From: Rhodoplanes sp. Z2-YC6860
GTDB lineage: Bacteria; Pseudomonadota; Alphaproteobacteria; Rhizobiales; Xanthobacteraceae
DNA length: 64,000 nt
Direction: 5' to 3'
Assembly: GCF_001579845.1 (NCBI RefSeq)
Contig: NZ_CP007440.1
Location: 992,001 to 1,056,000 of the forward strand
Shown: in pieces, positions 1 to 64,000 of the stretch
How the letters are laid out: the number at the start of each line of letters is the position of its first letter
Numbering within the stretch: position 1 is the stretch's first letter
Translations under genes and position numbers: made by a program
Notes under the pieces: generated by a model
Seen by the model: only the letters and a program-made list of their open reading frames with translations
The model's database searches: none
Told to the model about the DNA's origin: nothing

Positions 1-67
1 GGAAATCGAAGGCGAGCGCTGTGACGATCAGCGCAATCAGGATCGGCAGGCTGATGACCTGGTCCAT
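1..67 (-). CDS. Inorganic phosphate transporter, PiT family (N-terminal fragment)
   Basis: Only the first 22 codons are inside the window; the gene runs off the left edge. The peptide starts MDQVISLPILIALIVTALAF and continues DF, a hydrophobic first membrane segment of the type that opens PiT-family phosphate permeases. The identification depends mainly on context: the gene directly upstream on the same strand (79-747) is a DUF47 protein, and DUF47-PiT pairs are a standard low-affinity phosphate transport operon. The gap between them is 11 nt, which suggests co-transcription. The fragment alone would not identify the family. Confidence 0.6.
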   Translation of the reverse strand, partial: MDQVISLPILIALIVTALAFDF

Positions 68-78
68 GGGCCTGCTGC

Positions 79-747
79 TTAAAGATGGTCGGTTACGATG
101 GAGTTGATCTCGTTCGACACATCCTCGAAGCGGTCGACGACCTTTTCCAGGCTGCTGTAGAGCTCCGCGCCGACGATGAAATCCATCGCGCCGGCATTGC
201 TTCCGCCATTGCCGCCATCTCGGATGCGCCGATACAGGTTGCGACGGCCTTCGTCGTTGAGCTGATCGGCCTGCTCTTCGATGCGGATCACCTCGGCGGT
301 GAGTTCGTGGAGCCGGCCGGCGTTGGTGCCAATCGAGCTCAACAGCGGCACCGCCTGCTGGGTCAGATTGGCGGCCTGAAAGATGATTTCGCCCATCCGC
401 TGCATCTCGGGCTCGAAGTTTTTGACCTCGAACAGCGTGATGGTCTTGGCGGTCTTGTTCATCTGGTCGATGGAATCGTCCATCGTGCTGATCAGGGTCT
501 GGATGTCACTGCGGTCGAACGGCGTGATGAAGGTGCGGCGCACCGCGACCAGCACCTGCCGCGTGATCTCGTCCGCCTCGTTCTCGCGGGCGAAGATCTC
601 CTCGCAGTATTTCTTTCCGCCCTGACCGTTGGTATCGAGTAGCTTGCGCAGCGCGTCCGCGCCCGCCACCACGACGGCGGCATGCCGTTCGAACAGCTCG
701 AAGAACTTGTCCTCACGGGGCATCAGCCTTTGAAACCAGCCGAGCAT
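79..747 (-). CDS. DUF47 family phosphate transport regulator (PhoU-like fold)
   Basis: A soluble, mostly helical protein of 222 residues. It starts MLGWFQRLMPREDKFFELF, the characteristic DUF47 opening, and has an acidic segment (CEEIFARENEADEITRQV) and later EEQADQLNDEGRR-type helices like those of PhoU, where such clusters bind metal. DUF47 proteins are encoded next to PiT transporters and are thought to modulate phosphate uptake; the PiT gene follows 11 nt downstream. The open frame extends further upstream, but the ATG at 747 is preceded by AGAGG at good spacing and gives the usual family N-terminus, so that start was chosen. Confidence 0.9.
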   Translation of the reverse strand: MLGWFQRLMPREDKFFELFERHAAVVVAGADALRKLLDTNGQGGKKYCEEIFARENEADEITRQVLVAVRRTFITPFDRSDIQTLISTMDDSIDQMNKTAKTITLFEVKNFEPEMQRMGEIIFQAANLTQQAVPLLSSIGTNAGRLHELTAEVIRIEEQADQLNDEGRRNLYRRIRDGGNGGSNAGAMDFIVGAELYSSLEKVVDRFEDVSNEINSIVTDHL

Positions 748-949
748 GTGACCTCTTTCGCTCAGTTGTAGCCTTGGCCTGACCGATCGAGGCCGACGCG
801 CCAGGCGCACCGCCGAGGCATCGGATGAGCAACAGACGGAGCTTCATCAGGGTCCAGACCAACGCTGCTATTGCACTGCAAAACAGCACGAGGACGGTTC
901 CCGCCGTAACGTAATAGAGCAGCGGGGCCGCAAATGTGTGAAAACTCAA
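713..949 (-). CDS. Possible small single-pass membrane protein
   Basis: A 78-codon frame with a TTG start at 949. Residues about 8-42 are strongly hydrophobic (LLYYVTAGTVLVLFCSAIAA and onward) followed by a basic stretch, which would fit one membrane helix. The 3' end overlaps the DUF47 gene by 35 nt in another frame. No ATG or clear Shine-Dalgarno sequence supports it, and no family is recognised. It is kept only because the hydrophobic pattern is coherent and the stretch upstream of the DUF47 gene is otherwise empty. Confidence 0.25.
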   Translation of the reverse strand: MSFHTFAAPLLYYVTAGTVLVLFCSAIAALVWTLMKLRLLLIRCLGGAPGASASIGQAKATTERKRSHARLVSKADAP

Positions 950-1338
950 GCCAGGATTCCTTAAACTCGGCCGACCGTCATGAAACTGTCACATGCGGGG
1001 ATGAGCCGCAATGTCGTCTTGCCTGACCGGCGGATTGACCCCTGGCGGCAAGGTCAAGATCGGGCGGAGCGGTATTTCCTGCAAGGCGACCCATATGTCG
1101 GTCTCCAGTGCGGTGCGCCCGACTTGCTGGTGCAGTCACGCCGGCGTTGATACCGGTCGGTCACGTGGTGCATGAGTGGATGACCTGGGCGGCAGGCGAG
1201 CAGGTTGGGGTCGGTGACGCGACGCCATGGAGCATGATCGTCGGAGATTGAGTGTCCGTGCCGGCTGCGGCGTCGGTGGCTGCACAAGGCGGCCTTCATG
1301 GACTAAGACGTTGGAAGCCAAGCCCGCAGGCTGAATTC
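950..1338. other. Intergenic stretch without a convincing gene
   Basis: Open frames here are Arg/His/Ser-rich, have poor starts and resemble random high-GC frames. I see no repeat, RNA gene or clear terminator. It separates the leftward phosphate genes from the rightward small gene at 1339. Confidence 0.5.
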
Positions 1339-1548
1339 ATGGAACGCTCCGAGGCGATCTCCCTGATGCGCGCGATGCTGGATCGCGATTTGCCAACCCA
1401 GCAATTCGCATCCTTGGATGCGGCGCAACGTATGGCGCAAGCATTCACGATCGTGCTCGAAACGAAATACGTGGGCGTCAGGCGGGGATACACCTATCGC
1501 GTCGAGCCGGCGAGCGGACCCGTCAAACTTGTCGTGCGGAAGAAGTAG
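1339..1548 (+). CDS. Small hypothetical protein (69 aa)
   Basis: A short frame starting at the ATG at 1339 (MERSEAISLMRAMLDRDLPT) and ending in the basic tail KLVVRKK. The predicted helix with DAAQRMAQAF and the following strand-like VGVRRGYTYRVE look like a small folded soluble protein. The open frame extends upstream to 1252, but that part has Ala/Gly-rich noise composition. No family is recognised. It stands alone between the phosphate genes and the ThDP enzyme. Confidence 0.4.
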   Translation: MERSEAISLMRAMLDRDLPTQQFASLDAAQRMAQAFTIVLETKYVGVRRGYTYRVEPASGPVKLVVRKK

Positions 1549-1761
1549 TTTCGCTTCGAGCTCGCTGCATGGTCTCCTAAGGGCACGGGCCTCTCTCGGG
1601 ATCGGCGGCGTGCGGCGATGTTCCGCATTCCGGCACGGCGAAACAGGGGTTTGACGGCCGTTCCGCCCTATGGTCTTTTTCGGTCGCTTTTTGCCGCGTC
1701 CGCAAGCGTGCTCCTGTCCGGCGCTCGTATGGATAGCCGGCCGAACTTGGACGTGAGCACC

Positions 1762-3579
1762 ATGGCACCGAAATCCACCACCGCCAAAGACCCGGACATC
1801 CATAAGGTCGAGCGGCTTCAAGTCCCCTACAGCACCAACGCGCCGGCCTTCGGCAGCGACGTGGTGGCCGAGACGCTTTCGGCGCTCGATATTCCGTATA
1901 TCGCGCTCAATCCGGGCGCGAGCTATCGCGGCCTGCACGACTCCATCGTCAACTTCCTCGGCAACGAGCAGCCGCAGATGATCCTGTGCCTGCACGAGGA
2001 GGCTGCGGTCGCGATCGCGCACGGCTACGCCAAGGTCACCGGCAAGGCGATGGGTGCTGCAGTGCACTCCAACGTCGGCCTGTTCCACGCCACCATGGCG
2101 ATCTTCAACGCCTGGTGCGATCGCATGCCGATTCTGATCCTCGGCGCCACGGGCCCGGTCGACGCGATGAAGCGCCGGCCGTGGATCGACTGGATCCACA
2201 CCGCGGCCGACCAGGGCGCCATCATCCGCAACTTCTCCAAGTGGGACGACCAGCCGGCCTCGCCAGGCGCGGCCCGCGAGTCGGTGCTGCGCGCCTACTG
2301 GCTGGCCAACACCGCGCCGTGCGGTCCGACCTACATCAATCTCGACGCCGAAGTGCAGGAGGCGAAGCTTCCGGCGCCGCTGCCGCCGATCGACGCCAAG
2401 CGCTACATGCCGCCGGTGGTGCAGGGTCCTTCCGCTGACCTCGTGAAGAAGGCCGCCGACCTCCTGTTCAATGCCAAGAAGCCGCTGATCCTCGCCGGCC
2501 GTCTCTCCCGCAGTGAAGCCAATTGGAAGAAGCGGATCGAACTCGCGGAGGCGATCGACGCCAAGGTTGCGACCAACCTCAAGATCGGCGCGGCGTTCCC
2601 GACCGACCACCCGCTGCACCTCGGTCAGCCTGCAACCTTCGCGACCGATGACCTGATCAACGCGGTCAAGGATGCCGACGTGATCCTCAGCCTCGACTGG
2701 GTCGATCTCGGCGGCACCTTCAAGGCCGCGGGGTTCACCCCGTCGGCGACTGTGATCCAGGTGACGCTCGATCAGAACCTGCACAACGGCTGGAGCATGG
2801 ACTACGAGGGACTGCCGCCCGTCGACCTGTTCATCCCGGCCGAAACCGATGCGACGGTCGAAGCGCTGGTGGCTGCCATCGGCTCCCGCGCCAAGCCGAA
2901 GAAGCCGCATGCCGCGCGTCCGCATCCGCTCAAGGAGAAGCCGGCGGCGGACAGCCAGATGGCCGCGGCCGACATGGCCAACGTGCTGCGTCATGCGATC
3001 GGCGACCGCACCGTGTGCCTCACCCACGTGTCGTTGTCCTGGCACGGCGAGTTCTGGCCGTTCCGTCATCCGCTTGACTACGTCGGTTCCGACGGCGGTG
3101 GCGGCGTGGGCGGCGGTCCGGGCATTTCGGTCGGCGCGGCGCTGGCGCTCAAGGGAACCGGCCGTATGGCGGTCGCGGTCTGCGGCGACGGCGACTTCAT
3201 GATGGGCAACACCGCGGTGTGGACCGCGGTGCATTACCGCATTCCGATCCTGTTCGTGGTGGCCAACAATCGCTCGTTCTACAACGACGAGGTCCATCAG
3301 GAACGTGTGGCCGTTGCTCGTAATCGCCCGGTCGACAACAAGTGGATCGGCCAGCGCATCAGCGATCCGGATATCGACATCGCGACCGTCTCCCGCGGCC
3401 AGGGCGCCAAGGGCTTCGGGCCGTGCTGGAACGCCGGAGAGCTCGAGAAGGCGCTCGACGAGGCCATCAAGGTGGTCGAGGCCGGCGGCGTCGCCGTGGT
3501 CGATGCACGCATCCTCGGCGGCTACAGCCCCGCCACCGCCGCCGCAATGGCGCGCGGCAAGGCCGATCGCGGCTCCTAA
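1762..3579 (+). CDS. Thiamine diphosphate-dependent enzyme (acetolactate synthase / decarboxylase superfamily)
   Basis: About 605 residues with the three-domain layout of the ALS/POX/BFDC superfamily. The N-terminal PYR domain carries the activating glutamate in LHEEAAVAIAHGYAKVTGKA (near residues 78-80). A central Rossmann-like domain follows (KKPLILAGRLSRSE). The C-terminal PP domain has the Mg-ThDP motif GDGDFMMGN (near 475) ending in VVANN about 26 residues later. Enzymes of this group decarboxylate or ligate 2-oxo acids; the substrate cannot be read from the sequence. It lies 12 nt upstream of an ABC importer, so its substrate may be an imported acid. Start chosen at ATG 1762; an in-frame ATG at 1729 is possible, and neither has a strong ribosome-binding site. 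Confidence 0.88.
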   Translation: MAPKSTTAKDPDIHKVERLQVPYSTNAPAFGSDVVAETLSALDIPYIALNPGASYRGLHDSIVNFLGNEQPQMILCLHEEAAVAIAHGYAKVTGKAMGAAVHSNVGLFHATMAIFNAWCDRMPILILGATGPVDAMKRRPWIDWIHTAADQGAIIRNFSKWDDQPASPGAARESVLRAYWLANTAPCGPTYINLDAEVQEAKLPAPLPPIDAKRYMPPVVQGPSADLVKKAADLLFNAKKPLILAGRLSRSEANWKKRIELAEAIDAKVATNLKIGAAFPTDHPLHLGQPATFATDDLINAVKDADVILSLDWVDLGGTFKAAGFTPSATVIQVTLDQNLHNGWSMDYEGLPPVDLFIPAETDATVEALVAAIGSRAKPKKPHAARPHPLKEKPAADSQMAAADMANVLRHAIGDRTVCLTHVSLSWHGEFWPFRHPLDYVGSDGGGGVGGGPGISVGAALALKGTGRMAVAVCGDGDFMMGNTAVWTAVHYRIPILFVVANNRSFYNDEVHQERVAVARNRPVDNKWIGQRISDPDIDIATVSRGQGAKGFGPCWNAGELEKALDEAIKVVEAGGVAVVDARILGGYSPATAAAMARGKADRGS

Positions 3580-3591
3580 GAAAGGTCGGCG

Positions 3592-4440
3592 GTGACCATG
3601 GCGGCTGCCGCCGATCCACTTCTCACGGTCGAGAACGTCGTCAAGCGTTTCGAAACGCCTGACGGCGTTCTCACAGCCGTCGACAATGTGTCGTTTACGG
3701 TTCAGCCGGGCGAATTCCTCTCGGTGATCGGGCCGTCGGGCTGCGGCAAGTCCACGCTGTTCAACATCATCGGCGGGCTCACCGACGGCTACGACGGCGC
3801 GGTCCGCGTCGGACGTGAGACCGTGCGCGGCCCGCACGCCTCGGTCGGCATGATCTTCCAGGAGGAGTCGACCTTCCCTTGGCGCACCGTGCTCGACAAT
3901 GTGGCGTTTCCGCTGGAGGTCGCCGGCGTCGGCAAAACGGAGCGCTACGACAAGGCGCGGCATTTCGTCGAAATGGTCGGGCTCGGCGGCTTCGAGCGGC
4001 GCTATCCGTCGGAGCTGTCCGGCGGCATGCGGCAGCGCGTTTCGATGGCGCGCACGCTCGCCTCCGAGCCGAAGATCCTGCTGATGGACGAGCCGTTCGC
4101 GGCGCTCGACGAGCAGACGCGGCTCCTGTTGGGCGACAAGGTGCTGCAGATCCAGCAGCAACTGCAGCAGACCACGCTTCTGATCACGCACAACCTGACC
4201 GAAGCCGTGCAGCTCTCCGACCGCATCCTGGTGATGACCTATCGGCCGGGCCGGACCAAGCGCATCGTCGAGATCAAGCTGCCGCGGCCGAGGAGTTCCG
4301 AGATCGTCGGCAGCGATGACTTCGGCCGCTATGTGGCGCAGATCTGGAACGATCTGCGCGAGGAGGCCAGCAAGGGGCTGAAGGAAGACGAAGCGCGGCG
4401 CGCCCGCGCTTCGGGAGGCCAGGCAGGAGGCGGAGGGTGA
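3592..4440 (+). CDS. ABC transporter ATP-binding protein, NitT/TauT (SsuB-like) family
   Basis: Importer ATPase of about 282 residues. It has Walker A GPSGCGKST, a Q-loop region (GMIFQEESTFPWRTV), signature LSGGMRQRVSMARTL, Walker B ILLMDEPFAALDEQTR and a switch His in ITHNL. The FPWRTV stretch after the Q-loop is typical of nitrate/taurine/sulfonate importers. The GTG at 3592 is preceded by AAAGG at 6 nt spacing; the ATG at 3598 is an alternative. The C-terminus is extended and charged or Gly-rich. The gene overlaps the next one by 4 nt, so this is the cytoplasmic motor for the two following permeases. Confidence 0.93.
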   Translation: MTMAAAADPLLTVENVVKRFETPDGVLTAVDNVSFTVQPGEFLSVIGPSGCGKSTLFNIIGGLTDGYDGAVRVGRETVRGPHASVGMIFQEESTFPWRTVLDNVAFPLEVAGVGKTERYDKARHFVEMVGLGGFERRYPSELSGGMRQRVSMARTLASEPKILLMDEPFAALDEQTRLLLGDKVLQIQQQLQQTTLLITHNLTEAVQLSDRILVMTYRPGRTKRIVEIKLPRPRSSEIVGSDDFGRYVAQIWNDLREEASKGLKEDEARRARASGGQAGGGG

Positions 4441-5204
4441 GAGGTCGCGCCGCTGCCTATCAGCTCGTGCCCTTCGCCTTCGGCGTCGCCTGTCTTCTGG
4501 TTTTTCTGGCGTTGGTCGAATGGCTGATCGACCGAGGCTCCATCAACGCTTTCATCGTGCCCAAGCCGTCCGAAGTCGTGCTGAGCTTCGGCCGTATCTT
4601 CGACGACGAGCACGTGCTCCGGCGCTTCGCGCTGACGTTCGGTGAAGCCATGGCTGCGACCGTGATGCTGAGCGTCGCCGGCATCGCGCTCGGCGTGCTG
4701 CTGCACCGGGTGAAGATCGTGCGGCTTGCGACCGAGACCTGGGTGGCGGCCTTCGCATCGGCGCCGTTGGTTTTGATGTATCCGCTGTTCCTGGTGATAT
4801 TCGGCCGGAGCGCCTGGACGATCATCATGATCGCCTTCGTCTCGGCGCTCCCGCCGGTGATTCTGAAAACACTCGAGGGGCTCACCGGCACGCGGCCGGT
4901 GCTGATCAATGTGGGGCGGAGCTTCAAGCTCACGCCCTCGCAGCTCTACTGGAAGATACTGTTTCCGGCCGCGCTGCCGACGATCTTCGTCGGCGTCCGC
5001 CTCGGCATGATCTTCGCGCTGATCAACATCGTCGGTGTCGAGTTCCTGATCAACTTCGGCGGACTCGGCCAGCTCGTCAACGAGCTCGCCGAGCGCTACG
5101 ATCTGCCGGGCACTTACGCCGCGATCTGCTACGTGATCCTGGTCAGTGTCCTGTTCTTCATCGCAACCGAACGGCTCGAGCGATGGCTCAGACCGGGCAC
5201 ATGA
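4437..5204 (+). CDS. ABC transporter permease, NitT/TauT family (first of two)
   Basis: An integral inner-membrane protein of 255 residues with about six predicted helices. The EAA-type coupling loop is near FPAALPTIFVGVRLGMIFAL in the second half, typical of BPD_transp_1 permeases. The GTG start overlaps the ATPase stop (GTGA), showing translational coupling. It differs in sequence from the next permease, so the two probably form a heterodimeric channel. No binding protein is encoded in this cluster. Confidence 0.9.
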   Translation: MRGRAAAYQLVPFAFGVACLLVFLALVEWLIDRGSINAFIVPKPSEVVLSFGRIFDDEHVLRRFALTFGEAMAATVMLSVAGIALGVLLHRVKIVRLATETWVAAFASAPLVLMYPLFLVIFGRSAWTIIMIAFVSALPPVILKTLEGLTGTRPVLINVGRSFKLTPSQLYWKILFPAALPTIFVGVRLGMIFALINIVGVEFLINFGGLGQLVNELAERYDLPGTYAAICYVILVSVLFFIATERLERWLRPGT

Positions 5205-6040
5205 CCGACACGCGCACGGCGCCGCTGCTCAGCCCGGTGATGGTGCTGCGGATCGCGATCATTGTCGTGGCGGTCGTGCTGTGGGAGACCGCAGCTTACG
5301 TCGCCAGCATCCTCGGCCAGATCGATCCGTCGCTGGCCTCGCTCGGCACGATCATGAGCAAGGTCATGCCGTCGCTGCTGGTGATCGGCAAGGCACTGGG
5401 GCAGCTGCTCGTCTATCCGGATTTGAAATGGACCCTGGGCGGGTCCGAATTCTCAATCCCCGGATTCTACTGGCATCTCTATGTCACGCTCGCCGAGGTG
5501 ATCATCGCGCTCGCCATCGGCGGGCTCGCTGGGCTTCTGGCAGGGCTTGCGCTCGGCGCCAACCCATTCGTCAGCAGCGCTTTCGAACGCTACCTCTATT
5601 ATCTCGGTCCCACGCCCAAGATCGTGTTCTTCCCGATCATGATCATGTGGTTCGGTGTCGGCCCCGAGTCGAAGGTCGCGATGGGCACGATCTCGGCGTT
5701 CTTCCCGATCGCGCTCAGCGTCGCCGCCGGAATGCGCCAGATCGACCGTGTGCTGATCCGCGTTGGGCGCAGCTTCCGGCTCAACACCTGGCAGATGGTG
5801 ACGAAGATCTATCTGCCGGCGATGCGCGAGCCGATCATCAACGGAGTCCGGCTCGGCATGGGCGTCGCCTTGATCGGCGTGCTGCTTGCGGAAACCAAGC
5901 TCTCCAACCGCGGCGTGGGCTTCATGATCATCGACGCCTACAACACGTTCGATATGCCGCGGATGTATGCCGTCCTCGCGGCACTCTTCGTGATCGCGAT
6001 CGCGGCCAACGCGCTCATCGGCCGCCTCAGCCGGAGATAG
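5201..6040 (+). CDS. ABC transporter permease, NitT/TauT family (second of two)
   Basis: A second BPD_transp_1 permease of about 279 residues with several membrane helices and the coupling-loop region YLPAMREPIINGVRLGMGVA. The ATG at 5201 overlaps the stop of the previous permease in the ATGA pattern and was preferred over the in-frame ATG at 5183. It has an extra segment (about residues 50-85, with LVYPDLKWTLGGSEFSIPGF) between the first helix and the core, absent from the first permease. It is the last gene of the ThDP-enzyme/importer operon and is followed by a hairpin terminator. Confidence 0.9.
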   Translation: MTDTRTAPLLSPVMVLRIAIIVVAVVLWETAAYVASILGQIDPSLASLGTIMSKVMPSLLVIGKALGQLLVYPDLKWTLGGSEFSIPGFYWHLYVTLAEVIIALAIGGLAGLLAGLALGANPFVSSAFERYLYYLGPTPKIVFFPIMIMWFGVGPESKVAMGTISAFFPIALSVAAGMRQIDRVLIRVGRSFRLNTWQMVTKIYLPAMREPIINGVRLGMGVALIGVLLAETKLSNRGVGFMIIDAYNTFDMPRMYAVLAALFVIAIAANALIGRLSRR

Positions 6041-6054
6041 TCCCGGAAAAGCTT

Positions 6055-6086
6055 CGGCCGCCGGCCTCGGATGAGGACGGCGGCCG
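6055..6086 (+). terminator. Rho-independent-type terminator after the ThDP/ABC operon
   Basis: Inverted repeat CGGCCGCC (6055-6062) with GGCGGCCG (6079-6086), and an inner CCTC/GAGG pairing in the loop, followed by TTTT at 6087-6090. It lies between two convergent genes that end at 6040 and 6113. The T run is short. Confidence 0.65.
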
Positions 6087-6112
6087 TTTTCATTCAAGCG
6101 TGATTGTTGCGG

Positions 6113-7939
6113 TTACCACATTCCGCCGAAGCGGCTGCCGCCGAAGAAACCACCGCCGCCGCCCCAGCCGTTCTGCTGTTGCTGCCGCCACGGCGAACCG
6201 CCCCAGCCGTTGTCGTTCGATTCGTACGCCGAGGAGTACCGGCGATTGCCGCCGTTCGATGCCACCGGCTTGCTGCTGGAGTTGTAGTTCCGCGCAACCG
6301 GAACGTCGGCCTTGCCGCGCTCGCCGTGCAGAACGTTCTTGATGTCCTTGTCGAGACCGTAGACGTCGGCGCGCACCTGCTTGTGGCCGGCGTCGTCGGT
6401 GAACACGGTCTGATAGGTGATGTACACCGGGATCGGATGCTTGAAGTTAATGTTGCGCTCGTTTGAGCCGTACATCCCCTTGATGCGGGCCTGGGTGTAG
6501 CCCTCCTCGGGCTGCGACACGCCAAGGAGCTTCTCGGCATACATATCCGGATTCTGCACCCGCATGCAGCCGTGGCTGAAGGCGCGCACGGACTTGTCGA
6601 ACAGGTGCTTGTCTGGGGTGTCGTGCTGATACACCAGGAAGCGGTTCGGGAAGTTGAAGCGGATGCGGCCGAGCGCATTCCTCTCGCCCGGCGGCTGGTA
6701 GATGCGGATCGAGCCATCCGCATTGTGCGTGACCTTGAGGCCGATGCGGTTCAGCGCATTCGGATCCTGCGCCAAGGCCGGCAGGTATTCGTTGCGGATG
6801 ATCGACGGCGGCACATTCCACGTCGGGTTCACCGTGATGAACTTCATCGTCTCGGTGAGCAGCGGAGTGGCATGCTGGCCCGGCTTGCCGGCCACGATCT
6901 TGGTCTGCCAGACCACCTTGTCATCCTGCACCAGCCGCAGGGTGTAGTCGGGGATGTTGACCATCACGTAGGCGTTGCCGAGTTCATGCGGCATCCAGCG
7001 GAAGCGCTCCATGTTGGCGATGATGGTGTCGACCGTGGCGTTGGCGGGATGCGCGGCCTCTTCGACTTTTTTGCCCTTGGCCTTGGCGCTCTTGGCAGGC
7101 TCGGTGGCCTTCACCGGGCCGCGGTTGTTGTCGATCTCGGAGAATTGACCACCGCGCGCCGCCGCGAGTTCGGCTTTCAGCGCCTTGTAGTAGTGGTGCT
7201 GCGGCTCATACGAATCGAGCACCTTGCCGACGTTGTCGGTCTCGGAAAGCTTGGTCAGCACCGCTGCCGCATCCGGCGTCTGCGCCTTCTGGTCGTAATA
7301 GACCGCGCCGCTGACGCGGGAGAAGGCCACGCGGCCGAGCGAGGCATGGCGGGCGTAGTTCAAGATCGAATGGGTCAGGGCCAATTCGTTGGCTGCGGAC
7401 TTCGCCGGGTCGGTGTTGCCGAATTGCGGCACCGGGTAGTCCTCGGGATTGAGGCCGTCAGCCGTCACCTTGCCCAGGAAATCGGCAACCTGTTGGGCGC
7501 GCGGCGTTTCCTTGCCGTCGGCAACCCAAAGCGGTGCGTAGTTGCGGGCCTTGTAGAACGCGGTCACGCCGACGCGGTCCTGCTCGCGGGGAATGTACTG
7601 GCTGAACTTGCCTTCGACGATGTCGCGGATCTGCTGGGCCACGGGCCCCAATTCGGGGGCAGCCGGTGCGGCGGCCTGCTCGGCCGGCTTGGTTTCGACA
7701 GGCTTGGCTTCGGTCGGCTTGATTTCGGCAGGTTTGGCATCGGCCGGGTTGGCCTCAGTCGCGGGCTTGGCCTCGATCGGTTTGGCCTCGCTCGCGTCCT
7801 TGTTGAACAGGAGGCCTTCGGGGGTCGCCGCCTTGGGCGGCGCAATCGTGGCGGTCGGCGGTTCATTCTCGGCAAAAACCCTGCCGGTCATTGTGAGCAC
7901 CACTGCCGCAGCTGTGGTGGCGAGCAGGAATTTGCGCAT
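6113..7939 (-). CDS. L,D-transpeptidase, YcbB/LdtD-type, secreted
   Basis: Periplasmic peptidoglycan crosslinking enzyme of about 608 residues. A signal peptide (MRKFLLATTAAAVVLTMTGR then VFA) is followed by a low-complexity linker with five or six imperfect EAKP/ETKP repeats (about residues 45-90). A scaffold and peptidoglycan-binding-like region precede the YkuD catalytic domain. That domain starts near VMVNIPDYTLRLV and has the catalytic motif SHGCMRV near residue 455; the Cys is the nucleophile. The C-terminal tail is rich in Gly, Trp and Gln (NGWGGSPWRQQQQNGWGG). The start at 7939 gives a clean signal peptide; the frame upstream of it is unsupported. The gene is monocistronic and converges with the preceding operon. 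Confidence 0.92.
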   Translation of the reverse strand: MRKFLLATTAAAVVLTMTGRVFAENEPPTATIAPPKAATPEGLLFNKDASEAKPIEAKPATEANPADAKPAEIKPTEAKPVETKPAEQAAAPAAPELGPVAQQIRDIVEGKFSQYIPREQDRVGVTAFYKARNYAPLWVADGKETPRAQQVADFLGKVTADGLNPEDYPVPQFGNTDPAKSAANELALTHSILNYARHASLGRVAFSRVSGAVYYDQKAQTPDAAAVLTKLSETDNVGKVLDSYEPQHHYYKALKAELAAARGGQFSEIDNNRGPVKATEPAKSAKAKGKKVEEAAHPANATVDTIIANMERFRWMPHELGNAYVMVNIPDYTLRLVQDDKVVWQTKIVAGKPGQHATPLLTETMKFITVNPTWNVPPSIIRNEYLPALAQDPNALNRIGLKVTHNADGSIRIYQPPGERNALGRIRFNFPNRFLVYQHDTPDKHLFDKSVRAFSHGCMRVQNPDMYAEKLLGVSQPEEGYTQARIKGMYGSNERNINFKHPIPVYITYQTVFTDDAGHKQVRADVYGLDKDIKNVLHGERGKADVPVARNYNSSSKPVASNGGNRRYSSAYESNDNGWGGSPWRQQQQNGWGGGGGFFGGSRFGGMW

Positions 7940-8186
7940 AAAAACAGTTCCCCTGGATTGCCGTAAATAACGCGATAACCGTGCGAATCGTTCCGATCGC
8001 TCGACCGCGCACATTATGCCTTTGTGGTTACGACGTCGTTAGAGGTTCAACCCGAACACGAACATTTGCTCCGACGGATTTACCAATGTGGCGCGATCGG
8101 GGCGACGCCCAGCGGGGTCACCGAAGCGCTCATCGCAAAAAAGATGCCGGCTCCGGGAGAGTAATGCGGCTGGGCCGCCGAACGCT

Positions 8187-8465
8187 TCAGATGCGCCAGC
8201 CAGGGGGAGCGCGATCGATGAACCGGACGCCAAGCTCGTAGCCCAGCCGCCACACCACCTCGCATTGCCGGCGCAGTCCGCGCGCGTCGTTGTCAATCAG
8301 GAGATTGAATTGATCCGGGATGTCGATGCCCTCGGCAAACAGCCGTGCGCCGCTGTCGGAGATGTCGCTGATCATACAGTCGCGCGGCAGCGCGTAAGCG
8401 TCGGCCTGAAATTTCGCGATGCGGTTGATGGTGTAGCGTCGGCTGCCGCGACGGTCGCTGAGCAT
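8187..8465 (-). CDS. PilZ domain protein (cyclic-di-GMP receptor candidate)
   Basis: A 92-residue single-domain protein. It carries both c-di-GMP-binding motifs of PilZ: the RxxxR-type segment RRGSRR near the N-terminus and D-x-S-x-x-G in ISDISDSGARLF. The end of the domain is VVWRLGYELGVRFID. Stand-alone PilZ proteins couple c-di-GMP to motility, cell-surface or enzyme control; the partner is not visible here. It lies upstream of the L,D-transpeptidase on the same strand, but 247 nt separate them, so a joint operon is uncertain. Confidence 0.85.
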   Translation of the reverse strand: MLSDRRGSRRYTINRIAKFQADAYALPRDCMISDISDSGARLFAEGIDIPDQFNLLIDNDARGLRRQCEVVWRLGYELGVRFIDRAPPGWRI

Positions 8466-8605
8466 GGAAGGTGATACCCCAGGGATAATATGGGGATCAG
8501 TAGCCAGCGACTCAGCAATAACGCACTAAGCCGCTGGCTTTAGTTTCTCTCAAATTCGCTTTGATTTTTATCGAATTGCATGCACGCGCTGCGAACCGCG
8601 CGTTT

Positions 8606-9412
8606 TCAGCGTTTCTTGCGTCCCGCGACCTTCTTGCCGCGTGTCGTTGCGGAGGTGGCGCGGGCTTTCGGCGCACCCGCCGGGTACTCGCCGGCTTTGC
8701 GCAGCCGCGTCGACCAGTATTCCCAGGCTCGTGCCTGCGGTCGCGGCTGGAGATTACGCTCCCAGGCCATGCGGGCTTCGCCTTTAGTCAGCGGACTCAG
8801 CGCGTGGCCCTGTGCCTTGCACATCAACTGCAGCTCGGCGTTGCGGGTGCTGTAGATGGTGCGAAACACCAGCTCGGTGAGATTTTTGGCGGCGACAGTC
8901 GCGCCGTGCCGGCGCATCAGCACCAGCCAGTAGGGTCCGAGCGCCCTGGCGAGCGATTGGCCTTCCTCCGGCTTCAGCACCAGCAGATTGGTATCGCCGA
9001 ATTCGTCGCGGCTATCCCAGAACGGCACTTGTTCGCCGATCTGCGCACCCATGTGATAGAGCGGCAGAAGTTCTTCGCCGGAGTTGCAGAACGGCAGGAA
9101 TGCCATGCTGTGATGATGCGCGACTGCGTTGACGTCGGGGCGCGCCTTGTAGATCTCGCCGTGGATCACGAGCTCGCCATAGCCGCGGATGCCCGCGGGC
9201 AGCGGTGTCACCGGCTCGCTGTCGAGCGTGTATTCGTAAATGTCGGCAGCCTCTACGACCTCGGGCGAACGCGAGCGCGAGATCAGATAGCGGTCCGGCT
9301 TGGTCGGATGCCGCATGCTGACATGGCCGAAGGCGTCGATGATGCCCTCATAGGAAACGATGCGGTTGGCGACCGCGAGATTGTGGCGTGCCTCGGCGAG
9401 GTTGTCGGCCAT
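8606..9412 (-). CDS. Class II aldolase/adducin-family protein
   Basis: 268 residues. The aldolase II fold is indicated by GHVSMRHP, the metal-ligand histidines in AVAHHHSMAF and the later RRHGATVAA, which carries another ligand His. Members are Zn-dependent aldolases or decarboxylases acting on small phosphorylated or free hydroxy acids. The C-terminus has an unusual Ala/Thr/Lys/Arg tail (ATSATTRGKKVAGRKKR), not part of the core fold. It follows a DoxX gene by 28 nt and is the last gene of the leftward catabolic set, so it probably acts on a small carbonyl or hydroxy-acid intermediate. Confidence 0.85.
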   Translation of the reverse strand: MADNLAEARHNLAVANRIVSYEGIIDAFGHVSMRHPTKPDRYLISRSRSPEVVEAADIYEYTLDSEPVTPLPAGIRGYGELVIHGEIYKARPDVNAVAHHHSMAFLPFCNSGEELLPLYHMGAQIGEQVPFWDSRDEFGDTNLLVLKPEEGQSLARALGPYWLVLMRRHGATVAAKNLTELVFRTIYSTRNAELQLMCKAQGHALSPLTKGEARMAWERNLQPRPQARAWEYWSTRLRKAGEYPAGAPKARATSATTRGKKVAGRKKR

Positions 9413-9440
9413 GGTGGCTCCTCAAGAAAAAATGCGCCCC

Positions 9441-9920
9441 TCAGAATTCGAAACCCAGCAGCAGGTGGTCGAGCGAAATCGGCCCGCCGCCGTTGATGAG
9501 GAAATACAGGACACCGAGCGCCCACATGCCGGGATACTCGATGCCGAGCTTGTTCCAGAACCAGCCGTCGTATTTGGCGTGGTCGTAGGCCGAGAGCGCC
9601 AGCAGCGCGAACAGCGGCAGCGCCATCGGCCGCGTGAACAGGCCGAGCGCAACGCAGGGCGCGGCGACGAACTGGGTCAGCACGGTGCCGTAAGCCCAGA
9701 ACCAGCCGGGACTGAAGCCCTTCTTGTCGTAGAGTGCAGCGACGCCCTTCACGGTGTTGATCGGTCCGCCCGTGCCGGGGAAGTAGCCGAGGCACATCCG
9801 CATGCCATGCGGCACCATGGCGGCGCCGACTGCAAAGCGCAGCAGCGCCTCGATCCACGGCGCCAACGCTGCGTAGACAGCGCCGAGGGCGGGGATGAGC
9901 AGTGGAGCGTTGCCATTCAT
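9441..9920 (-). CDS. DoxX family membrane protein
   Basis: 159 residues with four predicted membrane helices. The pattern ALLRFAVGAAMVPHGMRM at the first helix is typical of the DoxX/DoxD family. DoxX proteins are small inner-membrane proteins linked in various organisms to quinone or thiosulfate metabolism and oxidative stress, with no firm general function. It is embedded in the monooxygenase/dehydrogenase cluster, which could fit a redox role, but that is inference. Confidence 0.85.
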   Translation of the reverse strand: MNGNAPLLIPALGAVYAALAPWIEALLRFAVGAAMVPHGMRMCLGYFPGTGGPINTVKGVAALYDKKGFSPGWFWAYGTVLTQFVAAPCVALGLFTRPMALPLFALLALSAYDHAKYDGWFWNKLGIEYPGMWALGVLYFLINGGGPISLDHLLLGFEF

Positions 9921-9938
9921 GGTGCGGTATCTGCTCCG

Positions 9939-10048
9939 CCCTCATCCTGAGGAGCATCGCGAAGCGATGCGTCTCGAAGGATGTGGCGGCCACCGTGGCG
10001 GCCCCATGGTTCGAGACGCCGCGCTGCACGCGGCTCCTCACCATGAGG
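9939..10048. repeat. Intergenic palindromic element, CCCTCATCCTGAGG type
   Basis: About 110 bp between the monooxygenase and DoxX genes. It begins CCCTCATCCTGAGGAGC, ends CTCCTCACCATGAGG, and has an internal perfect hairpin GCATCG...CGATGC and the complementary pair CGTCTCGAAGGATG / GGTTCGAGACG. This layout is familiar from interspersed repeats of Bradyrhizobium-like genomes. It is not coding. Confidence 0.7.
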
Positions 10049-10085
10049 CCGGGAGAGGTTTGTCATTGCGGAGAAACCACCAAGT

Positions 10086-11450
10086 TCATTCCGCGGCTTC
10101 TTTGGCGCTGGCGGTGTAGCGGCTCGGTGGCCGGGGCAGCCCGAGATGATCGCGCAAGGTGCGGCCGGTGTATTCGGTGCGGAACAGGCCGCGGCGCTGC
10201 AGCTCCGGGATCACCAGTTCGACGAAGTCGTTGAACGAGCCTGGAAGATAGGGCGGCATGATGTTGAAGCCGTCGGCCGCCTCGTCGACGAACCAATGCT
10301 CCATGTGATCGGCGACCTGCGCCGGCGTGCCCTTGATCACCATCTTGGCGCGCGCGCCGGCCACCACCTGGGCGATCTGGCGCATCGAGAGCTTGTCTTT
10401 CCTGGCAAGCTCCGTGACGTACTTGAACGTGCTCTGGCTCGCGTTCGACATCGGCAGGTTCTCGGGAAGCGGCCCGTCGAAGTCGTAAGGCGTGAGGTCG
10501 ACATTGCCGAGCACGGTCGAAAGGATCTCGCGCGCGACGACCGGATGCATCAGCGAGTTCTGGTAGTCGAACTTTTCGTTGGCCTCGGCCTCGGTGCGGG
10601 CGACATAGATGCTCAAGCCAGGCATCACCTTGAGATGGTCGGGATTTCTTCCGAACTTGTCCTGCGCCCGCGTCTTGACCTCCTTGAAATAGGTCTGCGA
10701 CGCCTCCTTGGTCAGCGGCGCGCCGAAGATGACTTCGGCAAAGCGCGCCGCGACGTCCATGCCGTCGTCGGATGTTCCGGCCTGCACGATCACCGGATGG
10801 CCTTGCGGCGATCGGGGAATGTTGAGCGGCCCGCGCACCGAGAAGTGCTTGCCTTTGTGATTGAGCGTGTGGAGCTTCTCGGGATCGAAGAAATCGCCGC
10901 TCGCCTTGTCACGCATGAACGCGTCGTCGTCCCAGCTATCCCAAAGCGCGGTGACGATCTCGGCGAATTCGTTGGCGCGCTCGTAGCGCTCGGCATGGCC
11001 GAAATGGGCGTCGCGGTTGAAATTTCTGGCTTCTGCGGCCATGCCGGAGGTGACGAGATTCCAGCCGGCGCGTCCGCCGCTGATGTGGTCGAGCGAGGCG
11101 AACTTCCGCGCCACATGAAACGGCTCGTTGTAGCTCGTCGAAGCCGTGCAGGTCAGTCCGATGCGCTCGGTGACGCCGGCGAGCGCCGAGATCAGCGTGA
11201 TCGGCTCGAAGTTGGCGATGTACTGCGCCGAGCGCGACAGCGCCTCCATGTTGGCCTCGCGGACGCAGATATTGTCGGCAAGGAAGATCATGTCGAACTT
11301 GGCGCGCTCGGCGGTCTGCGCGATCTCGACATAGTGTTTGAAGTTGATACCGGCGTCAGCCTGCGCGCCAGGATGCCGCCACGAGGCGACATGGTGGCCG
11401 GTCGGATTGAAGAAGGCGCCGAGCCGGAGCTGGCCTTTTGGTCTTGCCAT
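10086..11450 (-). CDS. LLM-class flavin-dependent monooxygenase, NtaA/SnaA/DszA family
   Basis: About 454 residues of a luciferase-like TIM-barrel monooxygenase. The N-terminus LRLGAFFNPTGHHVASWRHP, the segment FDMIFLADNI, and SLDHISGGRAGWNLVTS are hallmarks of the NtaA/SnaA/DszA/SoxA subfamily. These FMNH2-dependent enzymes cleave C-N or C-S bonds in xenobiotics and organosulfur compounds and need a separate flavin reductase, which is not seen nearby. The start at ATG 11450 is preceded by GAGGAAAC. It lies 61 nt downstream of an FAD-dependent dehydrogenase and is probably in the same transcription unit. Confidence 0.9.
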   Translation of the reverse strand: MARPKGQLRLGAFFNPTGHHVASWRHPGAQADAGINFKHYVEIAQTAERAKFDMIFLADNICVREANMEALSRSAQYIANFEPITLISALAGVTERIGLTCTASTSYNEPFHVARKFASLDHISGGRAGWNLVTSGMAAEARNFNRDAHFGHAERYERANEFAEIVTALWDSWDDDAFMRDKASGDFFDPEKLHTLNHKGKHFSVRGPLNIPRSPQGHPVIVQAGTSDDGMDVAARFAEVIFGAPLTKEASQTYFKEVKTRAQDKFGRNPDHLKVMPGLSIYVARTEAEANEKFDYQNSLMHPVVAREILSTVLGNVDLTPYDFDGPLPENLPMSNASQSTFKYVTELARKDKLSMRQIAQVVAGARAKMVIKGTPAQVADHMEHWFVDEAADGFNIMPPYLPGSFNDFVELVIPELQRRGLFRTEYTGRTLRDHLGLPRPPSRYTASAKEAAE

Positions 11451-11511
11451 GGTGCGTTTCCTCGCGGCGGAATTTACCGCTGCGCAGCAACTAGGCGCAA
11501 GCAGCGGTGGC

Positions 11512-12918
11512 TCAAGGCGCGGACTTGCTGATTGTTTCCGCCGCAATGAGCCCGATCACCGCCTTGATCAAGCCGCCGACGTAGCCGGAATGCGGACCGC
11601 CGTCGAGGCCGCCGACCGTCGAGCCCGCGGCGAACAGGCCAGGGATCGGCGAACCTTTCGTGTCGAGCACGCGCGCCTGTCCGTCGACCACGATGCCGCC
11701 CATGGTGTTGGTGATCGCCGTGCAGATCGGCATGGCATAGAACGGTGCGGTCTTGATCGGCCAGGCTTTCGCACCGCTCGGCCGGCGCGGCGGATCGAGC
11801 TTGTCGAGCGTGCCGGCCTCGATGGCTTTGTTGTAATCGGCGACCACGGCTTCGAGCCTCTCGGGCGCAAGTCCGATCAGGCCGGCGAGTTCGGCGAGCA
11901 TGTTCGCCTTGTGCAGCGTGCCGCCTTCGTCCGGCACCAGTGGGTTCGGCGGCTGCACGTGGTTGCGGCCGGGGCCGTCCCAGACCGCTTGATCGAAGAT
12001 GATGGTGGTGCCGAGCGGGTCGGGCAGGCGAGCGATGGCGTTCGACAGATAGATCCCGCCGAAGCCTTCGTCGGCGACGCGGCGGCCGCTCGCGTCGATT
12101 ACGATCGAGGCCGCTGCCACGTCATCGGCTTGCGGGCGCGGCCACATGCGATTGCCGGCGGTCATGGCGTCGCGGCTGTGCAGATGGCCGTAGAAGCTGC
12201 CCATCTCGGTGCTGCGCGCCGCGCCAACGGCCTGTGCCATGCGCAAGCCGTCGCCGTTCGCGGCGCCGCCGTGACGCTGCAGGAGTTTCTCGGGCGTCCG
12301 CGACACGTGCTCGCGCACCAGTTCGGCATTGGCCGTGAAGCCGCCGTCGGCGATGACCACCGCCTTGGCCTTGAAGGTCTTGGCTGCGCCGGCCTGCTGG
12401 GCTTCGACCTCGATGTCATCCTTGGCAAGCTTCAGCGCCGTGGCCCGGGTGCCGCGCAGGAGCTGCCCGCCGCGCTTCTTGAGAGCCGCCTCCAGGCGCT
12501 GGAGCGCGATGTCACCGGCATAGTTCTCCCATTTCAGTCCGGAGCCGGTGCGCGCCACCGGCGACAAGACGTGAGTGTGGTACTGGCCGAGATCGGACAG
12601 ATCGATGCCTTCATCTGTCAGCCACTGCATCAGCCGGCGGCTTTCCTTGGCGACCGCGCGGCCCAAATCCTTGCGGGCATGGCCTTCGGTGCAGGTGTCG
12701 ATCTTGCGGACGAGTTCGTCTTCGCCTGTGAGCGGACTCGTGAAGTTGATGTGGAACGTGCCGTAGGTGATCCGCGAATTGCAGATGTATTTCTCTTCCG
12801 TGCTCTTCTCCAGCACGGCAACGCGCTTGCCGAGCTGGCCGGCGCGGTTGGCAGCCACCATTCCGGCGATGCCGCCGCCGATGACGATGACGTCAAACAT
12901 CAATTCACTCTCGCTCAT
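11512..12918 (-). CDS. FAD-dependent dehydrogenase, fumarate reductase flavoprotein / TcuA-like family
   Basis: About 468 residues. The N-terminal Rossmann motif DVIVIGGGIAGMVAANRA binds the FAD ADP moiety. The capping domain and the closing motif GLFAAGSTVGGLDGG with HSGYVGGL are typical of FAD_binding_2 proteins (succinate/fumarate, 3-ketosteroid and tricarballylate dehydrogenases). It has no signal peptide, so it is probably cytoplasmic. The start at 12918 (MSESELMFDV) has GGAGAGAG upstream; 12900 is an alternative. Context between a Bug protein and a monooxygenase suggests oxidation of an organic acid; the substrate is unknown. Confidence 0.88.
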   Translation of the reverse strand: MSESELMFDVIVIGGGIAGMVAANRAGQLGKRVAVLEKSTEEKYICNSRITYGTFHINFTSPLTGEDELVRKIDTCTEGHARKDLGRAVAKESRRLMQWLTDEGIDLSDLGQYHTHVLSPVARTGSGLKWENYAGDIALQRLEAALKKRGGQLLRGTRATALKLAKDDIEVEAQQAGAAKTFKAKAVVIADGGFTANAELVREHVSRTPEKLLQRHGGAANGDGLRMAQAVGAARSTEMGSFYGHLHSRDAMTAGNRMWPRPQADDVAAASIVIDASGRRVADEGFGGIYLSNAIARLPDPLGTTIIFDQAVWDGPGRNHVQPPNPLVPDEGGTLHKANMLAELAGLIGLAPERLEAVVADYNKAIEAGTLDKLDPPRRPSGAKAWPIKTAPFYAMPICTAITNTMGGIVVDGQARVLDTKGSPIPGLFAAGSTVGGLDGGPHSGYVGGLIKAVIGLIAAETISKSAP

Positions 12919-12937
12919 GCCTGCGCTCTCTCCACAC

Positions 12938-13089
12938 GTGTCCCGGACGCGGCGCAGCATGAGCGCGAAGCGCCAAATGGTACGCTGCTGATCCGGGACC
13001 CAGCTTGCTTTCTAATATCAAGAAACCGGGGTCCCGGGTCTACAGTGCAGCACTGCGCTACGCTCCGTGCTGCACTGTGCCCGGGACAC
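12938..13089. repeat. Intergenic palindromic element, GTGTCCCGG...CCGGGACAC type (152 bp)
   Basis: Begins GTGTCCCGGACGCGGCGCAG and ends CACTGTGCCCGGGACAC, so the ends are inverted repeats. Internally GATCCGGGACCC pairs with GGGTCCCGGGTC, and CAGTGCAGCAC pairs with GTGCTGCACTG around a TGCGCTACGCTCC loop. It fills the gap between the Bug-protein gene and the FAD dehydrogenase gene. Confidence 0.75.
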
Positions 13090-13112
13090 ATGCTGCACCA
13101 GCGCGCTTCATT

Positions 13113-14090
13113 TCAATCGATCTTCGCGCCGACCTTCTTGATGATGGCTTCCCAATGCTTCGAGTCGTCCGCGATGAGCTGCACGAATTCCGGCGGCGTC
13201 AGCGTCACGCGCTCGAACGTGTTCTTCTCGAAGAATTCCTTCGACCGTTGCGAATCGAGCACCTTGCTGACGTCGGCGTGGATCTTCGCCGTCAGCTCCG
13301 GTGGCATGTTGGGCGGGCCGAACAGCCCGAACCACACCGACGTCTGAAAGCCCGGCACGCCCGATTCCGCGATGGTCGGCAGGTTGGGCCGCGTCGTGAT
13401 GCGTTTGGCGCCCGCGGCCGCGAGGATGCGCACCTTTCCGCTCGGCTCGTGGCCGGCGATGCTGCTGAGGTTGAGCAGCAGCATGTTGACGTCGTCGGCC
13501 AGCAGCGCGTTCGCGGCCGGCGCCGCGCCGCGGAACGGGATGTGCACGATGTCGGTGCCGGTGCGAAGCTTGAAGTCCTCCATGCTGAGATGCGCATAGG
13601 TGCCGATGCCGTAGGAGCCGTAGTTCAGCGTGCCCGGCTTGGCTTTGGCCAGCGCGATCAGCTCCTGCGTGGACTTGGCTGGCACCGAAGAGTTCACCAC
13701 CAGAACCGGCGTGCCGCGGCACAGCACGACGATCGGCGTGAAGGCCGACGCGTTGTACAGAAGCTTGTTCGACATGAACGGGTTGGCCGTGATGGTGGCG
13801 TCCGACGTGACCATCAACGTCAGCCCGTCGGCCGGCGAGCGCTCCACCGCCTGGGCGCCGACCCCGCCGTTGCCACCCGGACGGTTGTCGACGATTACGG
13901 TCTGGTTCAGGCTTTCGCCCAGCCCCTGCGCAACGATGCGCGCCATGGTGTCGGTGACGCCGCCGGGCTGCGTCGGCACGATGATGTGCACCTGGCCGTT
14001 GGGATAGCTTTGTGCGACGGCTGCACTCGCGAACAGCGCAAACAGGAGCGCGAGCGCGCCCGCGCGAAATCCGCCCGGTGCGTCCAGCAT
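13113..14090 (-). CDS. Tripartite tricarboxylate transporter substrate-binding protein (Bug/TctC family), no. 1
   Basis: 325 residues with an N-terminal signal peptide ending near FASAAVAQ. Mature family signatures include VHIIVPTQPGGVTDTMARIV, VDNRPGGNGGVGAQAV, and PGTLNYGSYGIGTYAHLSME. Bug proteins are periplasmic receptors for carboxylates and similar small molecules. The TctA/TctB membrane partners are absent from the window, as is common for these proteins. A perfect AAGGAGGAAACC precedes the ATG. It sits between a cupin gene (30 nt upstream) and the FAD dehydrogenase. Confidence 0.93.
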   Translation of the reverse strand: MLDAPGGFRAGALALLFALFASAAVAQSYPNGQVHIIVPTQPGGVTDTMARIVAQGLGESLNQTVIVDNRPGGNGGVGAQAVERSPADGLTLMVTSDATITANPFMSNKLLYNASAFTPIVVLCRGTPVLVVNSSVPAKSTQELIALAKAKPGTLNYGSYGIGTYAHLSMEDFKLRTGTDIVHIPFRGAAPAANALLADDVNMLLLNLSSIAGHEPSGKVRILAAAGAKRITTRPNLPTIAESGVPGFQTSVWFGLFGPPNMPPELTAKIHADVSKVLDSQRSKEFFEKNTFERVTLTPPEFVQLIADDSKHWEAIIKKVGAKID

Positions 14091-14120
14091 GGTTTCCTCC
14101 TTGCCGTTATTTTCGGCTTT

Positions 14121-14627
14121 TTATCGCGCGCTGTTCATGCCCATCACGGGCTTGCCGAGGCCGAGGGGCTTTGCATCCACCAGCACGAAGGCGACGCGGG
14201 CCAGCTTCGTGCCACGGTTGGCCCAGGCGTGGTTGGTGCCGCGCTGGATCATGACGTCGCCCGCCTTCAGCTTCACGGTCGAGTCGTCCATGTCCATGTC
14301 GATCTCGCCTTCGATGACGATCACATAATCGATCGTCTCGGTGCGGTGCATGTGCGCTGGGTTGCCGGGCGGGAAATCGATCACGCAGAAGCGCGTGCCG
14401 TTCGCGGGCGGCGGCGTGCCGACGATGCGAGCGCCCATGTCCTCGGCGTTCTCGCCGACGCTGATGTCTGCCGGATTCTGGTCGGTGATCCACATCAGCG
14501 TGGAGCGCGCCCCGGCGCCCTTATGGTTGGTGGCGCGGCCGTCGATCAGAACCTTGGCGACGTTGTTGTCGTCATGTCCGGTCACGACGCGGCGCACCGG
14601 CGGCGGCAGGTTCGGAAAATCGTTCAT
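14121..14627 (-). CDS. Single-domain cupin protein with intact metal site
   Basis: 168 residues. Cupin motif 1 is seen in AHMHRTETIDYVIVIEGEI, keeping HxH and a following Glu. Motif 2 is GDVMIQRGTNHAWANRG with its His. The beta-barrel is therefore likely to bind a metal ion. The N-terminal PPVRRVVTGHD resembles the start of the cupin at 27198 (KPIRRVVTGND), and the C-terminal half matches the cupin at 27776, so the three are probably paralogues. It lies between a 2-hydroxyacid dehydrogenase and a Bug protein. Function unknown: a dioxygenase, isomerase or non-enzymatic sensor are all possible. Confidence 0.85.
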   Translation of the reverse strand: MNDFPNLPPPVRRVVTGHDDNNVAKVLIDGRATNHKGAGARSTLMWITDQNPADISVGENAEDMGARIVGTPPPANGTRFCVIDFPPGNPAHMHRTETIDYVIVIEGEIDMDMDDSTVKLKAGDVMIQRGTNHAWANRGTKLARVAFVLVDAKPLGLGKPVMGMNSAR

Positions 14628-14688
14628 TGTGGTTCACTCCCTTTCGTATTCGCAGTTCTCACCGCCGTCATTCCGGGGACCGCGTGCC

Positions 14689-15654
14689 TCACGCCGCCGC
14701 CCTGGCGACGTTCATCATGCCCTTCAGGTCGCCTTTGAGGAAGCAGCGCATGTTGTGCTCGAGGATCGGCATTGCGAGGTCGACATAGGTGTCGCAAAAA
14801 CCGCCCTGATGCGTGGTGATGATGACGTTCTTGAACGTCCACAGCGGACTGTCGGGCGGCAGCGGCTCCTGGTTGAACACGTCGAGCGCCGCGCCTGCGA
14901 TCTTTTTCTGCCGCAGCGCCTCGATCAGCGCGTCCTCGTCGACCACCCCGCCGCGGGCAAGGTTGGTGAGGAAGGCCGTGGGCTTCATCGCGGCGAAGAC
15001 CTCGGCGTTGATCATGTGATGCGTCGCGGCCGAGTAGGGCGTCAGCAGCACGAAGTGGTCGATCTCCGGCAATGTCTTGATCAGGTCGCTCGCCGGCAGC
15101 ACCCGATCGAAGCCCGCGACCTGCCGCGGTGCGGATGTAAAGCCGACCACCTTCATCCCGAGCGCCTTGCACTTCGGCGCCAGCGCTTCGGCAATCACGC
15201 CGATGCCGAGGATGCCGCAAGTCTTGTCCTGCAGGAGCTTCGCGGGCCAGCGCTTCCAGGCATGCTCGTCCTGGGCGCGCACGAAGCCCGGCAGATCGCG
15301 TGACAGCGCCAGCATCGAGGCGAGCGCCGCCTCCGACACCGGCGCGCCATGCACGCCGTGCAGGCTCGTCACGGTGACTTGCGGCTTCAGCGCCGGCTGG
15401 TCGGTGATGCCGTCGAGCCCGGTGCCGAGCGCCTGCACCCATCGGAGCTTGGCGGCGCCTCCGAGCTCGAGCTTCAGGTTCTTCATCATCTGCCCGAAGG
15501 TGAGCAGCATATCGGCCTGCGGAAACGCTGCCGTGGCCTTGTCGGCGGTCGCCGCAACTTCGATTTCGATGTCCGGGAATTTCTGACTGAGCTGGACGCG
15601 GTATTGCTCGGTCACGTCGGGCGGGAACGTAAGAACAATCAGAAGGCGAGGCAT
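14689..15654 (-). CDS. D-2-hydroxyacid dehydrogenase family protein
   Basis: About 321 residues. The NAD-binding segment is GILGIGVIAEALAPKCKALG, with GxGxxA replacing the usual third Gly. The catalytic Arg is in NLARGGVVDEDAL, the Glu in DVFNQEPLP, and the His in ITTHQGGF. Members interconvert 2-hydroxy and 2-oxo acids in the cytoplasm. The long upstream open frame is out of character with the family; ATG 15654 (MPRLLIVLTFPPDV) gives the normal length. It is the first gene of the leftward catabolic set ending at 8606. Confidence 0.88.
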   Translation of the reverse strand: MPRLLIVLTFPPDVTEQYRVQLSQKFPDIEIEVAATADKATAAFPQADMLLTFGQMMKNLKLELGGAAKLRWVQALGTGLDGITDQPALKPQVTVTSLHGVHGAPVSEAALASMLALSRDLPGFVRAQDEHAWKRWPAKLLQDKTCGILGIGVIAEALAPKCKALGMKVVGFTSAPRQVAGFDRVLPASDLIKTLPEIDHFVLLTPYSAATHHMINAEVFAAMKPTAFLTNLARGGVVDEDALIEALRQKKIAGAALDVFNQEPLPPDSPLWTFKNVIITTHQGGFCDTYVDLAMPILEHNMRCFLKGDLKGMMNVARAAA

Positions 15655-15945
15655 GACAGATCGGTCCTGAACGCGACGAAATGGTTGCGATTTGTATCCG
15701 TTGGACGCGGCGGCGTCACGCGTTGCTGGCGCGAAGCGAGCGGATGCGCGGCCTTGCGATGTATCGCATGGCGGGACTCCAAGCCGGGGATCGAGGTCAC
15801 GCTTTCGTGGCTGGTTGAGGTCGCAAGACAGGTCTAAAGCGACAAGACGCATCCGCGAACCGTCGAGGCCATCGACATGAGTGCCTGCTGCTCTTCCGGC
15901 GCACGCCAGACACACGCGGATTCCGACATCGTCACGCGATCGGTG

Positions 15946-16125
15946 ATGACGTGCCCCCATTGCGGAACATCGAAGCCGGAAGAGATGCCGCGCGATGCCT
16001 GCCAGATCGTCTATCTGTGCACCGGCTGTGGCGCCACACTGCGGCCGACAGCCGGCGACTGCTGCGTGTTCTGCTCGTACGGCTCCGTCCCGTGTCCGCC
16101 GATCCAGGCTGATCGACTTACTTGA
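15946..16125 (+). CDS. Small Cys-rich GDCCVFCSYG-type protein
   Basis: 59 residues from ATG 15946 with eight cysteines: MTCPHCG, DACQ, CTGCG, and GDCCVFCSYGSVPCPP. The pattern suggests one or two zinc- or other metal-binding knuckles. I recognise the GDCCVFCSYG...CPPIQ signature as a conserved small protein found in many proteobacteria, sometimes near metal-resistance genes, with no assigned function that I can state. An earlier in-frame ATG lies at 15877 (adding 23 residues of uncertain value). Its stop codon overlaps the end of the convergent binding-protein gene by 8 nt. Confidence 0.75.
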   Translation: MTCPHCGTSKPEEMPRDACQIVYLCTGCGATLRPTAGDCCVFCSYGSVPCPPIQADRLT

Positions 16126-17116
16126 CGCGTTTGGCCGCTTCTTCGACCAGGCTCAGATCCGCGTACTTGCTCACGTCCATCGGCGCTTTGATGAAGCCGA
16201 GCTCGTGCGTGAGGTTGATGTTGGACTGCAGCGCCTTGAGATCGGGGATCATGTCGGGGTTGCGATAATAATCGCGCTTGGTGAACAGCCAGTCCCAGCG
16301 CTCGGGCGGCGACTTCGTCACCTTCGCGGCGATCTTCATCACCTCCTCGTGGTTTTTCGGGTCGAGGAACCAGCGCTCGATGCGGAGCATGTCCTCCATG
16401 AAGTCGACCATCGCGGCGCGGTTCTTGTCGATGAAGGATTTGCGGGCCGCCCAGATGATGAACTGCGACACGCCGATCGCGTCCTTGCTGGAGAACAGCG
16501 GCCGCGCGATCTGCTGCAGCTGCGGATCGAACGAGAACGGCAATACGTACGGCGCAAGATCGACCTTCTTCTCCTGCAGCATCGCCTTCATGGTGGGGAA
16601 CGGCGCTTCGATCACCGTGTAGTCGCGCTTGTCCTCGAGGCCGGCCTTGCGCAGCATCGCGCGCGCCGCGATATCGACGGCGCTGCCCACCGAGTTGGTG
16701 GCGATCACCTTGCCTTTGAGGTCCTTGATCTCCTTGATCGGGCTGTCCTTGGCCACGGCCCATTCGTTGGTCGCGTAGCCCGGGACGCCGTCCTGAAATT
16801 CGTCGGCGATGATACGCAGATCGTCGAGGTTGGCGTTCTGGACCGCGAGCGGGAAGGTCGAATAGGCGAGGTTGGCGATCTCGAGCTCGCCCGTCGCAAT
16901 TGCCGTCATCATCGGCGGCGTGCCGGCATAGCGGACCGCTTCGAGCGTGTAGGACTTGCCGATGTGCTTGGCGAGGTCCTGCTTCTCGAGGATAATCGAG
17001 GCCCAGTTCGACACCGGCGCCACCCAGGCCATCCGGATTTTGACCGGCTCGGCGCGGGCCGCGCCAAGCGAAATGACGGCAGCGACAGCAGCCAGCGCGA
17101 GTTTCAGCGAGCGCAT
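16118..17116 (-). CDS. ABC transporter substrate-binding protein, NitT/TauT family
   Basis: 332 residues with a signal peptide (MRSLKLALAAVAAVISLGAA then RA). The mature protein starts EPVKIRMAWVAPVSNWASII and contains TGELEIANLAYSTFPLAVQN and LKGKVIATNSVGSAVDIAAR, typical of SsuA/TauA/NrtA-like periplasmic receptors. It is the last gene of a nine-gene operon and lies 86 nt after the second permease. It is one of two such receptors in that operon (the other at 19581), so the importer may serve two ligands. Confidence 0.9.
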   Translation of the reverse strand: MRSLKLALAAVAAVISLGAARAEPVKIRMAWVAPVSNWASIILEKQDLAKHIGKSYTLEAVRYAGTPPMMTAIATGELEIANLAYSTFPLAVQNANLDDLRIIADEFQDGVPGYATNEWAVAKDSPIKEIKDLKGKVIATNSVGSAVDIAARAMLRKAGLEDKRDYTVIEAPFPTMKAMLQEKKVDLAPYVLPFSFDPQLQQIARPLFSSKDAIGVSQFIIWAARKSFIDKNRAAMVDFMEDMLRIERWFLDPKNHEEVMKIAAKVTKSPPERWDWLFTKRDYYRNPDMIPDLKALQSNINLTHELGFIKAPMDVSKYADLSLVEEAAKRVK

Positions 17117-17202
17117 TGCATGTCCTCCCTGGGGACGATGTGTTGTTGGTGAAAACTAGAGCACCGCGACCATACCCGCGCAAGATGCGCCAATGACGCG
17201 GA

Positions 17203-18042
17203 TCAAACGGTCGCCGGCTCGTTGGCCTCCGGGTGCCAGATCAGGAGCCGCCGCCGCAGCATGGCCATCAGCTTGATCAGCACATAACCCACGATGGCGA
17301 TCTCGACGATGCCGGCGAACACACCGCGCGAATCGGCAAAGCGCGAGGCGGTCATCATGGCGCCGCCGAGCCCGTAACCGCCCATCAGCATCTCGGCCAC
17401 CACGGCGACGATCATCGAGATGGGCAACGCGACCTGCAGCCCGGTGAGAATCTGCGGCAGGGCTGCGGGCAGCACGACCTGCGTCAGGACCTGGCGGTCG
17501 GTCGCGCCCATGTTTCGCGCCGACCAGATGAGTTCATGCTCGACGCCGCGGATCGCGAGCACGGTTGCGGCGATCACCGGAAAGATCGCGTCGATCACCA
17601 CGATGGTGATCTTGGAGACGTCATAGACGCCGAGCCAGAGGATGACCACGGGTAGAAACGCGATCTTCGGCATCGGGAAGCCGACCGAGACGATCGGATC
17701 GAAGAACCAGTTGGCGATGACGTTGCGCGACATGGCCGCGCCGATCACGATGCCGCCGATCATCGAGATGAAAAAGCCGACCAGCGCCCGATACATCGTC
17801 AGGCCGATGTTGATGAAAAGCTCGCCGGACAGGGCGTCCGACCAGATGCGTTCGACCACCGAAGTGAGCGAAGGCAGCACGAAAGGCGTGAACGTGCCGC
17901 TTCGGGCCAGAACCTCCCAGCCGATCAGCAGCGCCAGCACCGAAGACATCCGCGCGATGCTCCAGAGCACCGTGCGCGCGAGCGACGGCGTGGGCGCGGC
18001 GAGCGCCGCTGCATCCGGAGCTAGTGCGTCTGTTCGCGCCAT
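17203..18042 (-). CDS. ABC transporter permease, NitT/TauT family
   Basis: 279 residues with about six membrane helices. The coupling loop is near LPAALPQILTGLQVALPISM. It overlaps the preceding permease gene by 22 nt and differs from it in sequence, so a heterodimeric channel is likely. The partners are the ATPase at 18770 and the receptors at 16118 and/or 19581. Confidence 0.92.
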   Translation of the reverse strand: MARTDALAPDAAALAAPTPSLARTVLWSIARMSSVLALLIGWEVLARSGTFTPFVLPSLTSVVERIWSDALSGELFINIGLTMYRALVGFFISMIGGIVIGAAMSRNVIANWFFDPIVSVGFPMPKIAFLPVVILWLGVYDVSKITIVVIDAIFPVIAATVLAIRGVEHELIWSARNMGATDRQVLTQVVLPAALPQILTGLQVALPISMIVAVVAEMLMGGYGLGGAMMTASRFADSRGVFAGIVEIAIVGYVLIKLMAMLRRRLLIWHPEANEPATV

Positions 18043-18773
18043 TGCAGCATCCGGTTCATGATGAGCTGAAATCCGCGGTCGGCGGCGAAGCCGAGCAGCG
18101 CCACGGTGAGCACCACCGCATACATCGAGTCATAGGCGCCGTTGGCGCCGAGGAACCCGATCAGGTAGCCGAAGCCCGCCCGCGCCACGATCAGCTCGGC
18201 CGAGACCAGCAGGATGAAGGACAGCGCCAGCGCTGTGCGGATGCCATTAAGCAATTCCGGCATGGCGCTTGGCAGCACCACATCCCACAGCATGCGCAGG
18301 CGCCCCGCGCCCATGCTACGCGCCGACCAGACCAGCGTCTGCTCGCTCGAGCGGGCGCCGTTGAAGGCGCCGATCGTCACGGGGATCATGCAGCCGAGAA
18401 AAATCAGCAGGATTTTCGAGCCGTCACCCAAGCCGAGCCAGATCACCGTCACCGGAATCAGCGCCGACTTCGGCAGCGGATAGAAGATCTCGACGATCGG
18501 CGCGACCACCACGTTGACCGGTTTCGACCATGCCATGCCGATGCCGAGCGCCGCTCCGATGACGATCGCAAGCGCGAGCCCCGCGGCGGCGCGATAGAGC
18601 GACGCGCCGGCATTGCTGACCAGCTCGCCGGTCTTGATGAGATCGATCCAGCTCGCGATCACGTCGCTGAGCGGCGGCAGCGCGGAGCTCGACACCAGGC
18701 CCAAACGCGAGACCGCTTCCCAGGCGATGGCCAGCAGGACCAGCGGCAGATAGCGGAGCCACACCGATTTCAT
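18021..18773 (-). CDS. ABC transporter permease, NitT/TauT family
   Basis: 250 residues from ATG 18773 (MKSVWLRYLPLVLLAIAWEA), which overlaps the ATPase stop by 4 nt. The upstream extension of the open frame lies inside the ATPase gene and is not used. The protein is hydrophobic with about six helices and the EAA-like loop VVLPSAMPELLNGIRTALAL. It is the first of two permease genes in the operon. Confidence 0.92.
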   Translation of the reverse strand: MKSVWLRYLPLVLLAIAWEAVSRLGLVSSSALPPLSDVIASWIDLIKTGELVSNAGASLYRAAAGLALAIVIGAALGIGMAWSKPVNVVVAPIVEIFYPLPKSALIPVTVIWLGLGDGSKILLIFLGCMIPVTIGAFNGARSSEQTLVWSARSMGAGRLRMLWDVVLPSAMPELLNGIRTALALSFILLVSAELIVARAGFGYLIGFLGANGAYDSMYAVVLTVALLGFAADRGFQLIMNRMLQWREQTH

Positions 18774-19558
18774 GGTTTGCGGCGCTCCGCCTTGATGGCC
18801 TCGTCGCGGACCAGGTTCCAGAGCTCGTCGACCTTGTCGACAAAGCCCTTGGTCTTGAACACGCCTGGATCGTTCTTGTCGAACTTGGTGTCGACGATGG
18901 TCTTGATCCGGCCGGGACGCGCCGACATCACGGCGACGCGGTCGGCGAGATAGACAGCCTCCTGCACGTCGTGGGTGACGAAGATCACGGTCTTCGGCGT
19001 GCGCTGCCAGATGCCGAGGAGCTCCGACTGCATCAGGTGCCGGGTCTGCGCGTCGAGCGCGCCGAACGGCTCGTCCATCAGGAGGATGCTCGGATCGAAG
19101 GCGAGCGTCCTTGCGAGCGCGGTGCGTTGCTTCATGCCGCCGGAAAGCTGCGACGGGAAGCTGTCCTCGAAACCCGAAAGTCCGACGAGATCGATGAACT
19201 GCGCGGCCCGTGCGAGTCGTTCGGCCTTCGGCATGTTCTGCCGCTCGAGGCCGTACAGCACGTTCTCGCGCACGGTCTTCCAGGGGAACAGCGCGAAATG
19301 CTGGAACACGATGCCGCGGTCGGGTCCCGGCGCCTTCACCGGCGCACCGTTCACCGCGATCGCGCCCTTCTCGATCGGAAGAAAGCCGCCGATCAGGTAG
19401 AGCAGGGTGGATTTGCCGCAACCGGAAGGACCGAGCAGCGCTAGAAATTCGCGCGGCCGCACCTCCAGCGAAACATCGTCCAGCGCCAGCACCGGTTTGC
19501 CGCGCGGCGGACGATACACATGACAGACCTTGTCGACGGCGATCTGCGGCTCGGTCAT
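18770..19558 (-). CDS. ABC transporter ATP-binding protein, NitT/TauT family
   Basis: 262 residues from ATG 19558 (MTEPQIAVDKVCHVYRP). It shows Walker A GPSGCGKST, the Q-loop in GIVFQHFALFPWKTV, signature LSGGMKQRTALARTL, Walker B SILLMDEPFGALDAQTR, and the H-loop FVTHDVQEAV. The FPWKTV segment fits the nitrate/sulfonate/taurine class. It lies 22 nt after the receptor gene at 19581 and is translationally coupled to the first permease. Confidence 0.95.
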   Translation of the reverse strand: MTEPQIAVDKVCHVYRPPRGKPVLALDDVSLEVRPREFLALLGPSGCGKSTLLYLIGGFLPIEKGAIAVNGAPVKAPGPDRGIVFQHFALFPWKTVRENVLYGLERQNMPKAERLARAAQFIDLVGLSGFEDSFPSQLSGGMKQRTALARTLAFDPSILLMDEPFGALDAQTRHLMQSELLGIWQRTPKTVIFVTHDVQEAVYLADRVAVMSARPGRIKTIVDTKFDKNDPGVFKTKGFVDKVDELWNLVRDEAIKAERRKP

Positions 19559-19580
19559 CGGGCTTGCATCTTTCTGAGGA

Positions 19581-20579
19581 TTATCGCGTGACCACCTTAT
19601 CGAGAAAAGCGCTCGTGTAAGTTGCCGAAAGATCGATTGCGGCATCGCGGATGCCGGGGTCGAACTCGCGCAGCACCTTCAATGCGGTCTCGGCGCCTTC
19701 CACCGTGAAGCGGCCGTCGGGAGAATACATCGGCAGGCTTTTTGCGATCGCACGGGTAAACAGTTCCATGTCGCCGAGCGCATGTTCGGCCGGCATCACC
19801 TTGGCGATGTCCTCGGGCGAGTGGGTCGCTATCCATTTCAGCCCGCGGACAAAGGCGTTGGTCAGCGACTGCACCGTCCTGGGATTGTTCTGCGCATAGG
19901 CGGGCGGCAGATAAAGCACCGCCGCGGGATAGAGCCCACCGTAGACCAGCCGCGTGCCTTGCTCAGTGCGCGTGTCGGCGACGACGCGGATCGTCTTCTC
20001 GCTTTCAAGCTGGCTGATCACCGGGTCGACGTTGATCATGGCATCGATCTCGCCACGGCGCGCGGCCGCGACCGCGGTTGCGCCGGCGCCGGTGGCGATG
20101 AAGGAGGCATCGTCGGGCTTGAGGCCGGCCTGCGCCATCATGTGCAGCGCCATGAAATGCGTGCTCGAGCCCGGCGCCGTGATACCGATCTTCATGCCTT
20201 TGAGATCGGCCGGGCCGCGATAGGCCGGAGCCTTCGGTCCGACCAGCCCCAGCACGAAACCCGGAAAGCGGCCGAGCTGCACCACCGCCGTGATGGGCTG
20301 CTTTTTCGCCTGCATTTGGATGGTGTGGTCGAACGAGCCGGTGACCACATCGGCGCTGCCGCCCATCAGCGCCTGCAGTGCGCGGCCGCCGGCGGATGCG
20401 TCAATGATCGTGACGTCGAGTCCTTCGTCTTTGAAGTAGCCAAGCCGGTCGGTGACGTTGAGCGGCAGGTAGAACAGGGCTGGCTGGCCGCCGACCGCGA
20501 GCCGCACTTTTGTCTGCGCGAGGGATGACGCGGGCCACAGGACAATGGCTGCAAGCAGCCAAGTCGCGAGGCGGATCAT
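19581..20579 (-). CDS. ABC transporter substrate-binding protein, SsuA/THI5-like
   Basis: 332 residues with a signal peptide ending around ASSLAQ. The mature protein starts TKVRLAVGGQPALFYLPLNV and continues RLGYFKDEGLDVTIIDASAG, the usual first lobe of SsuA/TauA/THI5-like receptors. The second lobe includes MKIGITAPGSSTHFMALHMM. Its ATG overlaps the stop of the upstream lyase gene (ATGA), so receptor and enzyme are translationally coupled, a strong hint that the importer brings in the enzyme's substrate or a precursor. Confidence 0.92.
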   Translation of the reverse strand: MIRLATWLLAAIVLWPASSLAQTKVRLAVGGQPALFYLPLNVTDRLGYFKDEGLDVTIIDASAGGRALQALMGGSADVVTGSFDHTIQMQAKKQPITAVVQLGRFPGFVLGLVGPKAPAYRGPADLKGMKIGITAPGSSTHFMALHMMAQAGLKPDDASFIATGAGATAVAAARRGEIDAMINVDPVISQLESEKTIRVVADTRTEQGTRLVYGGLYPAAVLYLPPAYAQNNPRTVQSLTNAFVRGLKWIATHSPEDIAKVMPAEHALGDMELFTRAIAKSLPMYSPDGRFTVEGAETALKVLREFDPGIRDAAIDLSATYTSAFLDKVVTR

Positions 20580-21454
20580 GCCTTGCTCCGAAGCGGTGGC
20601 GCGTACTTGTCCTCGATCTGCGCCCAGTGCTCGTAGCCGGTGATATCCTTGAAGCCTGCGAAGTCGACGCTGTCGCCGCTCGTGCCCGGCCGCCCGGCTT
20701 TGATATCGGCCAGTGCTCTTTCGATGGTTCGCGCCACGCGGAAGATCACCGAAGTGGGATAGGCCACGATCGCAAATCCCATGGCCTTCAGTTCGGCCGG
20801 CGGCAGCATCGGAGTCTGGCCGCCCTCCAGCATATTGGCCATCTGCGGCGCACCCTGGAATGCGCGGCCAATGCGCCGAAGCTCTTCAATCGATTGCGGC
20901 GCCTCGATGAAGATGCCGTCGGCGCCGGCTTCGAGATATTGCTCGCCGCGGCGCAATGCGTCGTCGAGACCGTGAACGGCCCGGGCGTCGGTGCGGGCAA
21001 TGAGGAAGAAGTCCTTGCTGCGCCGCGCAGCCGCCGCGGCCTTGATCTTCCTCACCATGACGTCGGCGGGGATCACGTCCTTGCCGACCATATGGCCGCA
21101 GCGCTTCGGCGCCACCTGATCCTCGATGAAGATCGCGGATGCGCCGAGCGCTTCATAGCCTTCGACGGTGTGGGTGACATTCTTGACGTCACCGTAGCCG
21201 GTGTCGCCGTCGACCAGCACCGGAAGCCTGGTCGCGCCCATGATGTCGCGGATGCCCGCGCTGATCTCACTGAACGCCGCAAGTCCGATGTCCGGAATGC
21301 CATAACGCGAGCCGACCAGCGCGAAGCCGCCGATTGAATAAGCCGCGAAACCGGCGCGCTCGATGAGCCGCGCCGACAGCGCGTCATGGGCGCAGGGCAG
21401 CAGCAACGGCTGCTCGCGCCTGAGCAGATCCCTCCAGGTCGGTTGTTCGTTCAT
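20576..21454 (-). CDS. Isocitrate lyase/PEP mutase superfamily enzyme (lyase type)
   Basis: 292 residues of the PrpB/PEP-mutase TIM-barrel family. The metal-binding motif is LPVLVDGDTGYGD. The flexible gating loop carries KRCGHMVGK, and its Cys is the general acid-base residue found in true lyases (2-methylisocitrate, 2,3-dimethylmalate lyases) but not in the mutase or oxaloacetate decarboxylase branches. Also seen are IFIEDQVAPKRCGH and IARTDARAVHGLDDALRR. Expected chemistry is retro-Claisen cleavage of a substituted malate. It is encoded 43 nt after a tartrate-dehydratase-like enzyme and overlaps an importer receptor. Confidence 0.9.
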   Translation of the reverse strand: MNEQPTWRDLLRREQPLLLPCAHDALSARLIERAGFAAYSIGGFALVGSRYGIPDIGLAAFSEISAGIRDIMGATRLPVLVDGDTGYGDVKNVTHTVEGYEALGASAIFIEDQVAPKRCGHMVGKDVIPADVMVRKIKAAAAARRSKDFFLIARTDARAVHGLDDALRRGEQYLEAGADGIFIEAPQSIEELRRIGRAFQGAPQMANMLEGGQTPMLPPAELKAMGFAIVAYPTSVIFRVARTIERALADIKAGRPGTSGDSVDFAGFKDITGYEHWAQIEDKYAPPLRSKA

Positions 21455-21497
21455 CGCATTCCCCGGCGTGAACGTAGCAAGCTTGTTTGCCGGGCGT

Positions 21498-22667
21498 CTA
21501 CGCAGCGAGGTCCTTCATGATGCGATAAAGCGCCGCCTGACCCTCGAAGCCGATGCCGGGCCGGTCGGGCAACTTGAGGTAGCCGTTGTCGAGCTTCGCA
21601 TCGTCGGCGAAGCCCGCGAATGCGCCGAACACGCCGGGATAGGATTCGGCGCCGCCCAACCCGAAGCCGCCGGCGATGTGCAGCGACATCTGGTTGCCGC
21701 CGTGCGGGAACAAGCCCGCGCGCGGCCAACCGTGGCTCGCAAGCATGTCGAGCGTGCGGGCGTATTGCACGATGCCATAGGCCTGCGGCGGATCGACCTG
21801 GATGATGTCGCCGCGGGAGGCCTTCAGGCCGCCGAAGCGGACCAGGTTTTCGACGTCTTGCGTGGAGAAGAGATTCTCGCCGGTCGATAGCGCGCCGTCA
21901 TAGGCCTCCGAGACCTCGGCGAGCGTCGCATAGTCGAGCGGATCGCAGGGCTCCTCGAACCAGCGAAGCTTGTAGGGCGACAGCGCTTTGGCGTAGGTCA
22001 GCGCCTCGTCGCGGGTGAACTTGCAGTTGGCGTCGACCGCGAGCGTGCCGCGGTTGCCGACCACGGTCTGCACCGCCTCGACGCGGGCGCAGTCCTCGGC
22101 GACCGTCATGCCGCCGACCTTCATTTTCACCATGGTGTAGCCGGAATCGAGATGGCGCCGCATCTCGTCCTGCAAATCCCTGGTGGTCTTGCCCGGGGCG
22201 TACCAGCCGCCGCCGACGTAGCAGAATACCTTGTCCTGCACCTTGCCGCCGCTGAAGCGCTCGGCCAGCACGCGGTGCAGCGGCTTGCCTTCGATCTTGG
22301 CGACCGCGTCCCACACCGCCACCTCGATGGTGCCGATGCCGACCGAGCGTTCGCTGTGGCCGCCCGCCTTCTCGTTGCGCATCATCACGGCGAGGATCTT
22401 TTCCGGGTCGAGATTGTCGCCCGCTTCGTTGAGCAACGATTTCGGCTCGGCCTTGAGAATCCGCGGAATGAATCGCGCGCGCATCTGCGCGCCGCAGGCG
22501 TAGCGGCCGGTGGAGTTGAAGGCGAAGCCCGCCACCGGCCTGCCGTCGCGGATCACGTCGGTGATGACCGCGACCACCGAGGTGGTCATTTCGGAGAAGT
22601 CGAATCCGGAGTTGCGGAGATCGGACTTCAGCGGGATCGCGGTTTCGCGGATATCGACGATACGCAT
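21498..22667 (-). CDS. Enolase-superfamily acid dehydratase, D(-)-tartrate dehydratase-like
   Basis: 389 residues, the same length I recall for Bradyrhizobium D-tartrate dehydratase. Several stretches resemble that enzyme from memory: NEAGDNLDPEKI, GHSERSVGIGTIEVAVWDAV, STGENLFSTQD, and FPHGGNQMSLHIAGG. Active-site features are the KxK pair in VKMKVGG, the metal ligands in AVDANCKF, WFEEPCD and STGEN, and the His in FPHGGNQ. The reaction would be abstraction of a proton alpha to a carboxylate and loss of water, giving a 2-oxo acid (oxaloacetate from tartrate). Substrate identity is inferred. It sits between two Bug proteins and the lyase gene. Confidence 0.88.
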   Translation of the reverse strand: MRIVDIRETAIPLKSDLRNSGFDFSEMTTSVVAVITDVIRDGRPVAGFAFNSTGRYACGAQMRARFIPRILKAEPKSLLNEAGDNLDPEKILAVMMRNEKAGGHSERSVGIGTIEVAVWDAVAKIEGKPLHRVLAERFSGGKVQDKVFCYVGGGWYAPGKTTRDLQDEMRRHLDSGYTMVKMKVGGMTVAEDCARVEAVQTVVGNRGTLAVDANCKFTRDEALTYAKALSPYKLRWFEEPCDPLDYATLAEVSEAYDGALSTGENLFSTQDVENLVRFGGLKASRGDIIQVDPPQAYGIVQYARTLDMLASHGWPRAGLFPHGGNQMSLHIAGGFGLGGAESYPGVFGAFAGFADDAKLDNGYLKLPDRPGIGFEGQAALYRIMKDLAA

Positions 22668-22691
22668 GGACGTTCCTCCGCCGGACGCGAG

Positions 22692-23675
22692 CTACTGCAC
22701 CTTGATCCCGGCGTCGTGGATCACCTTGCCCCATTTGTCGATCTCAAACTTGATCTGGCGCGCGAACTCCTCCGGCGTGTTGCAGATGATCTCCAGTCCG
22801 AGCTGATCCATCTTGGCGGTGACCTCCGGCGACTTCGTCGCCTTCACCACCTCCTGGTAGATGAAGTTGGAGATATCCTTCGGCACGCCGGCCGGAACCA
22901 GAACGGCCTGGAATGTGTCGGCCTCCTGATCCGGAATGCCGGCCTCGGCGAGTGTCGGCACGTCCGGCAGCACCTTGACCCTTGTCTTGTTCGCAACCGC
23001 GAGCGCGCGAAGCGTGCCGTCTTTGATGAACGGCACCGCTGGCGGCAGCGACGTGAAGGCGAGCGGCGTGTGGCCCGCGACGATCGACTGGATCGCCGGC
23101 CCCGCGCCGCCAAACGGCACGTGAACCGTATCGAGCTTGTAGGTGAGCTTGAACAATTCGCCGGAGAGATGCGGCGTGGTGCCGGTTCCGGCTGACGCGA
23201 AGGTGTACTTGCCCGGATTGGCCTTGATGAGGTCGGCAAGCTCTTTCGGAGTGTTCACCGGCAGCACGGCCGGATTGACCAGCAGCACATTCGCCGCGGT
23301 GGCGGCGACCGTGAGCGGCGTGAAGTCCTTGTACGGGTCGTAGGGCACGCGGTCGTAGAGGCTTGGATTGACCACAAAGCTCGATGACACGAACAGGATG
23401 GTGTAGCCGTCGGGCGCTGCCTTCGCGGCGTTGCCCATACCGAGATTGCCGCCCGCGCCGGCCTGGTTCTCGATGTAGAACTGCTGCTTCAGATTCTCGG
23501 ACATCTTCTGCGAGATCAGCCGCGCCGCGGTGTCGGTCGGACCGCCCGGCGCGAACGGCACGATGATTTTCACCGGCTTATTCGGCCAGCCACCAGGGCC
23601 GGCGCCTTGCGCAAAAGCCTGAGCAGCAAACAGCAGCGTGGCGCTGAACGCCAGCGCCCGGATAGCAAACTTCAT
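22692..23675 (-). CDS. Bug/TctC substrate-binding protein, no. 2
   Basis: About 327 residues with a signal peptide (MKFAIRALAFSATLLFAAQA then FA). Mature signatures are VKIIVPFAPGGPTDTAARLI, ENQAGAGGNLGMGNAAKA, and NPGKYTFASAGTGTTPHLSG. The ATG at 23675 has GGGAG at 7 nt, better than the ATG at 23681. It is one of two adjacent Bug genes at the head of the nine-gene operon and starts only 50 nt after the first. The dehydratase gene follows after 24 nt, so its ligand may be the dehydratase substrate. Confidence 0.93.
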   Translation of the reverse strand: MKFAIRALAFSATLLFAAQAFAQGAGPGGWPNKPVKIIVPFAPGGPTDTAARLISQKMSENLKQQFYIENQAGAGGNLGMGNAAKAAPDGYTILFVSSSFVVNPSLYDRVPYDPYKDFTPLTVAATAANVLLVNPAVLPVNTPKELADLIKANPGKYTFASAGTGTTPHLSGELFKLTYKLDTVHVPFGGAGPAIQSIVAGHTPLAFTSLPPAVPFIKDGTLRALAVANKTRVKVLPDVPTLAEAGIPDQEADTFQAVLVPAGVPKDISNFIYQEVVKATKSPEVTAKMDQLGLEIICNTPEEFARQIKFEIDKWGKVIHDAGIKVQ

Positions 23676-23725
23676 TCCCATTCTCCCGATGGCGTTTCCA
23701 GTTTTCTTATTGTTCCAGGTAGACC

Positions 23726-24718
23726 CTAGATTTTCGGAACCTTCGCAGTCTCGATCACCCGTTTCCACTTGGCAATGTCGGCCTTCACGTAGGCCGCGAA
23801 CTCGGCCGGCGTGTCGCCCTCCGGCACGATGCCGAACTCGAGGAGCCGGGCTTTGATGTCCGGCGACTTCACGACCGTGGCGATTTCCTTTTGCAGCAGG
23901 TTGACGATCTCCTTGGGCGTGCCGGCCGGCACGAACACGCCGGTGATGGTTTCCGCCTCCATGCCCTTGATGCCCATCTCGTCGAGCGTCGGCACATCGG
24001 GCAGCGTCTCGAGCCGCTTCTTGGCTGTGATCCCGAGCGCGCGAATTTTCCCTTCCTTGATCAGCGGCACTGAGTTGCCGATCGCGCCGCACGAGATCGG
24101 CACGTGGCCGCCGAGCAGCGATTGCGTCATCGGCCCGCCGCCTGCGAACGGCACTGTGACGAAGTTGACGTTGAGGTCGAACTTGAGCTGCTCGATCGAC
24201 AGCGACGGCGTGGTGCCGGCGCCGGGTGAGCCGACGCTGTATTTGCCGGGCGCCTTCTTGAACAGCTCAACCAGCTCCTTCATGGACTTGGCCGGAAAAT
24301 CGGGATTGACCAGCCATGAGTTTGGCGAGCCGCCCGCCTTGGTGACCGGGATCAGCTCCTTCTCCACATCGAACGGCATCTTGGCGTAGAGACTCGGATT
24401 GACCGTCACGCTCGACGACGACAGCAGCACCGTGTAGCCGTCGCCCGGCGAATGCGCGACTTTCTCCATGCCGAGATTGCCGCCGGCGCCGCCGACATTC
24501 TCGATGAAGAACTGCTGGCCGAGCCGTTCCGACAGCCGCTGCGCGATCAAGCGGCCGGCGATGTCGGTGACGCCGCCCGCCGGAAACGGGATGATGATCT
24601 TGACCGGCTTGTTCGGATAATTTTCGGCGAAGCCCGCGCTGGGAGCGGCCACGCAGGACGTTGCGACAACGAAGGCACCGAGCAGGAAAGCACGGCGTAC
24701 TCCAAGAAAATCGGCCAT
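23726..24718 (-). CDS. Bug/TctC substrate-binding protein, no. 3
   Basis: About 330 residues from ATG 24718, with a signal peptide ending near PSAGFA. Mature signatures include VKIIIPFPAGGVTDIAGRLI, ENVGGAGGNLGMEKVAHSPG, and PGKYSVGSPGAGTTPSLSIE. It resembles its downstream neighbour closely enough to suggest an old tandem duplication. It is the first gene of the nine-gene operon and is divergent from the SfnG-like monooxygenase (91 nt between starts). Confidence 0.93.
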   Translation of the reverse strand: MADFLGVRRAFLLGAFVVATSCVAAPSAGFAENYPNKPVKIIIPFPAGGVTDIAGRLIAQRLSERLGQQFFIENVGGAGGNLGMEKVAHSPGDGYTVLLSSSSVTVNPSLYAKMPFDVEKELIPVTKAGGSPNSWLVNPDFPAKSMKELVELFKKAPGKYSVGSPGAGTTPSLSIEQLKFDLNVNFVTVPFAGGGPMTQSLLGGHVPISCGAIGNSVPLIKEGKIRALGITAKKRLETLPDVPTLDEMGIKGMEAETITGVFVPAGTPKEIVNLLQKEIATVVKSPDIKARLLEFGIVPEGDTPAEFAAYVKADIAKWKRVIETAKVPKI

Positions 24719-24809
24719 GACGCTTCCTCTTGTTCGTGATTTCTTTGTTATTGGCGTTGTGAACGCGACCGGTCTCACGGCCGGGTTGAGCAGAGCCTGA
24801 GGGATAATC

Positions 24810-25940
24810 GTGCAGATTGCAAATTCCACATTGTCGCCGCGACGAATGATGCAAGGCGGCAATGCGCTGAAGATCGGATTGTTCGGCGCTAACTGCTCGT
24901 CGGGCCGCGCCGTCACCAAGGTGCCGGAGCGCTGGTCGGGCACCTGGACGGACAATCATCGCCTGGTGCAGATGGCCGACGACGCCGGCATCGATTTCAT
25001 GCTGCCGATCGGCCGCTGGAAGGGTTACGGCGGCGACACCGGCTATCAGGAGGCGACGCTCGAAACCGTGACCTGGGCCTGCGGGCTTCTGGCCGCGACC
25101 AAGCGCATCACCGTGTTCGGCACCGTGCACGCGCCGCTGTTTCATCCGATCATCGCGGCGAAGCAGATGGCGACGGCCGATCACATCGGCGAAGGCCGCT
25201 TCGGGCTGAACATCGTGGTCGGCTGGAACGAAGGCGAGTTCGAGATGTTCGGCGTCGAGCAGCGCCAGCACGCCAGTCGCTACGAATATGCGCAAGAGTG
25301 GATCGACGCCATCAAACGGATGTGGTCGCCCGGCGACGATTTCGATTTCGACGGTGCCTTCATCAGGCTCAAGAAGGTGCGCGCTAAGCCGAAGCCCTAT
25401 GGCGGGACGCAACCGGTGATCATGAATGCCGGCGCGTCGGCGGTCGGCCGCGCCTTTGCGGTGCGAAACTGCGACGCCTTCTTCATGCAGTCGTCGCGCA
25501 CGTCGGTTTCCGAGACCGCCGAGCGTGTTGCATCCGTGAAGGCTGAGGCCGCGGCGCTCGGCCGCGAGATCGGCGTGTTCACGGTCGGCGTCATCACCTG
25601 CCGGGCGACCATGAAGGAGGCCGAGGAGTATCACCATCACGTGGTGGTCGATCAGGCCGATTGGGCGGCGGTCGATCAGCTTCTGGCACTGCGCAACATC
25701 ACGCCCGCGACCACGCCGCATGACGAATTCATGCGGCAGCGCGCGCAATTCGCGCACGGCAACAGCGGCGTGCCGATCGTCGGCGATCCGGACCATATCG
25801 CCGGCAAGCTGATCGAGCTGAGCCGCGCCGGCTTGTCCGGCATCGCGGTGTCGCTGGTCAACTACGCCGACGAACTGCCGTTCTTCTGCGACGAGGTGAT
25901 GCCGCGGCTGCAGCGCGCCGGCTTGCGCTTGGCGGCGTAG
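24810..25940 (+). CDS. LLM-class flavin-dependent monooxygenase, SfnG/RutA-like
   Basis: 376 residues. The sequence matches the SfnG (dimethylsulfone monooxygenase)/RutA branch of luciferase-like enzymes: LKIGLFGANCSSGRAVTKVP, FMLPIGRWKGYGG, VFGTVHAPLFHPIIAAKQM, and HIGEGRFGLNIVVGWNEGEF. These use reduced FMN from a partner reductase. The GTG at 24810 follows GAGGG with 5 nt spacing; ATGs at 24846 and 24849 are alternatives. It belongs to a different subfamily from the monooxygenase at 10086. Likely substrates are small sulfones, sulfonates or N-heterocycles; no reductase gene is adjacent. Confidence 0.9.
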   Translation: MQIANSTLSPRRMMQGGNALKIGLFGANCSSGRAVTKVPERWSGTWTDNHRLVQMADDAGIDFMLPIGRWKGYGGDTGYQEATLETVTWACGLLAATKRITVFGTVHAPLFHPIIAAKQMATADHIGEGRFGLNIVVGWNEGEFEMFGVEQRQHASRYEYAQEWIDAIKRMWSPGDDFDFDGAFIRLKKVRAKPKPYGGTQPVIMNAGASAVGRAFAVRNCDAFFMQSSRTSVSETAERVASVKAEAAALGREIGVFTVGVITCRATMKEAEEYHHHVVVDQADWAAVDQLLALRNITPATTPHDEFMRQRAQFAHGNSGVPIVGDPDHIAGKLIELSRAGLSGIAVSLVNYADELPFFCDEVMPRLQRAGLRLAA

Positions 25941-25958
25941 ACGGTCCCACAGCTCTTC

Positions 25959-26049
25959 ACCTCCCCCTGAAAGGGGGAGGTCGGGTGGGGGTCAATTTTG
26001 TGTGCGCGAACTGACCCACACCCCCAACCCTCCCCCTTTCAGGGGGAGG
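25959..26049. repeat. Intergenic palindromic element, ACCTCCCCCTGAAAGGGGGAGG type
   Basis: Two arms: ACCTCCCCCTGAAAGGGGGA GGTCGGGTGGGGGTCA (25959-25994) and TGACCCACACCCCCAACCC TCCCCCTTTCAGGGGGAGG (26012-26049). They are inverted repeats of one another, and each also contains its own short hairpin around TGAAAG/CTTTCA. It lies between two convergent genes and could act as a bidirectional transcription barrier. Confidence 0.75.
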
Positions 26050-26082
26050 GAGTTCACCACCGATGTCGCTACTACCTCGCTC

Positions 26083-27063
26083 TCACTGCTGCGTGGTGAG
26101 CTTGTCGATGCCGACCGCCGCGACGAACGCGGTCCAGCGTTTGATGTCGTCCTCGACAAATGTCTTGAACGCCGCCGCGTCCATCGGCGGCGGCGTCTCC
26201 ATGCCGGCGGCGATCAGGCGCTTTTGAGATTCCGGTTTGAGCACCGCGCGCTGGACCTCCCGGTTGATCTTGTCGACCACGTCCGCGGGCGTCCCCGCCG
26301 TCGCAAACAATCCGCCCCAGCCCGGCATGTTGAAGGTCGGATAGCCTGACTCCATCATGGTCGGCAGGTTCGGCAGCAGCACCGAACGCTGCGCCGTGCT
26401 GACCGCAAGCCCGCGCAGGGTCCCAGAATCGATCTGCGACTTGGCGCTGGTCGAGACACCGAAGAACATCTGGGTGATGTTTCCGACGGTCGCCATGGTG
26501 CCAGAATTCACGTCGCGATAAGGCACGTGCAGGATGTTGGTACCCGCGACCTTGTTGAGATATTCGCAGGCGAGATGCGGCACGGTGCCGATGCCGGCCG
26601 AAGCGCAGTTGAGCTTGCCGGGATTTTGCTTCGCATAGGCGACGAGCTCGGCGACGGTCTTTGCCGGCACGCTCGGATGGGCCACCAGCGCATAGGAAAT
26701 CACGCCGATGTTGGCGACTGGCACGAGTTCCTTCATCAGATCGTAGGTTGCGGTCTTCATCGCCGTGTTGAGTGTGTAGGTCGGCGTCGCAAACAGCATG
26801 GTGTGGCCGTCGGGCGGCGCGCTTGACACCGCGCTGACCGCGAGCTTGCCGCCGGCGCCCGGCCGCGGTTCGACAATTACGGGCTGGCCCCAGACCTGCT
26901 GCAGATGCTCGGCAACGATGCGCGAGAAGATGTCCGGACTCGGACCGACGACGATCTTGACCGGATGGTTGGGGAAGTTCTGCGCCTGCGCGCCAGCGGA
27001 TTGGACCGAACACAATGCCAGCGCCACGCCGCCGATGACGGCGGCCGCAGAACGTTTCCTCAC
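26083..27063 (-). CDS. Bug/TctC substrate-binding protein, no. 4
   Basis: About 326 residues. The GTG start at 27063 is preceded by AAGGAGA at ideal spacing and yields a proper signal peptide (VRKRSAAAVIGGVALALCSV then QSAGAQA). The mature part includes HPVKIVVGPSPDIFSRIVAE, where the usual PGG loop is replaced by GPSPD, and PRPGAGGKLAVSAV. The altered first ligand loop suggests a ligand different from that of the other three Bug proteins here. It is divergent from two cupins and a cyclase (134 nt between starts). Confidence 0.92.
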   Translation of the reverse strand: MRKRSAAAVIGGVALALCSVQSAGAQAQNFPNHPVKIVVGPSPDIFSRIVAEHLQQVWGQPVIVEPRPGAGGKLAVSAVSSAPPDGHTMLFATPTYTLNTAMKTATYDLMKELVPVANIGVISYALVAHPSVPAKTVAELVAYAKQNPGKLNCASAGIGTVPHLACEYLNKVAGTNILHVPYRDVNSGTMATVGNITQMFFGVSTSAKSQIDSGTLRGLAVSTAQRSVLLPNLPTMMESGYPTFNMPGWGGLFATAGTPADVVDKINREVQRAVLKPESQKRLIAAGMETPPPMDAAAFKTFVEDDIKRWTAFVAAVGIDKLTTQQ

Positions 27064-27197
27064 GCGCGTTCTCCTTGGTCGAACAAGCCGGGGCGTTGCC
27101 GCTCTCTGTTGCGCGCATGATAGAGCACGCAAGGCGGCTGACAATGCGGGGCCAACTCGAATAGCTTCCTGTCGGGACGGAAACGCGAGACTTGCAA

Positions 27198-27773
27198 ATG
27201 CTGACCAACGAACCGAAGCCGATCCGGCGTGTCGTCACGGGAAATGACGCGCAGGGCCGCTCCTGCGTGCTGTTCGACAGCGATGCGCCGAACGTCAATC
27301 CCGGCGCCATCAGCCGCGGCACCTGCATGACCGACATCTGGGTCTACAAAAATGCGCCCGCGATCATCTCGGGCGCGCGCGACGACGGCAATCTGCCGTT
27401 TCACTTCGAGCCGCCGCACGAAGGCGGGCACCTGCGCATCGTGCAGTCGACTGGCAAGCCCGCCGATTACGATCCGGCGAAAGACCCGACCTATAAACCG
27501 GTCGGGCCGACACGCTTGCGTCCCGACGGTGTGTGGGATCGCGCCGGGCAGAACCTGTTCAGCTCGCCGGTGCACAAGTCGGCCACGGTCGACTACGGCA
27601 TTCTGCTGGAGGGCGAGCGCACGCTGCTGCTCGATCGCGGCAACGTGGTGATGAAGGCCGGCGACGTCGTGGTGCAGCTCGGCAACTGGCACGGCTGGAC
27701 CAATGTGAACGGTCCGAGCCTGATGGCCTTCGTCATGATGGGCGCGGCCTTCGATCACGAGCCGAAGGTGTAG
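27198..27773 (+). CDS. Cupin-fold protein with partly degenerate metal site
   Basis: 191 residues from ATG 27198 (MLTNEPKPIRRVVTGNDAQG). Cupin motif 1 is reduced to PVHKSATVDYGILLEGER, with a single His where the paralogue at 14121 has HxH and Glu. Motif 2 is GDVVVQLGNWHGWTNV. It is the first gene of a three-gene rightward operon and is followed after 2 nt by a second cupin. Whether it binds metal is doubtful. The role may be structural or regulatory, or catalysis without a classic 3-His site. Confidence 0.82.
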   Translation: MLTNEPKPIRRVVTGNDAQGRSCVLFDSDAPNVNPGAISRGTCMTDIWVYKNAPAIISGARDDGNLPFHFEPPHEGGHLRIVQSTGKPADYDPAKDPTYKPVGPTRLRPDGVWDRAGQNLFSSPVHKSATVDYGILLEGERTLLLDRGNVVMKAGDVVVQLGNWHGWTNVNGPSLMAFVMMGAAFDHEPKV

Positions 27774-27775
27774 CG

Positions 27776-28327
27776 ATGAGCACAGCATTGAAGCCGACCC
27801 GCCGCATCATCACCGTCGACGACGATGAAGGAAAATCCGTCGCCATCGCCGACGGCCCGACGCCAGATGTCCGCACCGATCCGGCGCGGCCCGGCTACAC
27901 ATCGGAGCGCATCTGGGTCGCGTCTTCATCGCCGCATCGCATCGGCGCGTTCCACGACACGGCCACGCAGCCGCACACCATCGAACCGCCGCGCGGCGGC
28001 TCGGTGTGCCGCATCGTGACGTTCCCGCCGGAGAACAGCTATCGCGGCAAGGTCGGCGCCGCCGAAGTGCAGGCGTTCTTCGCCGCGATGGGCTCGCCGC
28101 AGGCTTCGACCTATGCGCCGAACGCGCCACACCCGTACATGCAGAAGACCCGGACGCTCGATTTCTGCCTGGTTCTGGAAGGCGAGATCACGCTCGTGCT
28201 CGACACCGCCGAGGTGCATCTGAAGGCCGGCGACACCGTGGTCCAGCGCGGCACCAATCACGCCTGGAGCAACCGCTCCGACAGGCCGTGCCGTATTGCC
28301 TTTTCGCTGCATGACGGTGCACCGTAA
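27776..28327 (+). CDS. Cupin-fold protein lacking motif-1 metal ligands
   Basis: 183 residues. It starts 2 nt after the previous cupin (ATG 27776, MSTALKPTRRIITVDDDEGK). The region aligned with cupin motif 1 reads YMQKTRTLDFCLVLEGEI, so both His and the Glu are replaced (Gln, Tyr, Arg). Motif 2 GDTVVQRGTNHAWSNRS is well kept and very like that of the cupin at 14121. The fold is likely intact but the metal site is not. Possibly it pairs with the preceding cupin. Confidence 0.82.
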   Translation: MSTALKPTRRIITVDDDEGKSVAIADGPTPDVRTDPARPGYTSERIWVASSSPHRIGAFHDTATQPHTIEPPRGGSVCRIVTFPPENSYRGKVGAAEVQAFFAAMGSPQASTYAPNAPHPYMQKTRTLDFCLVLEGEITLVLDTAEVHLKAGDTVVQRGTNHAWSNRSDRPCRIAFSLHDGAP

Positions 28328-28384
28328 CGCGCTCGTTTGCCCGCCACTCACTCCCGTTCACTTCAATCCAGCCGAGGACATGTC

Positions 28385-29353
28385 ATGGCCAAGAAGTACA
28401 CCCGTCAGGACCTGCGCGATGCCGCCGAGAAGTACAAGAACTGGGGCAAGTGGGGTCCGAACGACGAGATCGGCACGCTGAACTACACCTCGGCGGAGGA
28501 CATCATCGCGGCGACGCGGCTCGTCAAGAAGGGCAAGGTAATCTCGCTCGCGCTCAATTTCGACTACACCGGGCCGCAGGGCGCCAAGAGCAAGTATCCG
28601 GCCATGGGCCGCATCAATCCGGTGCACACCATGCTGCGCACCGGCACCGACGCTTATTCGGGCGTGCTCGACAAGCGCGGCATCCGCGCCGCCGACGATA
28701 TGGTGGTGATGCCGCTGCAATGCGGCACGCAGTGGGACGGGCTCGGCCACATCTTCTATGAGAACAACATGTGGAATGGCTACGACTGCCGCGAGGTGAC
28801 CAGCGCGGGCGCGCAGAAGTGCGGCATCGAGAAGACCAAGAACAAGATGGTCGGCCGCGGCGTGTTCCTCGACATCGCGCGGTGGAAGGGCGTCGAGTCG
28901 CTCGAGGACGGCTACGGCATCACCTGCAAGGACCTCGACGACTGCGCCAAAGCCCAGAAGGTCGAGGTCAAGCGCGGCGATTACGTCATCGTGCGCACCG
29001 GCCAGATGGAGAAGTGCCAGAAGATCGGAAGCTGGGACGGCTATCCGGGCGGCGACGCGCCGGGCTTCGCCTTCGAGACGCTGGAGTGGATCAAGCGCAC
29101 TGAACTGGCGGCGCTCGCCAGCGACACCTGGGGCTGCGAGGTGCGGCCGAACGAGAGCGAAGAGGGCATCAACCAGCCCTGGCACTGGATCACCATCCCG
29201 ATCATGGGCATGACCATGGGCGAGATCTTCGAGTTGAAGGAGCTCGGCGAGGACTGCGCCGGGGACAAGACCTACGAGTTCCTGTTCGTCGCGCCCGCGA
29301 TTCCGATCACCGGCGGCGTCGGCTCGCCAGTCAATCCGCTGGCGATCAAGTAG
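28385..29353 (+). CDS. Cyclase family protein (kynurenine formamidase-like hydrolase fold, PF04199)
   Basis: About 322 residues from ATG 28385, preceded by GAGGAC. The family core is seen as MPLQCGTQWDGLGHIFYENN, which corresponds to the HxGTHxDxPxH metal motif with Gln in place of the second His and LGH at the end. Also present are RGDYVIVRTGQMEK and HWITIPIMGMTMGE. Related proteins hydrolyse cyclic amides, formamides or isatin with a metal ion. The context with two cupins and a divergent Bug protein suggests degradation of a small cyclic or amide compound; the substrate is unknown. Confidence 0.85.
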   Translation: MAKKYTRQDLRDAAEKYKNWGKWGPNDEIGTLNYTSAEDIIAATRLVKKGKVISLALNFDYTGPQGAKSKYPAMGRINPVHTMLRTGTDAYSGVLDKRGIRAADDMVVMPLQCGTQWDGLGHIFYENNMWNGYDCREVTSAGAQKCGIEKTKNKMVGRGVFLDIARWKGVESLEDGYGITCKDLDDCAKAQKVEVKRGDYVIVRTGQMEKCQKIGSWDGYPGGDAPGFAFETLEWIKRTELAALASDTWGCEVRPNESEEGINQPWHWITIPIMGMTMGEIFELKELGEDCAGDKTYEFLFVAPAIPITGGVGSPVNPLAIK

Positions 29354-29393
29354 GACGTAACGGTTGTTGCTGTCGCCCGCCACTTGCCCTGCT

Positions 29394-29496
29394 GTCATTC
29401 CGGACGCCGCGAAGCGGCGATCCGGAATCCAGTAACGGAGGCGGTCTTTCCTGCGCTGGATTCCGGGTTCGCGCCTCCGGCGCGCCCCGGAATGAC
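29394..29496. repeat. Intergenic GTCATTCC-GGAATGAC element, copy 1
   Basis: Starts GTCATTCCGGACGCCGCGAA and ends CGCGCCCCGGAATGAC. Internal halves GATCCGGAATCCAG and CTGGATTCCGGGTTC are inverted. It is the same family as the elements at 43235, 45012 and 59876. It lies in the gap before the molybdoenzyme gene. Confidence 0.85.
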
Positions 29497-29552
29497 GGCC
29501 GCGGTGGGTGTGATAGAGTCGTGGCCGATTTGGCAAACCTGAGGCCACTCCC

Positions 29553-31850
29553 ATGAACCTCGTCCGCCATCACTCGCACTGGGGCGCGTTTCTGGCCGAG
29601 GTCGAAGACGGACGCATCGTCGGGGTGCGGCCGTTCGAACGCGATCCCGATCCATCGACGCTGATCGACGCGATTCCGCAATCGGTGCATTCAAAGTCCC
29701 GCATCGCGCAGCCGATGGTGCGGGAAGGCTGGCTCAAGCACGGCCGCGGCCACGGCGAAGGCCGCGGACGCGAGCCCTTCGTGCCGGTGACCTGGGACCG
29801 CGCGCTCGACCTTGTCGCCTCCGAGATCGATCGCGTGCGCCGCGAGCACGGCCATGCGGCCATCATGGGCGGCTCGCAAGGCTGGTCTTCCGCCGGCATC
29901 TTCCACGAAGCGCGCGTGCAACTGCATCGCTTCCTGGCGGCAGGCGGTGGCTACACCGATCAGGTGATGAACTACTCGTTCGGCGCGGCGCTGGCGTTCC
30001 TGCCGCATATTCTCGGCACGCCGCAAGCGGTGGTCGGCCCGCTGACCTCGTGGTCGTCGATCGCCCGGCACAGCAAGCTGCTGGTGCTGTTCGGCGGCGC
30101 CAATCCGAAAAACACGCAGGTCAGCAAAGGCGGCTGCGCGTCGCACTCGACGGGACCGTGGATCGACGAACTCGCCCGCGCCGGCGTCGAGGTCATCAAC
30201 ATCAGCCCCATTCGCGAGGACGGACCCGAGCCGGTGCGCCCGCAATGGCTGCCGATCCGCCCGAACACCGACACGGCGCTGCTCCTCGCGCTCACGCACA
30301 CGCTGGTCAGCGAGGGCCTGCACGATCGCGCCTTCCTCGAACGGCACTGCGAGGGCTACGAGCGCGTGCGGCCGTATCTGATGGGTGAGAGCGACGGCAC
30401 GCCGAAAAGCGCTGACTGGGCTGCGCCGATCACCGGCATTTCGGCCGATATCATCCGCGCGCTGGCGCGTCGCATGGCGAGCACGCGCACCATGCTGACT
30501 GCATCGTGGTCGCTACAGCGCGCCCATCACGGCGAGCAGCCGTATTGGGCCATGGTGCTCCTGGCATCCGCGATCGGCCAGATCGGATTGCCCGGCGGCG
30601 GCTTTGGCTTCGGCTATGGCTCGGGCGCCGGCATCGGCGATCCGCCGCTCGCCTTCGCTGCGCCCGCGATGGAAGGCATCAAGAACCCGATCAACGTCAC
30701 GATTCCGGCGGCGCGCATTTCCGATTGCCTGCTCAATCCGGGCGCGCCGTTCGACTTCAACGGCAAGCGCAGCCAGTACCCGGACATCCGGCTGGTCTAT
30801 TGGGCCGGCGGCAATCCGTTCCACCATCATCAGGACACCAACAAGCTGCGCCGCGCCTTTGCGCGGCCCGAGACCGTGGTGGTGCACGAGCCGTGGTGGA
30901 CCGCCACGGCGCGGCACGCCGACATCGTGCTGCCGGCGACCACATCACTTGAACGAAACGACATCGGCGGCGCGCGCCGCGACAACTTCATCATCGCCAT
31001 GCATCGCGCCATCGCGCCGGTCGGCGAGGCGCGCGACGACTTCGCGATCTTCACAGGGCTCGCCGAGCGGCTGGGCTTCGCGGATGTCTACACGAAAGGC
31101 CGCGACGAGGATGCATGGCTGCGGCATCTCTACGAGCAATGCCGCCACAGCGCCGGCGCCAATGCGGCTGCGGTGCCGGACTTCGACAGCTTCTGGAGCC
31201 AGGGTTATCTGGAGGTTCCCGCGGTCACCGACGAATACGTGCTGTTTGCCGATTTCCGCGCCGATCCCGACAAGCACAAGCTCAAGACGCCGTCCGGCAG
31301 GATCGAGCTCTATTCGGAAAAGATCGCGGGCTTCGGCTACGAGGATTGTCCGCCGCATCCAACCTGGATGGAGCCGTGGGAATGGCTCGGCGGTCCGGAC
31401 GCGAAAAACTATCCGCTGCATCTCGTCTCCAGCCAGCCGCGCGACCGGCTGCACAGCCAGATGGATTGCGGACCGGTCAGCGCCGGCGGCAAGGTCGCGG
31501 ACCGCGAAGCGATCACGCTCAATCCGGCGGATGCGAAAGCGCGCGGCATTGCCGATGGCGATATCGTGCGCGTGCACAACGCGCGCGGGTCATGCCTCGC
31601 GGGCGCGATCATCAGCGACGCGATCAGCGCGGGCGTGGTGAGGCTCTCCTGCGGGGCCTGGTTCGATCCGGCCGACGCCGACCCGACGATGTGCGTGCAC
31701 GGCAATTCCAACGTGCTGACGCGCGATCAGGGCACGTCGAAGCTCGCGCAGGGCCCGAGTTCGGCCACGGCGCTGGTCGAAGTCGAGCGCTTCACCGGCA
31801 CGGTCGAGCCGGTGCGCGCGTTCGTGCCGCCGCGTGTGGCGGTGGGCTGA
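29553..31850 (+). CDS. Molybdopterin-dependent oxidoreductase, BisC/TorZ-like (DMSO reductase family)
   Basis: 765 residues. There is no N-terminal CxxC [4Fe-4S] motif and no twin-arginine signal, so it is probably a cytoplasmic enzyme like biotin sulfoxide reductase BisC. Landmarks are VTWDRALDLVASEIDRVR, MGGSQGWSSAGIFHEARVQL, the Mo-ligand Ser candidate in NYSFGAALAFLPHILG, VLFGGANPKNTQ, IRLVYWAGGNPFHHHQD, and the C-terminal molydopterin dinucleotide-binding domain near YPLHLVSSQPRDRLHSQM. It would reduce an S- or N-oxide. It is monocistronic, flanked by a repeat and a hairpin. Start at ATG 29553. Confidence 0.92.
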   Translation: MNLVRHHSHWGAFLAEVEDGRIVGVRPFERDPDPSTLIDAIPQSVHSKSRIAQPMVREGWLKHGRGHGEGRGREPFVPVTWDRALDLVASEIDRVRREHGHAAIMGGSQGWSSAGIFHEARVQLHRFLAAGGGYTDQVMNYSFGAALAFLPHILGTPQAVVGPLTSWSSIARHSKLLVLFGGANPKNTQVSKGGCASHSTGPWIDELARAGVEVINISPIREDGPEPVRPQWLPIRPNTDTALLLALTHTLVSEGLHDRAFLERHCEGYERVRPYLMGESDGTPKSADWAAPITGISADIIRALARRMASTRTMLTASWSLQRAHHGEQPYWAMVLLASAIGQIGLPGGGFGFGYGSGAGIGDPPLAFAAPAMEGIKNPINVTIPAARISDCLLNPGAPFDFNGKRSQYPDIRLVYWAGGNPFHHHQDTNKLRRAFARPETVVVHEPWWTATARHADIVLPATTSLERNDIGGARRDNFIIAMHRAIAPVGEARDDFAIFTGLAERLGFADVYTKGRDEDAWLRHLYEQCRHSAGANAAAVPDFDSFWSQGYLEVPAVTDEYVLFADFRADPDKHKLKTPSGRIELYSEKIAGFGYEDCPPHPTWMEPWEWLGGPDAKNYPLHLVSSQPRDRLHSQMDCGPVSAGGKVADREAITLNPADAKARGIADGDIVRVHNARGSCLAGAIISDAISAGVVRLSCGAWFDPADADPTMCVHGNSNVLTRDQGTSKLAQGPSSATALVEVERFTGTVEPVRAFVPPRVAVG

Positions 31851-31890
31851 CGTGGAAATTATTCGCGTTGCGACAAGCAGGCGGTGAGCT

Positions 31891-31916
31891 ACCTCTCCCC
31901 GCTTGCGGGGAGAGGT
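31891..31916. terminator. Hairpin between convergent genes
   Basis: Perfect inverted repeat ACCTCTCCCCGC / GCGGGGAGAGGT around TT, lying between the convergent ends of the molybdoenzyme (31850) and the small secreted protein (31944). There is no T run, so it may be a repeat element rather than an intrinsic terminator. Confidence 0.5.
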
Positions 31917-31943
31917 AAGCGCGGAGCGCGCTGAGCAAGCGGA

Positions 31944-32315
31944 TCAATTGCAGTTCGGCATCATGCCGATCGGCGTGTAGGTCCAGCAGGGGCCGAAGCC
32001 GCCGCCGTTCCACTGGCCGCGGAAGTAGCCTGGACGGCCCCAGCCGTACTGCACATTGCCGTTGTAGAGGTTGATGTAGCGCGGCTCGCGGCGCGGAATG
32101 GGCGGACCGAACACCGGCGTGCCCTGGCTCTCGGCGAGTTGCGGGCGATAACCAGGCAAAAAGCCGTAGCCATGCCAGCGCCGCGGCTTGGGATGCACGA
32201 CAATCCGCGAGCGCTGGACCGTCTGCCTGTGCGACTTCGCGGCAATTGCCGCGTCGGGCACGAGCAGAGCCGCGATGGCGATGGCAGCGAGCCAAATTCC
32301 AAAACGCTTCATCAT
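31944..32315 (-). CDS. Small secreted protein of unknown function
   Basis: About 123 residues. The signal peptide is MMKRFGIWLAAIAIAALLVP followed by DAAIAA. The mature part is rich in Pro, Arg, Gly and Tyr (RWHGYGFLPGYRPQLAESQG, YNGNVQYGWGRPGYFRGQW) and ends GFGPCWTYTPIGMMPNCN with two Cys. No family is recognised; such short Arg/Tyr/Gly-rich exported proteins are common in Bradyrhizobium-like genomes. Its first ATG overlaps the stop of the MetE-like gene (ATGATGA), so the two are probably translated together. Confidence 0.7.
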   Translation of the reverse strand: MMKRFGIWLAAIAIAALLVPDAAIAAKSHRQTVQRSRIVVHPKPRRWHGYGFLPGYRPQLAESQGTPVFGPPIPRREPRYINLYNGNVQYGWGRPGYFRGQWNGGGFGPCWTYTPIGMMPNCN

Positions 32316-33484
32316 GCGGCCTTCGAACCCCAGAGCCTGCCGCTTGCGATCGCGGCGCCTTCGCTCAGCGATTTCAGTTTCGCCCAGACGATGCTGTCGG
32401 CCACGATCGGATCGGTGCGCACCGCGGTGCCGAAGCCGCAATCGACGCCGGCGATCACCCGCTCGCGGCCGACAATATCAGCGTAACGCCCGATGCGCTG
32501 CGCCACGAGCTTCGGATGTTCGACGAAATTCGTGGTCGAGTCGATCACGCCGGGGATGAGCACCTTGTCGTCCGGCACCTTGATGGTCCTCAGGTCTTCC
32601 CACTCGTGATCGTGGCGCGGATTGGCGGCCTCGATGCTGATCGCCTGCACGCGCGCCTTGAACGCGATGTCGATGATCTTGAGAAGCGGCAGGTCGAAAT
32701 TGTGCGGGCCTTCATAGTTGCCCCAGCAGATGTGCAGCCGGACCTTGTCGGCGGGAAGCCCTTCGAGCGCGCCGTTCAGCGCCTCGATGTTGCGTGCCGC
32801 GATCTTGCGGAACTGGTCGTCGGTCAGGTCGCGATACTGATTGTTGCGGCAGGAGCCGAGATCGGGCGCGTCGATCTGCAGCACGAAGCCCGCTTCGACG
32901 ATGGCGCGATATTCGGTCTTCATCATGTCGGCGAGCGCCGCGACATAGGCGTCTTCGTTCGGGTAGTGCAGGTTGATGATGAAGCGTGTCAGGATGCCGG
33001 GCGAGGGCGCGGTCATGAACACGTCGGCCGGCTTGGACTTCGCCGCGGCGGCCTTCAGATGCGCAAGGTCGCGGTCGAGCGCGCTGCGGTCCTTGTACTT
33101 CAACGGGCCGACGCAGCCCGGAAACGGCGAGTCCGAAAAATTGCGGCGGCGGCCGGCGAAATCGGGATGCGCGAGCAGATCGTTGCCGATCATGATGTCG
33201 CGACCCTTCTCGGCCGCGCGCGGGTCCATCTGGATGCCGTCAACGCGGTGGCGGATGTAGGTCGTGTAGGACGGCTTGCTCATCTCGCCGTCGCTGACGA
33301 CGTCGACGCCGCAGGCCACCTGCTGCGCCACAATTTCGTCGACCGCCTTGGCGGTCGCGGCCTCGAACGTGGCGGCGTCGATGTTCTCGCCCTTTTCGCG
33401 GCGCAGGATGATGTCCATCAGCGATTGCGGCCGCGGCAGGCTGCCGGTGTGGGTGGTGAGGATGCGGTCGGTGCTGGTCTTCAT
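32312..33484 (-). CDS. Cobalamin-independent methionine synthase-like protein (MetE C-terminal family)
   Basis: 390 residues corresponding to the catalytic C-terminal half of MetE. The start contains TTHTGSLPRPQSLMD, typical of the short MetE-like group. Zinc ligands appear as His and Cys in LHICWGNYEGPHNFD and the distal Cys in AGVDCGFGTAVRTD. Members transfer methyl or alkyl groups to or from thiols; the group includes epoxyalkane:CoM transferase, so methionine synthesis is not assured. Its ATG overlaps the stop of eutC by 4 nt, and its stop overlaps the secreted-protein gene. Confidence 0.88.
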   Translation of the reverse strand: MKTSTDRILTTHTGSLPRPQSLMDIILRREKGENIDAATFEAATAKAVDEIVAQQVACGVDVVSDGEMSKPSYTTYIRHRVDGIQMDPRAAEKGRDIMIGNDLLAHPDFAGRRRNFSDSPFPGCVGPLKYKDRSALDRDLAHLKAAAAKSKPADVFMTAPSPGILTRFIINLHYPNEDAYVAALADMMKTEYRAIVEAGFVLQIDAPDLGSCRNNQYRDLTDDQFRKIAARNIEALNGALEGLPADKVRLHICWGNYEGPHNFDLPLLKIIDIAFKARVQAISIEAANPRHDHEWEDLRTIKVPDDKVLIPGVIDSTTNFVEHPKLVAQRIGRYADIVGRERVIAGVDCGFGTAVRTDPIVADSIVWAKLKSLSEGAAIASGRLWGSKAA

Positions 33485-34284
33485 GGCTTGCTCCCGGCGT
33501 CACGCGTCTTGTTGGTGATCGTAGCCTGCACTTGCGCCTGATCCGAGTCATCTTTCAGTGAGACACCCGAGATGCGCCGCGCGCGCATGGCGCGCAGCAG
33601 ATGGGCGAGCTTGAACTCGGCGTCGGCATAAGGAATGCCGTCGGGCCGGATGTTGGAGATGCAGTTGCGGTCGGCGTCGGTGGTGCCGGGATGCGGCTGC
33701 CACGTCAGATACGCGCCCATGCTGTCGGGCGCGGTTAATCCCGGCCGCTCGCCGATCAGCACCGCGACGCTGTCGCTGCCCAACAGCGACGCGATGGCGT
33801 CGCCCACCGCGACGCGGCCGTGGCGGACGATGACGAGCGGGCCGATGCGCCAGCCTTCGGCGCGGAGCGCCTTGATGGTTCCGGTCAGCACCGGCTGCGC
33901 GTGGCGCTGCACGGCGCGCGCCGAAAGTCCGTCGGCGATGACGAACACGGCGTCATGGCGGGCTGCGCGCGGCGCGAGCTTCGCTTCCCCGTCAGGCGCG
34001 AGTTTGCGGCCGAGATCGGGACGCATCAGATAGCGCTGGCGATCCTCCGCGGCGCTATCGATGGTGATGACATCGATGCCGAGCGGCGCGAGGTCTGTGG
34101 CAAGCTGCTTGGTATCCAGTTCGTCGTGCACCGCGTCGCGGGCGCGGGCATGGGCGAGCTTGAAATCGAGCAGCGGTCCGGTCGCCAGCGACGCGCCGGC
34201 GCGTGGCAATCCGATGCGCGCGCCGCTCAAGCGGCGCAGGTCGTCCCAAAGGCTGCGATCCTGCTTTGTGGGTTCGTCGGCCAT
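33481..34284 (-). CDS. eutC: Ethanolamine ammonia-lyase small subunit EutC
   Basis: 267 residues from ATG 34284 (MADEPTKQDRSLWDDLRRLS). Conserved features are GARIGLPRAGASLATGPLLD, FVIADGLSARAVQRHA, and the C-terminal NCISNIRPDGIPYADAEFK and HLLRAMRARRISGVSLKD. EutC with EutB forms the adenosylcobalamin-dependent lyase that converts ethanolamine to acetaldehyde and ammonia. It lies 5 nt after eutB. No microcompartment shell genes, eutA reactivase or ethanolamine permease are in the window. Confidence 0.95.
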   Translation of the reverse strand: MADEPTKQDRSLWDDLRRLSGARIGLPRAGASLATGPLLDFKLAHARARDAVHDELDTKQLATDLAPLGIDVITIDSAAEDRQRYLMRPDLGRKLAPDGEAKLAPRAARHDAVFVIADGLSARAVQRHAQPVLTGTIKALRAEGWRIGPLVIVRHGRVAVGDAIASLLGSDSVAVLIGERPGLTAPDSMGAYLTWQPHPGTTDADRNCISNIRPDGIPYADAEFKLAHLLRAMRARRISGVSLKDDSDQAQVQATITNKTRDAGSKP

Positions 34285-34289
34285 GTTCG

Positions 34290-35666
34290 TTACGCCGGCA
34301 ACAGCGCGCGGAAACGGCCCGGAATGCCGGGCGGCCGGATGCGTTGGACGTCGTCGACCAGCCCTTGCCGCGCCAGCCACGCTTCGAACTCGGGCGCGGG
34401 TTTTTTGCCAAGGAGATCGCGCATCGCCAGCGCGTCGTGGAACGACGTGCTCTGGTAGCCGAGCATGATGTCGTCGGCGCCCGGCACGCCCATCACGAAA
34501 TTGACGCCGGCCGCGACCAGCAGCGTGAGCAGCGCATCCATGTCGTCCTGGTCGGCTTCGGCGTGGTTGGTGTAGCAGACGTCGACGCCCATCGGCACGC
34601 CCATCAGCTTGCCGCAGAAATGATCTTCCAAGCCGGCGCGCGTGATCTGCTTGCCGTCGAACAGGTATTCCGGGCCTATGAAGCCGACGACGGTGTTGAC
34701 CAGCAGCGGCTTGAAATGCCGCGCCACCGCGTAGGCGCGCGCCTCCAAGGTCTGCTGGTCGACGCCATGATGAGCATTGGCCGAGAGCGCGCTGCCCTGA
34801 CCGGTCTCGAAATACATCACGTTGTCGCCAATCGTGCCGCGCCGAAGCGCGAGCGCGGCGTCGCGGGCCTCAGTGAGCAACGCGAGGTCGATGCCGAAGC
34901 TTTTGTTGGCCGCTTCAGTGCCGGCGATGGATTGGAACACGAGATCGACCGGTGAGCCCGAACGGATCAGGCCGAGCGTGGTCGTCACATGAGCCAGCAC
35001 GCATGCCTGCGTCGGGATTTCGAGCTTGGTTCGGATCTCATCGAGCATCGAGAGCAGTTGATGCGCGCGCTCCGGGCTGTCGGTGGCCGGATTGATGCCG
35101 ATCACGGCGTCGCCCGATCCGAGCAGCAGCCCGTCAAGAATGCTCGCCGCAATCCCGCGCGCATCGTCGGTCGGATGGTTCGGCTGAAGCCTAACCGACA
35201 GCCGGCCGGGGAGGCCGACGGTCGAGCGGAAGCGCGTCACGACCGAGCACTTCGCCGCCATGACCATCAGGTCCTGCAGCCTGCTGATCTTGCTGACCGC
35301 TGCCGCCATCTCGGGCGTGACGCCGGGCGCCAGCGCCGCGAGCTTCGGAGTTGTGGCTTCGTCGGACAGCAGCCAGTCGCGAAAGCTGCCGACGGTCAGA
35401 TGCGCGATCGGCGCAAATGCCTTCTTGTCGTGGCCGTCGATGATCAGGCGCGTCACCTCGTCCGTCTTATAAGGAACCAGTTCTTCTTGAAGGAACGTCG
35501 TGAGCGGCAAGTCGGCCAGCGCGTATTGCGCGGCGACGCGCTCCTCGCCGGTCTCGGCGGCGAGCCCCGCGAGCTGGTCGCCGCTGCGCAATGGTGTCGC
35601 CGTCGCCATCAGCGTCTTGAGATCGCTGAAGGTAAAACGGCGGCCGCCGATGGTCGCGCTGTACAT
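34290..35666 (-). CDS. eutB: Ethanolamine ammonia-lyase large subunit EutB
   Basis: 458 residues, close to the usual ~453. Typical stretches are GEERVAAQYALADLPLTTFL, GLPGRLSVRLQPNHPTDDAR, GLLLGSGDAVIGINPATDSP, QSIAGTEAANKSFGI, and CYTNHAEADQDDMDALLTLL, and the C-terminus contains VMGVPGADDIMLGYQSTSFH. It is the catalytic TIM-barrel subunit that binds adenosylcobalamin with EutC. The first gene of a four-gene operon, it is divergent from a ThDP enzyme with only 105 nt between starts; no cobalamin riboswitch is apparent there. Confidence 0.96.
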   Translation of the reverse strand: MYSATIGGRRFTFSDLKTLMATATPLRSGDQLAGLAAETGEERVAAQYALADLPLTTFLQEELVPYKTDEVTRLIIDGHDKKAFAPIAHLTVGSFRDWLLSDEATTPKLAALAPGVTPEMAAAVSKISRLQDLMVMAAKCSVVTRFRSTVGLPGRLSVRLQPNHPTDDARGIAASILDGLLLGSGDAVIGINPATDSPERAHQLLSMLDEIRTKLEIPTQACVLAHVTTTLGLIRSGSPVDLVFQSIAGTEAANKSFGIDLALLTEARDAALALRRGTIGDNVMYFETGQGSALSANAHHGVDQQTLEARAYAVARHFKPLLVNTVVGFIGPEYLFDGKQITRAGLEDHFCGKLMGVPMGVDVCYTNHAEADQDDMDALLTLLVAAGVNFVMGVPGADDIMLGYQSTSFHDALAMRDLLGKKPAPEFEAWLARQGLVDDVQRIRPPGIPGRFRALLPA

Positions 35667-35771
35667 GGCCGGGCCCCAAGGATTCGCCTTGGCCGATTAT
35701 AGCGGATCGGGCCTTGCGCGCTCGGCTCAGCATGCCATTCTGCCGCGCCTTATAGGGAGAGCGTTGACATC

Positions 35772-37463
35772 ATGATGCTGGGACATAACCGGAAGATGCT
35801 GGGCGCGGAGTGTATGGCCGACATGCTGGAGGCCTACGGCGTGACGCATGTGTTTCATGTGCCGGCGGTCTTGCGCAAAACCTTCGCAGTGATGGAGACG
35901 CGGACCAAGATCAAGCGGCTGCACGTGCACAGCGAGGCGACCGCGGCCTATATGGCCGACGGCTATGCCCGCGCCTCCGGCAAGCCCGGCATCTGCATGG
36001 CCCAGGTGATCGGCGCGCTGAATCTTGCGGCGGGCCTTCGCGACGCGTGGCTGGCGCACTCGCCGGTGATCGCGTTCACCGGCGGCCGCGAGCCGAAGAC
36101 CAAGTTCCGGCAGGTCTATCAGGAGGTCGACGACGTGCCGGCCTTCGAGCCAGTGACCAAGTGGAATGCCACGGTCGACGACGTGAACCGCTTCCCCGAC
36201 ATGGTGCGCCAGGCGTTCCGCGTCGCCACCACCGGCCGGCCCGGGCCGGTGCATCTGCAATTCCGCGGCAACGAAGGTCAGGTCGACGGCGAAGAAGGCG
36301 AGATGGAGCCGCTGGTCGAGACCGAGTTCGGCATCGTGCCGCCGTTCCGGCCGGAGCCGGATCAGGGCAGCGTGCTGACGGCCTTGCAGGTTCTGCAATC
36401 GGCGGAGCGGCCGGTGATCGTTGCGGGCGGCGGCGTGCGCGCTTCGGGCGCGGCGCGCGAACTCGTGGCGTTGGCCGAGGCGTTGCAGATTCCCGTCGTC
36501 ACCTCGCTGAACGGCAAGGATTCGATCGTCGGCAATCATCCGCTGTCGTGCGGCGTGGTCGGCACCTATTCGCGCGAGAGCGCCAACAAGGTGGTCAACG
36601 CGGCCGATCTGATCTGCTTCGTGGGCACGACCACCGGCGGCATGACCACGCACTTCTGGGCGGTGCCGAAGATCGGCACGCCGGCGATCCAGATCGACAT
36701 CGATCCGGAGGCGCTCGGCATGAACTATCCGCTGCAGGCGCGGGTCAACGGCGACGCCAAGGTCACGCTCGCGAAGATGCTGGCGGCCTGTGACAAGAGC
36801 ACGGCCGGAAAACGCAAGGCCTGGGTCGCGCAGGCGCAGAGCCTCGTGAAGGAGTGGTACGCCAAATACAAGAAGGACCTGGAATCGGACTCCATGCCGA
36901 TCCATCCGGCCCGCATCTGCAACGAACTGTCCAAGCATGTGCCGGACGACGCCATCGTCTGCGTCGACACCGGACACGCCGGCATGTGGATGGGCGGCAT
37001 GTACGACCTGCGCACCGACAAGCAGAGCTACATGCGCAGCGCCGGCCATCTCGGCTGGGCGTTCCCGGCAGGCCTAGGCGCCAAGTGTGGCGCGCCGGAC
37101 CGTCCGGTGGTGACGTTCACCGGCGACGCCGGGCTCTGGTATCACATCGGCGATATCGAGACGGCGGTGCGCTGGAAGATCAACGCCGTGACGGTGGTCA
37201 ACAACAACGGCGGCGGCAATCAGAGCAAGCGCGGCTTCGATCGCGTTTACGGTGGCACGCAGACCGAGCAGGCGCGCGAGCTGTGGACCTTCCGCAAGAC
37301 CAACTTCGCCCGCATCGCCGAGGAAATGGGTGCGCTCGGCATTCGCGTGGAGGATCCCAAGGGTCTGCCTGCGGCGCTGGCGCAGGCGCTCGCCGCCAAC
37401 CGCCCGGCGCTCATCGACGTCGTGACCGACATCGATGCGCTTGCGCCGACGGCGGTGGCTTGA
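35772..37463 (+). CDS. ThDP-dependent enzyme, acetolactate synthase-like (second copy)
   Basis: 563 residues with PYR, central and PP domains. The activating Glu is in HSEATAAYMADGYARASGKP. The central domain has RPVIVAGGGVRASGAARELV. The PP domain carries GDAGLWYHIGDIETA, the ThDP-Mg motif (with GDA for GDG), ending in VVNNNGGGNQ. It differs strongly from the ThDP enzyme at 1762. Divergent from eutB; a link to the acetaldehyde made by EutBC (for example a carboligation) is possible but unproven. Confidence 0.9.
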   Translation: MMLGHNRKMLGAECMADMLEAYGVTHVFHVPAVLRKTFAVMETRTKIKRLHVHSEATAAYMADGYARASGKPGICMAQVIGALNLAAGLRDAWLAHSPVIAFTGGREPKTKFRQVYQEVDDVPAFEPVTKWNATVDDVNRFPDMVRQAFRVATTGRPGPVHLQFRGNEGQVDGEEGEMEPLVETEFGIVPPFRPEPDQGSVLTALQVLQSAERPVIVAGGGVRASGAARELVALAEALQIPVVTSLNGKDSIVGNHPLSCGVVGTYSRESANKVVNAADLICFVGTTTGGMTTHFWAVPKIGTPAIQIDIDPEALGMNYPLQARVNGDAKVTLAKMLAACDKSTAGKRKAWVAQAQSLVKEWYAKYKKDLESDSMPIHPARICNELSKHVPDDAIVCVDTGHAGMWMGGMYDLRTDKQSYMRSAGHLGWAFPAGLGAKCGAPDRPVVTFTGDAGLWYHIGDIETAVRWKINAVTVVNNNGGGNQSKRGFDRVYGGTQTEQARELWTFRKTNFARIAEEMGALGIRVEDPKGLPAALAQALAANRPALIDVVTDIDALAPTAVA

Positions 37464-37520
37464 GGTTGATCTGGACGGCGGGAGCAGTTCCTGACTGGCT
37501 CGCGTTGCAACAACGGCGGT

Positions 37521-37631
37521 GTCATCGCCGGGCTTGACCCGGCGATCCATGAGCGGCTGCGGCGAAGGAAGTCGTAAGAGCCTGCATCCGTTGAGCAACC
37601 GTATGGACCCCCGCGTTGAGCGCGGGGGTGA
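37521..37631 (+). repeat. Bipartite 111-bp palindromic element, copy 1
   Basis: Two hairpins bracket a less conserved middle. The left one is ATCGCCGGG-CTTGA-CCCGGCGAT, after a starting GTC. The right one is ACCCCCGCG-TTGAG-CGCGGGGGT, ending GAC. The reverse complement of 57960-58070 has the same length and nearly the same flanks. It lies between the ThDP gene and a response regulator that converge, so it may also stop transcription. Confidence 0.85.
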
Positions 37632-37681
37632 CAGTGTGCCTGTGGCGCGAGCGTGCCTTGAATTTTTAGGTGGGAAGTTTT

Positions 37682-38101
37682 TTAGCGCAACACCGACGCG
37701 ATCGCGTCGCGGAGCCGGTGTGCCGAAATCGGCTTCGCCAGCACCGGCGCGCCCGGCACCATCTGAGAGATATGGGCGCGCGTCTCCTGGTCGCCGTGGG
37801 CGGTGATGAAGATGATCGGCGTGTCGCGCTGCTCGCGGATGCGGCGCGCGGCCTCGATGCCGTCCATGCGTCCGGCGAGCCGGACATCCATCAGCACGAG
37901 ATCGACGTCCAGGTCGGCCGCCTGCTCGACAGCGCCGTCGCCGTCCGGCACGAGGCCGCAGACCTCAAGGCTTTGCTCGCGGATGAGGGATTCTAGATGC
38001 CAGGCGACCAGAAGTTCGTCTTCGACGATCAACACGCGGGGGGAGCGATCGATCGAGCGCATCCGGTCCACCGTAGTCGCTTGCTGGAATTCCAATGTCA
38101 T
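37682..38101 (-). CDS. Single-domain response regulator (CheY-like receiver)
   Basis: About 139 residues. The receiver fold has the acidic pair in PRVLIVEDELLVAWHLE, the phosphoacceptor Asp in VDLVLMDVRLAGRMDGIEAA, the Thr in IIFITAHGD, and the Lys in VLAKPISAHRL. There is no output domain, so it would act by protein-protein contact, as in general stress or motility phosphorelays. No histidine kinase gene is nearby. Start at ATG 38101; ATG 38062 would shorten it by 13 residues. Confidence 0.9.
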   Translation of the reverse strand: MTLEFQQATTVDRMRSIDRSPRVLIVEDELLVAWHLESLIREQSLEVCGLVPDGDGAVEQAADLDVDLVLMDVRLAGRMDGIEAARRIREQRDTPIIFITAHGDQETRAHISQMVPGAPVLAKPISAHRLRDAIASVLR

Positions 38102-38226
38102 GACGCACGCACCGCTGTGAGTCGCCACATACTACCGCTTCGCAAGCGATGCGCCAGCCCCTCGATTCTCCCTCAACGGCTTGGCGTAAAGTCGGTACAG
38201 GACCACCGTCTTTGGTGTGGCTGGCC

Positions 38227-38484
38227 TCAGTGCTCCGGCACCAGCGGCGGCGGATAGGAATCGCGGGTCGAATCCCATCCCGGACGGAACAAGTCGTCCT
38301 CGGACTGTACGATCACGTCGGCCAGGCGGCCATTGCGGCCGTCGAGATGGGCCAACGCGACGGCGTCGCGGAACGCATCATTTCTGTACATGTAGGGCTC
38401 GGAGTTCTCGCCGTCGCATTGAATCATCCATGCGCCGTCGTCGTAGACTACGTAGTACCGGGACTTGGTTGGCGAACCGTCCAT
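38227..38484 (-). CDS. Small conserved-looking hypothetical protein, DUF2188-like
   Basis: 85 residues. SRYYVVYDDGAWMIQCDGEN followed by a helix with YRNDAFRDAVALAHLDGRNG suggests a beta-alpha fold like DUF2188 proteins, in which a short strand pair is followed by a helix. The C-terminus is Pro-rich (YPPPLVPEH). No function can be assigned. It lies alone between the response regulator and the GST gene. Confidence 0.6.
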   Translation of the reverse strand: MDGSPTKSRYYVVYDDGAWMIQCDGENSEPYMYRNDAFRDAVALAHLDGRNGRLADVIVQSEDDLFRPGWDSTRDSYPPPLVPEH

Positions 38485-38625
38485 AGCGGGCTCCTGATCG
38501 CAGCCCCCGCAGATTGCGGGTACGGGTTATATGGGGCTGCAATGCGACAACGTCGTCTCAGTTCCTAAACAACCTCGGAATCACGGTTTAGCCTTGTGGA
38601 TTACTGTGGACGGTGTGGGTAACTG

Positions 38626-39420
38626 TCAGCAGCTTGCCATGATCTCTTTGATTTTAGGCCAATTTTCCCGGCCTTGCCGTTTCATGAGCGTGAGATAGTC
38701 GGCGTTTTCCCAGCGCGTGATGCCCTCCTTGAAGCTCGGACGGGCCTGAATCCGCCGATACCAGTCGGCCACCCGCGGTGTCGGTTCCAGCATTCCCAGC
38801 ACATCGAGATGGTCCAGGCGGACCACATAGGGCGTGAACGCCGCATCGGCGATGCTGTAGTCGGCGCCGGCCAGCCAGGCGTGTTTGGTCAGTGAGTCTT
38901 CCATGTCGCGATAAAGCGTGAGCAGCCGCGAGATCGCGATCTTGAAGAAGGCTGAGTCCAAGCCTTTCTCGATCACGTCGCGGCGACGCTCGCGCTTGAT
39001 CGGATCGGGAATGCTTTCGAGCATTTCCTTCCCGGCTTCGCCCTTCGAGATGTACTGATGCCGGAATGCGACGCCGAAGCTCAGGATCGCGATGCCCGCG
39101 TCATGCACGCCTTCGTCGAGCTGCTTGGTCCAGAGCCGCATCTTGGCGCGTCCGAACGGATCGGCCGGCTTCAGCGGCGGATCGGGAAAGCGCTCGTCGA
39201 GATATTCATTGATGACGTTGGACTCAGGGACAACGATATCGCCATCGATCAATGTCGGCACCACGGCGCGCGGGTTAAGCTTGACGTACCAGTCCTGCTG
39301 ATGCTCGCCGGCGCGCAGATTGAGATGCCGGCTTTCATACTGCAGGCCCTTCTCGGCCAGCATCAGCCGCACCTTCTGGGCGCAGCTCGACATATCATTG
39401 TGATAGAGCGCAAGCGTCAT
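38626..39420 (-). CDS. Glutathione S-transferase family protein
   Basis: 264 residues. The thioredoxin-like N-terminal domain has the catalytic-site segment YHNDMSSCAQKVRLMLAEKG, the cis-Pro VVPTLIDGDI, and the glutathione-binding ES pair in VVPESNVINEYLDE. The all-helical C-terminal domain contains WLAGADYSIADAAFTPYV. The SSCAQK active site resembles zeta-, beta- or LigE/F-like enzymes (isomerases or etherases) more than detoxifying classes. Its start overlaps the stop of the Pht5-like gene (ATGA), so the two act together. Confidence 0.88.
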   Translation of the reverse strand: MTLALYHNDMSSCAQKVRLMLAEKGLQYESRHLNLRAGEHQQDWYVKLNPRAVVPTLIDGDIVVPESNVINEYLDERFPDPPLKPADPFGRAKMRLWTKQLDEGVHDAGIAILSFGVAFRHQYISKGEAGKEMLESIPDPIKRERRRDVIEKGLDSAFFKIAISRLLTLYRDMEDSLTKHAWLAGADYSIADAAFTPYVVRLDHLDVLGMLEPTPRVADWYRRIQARPSFKEGITRWENADYLTLMKRQGRENWPKIKEIMASC

Positions 39421-40412
39421 ATCCGAAGCTCCACATTCACTTCCTTGGGAAACAGCTCTTCGATCGCGAGCTTTCGGCTCGTCACGCCTTGTTCGTGGCA
39501 GAACGCGAGAAACGGCTCCAGCGTGCTGCGGTTCTTGTCGATGCCGTAAGGCCAGGGGTCGCCGTCGCCAAACAACGCGCGATTGGTTTGCTCGAAGTGG
39601 TCATCACTCCACGCAGTGGGCAAAAACGAGATTTGTCCCTGATAGAGCGCCGGAAGACACGCGCGCTTGGCTCGCTCAAAAGCTTCCAGCAGGTTGCGCG
39701 CGATCCAACGGTTCTGCTCGAACACGGCACGGCGCATCACGAGGACATGCATGATCGGGAAGATGCCCGTCTTCCTGAAATATTGCAGCTCGTGCTCGCG
39801 ATAGTCTGGAATGAGCCTTTTCACGTCATGTTTGCCATCGAGGAACACGTCGGGCGGACGCGCCGTGATCATGGCGTCGATCTCGCCGTCGAGCAGAAGC
39901 TCGTTGAGGCTCTTGTCCTGCCGGCTCGTGAGTTTGAAACCGGGCGGCAGCTCGAATTTCGCCATTTCTTTGCGGCCGCGATCGTTGACGCCCGCCTGGA
40001 TCCAGTCGATGGAGGTGAGCGGAACGCCGACGTCGTGCTGCAGCCACCCGCGCACATAAGTCACGGCGGTCTGCGTCCATTGCGGGATGCCGATCCGTTT
40101 GCCCTTGAGGTCGGACGGCTTTCCGATCTTGGAGCCGCCTGCCACATAGATCGAACCGTGCCGAAACACCCGTGACGGAAAAATCGGTAGTCCAACCATC
40201 GGCGAATTGCCCGCCGCCGTAATGGTGCAATAGGTCGCGAGCGAGAATTCGGAGATTTCCCATTCTTCGGATGCCAGGAAACGATAGGCGATCTGTTCGA
40301 ACGGATGGTTGAGCACGCGAAGGTCGATGCCTTCCGGTTTGATCCGGCCGCTGGCGAGCTCCCGTGTGTGCAGATAATCGCCGATGGCGAGCGTCAACGG
40401 CAGGTCGGACAT
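39417..40412 (-). CDS. 4,5-dihydroxyphthalate decarboxylase-like protein (binding-protein fold, no signal peptide), A
   Basis: 331 residues from ATG 40412 (MSDLPLTLAIGDYLHTRELA). The pattern IKPEGIDLRVLNHPFEQIAY, EISEFSLATYCTITA, and LKGKRIGIPQWTQTAVTYVRGWL fits the 4,5-dihydroxyphthalate decarboxylase family, which shares the periplasmic-binding-protein fold. There is no signal peptide, so it is probably cytoplasmic and enzymatic. It resembles the divergent gene at 40632 in many places (both have FPIMHVLVMRR / FPIMHTVVIRR and GDPWPYGI / GDPWPYGL). Coupled to the GST gene downstream. Confidence 0.78.
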   Translation of the reverse strand: MSDLPLTLAIGDYLHTRELASGRIKPEGIDLRVLNHPFEQIAYRFLASEEWEISEFSLATYCTITAAGNSPMVGLPIFPSRVFRHGSIYVAGGSKIGKPSDLKGKRIGIPQWTQTAVTYVRGWLQHDVGVPLTSIDWIQAGVNDRGRKEMAKFELPPGFKLTSRQDKSLNELLLDGEIDAMITARPPDVFLDGKHDVKRLIPDYREHELQYFRKTGIFPIMHVLVMRRAVFEQNRWIARNLLEAFERAKRACLPALYQGQISFLPTAWSDDHFEQTNRALFGDGDPWPYGIDKNRSTLEPFLAFCHEQGVTSRKLAIEELFPKEVNVELRI

Positions 40413-40631
40413 CAGCGTCGCACTCCCAGAATTTTGCGGCATCAGAGCCCGATCGCGACCGCCTGGGCAAGGCCACTGTCACCATAGCCGCCCGAAGGGA
40501 CGGCGTCGCTTCGCTCGCTTATGGGGGCAGCCATGCTTTCGCTCGCGAACGCACCTGTTAGACTGCCGTCTGTCTGCGGCCGGACAACGGTTGCGAAAAA
40601 GACTGCGCGCCAAGATGCACGAGGGGATGGA

Positions 40632-41627
40632 ATGCCGAAACTGCCGCTCACCTTTGCCTGCGGGCTCTACGATCGCATGCAGGCGCTCTACACCGGCGAG
40701 GTGCAGGTCGAAGGCGTCGACCTCAACTTCCTGGTCGACGACAATCCGCGCAACATCTTCGACCGCATGGCCGCGGGGCAGGAGTTCGACGCCGCCGAGT
40801 TCTCCAGCTCCGAATACATCTCGCGCTTCGTCGCCAACCAGTGCCCGTTCGTCGCCATCCCGGTGTTCGCCTCGCGGGTGTTCCGGCACAGCTTCATCTT
40901 CATCAACAAGAAGCACATCAAGTCGCCGAAAGAGCTCGAGGGCAAGCGCATCGGCGTGCCGGTCTATACGATGACGGCCGCGATCTTCATCCGCGGGCTC
41001 TTGAGCGACGAGCACGGCATCGATTTCTCCAAGTGCGAATGGGTCGAGGGTGACATCAACAGCGCCAAGCCGCACGGCAATCCGACCATCCTGCCGACCG
41101 CGAAGAAGCTCTTCATCGCGGCCAACAAGTCCGGAAAGTCGCTGAGCAGGATGCTGGAAGACGGCGAGCTCCAGGCCATCATCGGCACCGGCGTGCCGGA
41201 GGCCTATGGCCGCAATCCCGATATCGTGCGGCTTTATCCGGACTATCGCGCGGCCGAGATGGACTACTACAAGCGCACCAGGATCTTCCCGATCATGCAC
41301 ACCGTGGTGATCCGCCGCGACGTGCATGAGAAGCATCCGTTCCTCGCGACCGCGCTCTATCACGCGCTCGATCGGTCGAAGAACCTCGCGCTGAAGAAGA
41401 TGAACTACCGCGGCACGCTGCGTTACATGCTGCCGTGGATGACGGAGGAGCTCGACCAGATCGCCGACGTGTTCGGCGGCGATCCGTGGCCTTACGGCCT
41501 CGAACCGAATCGGCCGACGCTCAGTGCGCTGGTGCGCTACCTGGAAGAGCAGGGCGTGATCGCCAAGGCGCCCAAGGTCGACGATCTGTTCGTGCCGGTG
41601 CGGCAGATCCATCCGATGCAGCACTAG
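40632..41627 (+). CDS. 4,5-dihydroxyphthalate decarboxylase-like protein (binding-protein fold, no signal peptide), B
   Basis: 331 residues from ATG 40632, preceded by GAGGGGATGGA. The start MPKLPLTFACGLYDRMQALY has no export signal. Family landmarks are VEGVDLNFLVDDNPRNIFDR, DAAEFSSSEYISRFVA, and LEGKRIGVPVYTMTAAIFIR. It is a paralogue of the divergent protein at 39417, with 219 nt between starts. It lies 8 nt before an ABC permease and is the first gene of a five-gene operon, so it either decarboxylates an imported aromatic acid or, less likely, serves as an unusual non-exported receptor. Confidence 0.8.
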   Translation: MPKLPLTFACGLYDRMQALYTGEVQVEGVDLNFLVDDNPRNIFDRMAAGQEFDAAEFSSSEYISRFVANQCPFVAIPVFASRVFRHSFIFINKKHIKSPKELEGKRIGVPVYTMTAAIFIRGLLSDEHGIDFSKCEWVEGDINSAKPHGNPTILPTAKKLFIAANKSGKSLSRMLEDGELQAIIGTGVPEAYGRNPDIVRLYPDYRAAEMDYYKRTRIFPIMHTVVIRRDVHEKHPFLATALYHALDRSKNLALKKMNYRGTLRYMLPWMTEELDQIADVFGGDPWPYGLEPNRPTLSALVRYLEEQGVIAKAPKVDDLFVPVRQIHPMQH

Positions 41628-41635
41628 GGCCGTTC

Positions 41636-42412
41636 ATGCGTTGGCGTGTCACCATCGACCGGCTGATCGTTCTCGTGATCCTGCTGGCGTTGTGGCAGGC
41701 CGGCAGCATGGCGTTCGGCGATTATTGGCTGAGCACGCCATGGGGGACCGTGACGCGGTTCTTTGCGTCGCTCGGCAACGGCGAGCTGTTCTTCCACGGC
41801 AGCTACACCATCAGCGAGGCGCTGGCCGGCTGCGTCATCGGCGGCGTGCCGGCGGTGCTGCTGCCGTTCTGGCTGCGGCGCTATCCGGTGATCGTCGCCA
41901 TCCTCGATCCGTTCATGGTCGGCGGCTATGGCGCGCCGAAGCTCGCCTTTGCGCCGCTGTTCATCCTGTGGTTCGGCATCGGCATCGAGTCCAAGATCGC
42001 GCTGGTCGCGGTCGTGGTGTTCTTCATCGTCTATTTCTCGACGCTGTCCGGCGTCCGCGCGCTCGACACAAGGCTGGTGCGGATGGCGCAGCTCGTCGGC
42101 GCGAACGAGCGCCAGGTCGGCCGGCATATCGTGTTTCCCGGCGCGGTGCCCTCGATCTTCGCGGGCTTCCGCATCGCGGTGCCTTACGCGATCGGCGGCG
42201 CGGTGATCGCCGAGCTGATCTCATCGAACCGCGGGCTCGGCTATCTGGTGCAGACCGGAGCGATGAATTTCGACACCACGCAGGTGTTCGTCGCGATCCT
42301 CGCCGCAACCGTCATCGTCCACGCCTTCATCGCCATCGTCGACGTGGCCGAACGCTTCCTGTTGCGCTGGCGGCCGCGCGGCGGCGCGCTGGTCGTCGAT
42401 CACGGGACCTGA
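41636..42412 (+). CDS. ABC transporter permease, NitT/TauT family (cluster 3, first)
   Basis: 258 residues from ATG 41636 (MRWRVTIDRLIVLVILLALW), with about six membrane helices. The coupling loop is near VFPGAVPSIFAGFRIAVPYA. The start lies 8 nt after the Pht5-like gene. The ATPase gene follows after 2 nt. Differs in sequence from the second permease at 43349. Confidence 0.92.
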   Translation: MRWRVTIDRLIVLVILLALWQAGSMAFGDYWLSTPWGTVTRFFASLGNGELFFHGSYTISEALAGCVIGGVPAVLLPFWLRRYPVIVAILDPFMVGGYGAPKLAFAPLFILWFGIGIESKIALVAVVVFFIVYFSTLSGVRALDTRLVRMAQLVGANERQVGRHIVFPGAVPSIFAGFRIAVPYAIGGAVIAELISSNRGLGYLVQTGAMNFDTTQVFVAILAATVIVHAFIAIVDVAERFLLRWRPRGGALVVDHGT

Positions 42413-42414
42413 CG

Positions 42415-43212
42415 ATGGCCGTGACGCCGATGCTCGACATCAAAGGTCTCGGCAAGCGCTTTCCGGCGCGGGAAGGCCGTGAGCCGCCGCCGTGGATCAT
42501 CCAGGACCTGTCGTTCTCGGTCGGCGCCGGCGAGCTCCTGACCATCATCGGGCCTTCAGGGGCAGGCAAATCGACGCTGCTCAACATCATTGCGCAGATC
42601 GAAACCGCGAGCGCCGGCGAGGTCACGTTCGACGGTGAGCGCACCGTCTCGGCCGAGCAGAAGGTCTTGCATCCCGGGCTCAACCGCCGCGTCGGCTATG
42701 TGACGCAGGACGATAACCTTTTGCCCTGGCGCACCACGGTCGACAACGTGCTGTTTCCGCTCGAGGTGCAGGGCCGGCTCGACGACAGCGCGCGGGCGCG
42801 CGCCGCCGAGTTGATCGCGGCGGTCGGGCTCAACGGCTTCGAGCGGTATTACCCGCACGAACTCTCCGGCGGCATGCGCAAGCGCGCAGCGCTCATTCGC
42901 ACGCTGGTCTATGACCCGCCGATGATCCTGATGGACGAACCGTTCGGCGCGGTCGATGCACAGACCCGCACGCAGCTTCAGAGCGATCTGCTGCGGCTGT
43001 GGAGCCTCAAGCGCAAGACCATCATCTTCGTCACCCATGACATCACCGAAGCGATTGCCTTGGGAGACCGTGCGCTCGTGCTGACGCGAAGGCCTGCAAA
43101 GATCGCGGCCGAACATCCGATCCCGATCCCGCGGCCGCGCGACGTGAAGAACATCTTCACGACACCGAGTTTTACCGCGATCTACGAGCGCATCCGGGCG
43201 GACGTGCAATGA
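42415..43212 (+). CDS. ABC transporter ATP-binding protein, NitT/TauT family (cluster 3)
   Basis: 265 residues. Walker A is GPSGAGKST, the Q-loop lies in GYVTQDDNLLPWRTTV, the signature is LSGGMRKRAALIRTL, Walker B is MILMDEPFGAVDAQTR, and the H-loop is FVTHDITEAI. It sits between two permease genes; the following permease is separated by a palindromic repeat rather than being directly coupled. Confidence 0.95.
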   Translation: MAVTPMLDIKGLGKRFPAREGREPPPWIIQDLSFSVGAGELLTIIGPSGAGKSTLLNIIAQIETASAGEVTFDGERTVSAEQKVLHPGLNRRVGYVTQDDNLLPWRTTVDNVLFPLEVQGRLDDSARARAAELIAAVGLNGFERYYPHELSGGMRKRAALIRTLVYDPPMILMDEPFGAVDAQTRTQLQSDLLRLWSLKRKTIIFVTHDITEAIALGDRALVLTRRPAKIAAEHPIPIPRPRDVKNIFTTPSFTAIYERIRADVQ

Positions 43213-43234
43213 TTGGGCACGGGAATCCTCAGCG

Positions 43235-43340
43235 GTCATTCCGGGGCGCTCGCGTCAGCGAGCGAACCCGGAATCCAGTAGCGCTGGCGGTGTATTTGTC
43301 TGGATTCCGGGTTCCGGCCTTCGGCCGGCCCCGGAATGAC
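43235..43340. repeat. Intergenic GTCATTCC-GGAATGAC element, copy 2 (inside an operon)
   Basis: Begins GTCATTCCGGGGCGCTCGCG and ends CGGCCGGCCCCGGAATGAC. Internal halves GAACCCGGAATCCAG and CTGGATTCCGGGTTC pair. It lies between the ATPase and the second permease of cluster 3 and ends only 8 nt before the permease start, so it may affect transcript stability or expression balance. Confidence 0.88.
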
Positions 43341-43348
43341 GGTGTGGC

Positions 43349-44164
43349 ATGAGCAGTGCCGACGTCGCCGACGAATTCTCCGAAGTCCGCGGCATCCCGC
43401 GGCAGTGGATCGTGATCGGCGGGCGCATCCTGCTGGGGCTCGCCTTGCTGGCTGCCTGGGAATGGGGCTCGCGCAGCTTCGGCCCGCTGTTTTTCGCGCC
43501 GCCGCTTGCCACGGCACAGCGCATCGTCGAAATGGCTGCGAGCGGCAAGCTTCTGACCGACGTAATCGCGACCTTGCGCGTCTCGGCACTGGGTTTCGTG
43601 ATCGGCTGCGCCTGCGGCATCGGTCTGCCATTCTTGCTGCGGCGTTCGGAGCGCCTGACGCAGGCCATCGAGCCGTTCATTCTGGCCTCGATGGGCATTC
43701 CGAAATACGCGCTGACGCCGTGGCTCATTCTGTGGTTCGGCATCGGCGACCGGCCGAAGGTCATCGTCGTGACGCTGTTCGTGTTCTACATCGTGTTCAT
43801 CACGGTGTTCGCCGGCATGCGGAGCGTCGATCCGCGGCTGATCAGTATGGCGCGCGTGGTCGGCGCGAGCGAGCGCGCCATCGCCCGCAAGGTGATCTGG
43901 GTGTCGCTGCTGCCGTTCTTCTTCACCGGCTTGAAGGTGGCGCTGCCGCGAGCGGTCAGCGCCGCGATCGTGGGTGAGTTCCTGGTCGCGACCGAAGGCA
44001 TCGGATTTTCGATCGAACGCGCGCGGCAGTTGTCCGACACGACGGGCGTGTTTGCCGGCATCGTCATCGCGGTGGCGCTGGTGCTTCTGATCAACGGGAT
44101 CGTCAACGTACTGGAGCGCCGCGCGCTGAAGTGGCGGCCGACCGACCGCGACATGCAGATATAA
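43349..44164 (+). CDS. ABC transporter permease, NitT/TauT family (cluster 3, second)
   Basis: 271 residues. A short hydrophilic N-terminus (MSSADVADEFSEVRGIPRQW) is followed by about six helices. The coupling loop region is LLPFFFTGLKVALPRAVSAA. It is on the same strand as the ATPase and the FAH-family gene that follows 10 nt after. The repeat directly upstream replaces a normal leader and no strong ribosome-binding site is evident. Confidence 0.9.
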   Translation: MSSADVADEFSEVRGIPRQWIVIGGRILLGLALLAAWEWGSRSFGPLFFAPPLATAQRIVEMAASGKLLTDVIATLRVSALGFVIGCACGIGLPFLLRRSERLTQAIEPFILASMGIPKYALTPWLILWFGIGDRPKVIVVTLFVFYIVFITVFAGMRSVDPRLISMARVVGASERAIARKVIWVSLLPFFFTGLKVALPRAVSAAIVGEFLVATEGIGFSIERARQLSDTTGVFAGIVIAVALVLLINGIVNVLERRALKWRPTDRDMQI

Positions 44165-44174
44165 GGAGTCTCGG

Positions 44175-45005
44175 ATGAAGCTCGCGAGTTATGTGGCCGG
44201 CGGTCAGGAATGCTACGGCGTCGTGACCGATGACGGCGTCATCACCATGCGCGGCCATGCCTCGCTGCGCGACGCGCTGGCGGCCGGCGCGCTGGAGGGC
44301 ATGCGCAGTGCCGCCGCCATCGCCAAGCCCGACTTCAAGCTTGCGGATATCCACTTTCTGCCGGTCATTCCGAACCCGCATAAGATTCTCTGCGCCGGCG
44401 TGAACTACAAATCGCACGCCGCCGAGGTCGGCCGCGAGCTGCCGAAGCAGCCGAGCATGTTCATCCGCTTCACCGACACGCTGGTCGGTCATCAGGGCCA
44501 GATGATCCGGCCGAAGCTCTCGGACAATTTCGATTTCGAAGGCGAACTGACCATGGTGATCAGCAAGGGCGGGCGGCACATCCCGATCGACAAAGCGCTC
44601 GACCATGTGGCGGGCTACACCATCTTTGTCGACGGCAGCGTGCGCGACTACCAGAAGTTTTCCGTCACCTCGGGCAAGAACTGGCCCGGGACCGGTCCGC
44701 TCGGGCCGTGGATGGTCACCGCCGACGAAATCCCCGATCCAAGCAAACTCACGCTGACCACGCGGCTCAACGGCCAGCAGGTGCAGCATTCCGGAACCGA
44801 CAAGCTGATCTATTCGTGCCAGCAGATCGTGAGCTTCTGCTCCGACTTCACCGAGCTGCATCCCGGCGACATCATCGCCACCGGCACGCCGGAGGGCGTC
44901 GGCCACAGCCGCAAGCCGCCGCTCTGGATGAAGCCCGGCGATTTGCTGGAGGTCGAGATTTCGAAGATCGGCGTGCTGCGCACCAAGATCGTCGACGAAA
45001 ATTAG
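44175..45005 (+). CDS. Fumarylacetoacetate hydrolase (FAH) family protein
   Basis: 276 residues. The FAH core is recognised by PHKILCAGVNYKSHAAEVGR, the metal ligands ExE in FDFEGELTMV, the Asp/Lys region in IFVDGSVRDYQKFSVTSGKN, and the closing GDIIATGTPEGVGHSRKPP. Members hydrolyse C-C bonds of fumarylacetoacetate or fumarylpyruvate, or decarboxylate oxaloacetate. As the last gene of the importer operon, with a GST and Pht5-like proteins next door, it would fit a ring-cleavage-type lower pathway; the substrate is inferred. Start preceded by AAGGAGTC. Confidence 0.92.
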   Translation: MKLASYVAGGQECYGVVTDDGVITMRGHASLRDALAAGALEGMRSAAAIAKPDFKLADIHFLPVIPNPHKILCAGVNYKSHAAEVGRELPKQPSMFIRFTDTLVGHQGQMIRPKLSDNFDFEGELTMVISKGGRHIPIDKALDHVAGYTIFVDGSVRDYQKFSVTSGKNWPGTGPLGPWMVTADEIPDPSKLTLTTRLNGQQVQHSGTDKLIYSCQQIVSFCSDFTELHPGDIIATGTPEGVGHSRKPPLWMKPGDLLEVEISKIGVLRTKIVDEN

Positions 45006-45011
45006 CCCTCG

Positions 45012-45118
45012 GTCATTCCGGGGCGCTCGCGAAGCGAGCGAACCCGGAATCCAGAAACATCGGGACTGCCTCCGGAACTGGATTCCGGGTTCGCCACTTC
45101 GTGGCGCCCCGGAATGAC
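45012..45118. repeat. Intergenic GTCATTCC-GGAATGAC element, copy 3
   Basis: Begins GTCATTCCGGGGCGCTCGCG, with the hairpin GCTCGC-GAA-GCGAGC, and ends GTGGCGCCCCGGAATGAC. It lies 6 nt after the FAH-family gene and 8 nt before the end of the convergent receptor gene. It is placed as a possible bidirectional terminator. Confidence 0.88.
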
Positions 45119-45126
45119 CGCGGAGT

Positions 45127-46137
45127 TTATTTCACATACTCATCCGTGAAGAGCCCGTCGTAGCTCTTGAGCTTGGCGTCTGCCTTCATCATGCCGGCCT
45201 CGACGTTGAAGTCGTCGGCATTCTCCAGCGCCTGTTTCGTGACCACAGGGACCTTCGGCGTCGATTTGAGAATCTCGTCATAAGCCGCGGCGATCAGCTT
45301 CGGCTCGAGATTGGGAAACTTCCTGCCGAGCAGTGCCACGACCTCGGCCGGATGGCTGTGCATGTAGGCGATCGCCTCCGTCACCACGCGGCCCATGGCG
45401 ACACAGATTGGTTTGCGCTTCTCGCAGGTTTCGGGCTTCGCCAGGATCACGTTGTAGGCGAAGTTGATCGCGTTCGACGGGTCGCCATCGGGACCGCTTG
45501 CGATCACCACCGAAGCGCCGTCGACCACGGGCTTGAGCGGCCAGGGCGGGCTGTTCGACATGCCGTCGATCTGCTTGCTCTGGAACGCCGCCCACATGGC
45601 GTTGCCTTCCAGCGCGGTGACGCGCAGGCCGTCGGGCCCGATGCCGGCGCGTGACGCAATTGCAAGCAGGTAGGCATGCGGATTGGCGTTGATCGCGCCG
45701 ACACCGAAACTCTTGCCGCGCAGCACCGCGGCGCGCTTTTCCAGCGGCGCCTTGGCGTCGAAGCCCGCGGCTTCGGCAACCTCCTTGCGCATGGTGATCA
45801 TCACGATGTTGCGCTCGGCGGTGTTGGCGATGGCGAGAAGGCGCTGGCCGCGCGCCGCGGCCCGCGTCAAGGTCGAGCCGCCGGCTTGCACGAAATCGGC
45901 GCTGCCTGCGATCATCGCGTTGGTGGCGCCGACGCCCTGGATCTGCACGATCTTCACCTGCAGGCCGTATTTGGCCCAGAGCCCGAGCTCCTCGGCGACG
46001 AGATTGGGCGTCGACGTGAAGGTGAAATTCGGCATCGCGATGACGATGTTGTCGAGCGCCGCGGCGGGCCGTGTCGAAACGGGTAGTGCGAGCAGCATGG
46101 CGAGGGCAGGGAAAAAGCGCATGGCGCGCTCCGTCAT
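45127..46137 (-). CDS. ABC-type substrate-binding protein, NitT/TauT family, tandem copy A
   Basis: 336 residues with a signal peptide ending near RPAAA. The mature protein starts LDNIVIAMPNFTFTSTPNLV and includes GFDAKAPLEKRAAVLRGKSF, AAFQSKQIDGMSNSPPWPLK, and IASGPDGDPSNAINF. It has a CEKRKPIC pair, likely a disulfide, and ends LKSYDGLFTDEYVK. It has exactly the same length as the neighbour at 46134 and is a clear paralogue. The genes overlap by 4 nt. The probable partners are the cluster 3 permeases and ATPase. Confidence 0.9.
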   Translation of the reverse strand: MTERAMRFFPALAMLLALPVSTRPAAALDNIVIAMPNFTFTSTPNLVAEELGLWAKYGLQVKIVQIQGVGATNAMIAGSADFVQAGGSTLTRAAARGQRLLAIANTAERNIVMITMRKEVAEAAGFDAKAPLEKRAAVLRGKSFGVGAINANPHAYLLAIASRAGIGPDGLRVTALEGNAMWAAFQSKQIDGMSNSPPWPLKPVVDGASVVIASGPDGDPSNAINFAYNVILAKPETCEKRKPICVAMGRVVTEAIAYMHSHPAEVVALLGRKFPNLEPKLIAAAYDEILKSTPKVPVVTKQALENADDFNVEAGMMKADAKLKSYDGLFTDEYVK

Positions 46138-47144
46138 TTGACGAACTCGTCGGTGAACAGGCCGTCGTAGGATTTCAATTTCTCGTCGGGCTTGAGCAGG
46201 CCGGCATCGACGTTGAAGATTTCCGAATTCTCGATCGAGGCCTTGAGCACCACCGGCGGCGACGGCGTGACCTTGCGCAGTTCGTCGAATGAGGCCTTCA
46301 GCAGCGGCTCGTCAAGCGTTGGAAAACGCTTCTTCAGGACCGCGAAGGCTTCGTCGGGCTTGTCCTTGATGAAGGCCGTAGCGTCCTTGATCGACTGGCC
46401 GACCGCTTGGCAAAGCGCCTTCTTCTGCACGCAGGTGTCCTGCCGGGCGACGATCAGGTTGTGGCCGAACGGGATCATGTCGCCCGGTTCGCCGTCGGGG
46501 CCGCTTGCGATCAGCAGCGCTTCGCCGTCCTGCACCGCCTTGAGCGGCCAGGGCAGCGACATCGCATAGCCATCGATCTGCTTGCTCTGGAACGCGGCGA
46601 GCATGCTGTTCGGCGCCATCGGCGCGATGCGGACCTCGTCCGGCTTGAAGCCAGCGCGCGCGGCGATCAGCCGCAGATAGGCATGGATCATCGAATTGAT
46701 GGAATCTACCGCGATGGTGCGGCCCTTCAGCAGCGCGGCGCGCTTTTCCAGCGGCGCCTTGGCGTCGAAGCCGCCGGCCTGCGCGATCTCCTTGCGCAGC
46801 ACCACCTGGGCGAACGGCCGGTCGATCGTGGTGGCGATCGCAATCAGCTTCTGGCCGCGTGCGCTGGCACGGCCGAACGAGCTCGCCGAAGCCTGGGCAA
46901 ACTGTGCGCTGCCGGATATCACCGAATTGATTGCGGCGATGCCCGAAAGCTGCACGGTTTTCACCTTGATGCCGTGCTTCTGCCAGAGGTCGAGGTCGGT
47001 TGCGATATAGCCGGCGGCGAACGTCAGGCTGAAGGCCGGATCGGCCAGGACGATCTCTTCGTTGGATTGCGCCTTGAGCGGAGCCGACCCGCCGACTGCG
47101 GCGATGGCCGCAACAGCGGCGATAAAAAGCATCGGAACGCGCAT
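46134..47144 (-). CDS. ABC-type substrate-binding protein, NitT/TauT family, tandem copy B
   Basis: 336 residues with a signal peptide ending near SAPLKAQ. It shares GFDAKAPLEKRAALLKGRTI, AAFQSKQIDGYAMSLPWPLK, the Cys pair CVQKKALC, and the C-terminus LKSYDGLFTDEFVK with copy A. It is transcribed first in the pair, and its stop overlaps the start of copy A. The first-lobe ligand region differs (LADPAFSLTFAAGYIATDL), so the ligands may differ. Confidence 0.9.
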   Translation of the reverse strand: MRVPMLFIAAVAAIAAVGGSAPLKAQSNEEIVLADPAFSLTFAAGYIATDLDLWQKHGIKVKTVQLSGIAAINSVISGSAQFAQASASSFGRASARGQKLIAIATTIDRPFAQVVLRKEIAQAGGFDAKAPLEKRAALLKGRTIAVDSINSMIHAYLRLIAARAGFKPDEVRIAPMAPNSMLAAFQSKQIDGYAMSLPWPLKAVQDGEALLIASGPDGEPGDMIPFGHNLIVARQDTCVQKKALCQAVGQSIKDATAFIKDKPDEAFAVLKKRFPTLDEPLLKASFDELRKVTPSPPVVLKASIENSEIFNVDAGLLKPDEKLKSYDGLFTDEFVK

Positions 47145-47322
47145 TCGAGGTTCCTCCCGGCACGGAGACCTGAACGATTATGGAGAGCGTGCCGCAGCCG
47201 ATCAATGCGACGACGGGCGTGCGCGGCGGCAATTGTGTCCGGCCGCGGTGCGGGGCAATATCCCGCCCAACAACGAAGCGCAAAGTGGGGCGCCAAAAAG
47301 TGGGAATTGAGGGAGGATTGGA

Positions 47323-48291
47323 ATGAAGAAATGGATCGCCGCGGTCGCGGTATTGGTCGTTGCCGGCGCGAGCGCCGCGCAGGCCGCCGAGAAGCTCAAG
47401 GTCGCCATCCCGCAAAAGGGCTTCTGGGACAGCTCCTGGGTCGAGTTCGGTGAGGCTGCAGGCTTCTTCAAAGAGGCCGGCCTCGAAATCGAGGTGTTCT
47501 ACACCGAGGGCGGCGCCCAAACGATCGCGACGGTTGCGTCCGGCAGCGTCGATATCGCGATGTCGAACGGCATCCTCGGCGCCATCGGCGCGTATGCCAA
47601 AGGCGGCGACGCCACGCCTTATCGCATCATCTCGGCGGAGATGACCGGCGCCCACGAGCTGTTCTGGTGGGTCAAGGCCGACAGCCCGATCAAGACGCTG
47701 AAGGACGCGGGCGAGGGCAAGACCGTGGCGTTCTCTTCACCGGGCTCGTCATCGAACCTGATCCTGCTGACGCTGTTGAAGCAGGCTGGTTCCAAAGCCA
47801 AGCCGACGCCGGTCGGCGGTGCGCCTGCGTCGTACACGCAGACCATGACCGGTCAGATCGATGTCGGCTGGTCGGTGGTGCCGTTCGCGCTGCAGGACGT
47901 CAATGACGGCAAGGCCCGCATCGTGGCGAAAGCGCGCGAGGCGACCGAGCTTCTCAACCAGACCATCCGGGCCAATCTCGCCAACGTCAATTCGCTGAAG
48001 ACCAAGCGCGAGGCCATCACCAAGTTCATGCAGGTGATCCAGAAGTCGATCGACTGGGGCTACAGCAACCCTCAGGCGATCGAGATCTTCGCCCGCAACA
48101 TGAAGGTGAGCAACGCGATCGCCAAGCAGGCGGTGGACGAGTTCTATCCCAAGTCGGCGATGCAGATTGGCGAGATCAAAGATCTCGACCGCTCGCTGAA
48201 GGATGCGCTGGATTACAAATTCCTGACAGCGCCGAAGACCGCGAAGGACATCGCCGGCCTCATCGACATCGTTTACAAGCCGTCGAAGTGA
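47323..48291 (+). CDS. ABC-type substrate-binding protein, SsuA/TauA-like
   Basis: 322 residues with a signal peptide (MKKWIAAVAVLVVAGASAAQ then A). The mature start AEKLKVAIPQKGFWDSSWVE and GFFKEAGLEIEVFYTEGGAQ are typical of the first lobe; VASGSVDIAMSNGILGAIGA is a standard ligand-binding-lobe motif. It is divergent from the tandem receptors (178 nt between starts). GGGAGGATTGGA precedes its ATG. No transport genes follow, so it is an orphan receptor or a partner of cluster 3. Confidence 0.9.
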   Translation: MKKWIAAVAVLVVAGASAAQAAEKLKVAIPQKGFWDSSWVEFGEAAGFFKEAGLEIEVFYTEGGAQTIATVASGSVDIAMSNGILGAIGAYAKGGDATPYRIISAEMTGAHELFWWVKADSPIKTLKDAGEGKTVAFSSPGSSSNLILLTLLKQAGSKAKPTPVGGAPASYTQTMTGQIDVGWSVVPFALQDVNDGKARIVAKAREATELLNQTIRANLANVNSLKTKREAITKFMQVIQKSIDWGYSNPQAIEIFARNMKVSNAIAKQAVDEFYPKSAMQIGEIKDLDRSLKDALDYKFLTAPKTAKDIAGLIDIVYKPSK

Positions 48292-48331
48292 GTGCAGCGC
48301 AACCGGCTGACTCGAAACGACAATCCGGATC

Positions 48332-48363
48332 GTCACGGTGCGGTTTTCCTGCCGCACTGTGAC
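48332..48363 (+). terminator. Hairpin after the 47323 receptor gene
   Basis: Near-perfect inverted repeat GTCACGGTGCGG (48332-48343) and CCGCACTGTGAC (48352-48363) with an 8-nt loop. No T run follows. It is probably a terminator-like structure isolating the receptor from the efflux operon. Confidence 0.5.
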
Positions 48364-48505
48364 ATATCCACAGCACCTCCACAGCAATCCGGGCCTTCGA
48401 ACGCTATTTCGATTGGGCCGCTACCCGATGGTTGCTAGGTTTCAAACGGGGACGGCGTGTTCCGGCCGTAGTTTGTCCGTAGCATCAGGTAGTTGAGCAG
48501 TCGGT

Positions 48506-50047
48506 ATGCGTCCGTCAGTGTCGCAGCGTTCGTCTTTGTTGCGTCCTGTTCGGCGTATCGCCGCAACCGGAGCGATCATTGCTTTGGCGTTGCCGCTCGT
48601 CGGCTGCCTCTCCAACGAAATCATCCCCGCCGCCATCGATCCGCCGAACGCCTATCGCGCGGCCTCAGGCAAGCCCGACGCGGCCTTGCCGTCGGTGGTA
48701 TGGTGGCGCGGCTTCCGCTCCAAGGAACTGACCGATCTGGTCGAGGAATCGCTCACGTCGAACTTCGACGTCGCCGCGGCGGTCGCGCGCATCGTGCAGG
48801 CGGATGCGACATCGCGCATCGCTGGCGCAGCACTCCTGCCGGCGCTGGATTTCAATGGCTCCGCCCAGCGCGCGGGATCGTCACAAACGACCGGCAACAG
48901 CGGCAACTTCGGCCGTGGCGCGCAGTCGACCTATGGCATCTCGCTCAGCGCCAGTTACGAGATCGACTTCTGGGGCAAGAACCGCGCGACGCTGCGTGCT
49001 GCCGAGGAACTCGCGGTCGCGAGCCGTTTCGATCGCGAGGTGGTGTCGCTGACCACGGTCACGACCGTCGCCAACACCTATTTCCTGGTGCTGCAGGCGA
49101 AGGACCGCCTCGACATCGCGCGCAAAAACATCGAAGCCGCCGATCGCGTCTACAAGCTCATTCTGCAGCGCTTCGACGTCGGCACGGCTTCCGCGCTCGA
49201 CGTCGCTCAGCAGAAAAGCCTCGTGGATCAGCAGCGCGCCACCGTGCCGCCGCTGGAGCAGAGCTTGCGGCAGAACATCGCGACGCTCGCGGTGCTGATT
49301 GGCCGGCCGCCGGAATCGGTCCGCATCCGGGTAACCAGCATGAGCGTGCTGGCCATCCCGCCGGTGACGCCGGGCCTGCCGTCGGACCTGATCGGCCAGC
49401 GGCCGGACATCCGCGAGGCCGAGGCGAATTTGGCTTCGGCCAACGCCAACGTGCACAACGCGCGCGCGCAGTTCTTCCCCAGCATCACGCTGACCGCCGA
49501 AGGCGGCTATCAGACTGCTGTCCTGAAGAATCTGGTGCGGCCAGAGTCGACCTTCTTCAATCTGGCCGGGGGCCTGCTTCAGCCTGTGCTGGAGGGCGGC
49601 CGCATCCAGGGCAATTTCGACTTGCAAAAAGGCAAGCAGGACGAGTTGCTGCAGGTCTACCGCAAGTCGATCGTCAACGGGTTTGCGGACGTAGAACGAG
49701 CGCTGGTCGGGGTGCAGCAGGCCAAGCGGCTCGTGGAGCTTGACCAAGCCGTGGTCGAGAGCTCCCGGAAGGCGTTTGAATTGGCCGAAACGCGGCTGCG
49801 CGAAGGCACCGTCGACCTGGTCACCGTGCTCCAGACGCAAACCACGCTGTTTCAGGCCCAGGATGCTCTGGTGGTGGCTCAGTTCAATCGTTTGACGGCG
49901 GTTGTCACGCTGTTTCAGGCACTTGGCGGGGGGTGGCAGAAGCCCAAGCCCGACACGTCCAAGGTCGGTGAGGCGCCGCCGCGGATCGAGGAGGTCACCT
50001 TCCCGGGGGTGCAGCCGCCGCGTCCGGTCGGCCAGGGAAGGCATTAA
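48506..50047 (+). CDS. Outer-membrane efflux lipoprotein, TolC/NodT family
   Basis: 513 residues. The lipoprotein signal ends in LPLVGC with the lipidated Cys at residue 34. Two OEP repeats follow, with long coiled-coil helices (for example the region KRLVELDQAVVESSRKAFEL) and the typical GLPSDLIGQRPDIREAEANL segment. It forms the outer-membrane channel of an RND pump. The adaptor and two pumps follow downstream in the same direction, 116 nt apart from the adaptor, so one operon is likely. Confidence 0.94.
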   Translation: MRPSVSQRSSLLRPVRRIAATGAIIALALPLVGCLSNEIIPAAIDPPNAYRAASGKPDAALPSVVWWRGFRSKELTDLVEESLTSNFDVAAAVARIVQADATSRIAGAALLPALDFNGSAQRAGSSQTTGNSGNFGRGAQSTYGISLSASYEIDFWGKNRATLRAAEELAVASRFDREVVSLTTVTTVANTYFLVLQAKDRLDIARKNIEAADRVYKLILQRFDVGTASALDVAQQKSLVDQQRATVPPLEQSLRQNIATLAVLIGRPPESVRIRVTSMSVLAIPPVTPGLPSDLIGQRPDIREAEANLASANANVHNARAQFFPSITLTAEGGYQTAVLKNLVRPESTFFNLAGGLLQPVLEGGRIQGNFDLQKGKQDELLQVYRKSIVNGFADVERALVGVQQAKRLVELDQAVVESSRKAFELAETRLREGTVDLVTVLQTQTTLFQAQDALVVAQFNRLTAVVTLFQALGGGWQKPKPDTSKVGEAPPRIEEVTFPGVQPPRPVGQGRH

Positions 50048-50163
50048 GCCCGTATTTTCTCAGTCCGGGCAATTAATCCTGCCTCTTAAATGTCCGTAAG
50101 GTGCTGTGAAAGCATAGCCAGCCTGATTATTTTGGGTAACGGCGATTCTTGGCTGGCTGGAGA

Positions 50164-51546
50164 ATGTCGAACAGACTGCGATCGATTGCGACGGCCGTGG
50201 CGGCCCTGATCCTCATCGGCGGCGCCGCAGCCTATTGGTGGCAGCCGGCTCGGCCGCAACAACAGCAGCAACGTTTCGGCCGCAATTTTCGCGGCGATGA
50301 TGGGCCGGTTCCCGTCATCGCGGCGCAGAGCCGCCGTGCCGACGTGCCGGTCTATCTCGACGGCGTCGGCACCGTGAGGGCGCTCAACACCGTGACGGTG
50401 CGGTCGCAGGTCGACGGCAAGCTGCTCAGCGTCAACTACACCGAGGGCCAGGACGTCGAGGCCGGCTTCGTGCTCGCCAAGATCGATCCGGTCACCTACC
50501 AGGCCGCCTACGATCAGGCGGTGGCGAAGAAGGCCCAGGACGAAGCAACGCTGGGCAATGCGCGGCTCGATCTCGCGCGCTACGCCAAGCTGTCGGCGAG
50601 CAACGCGGTCGCGCAGCAGCAATACGACCTGCAGAAGGCGACGGTGGCGCAGCTCGAGGCGCAGGTGCGGCTCGATCAGGCGGCGATCGACAACGCCAAG
50701 GCGATTCTCGACTACACTGCGATCGTTGCACCGATCGCCGGCCGCACCGGTATCCGTCAGGTTGACCAGGGCAATATCGTCCACGCCTCCGACTCGACCG
50801 GCATCGTGGTGATCACGCAGCTTCAGCCGATTTCGCTGCTGTTCACGTTGCCGCAACAGATGCTCGGCGACGTCAACCGTGCGATGGGCCAGAGGCCATT
50901 GTCGGTGGACGCCTTCGGCCCCGACAACAAGACCGTGGTCGAAAGCGGCGTGCTCAAGGTGGTCGACAACCAGGTCGACCAGACCACCGGCACGATCAAG
51001 CTCAAGGCCGAGTTTCCCAACGCCAACCTGCAGCTTTGGCCGGGCGGTTTCGTCAACGTCCGCCTGCTGATCAACACGCTGAAGGATGTGGTGGTGGTGC
51101 CGACCGCGGCCGTGCAGCGCGGACCGCGCGGCGCTTTCGTCTATGTGGTCCAGCCCGAAAACAAGGTTTCGGTCCGGCAGGTGTCCGTCGGCCAGCAGGA
51201 CGAAAACCAGGCTGTGCTCGATAAGGGCGTCGAGGCCGGCGAGCGCGTCGTCACCACCGGTTTCGCGCGCCTGACCAATGGCGCCGACGTGGCGGTGACC
51301 AACGCCGAACAAATGCCCGCGCCCGGTACGGAAGCAAGTCCGCCGCAAAGTGAACGGCGCCGCGGGCGCGGTCAGCGCCGTGAGCAGCGGTCTGAGGCGG
51401 AGGCCACTCCATCGACCAACGCCCAACAGAGCCCTGCGCCGGACGGGGAAGCTGGCCAGCCGCAGGCTGAACGGCGCCGCGGCAACGGCCAGCGCCGCGA
51501 ACAACGATCGGAAGCGGAAGCCACGCCTCCGAGCCAGCAGCGATGA
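50164..51546 (+). CDS. RND efflux periplasmic adaptor (membrane fusion protein, MdtA-like)
   Basis: About 460 residues. An N-terminal membrane anchor (LRSIATAVAALILIGGAAAY) precedes the biotinyl-lipoyl hairpin (VRSQVDGKLLSVNYTEGQDV) and the alpha-helical hairpin (about residues 115-180). Then come the barrel and membrane-proximal domains (VVVPTAAVQRGPRGAFVYVV). The C-terminus has an unusual 78-residue basic extension made of two tandem repeats. ATG 50164 chosen; a TTG at 50149 is possible. It overlaps the first RND gene by 4 nt. Confidence 0.93.
   Translation: MSNRLRSIATAVAALILIGGAAAYWWQPARPQQQQQRFGRNFRGDDGPVPVIAAQSRRADVPVYLDGVGTVRALNTVTVRSQVDGKLLSVNYTEGQDVEAGFVLAKIDPVTYQAAYDQAVAKKAQDEATLGNARLDLARYAKLSASNAVAQQQYDLQKATVAQLEAQVRLDQAAIDNAKAILDYTAIVAPIAGRTGIRQVDQGNIVHASDSTGIVVITQLQPISLLFTLPQQMLGDVNRAMGQRPLSVDAFGPDNKTVVESGVLKVVDNQVDQTTGTIKLKAEFPNANLQLWPGGFVNVRLLINTLKDVVVVPTAAVQRGPRGAFVYVVQPENKVSVRQVSVGQQDENQAVLDKGVEAGERVVTTGFARLTNGADVAVTNAEQMPAPGTEASPPQSERRRGRGQRREQRSEAEATPSTNAQQSPAPDGEAGQPQAERRRGNGQRREQRSEAEATPPSQQR
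51301..51534 (+). repeat. Tandem 117-bp in-frame repeat (two units) in the adaptor gene
   Basis: Units 51301-51417 and 51418-51534 each encode 39 residues: NAEQMPAPGT... and NAQQSPAPDG.... The stretches QRREQRSEAEATP are identical, and RRRGRG is RRRGNG in the second unit. The repeat encodes a basic, disordered C-terminal tail. Confidence 0.9.
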
Positions 51547-54500
51547 GCGTCTCGACGCCTTTCATCCAGCGGCCGATTGCGACCTCCCTGCTTGCCTTCG
51601 CCGTGATGCTCGGCGGCTGGCTCGGCTATTGGTCGTTGCCGGTGTCGTCGTTGCCGCAAGTCGATTTCCCGACCATTCAGGTTTCGACGCAGCTTCCCGG
51701 CGCAAGCCCCGACACCATGATCTCGCTGGTCACCGCGCCGCTCGAGCGGCAGTTCGGCCAGATTCCGGCGCTGTCGTTGATGACCTCGTCGAGCTCGTTC
51801 GGCATCAGTCAGATCACGCTGCAATTCGACCTGGGCCGTGACATCGACGGCGCAGCGCAAGACGTTCAGGCCGCGATCAACGCCGCCGCGTCGGTGCTTC
51901 CGCGAACGCTGCCGTATCCGCCGACCTACGCCAAGGTCAATCCGGCGAGCGCGCCGGTGATGACGCTCGCGCTGACGTCCGACACCTCGACGCTTCGCGA
52001 GATGAGCGACATCGCCGACTCCATCATGTCGAGCCGGCTGTCTGAGGTGGCCGGTGTCGGCCGCGTCTCGATCCAGGGCGGTATCCGGCCCGCGATCCGG
52101 ATCCAGGCCGATCTGTCGCGGCTTGCCGCCTACGGCATCGGACTGGAAGATGTCCGCCAGGCCATCGTCGGCGCCAATGTGTCGGGTCCCAAAGGCTCGC
52201 TCAACGGCGTGCACCAGTCCTATACGATTGCTGCGAACGACCAGCTGATCGGCACCGATGCCTACAAGCAGCTGGTGGTGGCCTATCGCAGCGGTGCGCC
52301 GATACTCCTGACCGACGTGGCGTCGGTGATCAGCGGGCTGGAGAACGACAAGGTCGGCGCCTGGTATCAGGGCCACCCGGCCGTGGTGATCGACATCCAG
52401 CGCCAGCCCGGCGCCAACGTCATCGACACCGTCGAACGGATCAAGCGCGAGCTGCCGCGCCTGCAACGGGCCATGCCGGCCGGCGTGACGCTCACCACGG
52501 TGAGCGACCGCACCGATGTGATCCGCGCCTCGATCCATGACGTGCAGTTCACGCTGGTCCTGAGCGTCGGCCTCGTCGTGTTGGTGGTGCTGCTGTTTCT
52601 GCGCACCGTGCGCGCCACCATCATCGCCGGCGCGGCGCTGCCGCTGTCGCTGATCGCGACCTTCGGCGTGATGTGGTTCGCCGGCTTTTCGCTCGACAAC
52701 CTGTCGCTGATGGCGCTGACCATCGGCACCGGCTTCGTGGTCGACGACGCCATCGTCATGATCGAGAACATCGTCCGCCACATGGAAAACGGCGAGACGC
52801 CGACCCAGGCGGCGTTGCGCGGCGCGAGCGAGATCGGCTTCACGGTGATCTCGCTGACGCTGTCGCTGATCGCGGTGTTCATTCCCCTTCTGTTTATGAC
52901 AGGTCTGGTCGGCCGCATGTTCCGCGAATTCGCCCTGACCTTGACCATCGCGGTGGTGGTCTCGGCGATCATCTCACTGACGCTGACGCCGATGATGTGC
53001 AGCCGCATCCTGCGGCATCAGACAGCCCACCGAGCGAACGCGATCGGCGACTTCTTCAACCGCGCGGTCGACCGCACCGTGGAAGCCTATCACCGCAGTC
53101 TTCTGTGGGTGCTGCGCCATCAGGCGGCGACGCTGCTGGTCACGCTGCTGACGCTGGTCGCGACCGTCTGGCTTTATCTGATCATCCCGAAGGGCTTCCT
53201 GCCGTCGCAGGACACCGGCCTGATCACCGCCGTATCGGAGGCCGGCACCGAGGTGTCGTTCGAGCAGATGCAGCGGCTGCAACAGCAGGTCGAGGACGAG
53301 ATCAAGAAGGACCACGACGTCGACGGCGTGGTGTCGATCCTCGGTGTCAGCCGGATGAATCCGACGCCCAATGCCGGGCGGCTTGCCATCACGCTCCGGC
53401 CGCGTGACGAGCGCGTCGCATCGGTCGACGACATCGTCGCGCGTTTGAAGCAGGCGGTGGCGCCGATCCCCGGCATCATGGTCTTCTTCCAGCCGGTTCA
53501 GGACATCCAGATCAGCACGCGGTCGAGCCGCGCGCTGTATCAGTACACGCTCGTCAGCAGCGATGCCGCCGAGGTCGCCGACTGGGCCGACAAGCTCGCC
53601 ACCAGGATGCGCCGCGACCGGCGGCTTCTGGACGTCGCCTCGGAGGCGCAGGAGGGCGGGCTTCGCGTGCATGTCGAGGTCGACCGCGAGATGGCGGGCC
53701 GCCTCGGCGTGTCGATGCAGTCCGTCCAGGACACGCTGAGCGACGCCTTCGGCCAGCGCCAGGTCTCGACGATCTACACCCAATCCAACCAGTATCGCGT
53801 GATCCTGGAAGCCGAGCCGCGCTATCAGCGCGATCCAAGCGCGCTGTCGAAGGTTTACGTCACGGGCTCGAGCACCAACACCGGCACGGTGGCGACCGTC
53901 GGCAACACGGCTTCGGGCTCGATCAACACCAACACGTCGGCGACGCCCAACACCGTCACCGGCTCCAACCAGGTGCCGATCTCGACCTTTTCGCAGTTCG
54001 AGCACACGTCGGCGCCGCTCGCGATCGCGCACCAGGAGCAGTTCCCGTCGGTCACCATCAGCTTCAACCTGCCCTGGGGCTCGGCGCTGAGCGACGCGGT
54101 CGCCGCGATCAACGACGCCAAGCGCGACATCAACATGCCGGGCTCGGTGCTCGGCACCTATTCGGGCGATTCCGCCGAGTTCGACCGCTCGCTCGCCGGC
54201 CAGCCCTGGCTCATTCTCGCGGCCGCCATCACGATCTACATCGTGCTGGGCGTGCTGTACGAAAGCTTCATCCATCCGCTCACCATTCTTTCGACGCTGC
54301 CGTCGGCCGGCGTCGGCGCGCTGCTGGCGCTGATGCTGTTCGGCTATGATCTCTCGGTGATCGCGCTGATCGGCATCGTGCTGCTGATGGGCATCGTCAA
54401 GAAGAACGCCATCATGATGATCGACTTTGCGCTCGATGCCGAGCGCGAGCAGGGGATGTCGCCGCGCGAGTCCATCATCCAGGCTTCGCTGCTGCGGTTC

Positions 54501-54746
54501 CGGCCGATCATGATGACCACGCTCGCGGCGCTGTTCGGCGCCATTCCGCTGGCGATCGAAAGCGGCACCGGCGCGGAATTGCGCAATCCGCTCGGCATTA
54601 CAATCGTCGGCGGTCTGCTGCTCAGCCAGTTGCTGACCCTTTATACGACGCCGGTGATCTACCTGCTGATGGAGCGGCTGAAGCAGCGCTTCAGTCCCGC
54701 CGCTGCGCCGGCGCATCCCGTGGCGCCACAGGCGCCTGCGGAGTAG
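51543..54746 (+). CDS. RND multidrug efflux permease, MdtB/MdtC-like (first)
   Basis: 1067 residues with the AcrB-type 12-helix plan. Proton-relay residues are the DD pair in GFVVDDAIVMIENI (TM4 region) and the Lys in GIVKKNAIMMIDFAL (TM10 region). The start MSVSTPFIQRPIATSLLAFA is typical. A Ser/Thr/Asn/Gly-rich insertion of about 35 residues (encoded near 53865-53970) is present in the second periplasmic half and missing from the neighbouring pump. Overlaps the adaptor by 4 nt. Two RND genes in tandem suggest an MdtBC-like heterotrimer. Confidence 0.95.
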   Translation: MSVSTPFIQRPIATSLLAFAVMLGGWLGYWSLPVSSLPQVDFPTIQVSTQLPGASPDTMISLVTAPLERQFGQIPALSLMTSSSSFGISQITLQFDLGRDIDGAAQDVQAAINAAASVLPRTLPYPPTYAKVNPASAPVMTLALTSDTSTLREMSDIADSIMSSRLSEVAGVGRVSIQGGIRPAIRIQADLSRLAAYGIGLEDVRQAIVGANVSGPKGSLNGVHQSYTIAANDQLIGTDAYKQLVVAYRSGAPILLTDVASVISGLENDKVGAWYQGHPAVVIDIQRQPGANVIDTVERIKRELPRLQRAMPAGVTLTTVSDRTDVIRASIHDVQFTLVLSVGLVVLVVLLFLRTVRATIIAGAALPLSLIATFGVMWFAGFSLDNLSLMALTIGTGFVVDDAIVMIENIVRHMENGETPTQAALRGASEIGFTVISLTLSLIAVFIPLLFMTGLVGRMFREFALTLTIAVVVSAIISLTLTPMMCSRILRHQTAHRANAIGDFFNRAVDRTVEAYHRSLLWVLRHQAATLLVTLLTLVATVWLYLIIPKGFLPSQDTGLITAVSEAGTEVSFEQMQRLQQQVEDEIKKDHDVDGVVSILGVSRMNPTPNAGRLAITLRPRDERVASVDDIVARLKQAVAPIPGIMVFFQPVQDIQISTRSSRALYQYTLVSSDAAEVADWADKLATRMRRDRRLLDVASEAQEGGLRVHVEVDREMAGRLGVSMQSVQDTLSDAFGQRQVSTIYTQSNQYRVILEAEPRYQRDPSALSKVYVTGSSTNTGTVATVGNTASGSINTNTSATPNTVTGSNQVPISTFSQFEHTSAPLAIAHQEQFPSVTISFNLPWGSALSDAVAAINDAKRDINMPGSVLGTYSGDSAEFDRSLAGQPWLILAAAITIYIVLGVLYESFIHPLTILSTLPSAGVGALLALMLFGYDLSVIALIGIVLLMGIVKKNAIMMIDFALDAEREQGMSPRESIIQASLLRFRPIMMTTLAALFGAIPLAIESGTGAELRNPLGITIVGGLLLSQLLTLYTTPVIYLLMERLKQRFSPAAAPAHPVAPQAPAE

Positions 54747-54749
54747 GCG

Positions 54750-57700
54750 ATGAACGTCTCCGCGCCCTTCATCCGTCGTCCGGTCGGTACCACGCTGCTG
54801 GCGATCGGTCTCCTGCTTATGGGCATCGTGGCCTACAACTTTCTGCCGGTTTCGAGCATGCCGACCATCGAATTCCCGACCATCCGGGTTTCGGCCGGCC
54901 GGCCGGGTGCCGATCCGGCCGTGATGGCGCAGACCATGGCGGCGCCGCTCGAACGCCGGCTCGGCGAAATCCCCGGCGTGACCGAGATCACGTCCAGGAG
55001 TTCGCTCGGCACGAGCAACATCACCATCCAGTTCGATCTCAACCGCAGCATCGACGGTGCGGCGCGCGACGTGCAGGCGGCGTTGAACGCCGCGCTGGCC
55101 GACCTTCCCGGCGATCTGCCGACGCTGCCGGCCATGCGCAAGGTCAATCCGTCGGCGGCGCCGGTGATGATCCTGGCGCTGACATCCTCGACGCTGCTGC
55201 CGAGCACGCTCTATGACATCGCCGATACGCTGATTGCCCAACGCATCGCGCAGGTCGAAGGCGTCGCCGAGGTGACGGTCAACGGCGCCGAGCAGCCCGC
55301 CATGCGCATCCGCGTCGATCCGGTCGCGGTGTCCTCGATGGGCGTCAGCCTGGAAGACGTCCGCGCCGCGATATCCAACGCCAATTCGATGTCTCCGCTC
55401 GGCACCTTCGAGGGCGGCGATCTCGCGCGCACGATCGGCACCAACGATCAGCTCCGCGCGGTCCGCGATTACCAGAACATCGTCGTGAAGGCCGCGAACG
55501 GCACCGTGGTGCGACTCGGCGGCATCGCCAAGGTCGAGCAGGGGGTGCGCAACAGTCTCTCGGCGGCGTGGTTCAACGCCCAGCCGTCGGTGCTGCTGGT
55601 CATCACCAAGCAGGCCGCCGCCAACGTGATCGAAACCGTGGATCGCGTCCGTGAGATGCTGCCGCAGCTGAAGCAGTGGATTCCGGCGGATGTCGAGATC
55701 TCCATTCTGTCCGACCGCACCACCACGATCCGGGCGAGTGTCCACGACATGCAGTGGACGCTCGTTGCCACCATCGCACTGGTCATGATGGTGGTGTTCC
55801 TGTTCCTGCGTAGGCTCGCCGCGACGGCAGCGGCCGGCGTCACCGTGCCGCTGGCGCTCGCCGGCACCAGCGCCGCGATGTGGGCCGCGGGCTTCTCGAT
55901 CGACAACATCTCGCTGATGGCGCTCGCCATCTCGGTGGGCTTCGTGGTCGATGACGCGATCGTCGTGATCGAGAACATTTTCCGCAATCTCGAGAAAGGC
56001 ATGACGCCGTTCAACGCGGCGCTCGAGGGCGCGCGCCAGATCGGCTTCACGGTGATCTCGATCAGCATTTCACTGGTCGCGGCGTTCATGCCGTTGTTGT
56101 TCGTGGGGGGGCTGGTCGGCCGCCTGTTTTACGAATTCTCGATGACGCTCACCTTCGCGATCGCGATCTCGACCGTGGTGTCGCTGACGCTGACGCCGAT
56201 GGTCTGCGCGCATTTCGTCAAGGCGCCGCCGAGCCCTGACGGCACCTGGCTCGATCGGGCGGTCGAGCGCGTGCTGGATCGTTCGGTCAGGCTCTACGAT
56301 TCGACGCTCAGCGTGGTGCTGCGGCATCGCTTGCTCACGCTGCTGGTGTTCGTCCTGACCATAGCGTTGACCTGCGTGCTGTACGTGAAGACGCCCAAGG
56401 GCTTCTTTCCGCAGGACGACACCGGGCTGATCTTCGGCGGCACCCGCGCCGCTCCGGACATCTCGTTCGAGGCCATGAAGGACCTGCAGCAGCGCGCCAC
56501 CCAGATCGTGCTCTCCGATCCGGCGGTGGCCTATGTGGGCTCCTCGGTCGGCGCCTCGACCTTCAACGCCACGGTCAACAACGGCCAGCTGTTCATCTCG
56601 CTCAAACCGCCCGGCGAGCGCGGCCATGTCTCGTCACAGCAGGTGATCGACCGGCTGCGGCCGAAGCTGCTCGACGTCGGCGGCATGCGGGTTTTCATGT
56701 TCCCGGCGCAGGATATTCGCGCCGGCGGCCGGCAGTCGAGCTCGGCCTATCAGTTCACGCTTTGGGATCCCGATTTCGATGAGCTGGTCCGGCTGGTGCC
56801 GCAGGTCGTCGCGAAAGTGCAGAGCCTGCCGGAACTGGTCGACGTCACCACCGATCGCGAGCAGAACGGTCTGCAGACCAATGTGGTGATCGATCGTCTC
56901 GCGGCGTCCCGTCTCGGCGTGCGCATTCAGGACATCGACAACGCGCTCAACAATGCCTTCTCGCAGCGGCAGATCTCAACGATCTATTCGGACCGCAATC
57001 AGTATCGCGTCATTCTTGAAGTCGATCCGCTGTTCTCGCGCGATCCTTCGGACCTCAGCCAGGTCTATGTCGACAGCTCCGGCAGCTCCCAGGTGCCGCT
57101 GTCCGCCGTGGCGCGGTTTGAAAAGACGCTGGCGCCGCTCGTCATCAATCACCAGGGCCAATTCCCGGCCGTCACCATCACCTACAATCTCGCGCCGAAC
57201 GTCACCATGGAGGCGGGATCGGCGGCGATCGAAAGGGCGGTGGCCGAGCTGCATCTGCCCGATACGTTGCGGACCGAGTTCGCCGGCGACGCCAAGGCCT
57301 ACAAGCAGGCGGGTGGCATGATGCTGCTGGTGTGCGCCGCCGCGCTGCTGACGATCTATATCGTCCTCGGCGTGCTCTATGAGAGCCTCGCCCATCCGCT
57401 GACCATCATCTCGACATTGCCCTCGGCGGGCCTCGGCGCGCTGCTCGCGCTGCAGCTCTTCCACGCCGAGCTGACCGTGATCGCCTTCATCGGCATCATT
57501 CTCCTGATCGGCCTCGTCAAGAAGAACGGCATCATGATGGTGGACTTCGCGCTCGCCGCGGAGCGGCAGGAAGGACTTTCGCCCGCGCAGGCGATCCACG
57601 AAGCATGCCTGGCGCGCTTCCGGCCGATCATGATGACGACGATGGCCGCGATGCTTGGCGCGCTGCCGCTGATCATCGCGAGCGGACCGGGCTCGGAGCT

Positions 57701-57878
57701 GCGCCGGCCGCTTGGCATGACCATCGTCGGCGGTCTGATCGTGTCGCAGATCCTGACGCTGTACACGACGCCGGTGATCTACCTGTTATTGGATCGGCTG
57801 CATCACAGGCTCGGCGGCAGAGGGCCGGTGCAGATGCTGGACGAGCTGCGCGGGCAGACGCCCGCGACGACTTCGTAA
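54750..57878 (+). CDS. RND multidrug efflux permease, MdtB/MdtC-like (second)
   Basis: 1042 residues with N-terminus MNVSAPFIRRPVGTTLLAIG. Proton-relay motifs are GFVVDDAIVVIENIFR and GLVKKNGIMMVDFAL. It starts 3 nt after the first pump stops. The paralogue shows the same topology but lacks the low-complexity insertion. It exports hydrophobic or anionic compounds across the envelope with the adaptor and NodT-like channel. It is the last gene of the operon. Confidence 0.95.
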   Translation: MNVSAPFIRRPVGTTLLAIGLLLMGIVAYNFLPVSSMPTIEFPTIRVSAGRPGADPAVMAQTMAAPLERRLGEIPGVTEITSRSSLGTSNITIQFDLNRSIDGAARDVQAALNAALADLPGDLPTLPAMRKVNPSAAPVMILALTSSTLLPSTLYDIADTLIAQRIAQVEGVAEVTVNGAEQPAMRIRVDPVAVSSMGVSLEDVRAAISNANSMSPLGTFEGGDLARTIGTNDQLRAVRDYQNIVVKAANGTVVRLGGIAKVEQGVRNSLSAAWFNAQPSVLLVITKQAAANVIETVDRVREMLPQLKQWIPADVEISILSDRTTTIRASVHDMQWTLVATIALVMMVVFLFLRRLAATAAAGVTVPLALAGTSAAMWAAGFSIDNISLMALAISVGFVVDDAIVVIENIFRNLEKGMTPFNAALEGARQIGFTVISISISLVAAFMPLLFVGGLVGRLFYEFSMTLTFAIAISTVVSLTLTPMVCAHFVKAPPSPDGTWLDRAVERVLDRSVRLYDSTLSVVLRHRLLTLLVFVLTIALTCVLYVKTPKGFFPQDDTGLIFGGTRAAPDISFEAMKDLQQRATQIVLSDPAVAYVGSSVGASTFNATVNNGQLFISLKPPGERGHVSSQQVIDRLRPKLLDVGGMRVFMFPAQDIRAGGRQSSSAYQFTLWDPDFDELVRLVPQVVAKVQSLPELVDVTTDREQNGLQTNVVIDRLAASRLGVRIQDIDNALNNAFSQRQISTIYSDRNQYRVILEVDPLFSRDPSDLSQVYVDSSGSSQVPLSAVARFEKTLAPLVINHQGQFPAVTITYNLAPNVTMEAGSAAIERAVAELHLPDTLRTEFAGDAKAYKQAGGMMLLVCAAALLTIYIVLGVLYESLAHPLTIISTLPSAGLGALLALQLFHAELTVIAFIGIILLIGLVKKNGIMMVDFALAAERQEGLSPAQAIHEACLARFRPIMMTTMAAMLGALPLIIASGPGSELRRPLGMTIVGGLIVSQILTLYTTPVIYLLLDRLHHRLGGRGPVQMLDELRGQTPATTS

Positions 57879-57959
57879 GTCGGTCGCGATCGCTCTACGC
57901 GATTTTAATCCGGAGCGTTTTTCCGTTTCTTGGAAGTACGCTCGTGCAACACGGACGCT

Positions 57960-58070
57960 GTCACCCCCGCGCTTGACGCGGGGGTCCATGCAGTGGCGCA
58001 ACGAAGAGCACTCTTACGGTCGCCGCTGCCGCACGCGCTCATGGATCGCCGGGTCAAGCCCGGCGATGAC
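57960..58070 (-). repeat. Bipartite 111-bp palindromic element, copy 2
   Basis: Same as the element at 37521 in opposite orientation: GTCACCCCCGCG-CTTGA-CGCGGGGGTCC on the left and GATCGCCGGG-TCAAG-CCCGGCGATGAC on the right, with the middle diverged. It lies between the convergent RND pump and alpha/beta hydrolase genes, a likely terminator position. Confidence 0.85.
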
Positions 58071-58120
58071 ACCGCCGTTGTGGCGCGCGGCGCAGGGTAA
58101 CCGGAAACGTCTCTGCAGCG

Positions 58121-59062
58121 TCAGTGCGTCCCCGCCTGGCCCGGCTTGTACGTCGAATAGATCGGCTCCGGCTGCGTGAAGAAGCTCAGCAGGATGTGAT
58201 ACGCGATCATGTAGTTTTTCTGCTGGAACGAGGCATGCGCGATGCCCGGCATCACGGCGAAGGTCTTGTCCGGGTTCGGCAGCTTCTCGAAGAACTTCAG
58301 CAGATCGTCGAAGCTCGCGATGCCGTCGTATTCGCCGCGCATGATGATGGTCGGCACGAAAATCTTGGTCGGATCGACCACCGGCAGGTGATTGCACATG
58401 TCAATGTAGGTGCCGTTCGGGATCGAGTCGTCGAGCTCGAGAATGTGCGTGGCGAAAGCCTCGATCACGTTGTCGTCGGCGGTGCCCGGGTGGTCGCGCT
58501 CGAAGATCGAGCGGACGAACTTGCGGTCGATCGGCCGGCGCTTGTTCTTGAGCAGCTCGGGGAGCTTCTTCTTGCGCTCGACCAGCGTGGGGCTGCCCTG
58601 GCCGGTCCAGACATGGGCGTCGAGCGCGAGCCGCTTCACCCGTTCCGGGTGACGTTGTGCAAACAGCGCGGCGCGCAGCGCGCCGGACGAGATGCCGTAG
58701 ACCATCAGCGGCCCGCTGTTGCGGGTCTTCATGATGTATTCGCTCGCCGCCGCGCAGTCGTCGGCGCCTTCGGAGATCGTGGCGTCGAGGCCGCGGTCCT
58801 TGGTGGAGCGGCCGTAGCCCTCCATGTCGACCGACCAGGTGTCGAAGCCCTGGGACGCGAAATAATCCATGGTGCCCTGCCGGCCCGGCACCTGCAGGTC
58901 GAAGGTCGGTTGCGACGCCATCGAGGAGCCGTGCACGAACAGGATGGTGCCCTTCTTCGGCCCGCCCGGCGCGCGCTTTTCCCACATGAAGAGCCTGGCC
59001 GGGCCCTTGTTGGTCCAATGCTCCTGGCCCTTGATGGAAAGCTGGCCGCTGGCGTCATTCAT
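58121..59062 (-). CDS. Alpha/beta hydrolase
   Basis: 313 residues. The oxyanion motif is ILFVHGSSMASQ, the nucleophile elbow is GISSG (in LMVYGISSGALRAALFAQRH), the acid is in RGEYDGIASFDDLL, and the catalytic His is in MPGIAHASF. No signal peptide. It is divergent from the DUF2848 gene (139 nt between starts). Esterase, lactonase or C-C hydrolase activity is possible; the substrate is not evident. Confidence 0.88.
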   Translation of the reverse strand: MNDASGQLSIKGQEHWTNKGPARLFMWEKRAPGGPKKGTILFVHGSSMASQPTFDLQVPGRQGTMDYFASQGFDTWSVDMEGYGRSTKDRGLDATISEGADDCAAASEYIMKTRNSGPLMVYGISSGALRAALFAQRHPERVKRLALDAHVWTGQGSPTLVERKKKLPELLKNKRRPIDRKFVRSIFERDHPGTADDNVIEAFATHILELDDSIPNGTYIDMCNHLPVVDPTKIFVPTIIMRGEYDGIASFDDLLKFFEKLPNPDKTFAVMPGIAHASFQQKNYMIAYHILLSFFTQPEPIYSTYKPGQAGTH

Positions 59063-59201
59063 GGCTTAACTCCTATGTGTCCTGAAGCCTTCCGGGCGGT
59101 TGGGACAGTGTGCTTTAACGTCCGGGAACTGACCGGTAGAAACCTAACGTGAACACCCGGGACCGCCGGATATTCCGGCAAGGGTTATACAAGGAGTGGT
59201 C

Positions 59202-59861
59202 GTGCCGAGCGAACGGAAACTCGATCTTGCGGCGGTGAAGAACCTCGTGGTGGCCGGTTGGACCGGCCGCAACGTCGCGGCGCTGGAGGCGCATATCAAG
59301 GAATTGGAAGCGATCGGCGTGAAGCGGCCGAAGACCGTGCCGATCTTCTACCGGACATCGCGCGCGCTGCTGACCACCGACGACTGGATCGAGGTGATGG
59401 CCGACAAGTCGAGCGGCGAGGTGGAGTTCGTGCTCTATCAGTTCGACGATGGGCTGTGGCTCGGCCTGGGCTCCGATCACACCGACCGCAAGGCCGAAAC
59501 CATGGGCGTGACGCTGTCCAAGCAGCTCTGCGCCAAGCCGGTCAGTTCGCAGCTCTGGCGTTACGACGAGGTGAAGCCGCACTGGGACAAGCTCGTGCTG
59601 CGCTCCTTCGTGCCGGACGGCGGCAAGCGCAGGCTCTACCAGGAGGGGCCGGTGACCAACATGCGGTCGCCCGAGGAGCTGATCAAGCTCTACACCGGCG
59701 GCGACAAGTTGGCCTCCGGCACCGCGATGTTCTGTGGCACCTTCGCGGTGCATGGCGAGATTTCGTATTCCGGCACGTTCGACATGGAGCTGGAAGACCC
59801 GGTGCTGAAGCGCAAGATCAGCTACGGCTATCGCATCGTCTCGCTGCCGGACGAGGGGTAG
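59202..59861 (+). CDS. DUF2848 family protein
   Basis: 219 residues from the GTG at 59202, which has AAGGAG 5 nt upstream; the GTG at 59196 lies on that Shine-Dalgarno sequence and is less likely. Landmarks are KNLVVAGWTGRNVAALEAHI, VPIFYRTSRALLTTDDWIEV, GLGSDHTDRKAETMGVTLSK, and the C-terminal MELEDPVLKRKISYGYRIVS. The family has no assigned function that I can state; conserved Asp, His and Glu could form a metal site as in FAH-like hydrolases, but that is inference. It precedes a receptor-fold protein after a palindromic repeat. Confidence 0.8.
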   Translation: MPSERKLDLAAVKNLVVAGWTGRNVAALEAHIKELEAIGVKRPKTVPIFYRTSRALLTTDDWIEVMADKSSGEVEFVLYQFDDGLWLGLGSDHTDRKAETMGVTLSKQLCAKPVSSQLWRYDEVKPHWDKLVLRSFVPDGGKRRLYQEGPVTNMRSPEELIKLYTGGDKLASGTAMFCGTFAVHGEISYSGTFDMELEDPVLKRKISYGYRIVSLPDEG

Positions 59862-59875
59862 CTCTATCAACTCGG

Positions 59876-59972
59876 TCATTCCGGGGCACGCCGAATGGCG
59901 CGAACCCGGAATCCATACTCCGCAGTGGTTATGGATTCCGGGTTCGCCGTTTCACGGCGCCCCGGAATGACG
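59876..59972. repeat. Intergenic GTCATTCC-GGAATGAC element, copy 4
   Basis: Begins GTCATTCCGGGGCACGCCG and ends CGGCGCCCCGGAATGAC, with the internal pair GAACCCGGAATCCAT / ATGGATTCCGGGTTC. It separates the DUF2848 gene from the binding-protein-fold gene on the same strand. Confidence 0.88.
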
Positions 59973-60001
59973 ACAACAATGTTCACGCTTAGGAGTAGAA
60001 A

Positions 60002-60928
60002 ATGAAAGTCGTCATTCCCGATCTCGTCTCCAACTCGTACTTCCCGGCGATCGCAGCGGTGGAAATGGGCTTCTTCAAGGAAGAAGGCCTCGATGCGGAG
60101 CTCGAACTGATCTACCCGGTGCAGAAATGTTACGAGGCGCTGCGCGACGGCAAGGCCGACTTTGTCGCCGGCTCGTCGCATTCGGCGCCGACTGCGTTTC
60201 CCGAGTGGAAGGGCGTCAAGTTCCTGGGCGCGCTGGCACAGAACACCTACTGGTTCCTGATCATGAGCGCCGCCCTGAAGGTGAAGCGCGGTGACATCCA
60301 GGCGGTCAAAGGCAAGAGGATCGGCGCCGCCCCGCTGATCGATATCGGCCTGATCGAGCTTCTCAAGGAGTGCGGCATCGATCCGAAGCGCGACAACGTG
60401 CAGATCGCGCCGCCGCCGATGCCTTCGAACCCGGCGGGCGTCTCGTTCGGCGTCAACGCGGCGCAGGCCATGGAGGAAGGCAAGATCGACGGCTTCTGGG
60501 CCAACGGCATGGGCTCCGAGGTGTCGGTGAAGCGCGGCATCGGCACCATGGTGCTCGATGCGCGTCGCGGCGACGGCCCGCCCGGACTCAAGGGCTACAC
60601 CTTCGGTGTGCTGGCGACGCGCGCCGATCTGGTTGAGAAGGAGCCCGAGAAGGCCGCGGCCGCGGTGCGCGCGCTGATCAACACCCAGAAGGCGCTGAAG
60701 GCCGATCCGAAGCGCGCGACAAAGGTCGGCGAGAAGTGGTTCCCGCCTTTCGAGGCGAGCCTGATCGCGACGCTGATCGAGCGCGATCTGCCGTACTACG
60801 ATCCGACGATTTCGAAGGGCACGTTCGACAGCATGTGCAAGTTCGTGCAGACCGTCGGCCTGACCAAGGGTCTCGGCAATTACGAAGACGTGGTGGCGAC
60901 GCAGTTCGCCAGTCTGTGGAAGGCTTGA
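60002..60928 (+). CDS. SsuA/THI5-like protein without signal peptide
   Basis: 308 residues. The protein starts MKVVIPDLVSNSYFPAIAAV and contains EMGFFKEEGLDAELELIYPV and RDGKADFVAGSSHSAPTAFP, clear first-lobe features of SsuA/TauA/THI5-like receptors. It has no export signal, and an upstream extension is not available because of the repeat. It may be a cytoplasmic enzyme of the THI5 type or a receptor-derived regulator. GGAGTAGAAA precedes the ATG. Neighbouring DUF2848 suggests joint action. Confidence 0.85.
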   Translation: MKVVIPDLVSNSYFPAIAAVEMGFFKEEGLDAELELIYPVQKCYEALRDGKADFVAGSSHSAPTAFPEWKGVKFLGALAQNTYWFLIMSAALKVKRGDIQAVKGKRIGAAPLIDIGLIELLKECGIDPKRDNVQIAPPPMPSNPAGVSFGVNAAQAMEEGKIDGFWANGMGSEVSVKRGIGTMVLDARRGDGPPGLKGYTFGVLATRADLVEKEPEKAAAAVRALINTQKALKADPKRATKVGEKWFPPFEASLIATLIERDLPYYDPTISKGTFDSMCKFVQTVGLTKGLGNYEDVVATQFASLWKA

Positions 60929-60966
60929 TGCCAACGCGCTGGCGCACGCTGTCGGCCCACACTCCG

Positions 60967-61917
60967 CTATCGTCGCCGGGCTTGGCCCGGCGACCTTGAT
61001 GCCGGTGCGATACCGCTCGGCAAATCGCCGAGTCGCGCTTTGAGGCGCGGCACCGCAAAATCGAGGAAAGCGCGCAGTTTGACCGGCATGAAGCGGTTGG
61101 GCGAGTAGACAAAGCTTACGGGCAGCGGTGGCGGCTGAAAATCCTGTAGCAACGGCATCAGCGTTCCGGACTTGACCGACTCCGCAACGTGGTACGAAAA
61201 CGCCATGGTCACGCCGACACCGAAACGCGCGGCATCGCAGGCCGATTCGAGATTGCTGACGATGAGCCGCGACCGCACCGGCACGGCATAGTCGGTCTCG
61301 TCGCGCTTGAACCTCCACAGCGTGGGCGATTGCAGGGGCGCATAGCTGATGCAGTCATGAGCGGAGAGATCATCGGGTGTTTTCGGCGTGCCGCGCATCT
61401 TCAGATACTCGGGGCTTGCGCAAACCACCCGCCGAATTTCACCGATACGCACGGCGATCAGGCTGCTGTCGGATAGCGCACCGATGCGAAGCGCAACATC
61501 GATGTGCTCTTCCAGCAGATTGCTCGCTCGATCCGACAGGCCCAGTTGAACGTCAACTTCCGAATACGCTGTCAGAAACTCCGCCAATATCGGCTGCAGG
61601 TAGAGGCGGCCGAGCGCGACGGGCGCGGAAATGATCAAGTCGCCGCGCGGCTTCGTGTACTCGCCGGAGACGGTACGCTCGGCCTCGGCGACATCGCCAA
61701 GGATGCGCTTCGCCGCCGCAATGTAGGAGCGGCCCGCGTCGGTCGGCATCAGCGTGCGGCTGGAGCGATTGAACAGCTTGGCCTGAAGGTGCGCTTCGAG
61801 TTCTGAGACGTTCCGGCTGACCGTCGCCAGCGGCATTTTTTGCCGGCGCGCCGCTTCCGACAGGCTGCCGGCCTCGGCCACCGCCAGAACAACCGACATC
61901 GCATCCAGACGATCCAT
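60967..61917 (-). CDS. LysR-family transcriptional regulator
   Basis: 316 residues from ATG 61917 (MDRLDAMSVVLAVAEAGSLS). The winged helix-turn-helix has SLSEAARRQKMPLATVSRNV and LEAHLQAKLFNRSSRTLMPT; the effector domain follows (GDLIISAPVALGRLYLQPIL). It is divergent from the SDR-ohr-hydrolase operon and is likely its regulator. Upstream ATGs at 61929 and 61923 are possible but poorly spaced from a ribosome-binding site. The extreme C-terminus SPGQARRR is encoded by a palindromic hairpin. Confidence 0.93.
   Translation of the reverse strand: MDRLDAMSVVLAVAEAGSLSEAARRQKMPLATVSRNVSELEAHLQAKLFNRSSRTLMPTDAGRSYIAAAKRILGDVAEAERTVSGEYTKPRGDLIISAPVALGRLYLQPILAEFLTAYSEVDVQLGLSDRASNLLEEHIDVALRIGALSDSSLIAVRIGEIRRVVCASPEYLKMRGTPKTPDDLSAHDCISYAPLQSPTLWRFKRDETDYAVPVRSRLIVSNLESACDAARFGVGVTMAFSYHVAESVKSGTLMPLLQDFQPPPLPVSFVYSPNRFMPVKLRAFLDFAVPRLKARLGDLPSGIAPASRSPGQARRR
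60972..60994. terminator. Short perfect hairpin between convergent genes
   Basis: GTCGCCGGGC-TTG-GCCCGGCGAC, a 10-bp perfect stem with a 3-nt loop. It resembles one half of the 111-bp bipartite element (37521, 57960). It lies between the convergent ends of the receptor-like gene (60928) and the LysR gene, and actually forms the last codons of the LysR frame. Confidence 0.6.
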
Positions 61918-61943
61918 GATCATTTCCATTTTTTGGAAGGAAA

Positions 61944-61963
61944 TATCTCAAATATCGCAGATA
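61944..61963. promoter_or_regulatory. Candidate LysR-type operator
   Basis: Inverted repeat TATCT-N10-AGATA in an AT-richer stretch between the divergent LysR and SDR genes. LysR regulators typically bind T-N11-A-like dyads in the shared divergent promoter; this one lies 26 nt from the LysR start, fitting autoregulation. Confidence 0.4.
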
Positions 61964-62051
61964 CCCGTCAATTTCGGAAGGGTCTAGATACGTGCTGCAA
62001 ACAACGGCCGCGGCCGTTTCAAAGCTTCGAACGGACCTCAGGAGACAGAAC

Positions 62052-62873
62052 ATGACGTCAATCGAAACCAAGGGCATCGCCCTCATCACCGGCGCATCGT
62101 CAGGCATCGGCGCGGCCTATGCCGACCGTCTCGCCAAGCGCGGCTACGACCTGATCCTGGTCGCTCGCAACAGGGAACGCCTCGCTTCGCTGGCGCGTCG
62201 GCTCAGCAACGACACTGGCCGCAAGGTCGAGACTGTCCAAGCCGATCTGACCGTTCCGGCCGACCTGTATCGTGTCGAGGATATCTTGCGGACCAACGCC
62301 GGCATCACCGCGCTGGTCAACAATGCGGGGCTGGGCGCCGTCGCTCCGCTGGTCGACTCCGACGTCGACAAGATGGAAGACATGATCCGCCTCAACGTCA
62401 CCGCGCTGACGCGCCTGATCTACGCGGCGGTCCCGGGCTTCGTGGCCCGCCGCAATGGTACGATCATCAACATCTCGTCGGTCGTTGCGATTGAGCCGGA
62501 GTTGTTGAACGGCGTGTACGGCGGCTCCAAGGCCTTCGTTCTCGCTTTCAATCAGACGCTCGTCCGAGAACTCGGCGACAAGGGAATCCGCGTGCAGGCG
62601 GTGCTACCGGGTGCCACGGCGACTGAATTCTGGGACGCCGCCGGCAAGCCGGTTCACCAGTTGCCGGCGCAGATCGTGATGTCGGTCGACGATCTCGTCG
62701 ATGCAGCGCTCGCAGGGCTCGACCTCGGCGAGACCGTGACCATCCCCGCGCTGGAGAATAAGGCGGAATGGGAGCGTTACGAAACAGCGCGCCTCGCCAT
62801 GTCCGGCAAGCTTTCGAACGCAATTCCGGCGCCTCGCTACAACATGCCCAAGCACCAGCGGCTCAGCGCCTGA
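62052..62873 (+). CDS. Short-chain dehydrogenase/reductase (SDR)
   Basis: 273 residues from ATG 62052 (MTSIETKGIALITGASSGIG), preceded by AGGAGACAG. The NAD(P) motif is TGASSGIG. NNAG is present in LVNNAGLGAV. The catalytic Ser is in INISSVVAIE, and the Tyr-Lys pair is in GVYGGSKAFV (YxxxK). It reduces or oxidises a small alcohol or carbonyl; the substrate is unknown. First gene of an operon with ohr and an alpha/beta hydrolase; the LysR gene is divergent. Confidence 0.93.
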   Translation: MTSIETKGIALITGASSGIGAAYADRLAKRGYDLILVARNRERLASLARRLSNDTGRKVETVQADLTVPADLYRVEDILRTNAGITALVNNAGLGAVAPLVDSDVDKMEDMIRLNVTALTRLIYAAVPGFVARRNGTIINISSVVAIEPELLNGVYGGSKAFVLAFNQTLVRELGDKGIRVQAVLPGATATEFWDAAGKPVHQLPAQIVMSVDDLVDAALAGLDLGETVTIPALENKAEWERYETARLAMSGKLSNAIPAPRYNMPKHQRLSA

Positions 62874-62916
62874 ACTCATCCAACTTGCAACCTGAGTACA
62901 TCAAAGGAGAAAGACC

Positions 62917-63360
62917 ATGACTGCACTTGCACAACGTGTCGCCAGTCCTACGGACAAGGTGATCTACACGGCGCAGACCCATACCACGGGCGGCCGCCAG
63001 GAGGGCGTGGCGCGCAGTTCCGACGGGCAGCTTGACATCAAGATCTCGCCTCCCGGCTCGAAACGGCCCGGCACCAACCCGGAGCAGCTGTTTGCCGCGG
63101 GCTGGTCGGCTTGCTTCGAAGGCGCCCTCGGCCTGGTGGCTCAGCGGAAGAAAGTGACGCTCCCGGCCGACCTGGCGATCGACGCCGAAATCGATCTTCA
63201 TCTCGACAGCGGCGAGTTCTTCCTCGGTGCGCGCCTCAACGTCTCCATCCCAGGCGTCGAGCGGAGCGTCGCACAAGAACTCGTCAACGCGGCCTCGAAG
63301 GTATGCCCGTACTCGAAGGCCGTCAGCGGCAACGTCGAAGTCGAGTACAATGTCGTCTGA
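62917..63360 (+). CDS. ohr: Organic hydroperoxide resistance protein (Ohr/OsmC family)
   Basis: 147 residues. The two redox cysteines are in GWSACFEGALGLVA and SKVCPYSKAVSGN, the standard Ohr positions. The start VIYTAQTHTTGGRQEGVARS and PPGSKRPGTNPEQLFAAGW are also typical. It reduces organic and fatty-acid hydroperoxides in the cytoplasm using lipoylated protein thiols. AAAGGAGAAAG precedes the ATG. In many bacteria ohr is controlled by OhrR (MarR); here a LysR gene is the visible regulator candidate. Confidence 0.95.
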   Translation: MTALAQRVASPTDKVIYTAQTHTTGGRQEGVARSSDGQLDIKISPPGSKRPGTNPEQLFAAGWSACFEGALGLVAQRKKVTLPADLAIDAEIDLHLDSGEFFLGARLNVSIPGVERSVAQELVNAASKVCPYSKAVSGNVEVEYNVV

Positions 63361-63444
63361 GACTGTCTCCGGCTGGCGTGCTTCCCGCGCCAGCCGGCCA
63401 TCCATATCAACACGCGCGCCGGAAACTGATATTGGAGACACATC

Positions 63445-64000
63445 ATGAGCGCCCCCATCGCCACCGAGAACATCGATCGCGGCCGCCGTTGGTTTTTCGG
63501 CGCTTCCGTAATGGCCGCTGCGGCCGCCCAACTCGGCTTTCTGAAGCCGGCTGCTGGTCAGTCACCGATCAAGAAGCCGGCCATCGTCAAGCCAGGCACG
63601 TACACGTCGCTCGGCCCGCTGAAACAGGTCAACGCCGGTGTTCTCAGCGTCGCCTATGCCGAAGCGGGGCCGGCCGATGGTCCGCCGGTTATCCTGCTGC
63701 ACGGCTGGCCTTACGACATTCACAGCTTTGCCGATGTGACGCCGATGCTGGCGTCGGCCGGCTATCGCGTGCTCGTTCCGTATCTGCGCGGCTATGGCGC
63801 AACACGGTTCCTTTCAAACGACACCTTCCGCAACGGCCAGCCCGCTGCGCTCGCATCCGACGCGATCGCCTTCATGGACGCGCTGAAGATTGATCGGGCG
63901 CTGCTCGCTGGCTTCGACTGGGGCGCGCGCTCCGCCGACATCGTCGCAGCGCTTTGGCCGGAGCGCGTCAAGGGATTGGTCGCCGTCAGCGGCTATCTGA
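63445..64000 (+). CDS. Alpha/beta hydrolase with probable Tat signal (right-edge fragment)
   Basis: 185 codons are visible and the gene runs off the right edge. The ATG at 63445 follows TTGGAGAC. The N-terminus GRRWFFGASVMAAAAAQLGF looks like a twin-arginine export signal. Mature features are the oxyanion motif VILLHGWPYDIHSF, VPYLRGYGATRFL, and the nucleophile Asp in LLAGFDWGARSADIVAALW (GxDxG), typical of the epoxide hydrolase/haloalkane dehalogenase group. Third gene of the SDR-ohr operon. Confidence 0.88.
   Translation, partial: MSAPIATENIDRGRRWFFGASVMAAAAAQLGFLKPAAGQSPIKKPAIVKPGTYTSLGPLKQVNAGVLSVAYAEAGPADGPPVILLHGWPYDIHSFADVTPMLASAGYRVLVPYLRGYGATRFLSNDTFRNGQPAALASDAIAFMDALKIDRALLAGFDWGARSADIVAALWPERVKGLVAVSGYL

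Follow-up and report, generated by a model that had tools for sequence, protein, structure and literature searches.

The cluster considered here lies within a stretch of 64,000 nt (the window), which is part of one 8.19 Mb contig of Rhodoplanes sp. Z2-YC6860, a bacterium with a reported genome of 8.2 Mb and 434 TTT-type binding proteins (PMC5994714). On the reverse strand are the genes for a GST-family protein (38626-39420, 264 aa) and for a Pht5-like protein, here termed A (39417-40412, 331 aa), which overlaps the start of the GST gene by 4 bases. On the forward strand, an operon opens with the gene for a second Pht5-like protein, B (40632-41627, 331 aa), and continues with permease 1, an ABC permease of the SsuC/TauC type (41636-42412), an ABC ATPase of the TauB/SsuB/SaoA type (42415-43212), a further ABC permease, permease 2 (43349-44164), and an FAH-family C-C hydrolase/decarboxylase (44175-45005). 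REP-like palindromic repeats lie between the ATPase and permease 2 genes inside the operon (43235-43340) and between the FAH and SBP1 genes (45012-45118). Genes for exported substrate-binding proteins (SBPs) follow, SBP1 (45127-46122) and SBP2 (46134-47144) on the reverse strand and SBP3 (47323-48291) on the forward strand. The seven-gene arrangement given by an earlier, sequence-only reading thus holds in its coordinates, with refinement of the starts; for B, a ribosome-binding site and the conserved N-terminus place the likely start 37 residues inside the longest open reading frame. A scan for terminators and promoters returned no clear excess over shuffled sequences.

The two Pht5-like proteins had been read as divergently transcribed paralogs, and the comparisons confirm this: encoded on opposite strands, A and B share 36% identity with one another and match over their whole length the solved 4,5-dihydroxyphthalate decarboxylase Pht5 of Comamonas testosteroni KF-1 (PDB 9jp7), B at 38% identity (E 2.3e-71) and A at 34% (E 1.8e-59). 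The structural comparison with Pht5 that the sequence-only reading had proposed was carried out on B, whose AlphaFold model (pLDDT 87) adopts the same fold and superimposes on 9jp7 with a TM score of 0.88-0.90, compared with ~0.5-0.6 for ordinary SBPs. The residues E56, R82, H86, W137, H223, D284 and R294 are among the family-conserved positions common to 9jp7, A and B; this list rests on family conservation, as a search for published work on the active site of 9jp7 found none. With hydropathy as a crude proxy, in place of a dedicated signal-peptide predictor, none of 122 Pht5-like proteins exceeded the cut for an export signal vs 38 of 44 neighbouring SBPs, and the first strand of the B model starts at residue 4, in agreement with the earlier observation that neither protein carries a signal peptide. 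A longer start for B as the source of a signal was rejected, as the 37 additional residues lack a hydrophobic stretch (proxy value 1.32).

Neither protein is therefore the missing receptor of the adjacent importer; both are PBP-fold relatives of a cytoplasmic enzyme, and an enzymatic role in the cytoplasm accounts for them better than that of a receptor without a signal. The evolution of enzymes on the solute-binding-protein fold is an established phenomenon, examples of which are MqnA, MqnD, Thi5 and cyclohexadienyl dehydratase (PMC7683729); these catalyse other reactions and are only distantly similar in fold to the cluster proteins (TM ~0.45-0.57 for the B model against MqnA, MqnD and Thi5). 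On the strength of homology and shared conserved residues, A and B most likely decarboxylate an aromatic acid. A and B resemble Pht5 in full-length sequence, fold, conserved residues and lack of an export signal, yet they differ from it in their modest identity (34-38%) and in clade membership. In a phylogenetic tree, 9jp7 groups with the genome's own close Pht5 match, a gene at 3861065 located outside the cluster (68% identity to 9jp7), with support of 100/100, whereas A and B fall in separate, well supported clades, neither of which includes 9jp7. The substrate of A and B therefore need not be 4,5-dihydroxyphthalate, and their position outside the characterised Pht5 clade counts against the assignment that we favour below. 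For the Comamonas testosteroni enzyme itself, a review describes 4-hydroxyphthalate as a further substrate (PMC13040137). A recent local duplication as the origin of the A/B pair was rejected on the basis of the different clades.

All parts of an NMT1/TauABC-type importer are present in the cluster, namely an exported NMT1-type SBP, BPD permease and ABC ATPase. SBP1 and SBP2 match profiles of the NMT1/SsuA group, and the best profile names for the importer set are SsuA, SsuC and TauB, with every match far below the curated cut-offs. The model of SBP2 is closest to true receptors (a thiamin-binding SBP, TauA and SsuA), and its signal region is disordered. The sequence-only reading had concluded that the importer is without an operon-encoded receptor; this stands insofar as the forward operon codes for no exported receptor, but the implication of a receptor-less system does not, with SBP1 and SBP2 adjoining the FAH gene on the other strand. 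The possibility, which it proposed to test, that the tandem receptors at 45127-47144 serve these permeases is strengthened by inheritance data. Permease 1 (presence threshold of at least 65% identity) occurs in 11 of the 249 family genomes and an SBP2-like gene in 12, of which 11 are common to both (Fisher P=2.6e-18, a value to be taken as indicative in view of the relatedness of the 249 genomes). The single SBP2-like gene without a permease match is in an incomplete genome (G009), an observation counted against our preferred explanation.

At nine loci of the genus, the importer and SBP1/2 occupy two slots flanking the FAH gene, and these slots are filled together in four (G000, G006, G002 and G004, with SBP2 only in G006) and empty together in five (G003, G007, G001, G010 and G008). 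On a tree built from three proteins of the locus, parsimony requires at least three changes in these slots, and G002 (present) and G003 (absent) are sisters. The other genes are more constant: B is found at 9/9 loci, SBP3 at 9/9, FAH at 8/9 and GST at 7/9. SBP3 is thus retained where the importer is missing, which we also count against the preferred explanation. Outside these nine, three loci (L213, L214 and L215) have the importer beside an SBP2-like gene with no adjacent Pht5-like gene, although L214 encodes a distant Pht5-like homolog (27%) ~5 kb away. Collectively, co-inheritance and computed fold point to the exported SBP1 and SBP2 as the importer's receptors, and by extension as its probable physical partners. 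The puzzle of an importer without a receptor thus becomes mostly ordinary, because candidate receptors are encoded next door and A and B are relatives of a cytoplasmic enzyme; in its place stands a concrete transporter-receptor pair for ligand-binding studies.

The closest full-length solved relative of the GST is the beta-etherase LigF (E 2.4e-27, residues 1-233, 99 bits), and against the curated maiA (maleylacetoacetate isomerase) model the protein scores 83.6 bits, far under the cut-off of 171. The isomerase role earlier proposed for it is therefore unproven, and since LigF is its closest match over the full length, isomerase and etherase activities are both possible; as judged from sequence, the GST may isomerize an intermediate of the pathway, or it may resemble LigF and cleave an ether or form a conjugate. 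Its orthologs at six other genus loci are 83-86% identical. In the FAH protein, H81/E84 and E122/E124/D153 are invariant across 20 aligned sequences, so that the H-x-x-E and E-x-E...D pattern is intact; we take the former to be the catalytic dyad and the latter the metal ligands, with roles as in FAHD1. The protein shares homology and this catalytic pattern with the superfamily members HpaG/HpcE decarboxylase, 2,4-didehydro-3-deoxyrhamnonate hydrolase and FAHD1, but unlike these its profile matches remain below the equivalog cut-offs.

The aromatic catabolic context envisaged in the sequence-only reading is supported by relatives, whose similar clusters hold hydroxylases and ring-cleaving dioxygenases. 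Two Rhodospirillales loci (L114 and L171) encode, in order, a flavin hydroxylase, a gentisate-1,2-dioxygenase-like cupin, a Pht5-like protein, a class II aldolase of the 3,4-dihydroxyphthalate-decarboxylase group, and a permease-ATPase-permease run to which SBP2-like genes are convergent. Two others (L227 and L228) carry a more distantly related importer with its SBP, together with genes for a GST, a BphC-type extradiol dioxygenase, an MhpA-type hydroxylase and an FAH protein. Within five genes of Pht5-like B at 79 loci, class II aldolases were found at 24, dioxygenase-like cupins at 16 (several of them just 27-35% similar), FAH proteins at 11 and flavin hydroxylases at 8. The Rhodoplanes cluster itself encodes no ring-cleaving oxygenase, as previously noted, and no hydroxylase, so that a complete gentisate-type pathway is not contained in it; this gap, too, weighs against the preferred explanation. 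The nearest homolog of the L171 dioxygenase in the same genome (7076005, 62% identity) has a flavin hydroxylase nearby and is located ~2 to 6 Mb from the cluster on the chromosome.

We regard a role of the cluster in the uptake and catabolism of an aromatic acid as moderately probable. SBP1 and SBP2 would bind an aromatic, probably carboxylated, acid in the periplasm and hand it over to the importer composed of permease 1, the ATPase and permease 2, which would bring it into the cytoplasm. There, B (and A) may decarboxylate the acid or a hydroxylated derivative, as their homology and conserved residues suggest, and the ring would presumably be opened by an oxygenase encoded elsewhere in the genome. 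The FAH protein, with its intact catalytic pattern, would then split or decarboxylate the ring-cleavage product, and the GST would work on some intermediate by isomerization or by LigF-like ether cleavage or conjugation.

Several alternatives deserve consideration. The importer might be served by SBP3 or by a receptor encoded elsewhere, with SBP1 and SBP2 unrelated to it, as their location on the strand opposite the importer, the retention of SBP3 at every genus locus and the abundance of candidate receptors in the genome (101 NMT1-type matches) would allow. However, the near-perfect co-occurrence of permease 1 and SBP2-like genes, their joint gain and loss within the genus and the persistence of SBP3 at loci without the importer make this arrangement unlikely. 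A related proposal, that A and B are non-catalytic cytoplasmic binding proteins acting as recipients or sensors of the imported compound, draws on their PBP fold and on the genomic company of their relatives: Pht5-like genes recurrently adjoin importers of differing types (L052, L064 and L065), and permeases lie within 3 kb of 4/21 Pht5-like loci in the genome, weakly above the 1.2 expected. The weakness of this excess is itself counted against the aromatic-acid explanation. Since the closest solved relative of B is an enzyme, since A and B retain the family-conserved charged and histidine residues, and since the association of Pht5-like genes with FAH and ring-cleavage genes is the stronger one, we consider non-catalytic binding very improbable indeed.

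Two further alternatives concern the pathway as a whole. The top profile names SsuA, SsuC and TauB would suit sulfonate- or taurine-type sulfur uptake with incidental enzymes, a reading that is rendered very improbable by the distance of these matches from the curated cut-offs, the absence of a sulfonate monooxygenase among the cluster genes and the aromatic hydroxylases and ring-cleaving dioxygenases that accompany the relatives. Were the GST a LigF-like etherase, as its best full-length solved match could indicate, the cluster might instead represent a lower beta-aryl-ether (lignin-type) pathway; the similarity to LigF is modest, though, other Lig-type partners are missing from the ten cluster proteins, and the GST is missing at some genus loci that retain B and FAH, which together leave this pathway improbable.

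The preferred aromatic-acid assignment also finds parallels and differences among known transport systems. TauABC/SsuABC/SaoPA-type importers share the permease, ATPase and NMT1-type SBP families, but the cluster differs from them in its two different permeases, its sub-equivalog profile matches and its aromatic catabolic context. PatDABC of Rhodococcus and OphFGH of Burkholderia resemble the cluster, by description and not by sequence, as ABC systems with an SBP of their own that take up an aromatic dicarboxylic acid; the membrane subunits of PatDABC are likewise two in number (PMC13040137, PMC10973024). Those systems, unlike the present one, are tied to phthalate dioxygenase pathways; neither a phthalate dioxygenase nor a dihydrodiol dehydrogenase was found among the ten cluster proteins.

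Of remaining interest is the Pht5-like family, with 22 members in this one genome, of which one is a close Pht5 match. It is conceivable, at somewhat less than even chance, that the Pht5-like proteins constitute a large unrecognised radiation of cytoplasmic PBP-fold enzymes; as others of them lie beside varied catabolic modules and importers, the family may encompass several undescribed aromatic-acid decarboxylations or lyase reactions. Such a radiation would supply enzymes for testing whose origin may lie in a binding-protein fold. The resolution of the receptor puzzle also cautions that annotation based on fold can mislabel cytoplasmic PBP-fold enzymes as ‘receptors’. Among the genomic neighbours of these loci, enrichment of TctC-type SBPs was not significant (for the best 150 of 462 candidates scored), and FAH genes were found within 8 kb of 5/20 other Pht5-like loci, compared with 0.70 expected (P=0.00025).

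Across the genome of Rhodoplanes sp. Z2-YC6860 as a whole, the Pht5-like genes number 22, alongside 101 NMT1-type matches and at least 150 TctC-type SBPs. The TctC expansion of this genome is already in print (PMC5994714), and a word search of that paper for "phthalate" and "decarboxylase" returned no mention of the Pht5-like genes. Elsewhere in the same genome, at loci L064, L065 and L052, further Pht5-like genes adjoin other ABC importers that are accompanied by SBPs of their own, one of these importers being PotABCD-like.

At the counterpart of the cluster in the same-genus relative G002 (locus L073), Pht5-like A is shortened to 123 aa (8911-9282 of that locus) and no GST gene was called, which together suggest that the A-GST arm is decaying there. 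SBP3 (window 47323-48291) is retained in all nine genus loci, irrespective of whether the importer is present.

Within the cluster itself, REP-like compound palindromes lie between the ATPase and permease 2 genes (window 43235-43340) and between the FAH and SBP1 genes (window 45012-45118); exact half-elements of these palindromes occur 133 times across the genome vs 0 times in a reversed control. Near the cluster, window 33481-35666 carries a putative EutB/EutC pair resembling ethanolamine ammonia-lyase, a name assigned by eye and not drawn from a search of protein families; of the remaining genus loci that were read, only L075, in the relative G007, had the pair called. Finally, window 51297-51530 holds two 117-base tandem repeats, 74% alike, close to a membrane-fusion-protein gene's 3' end.
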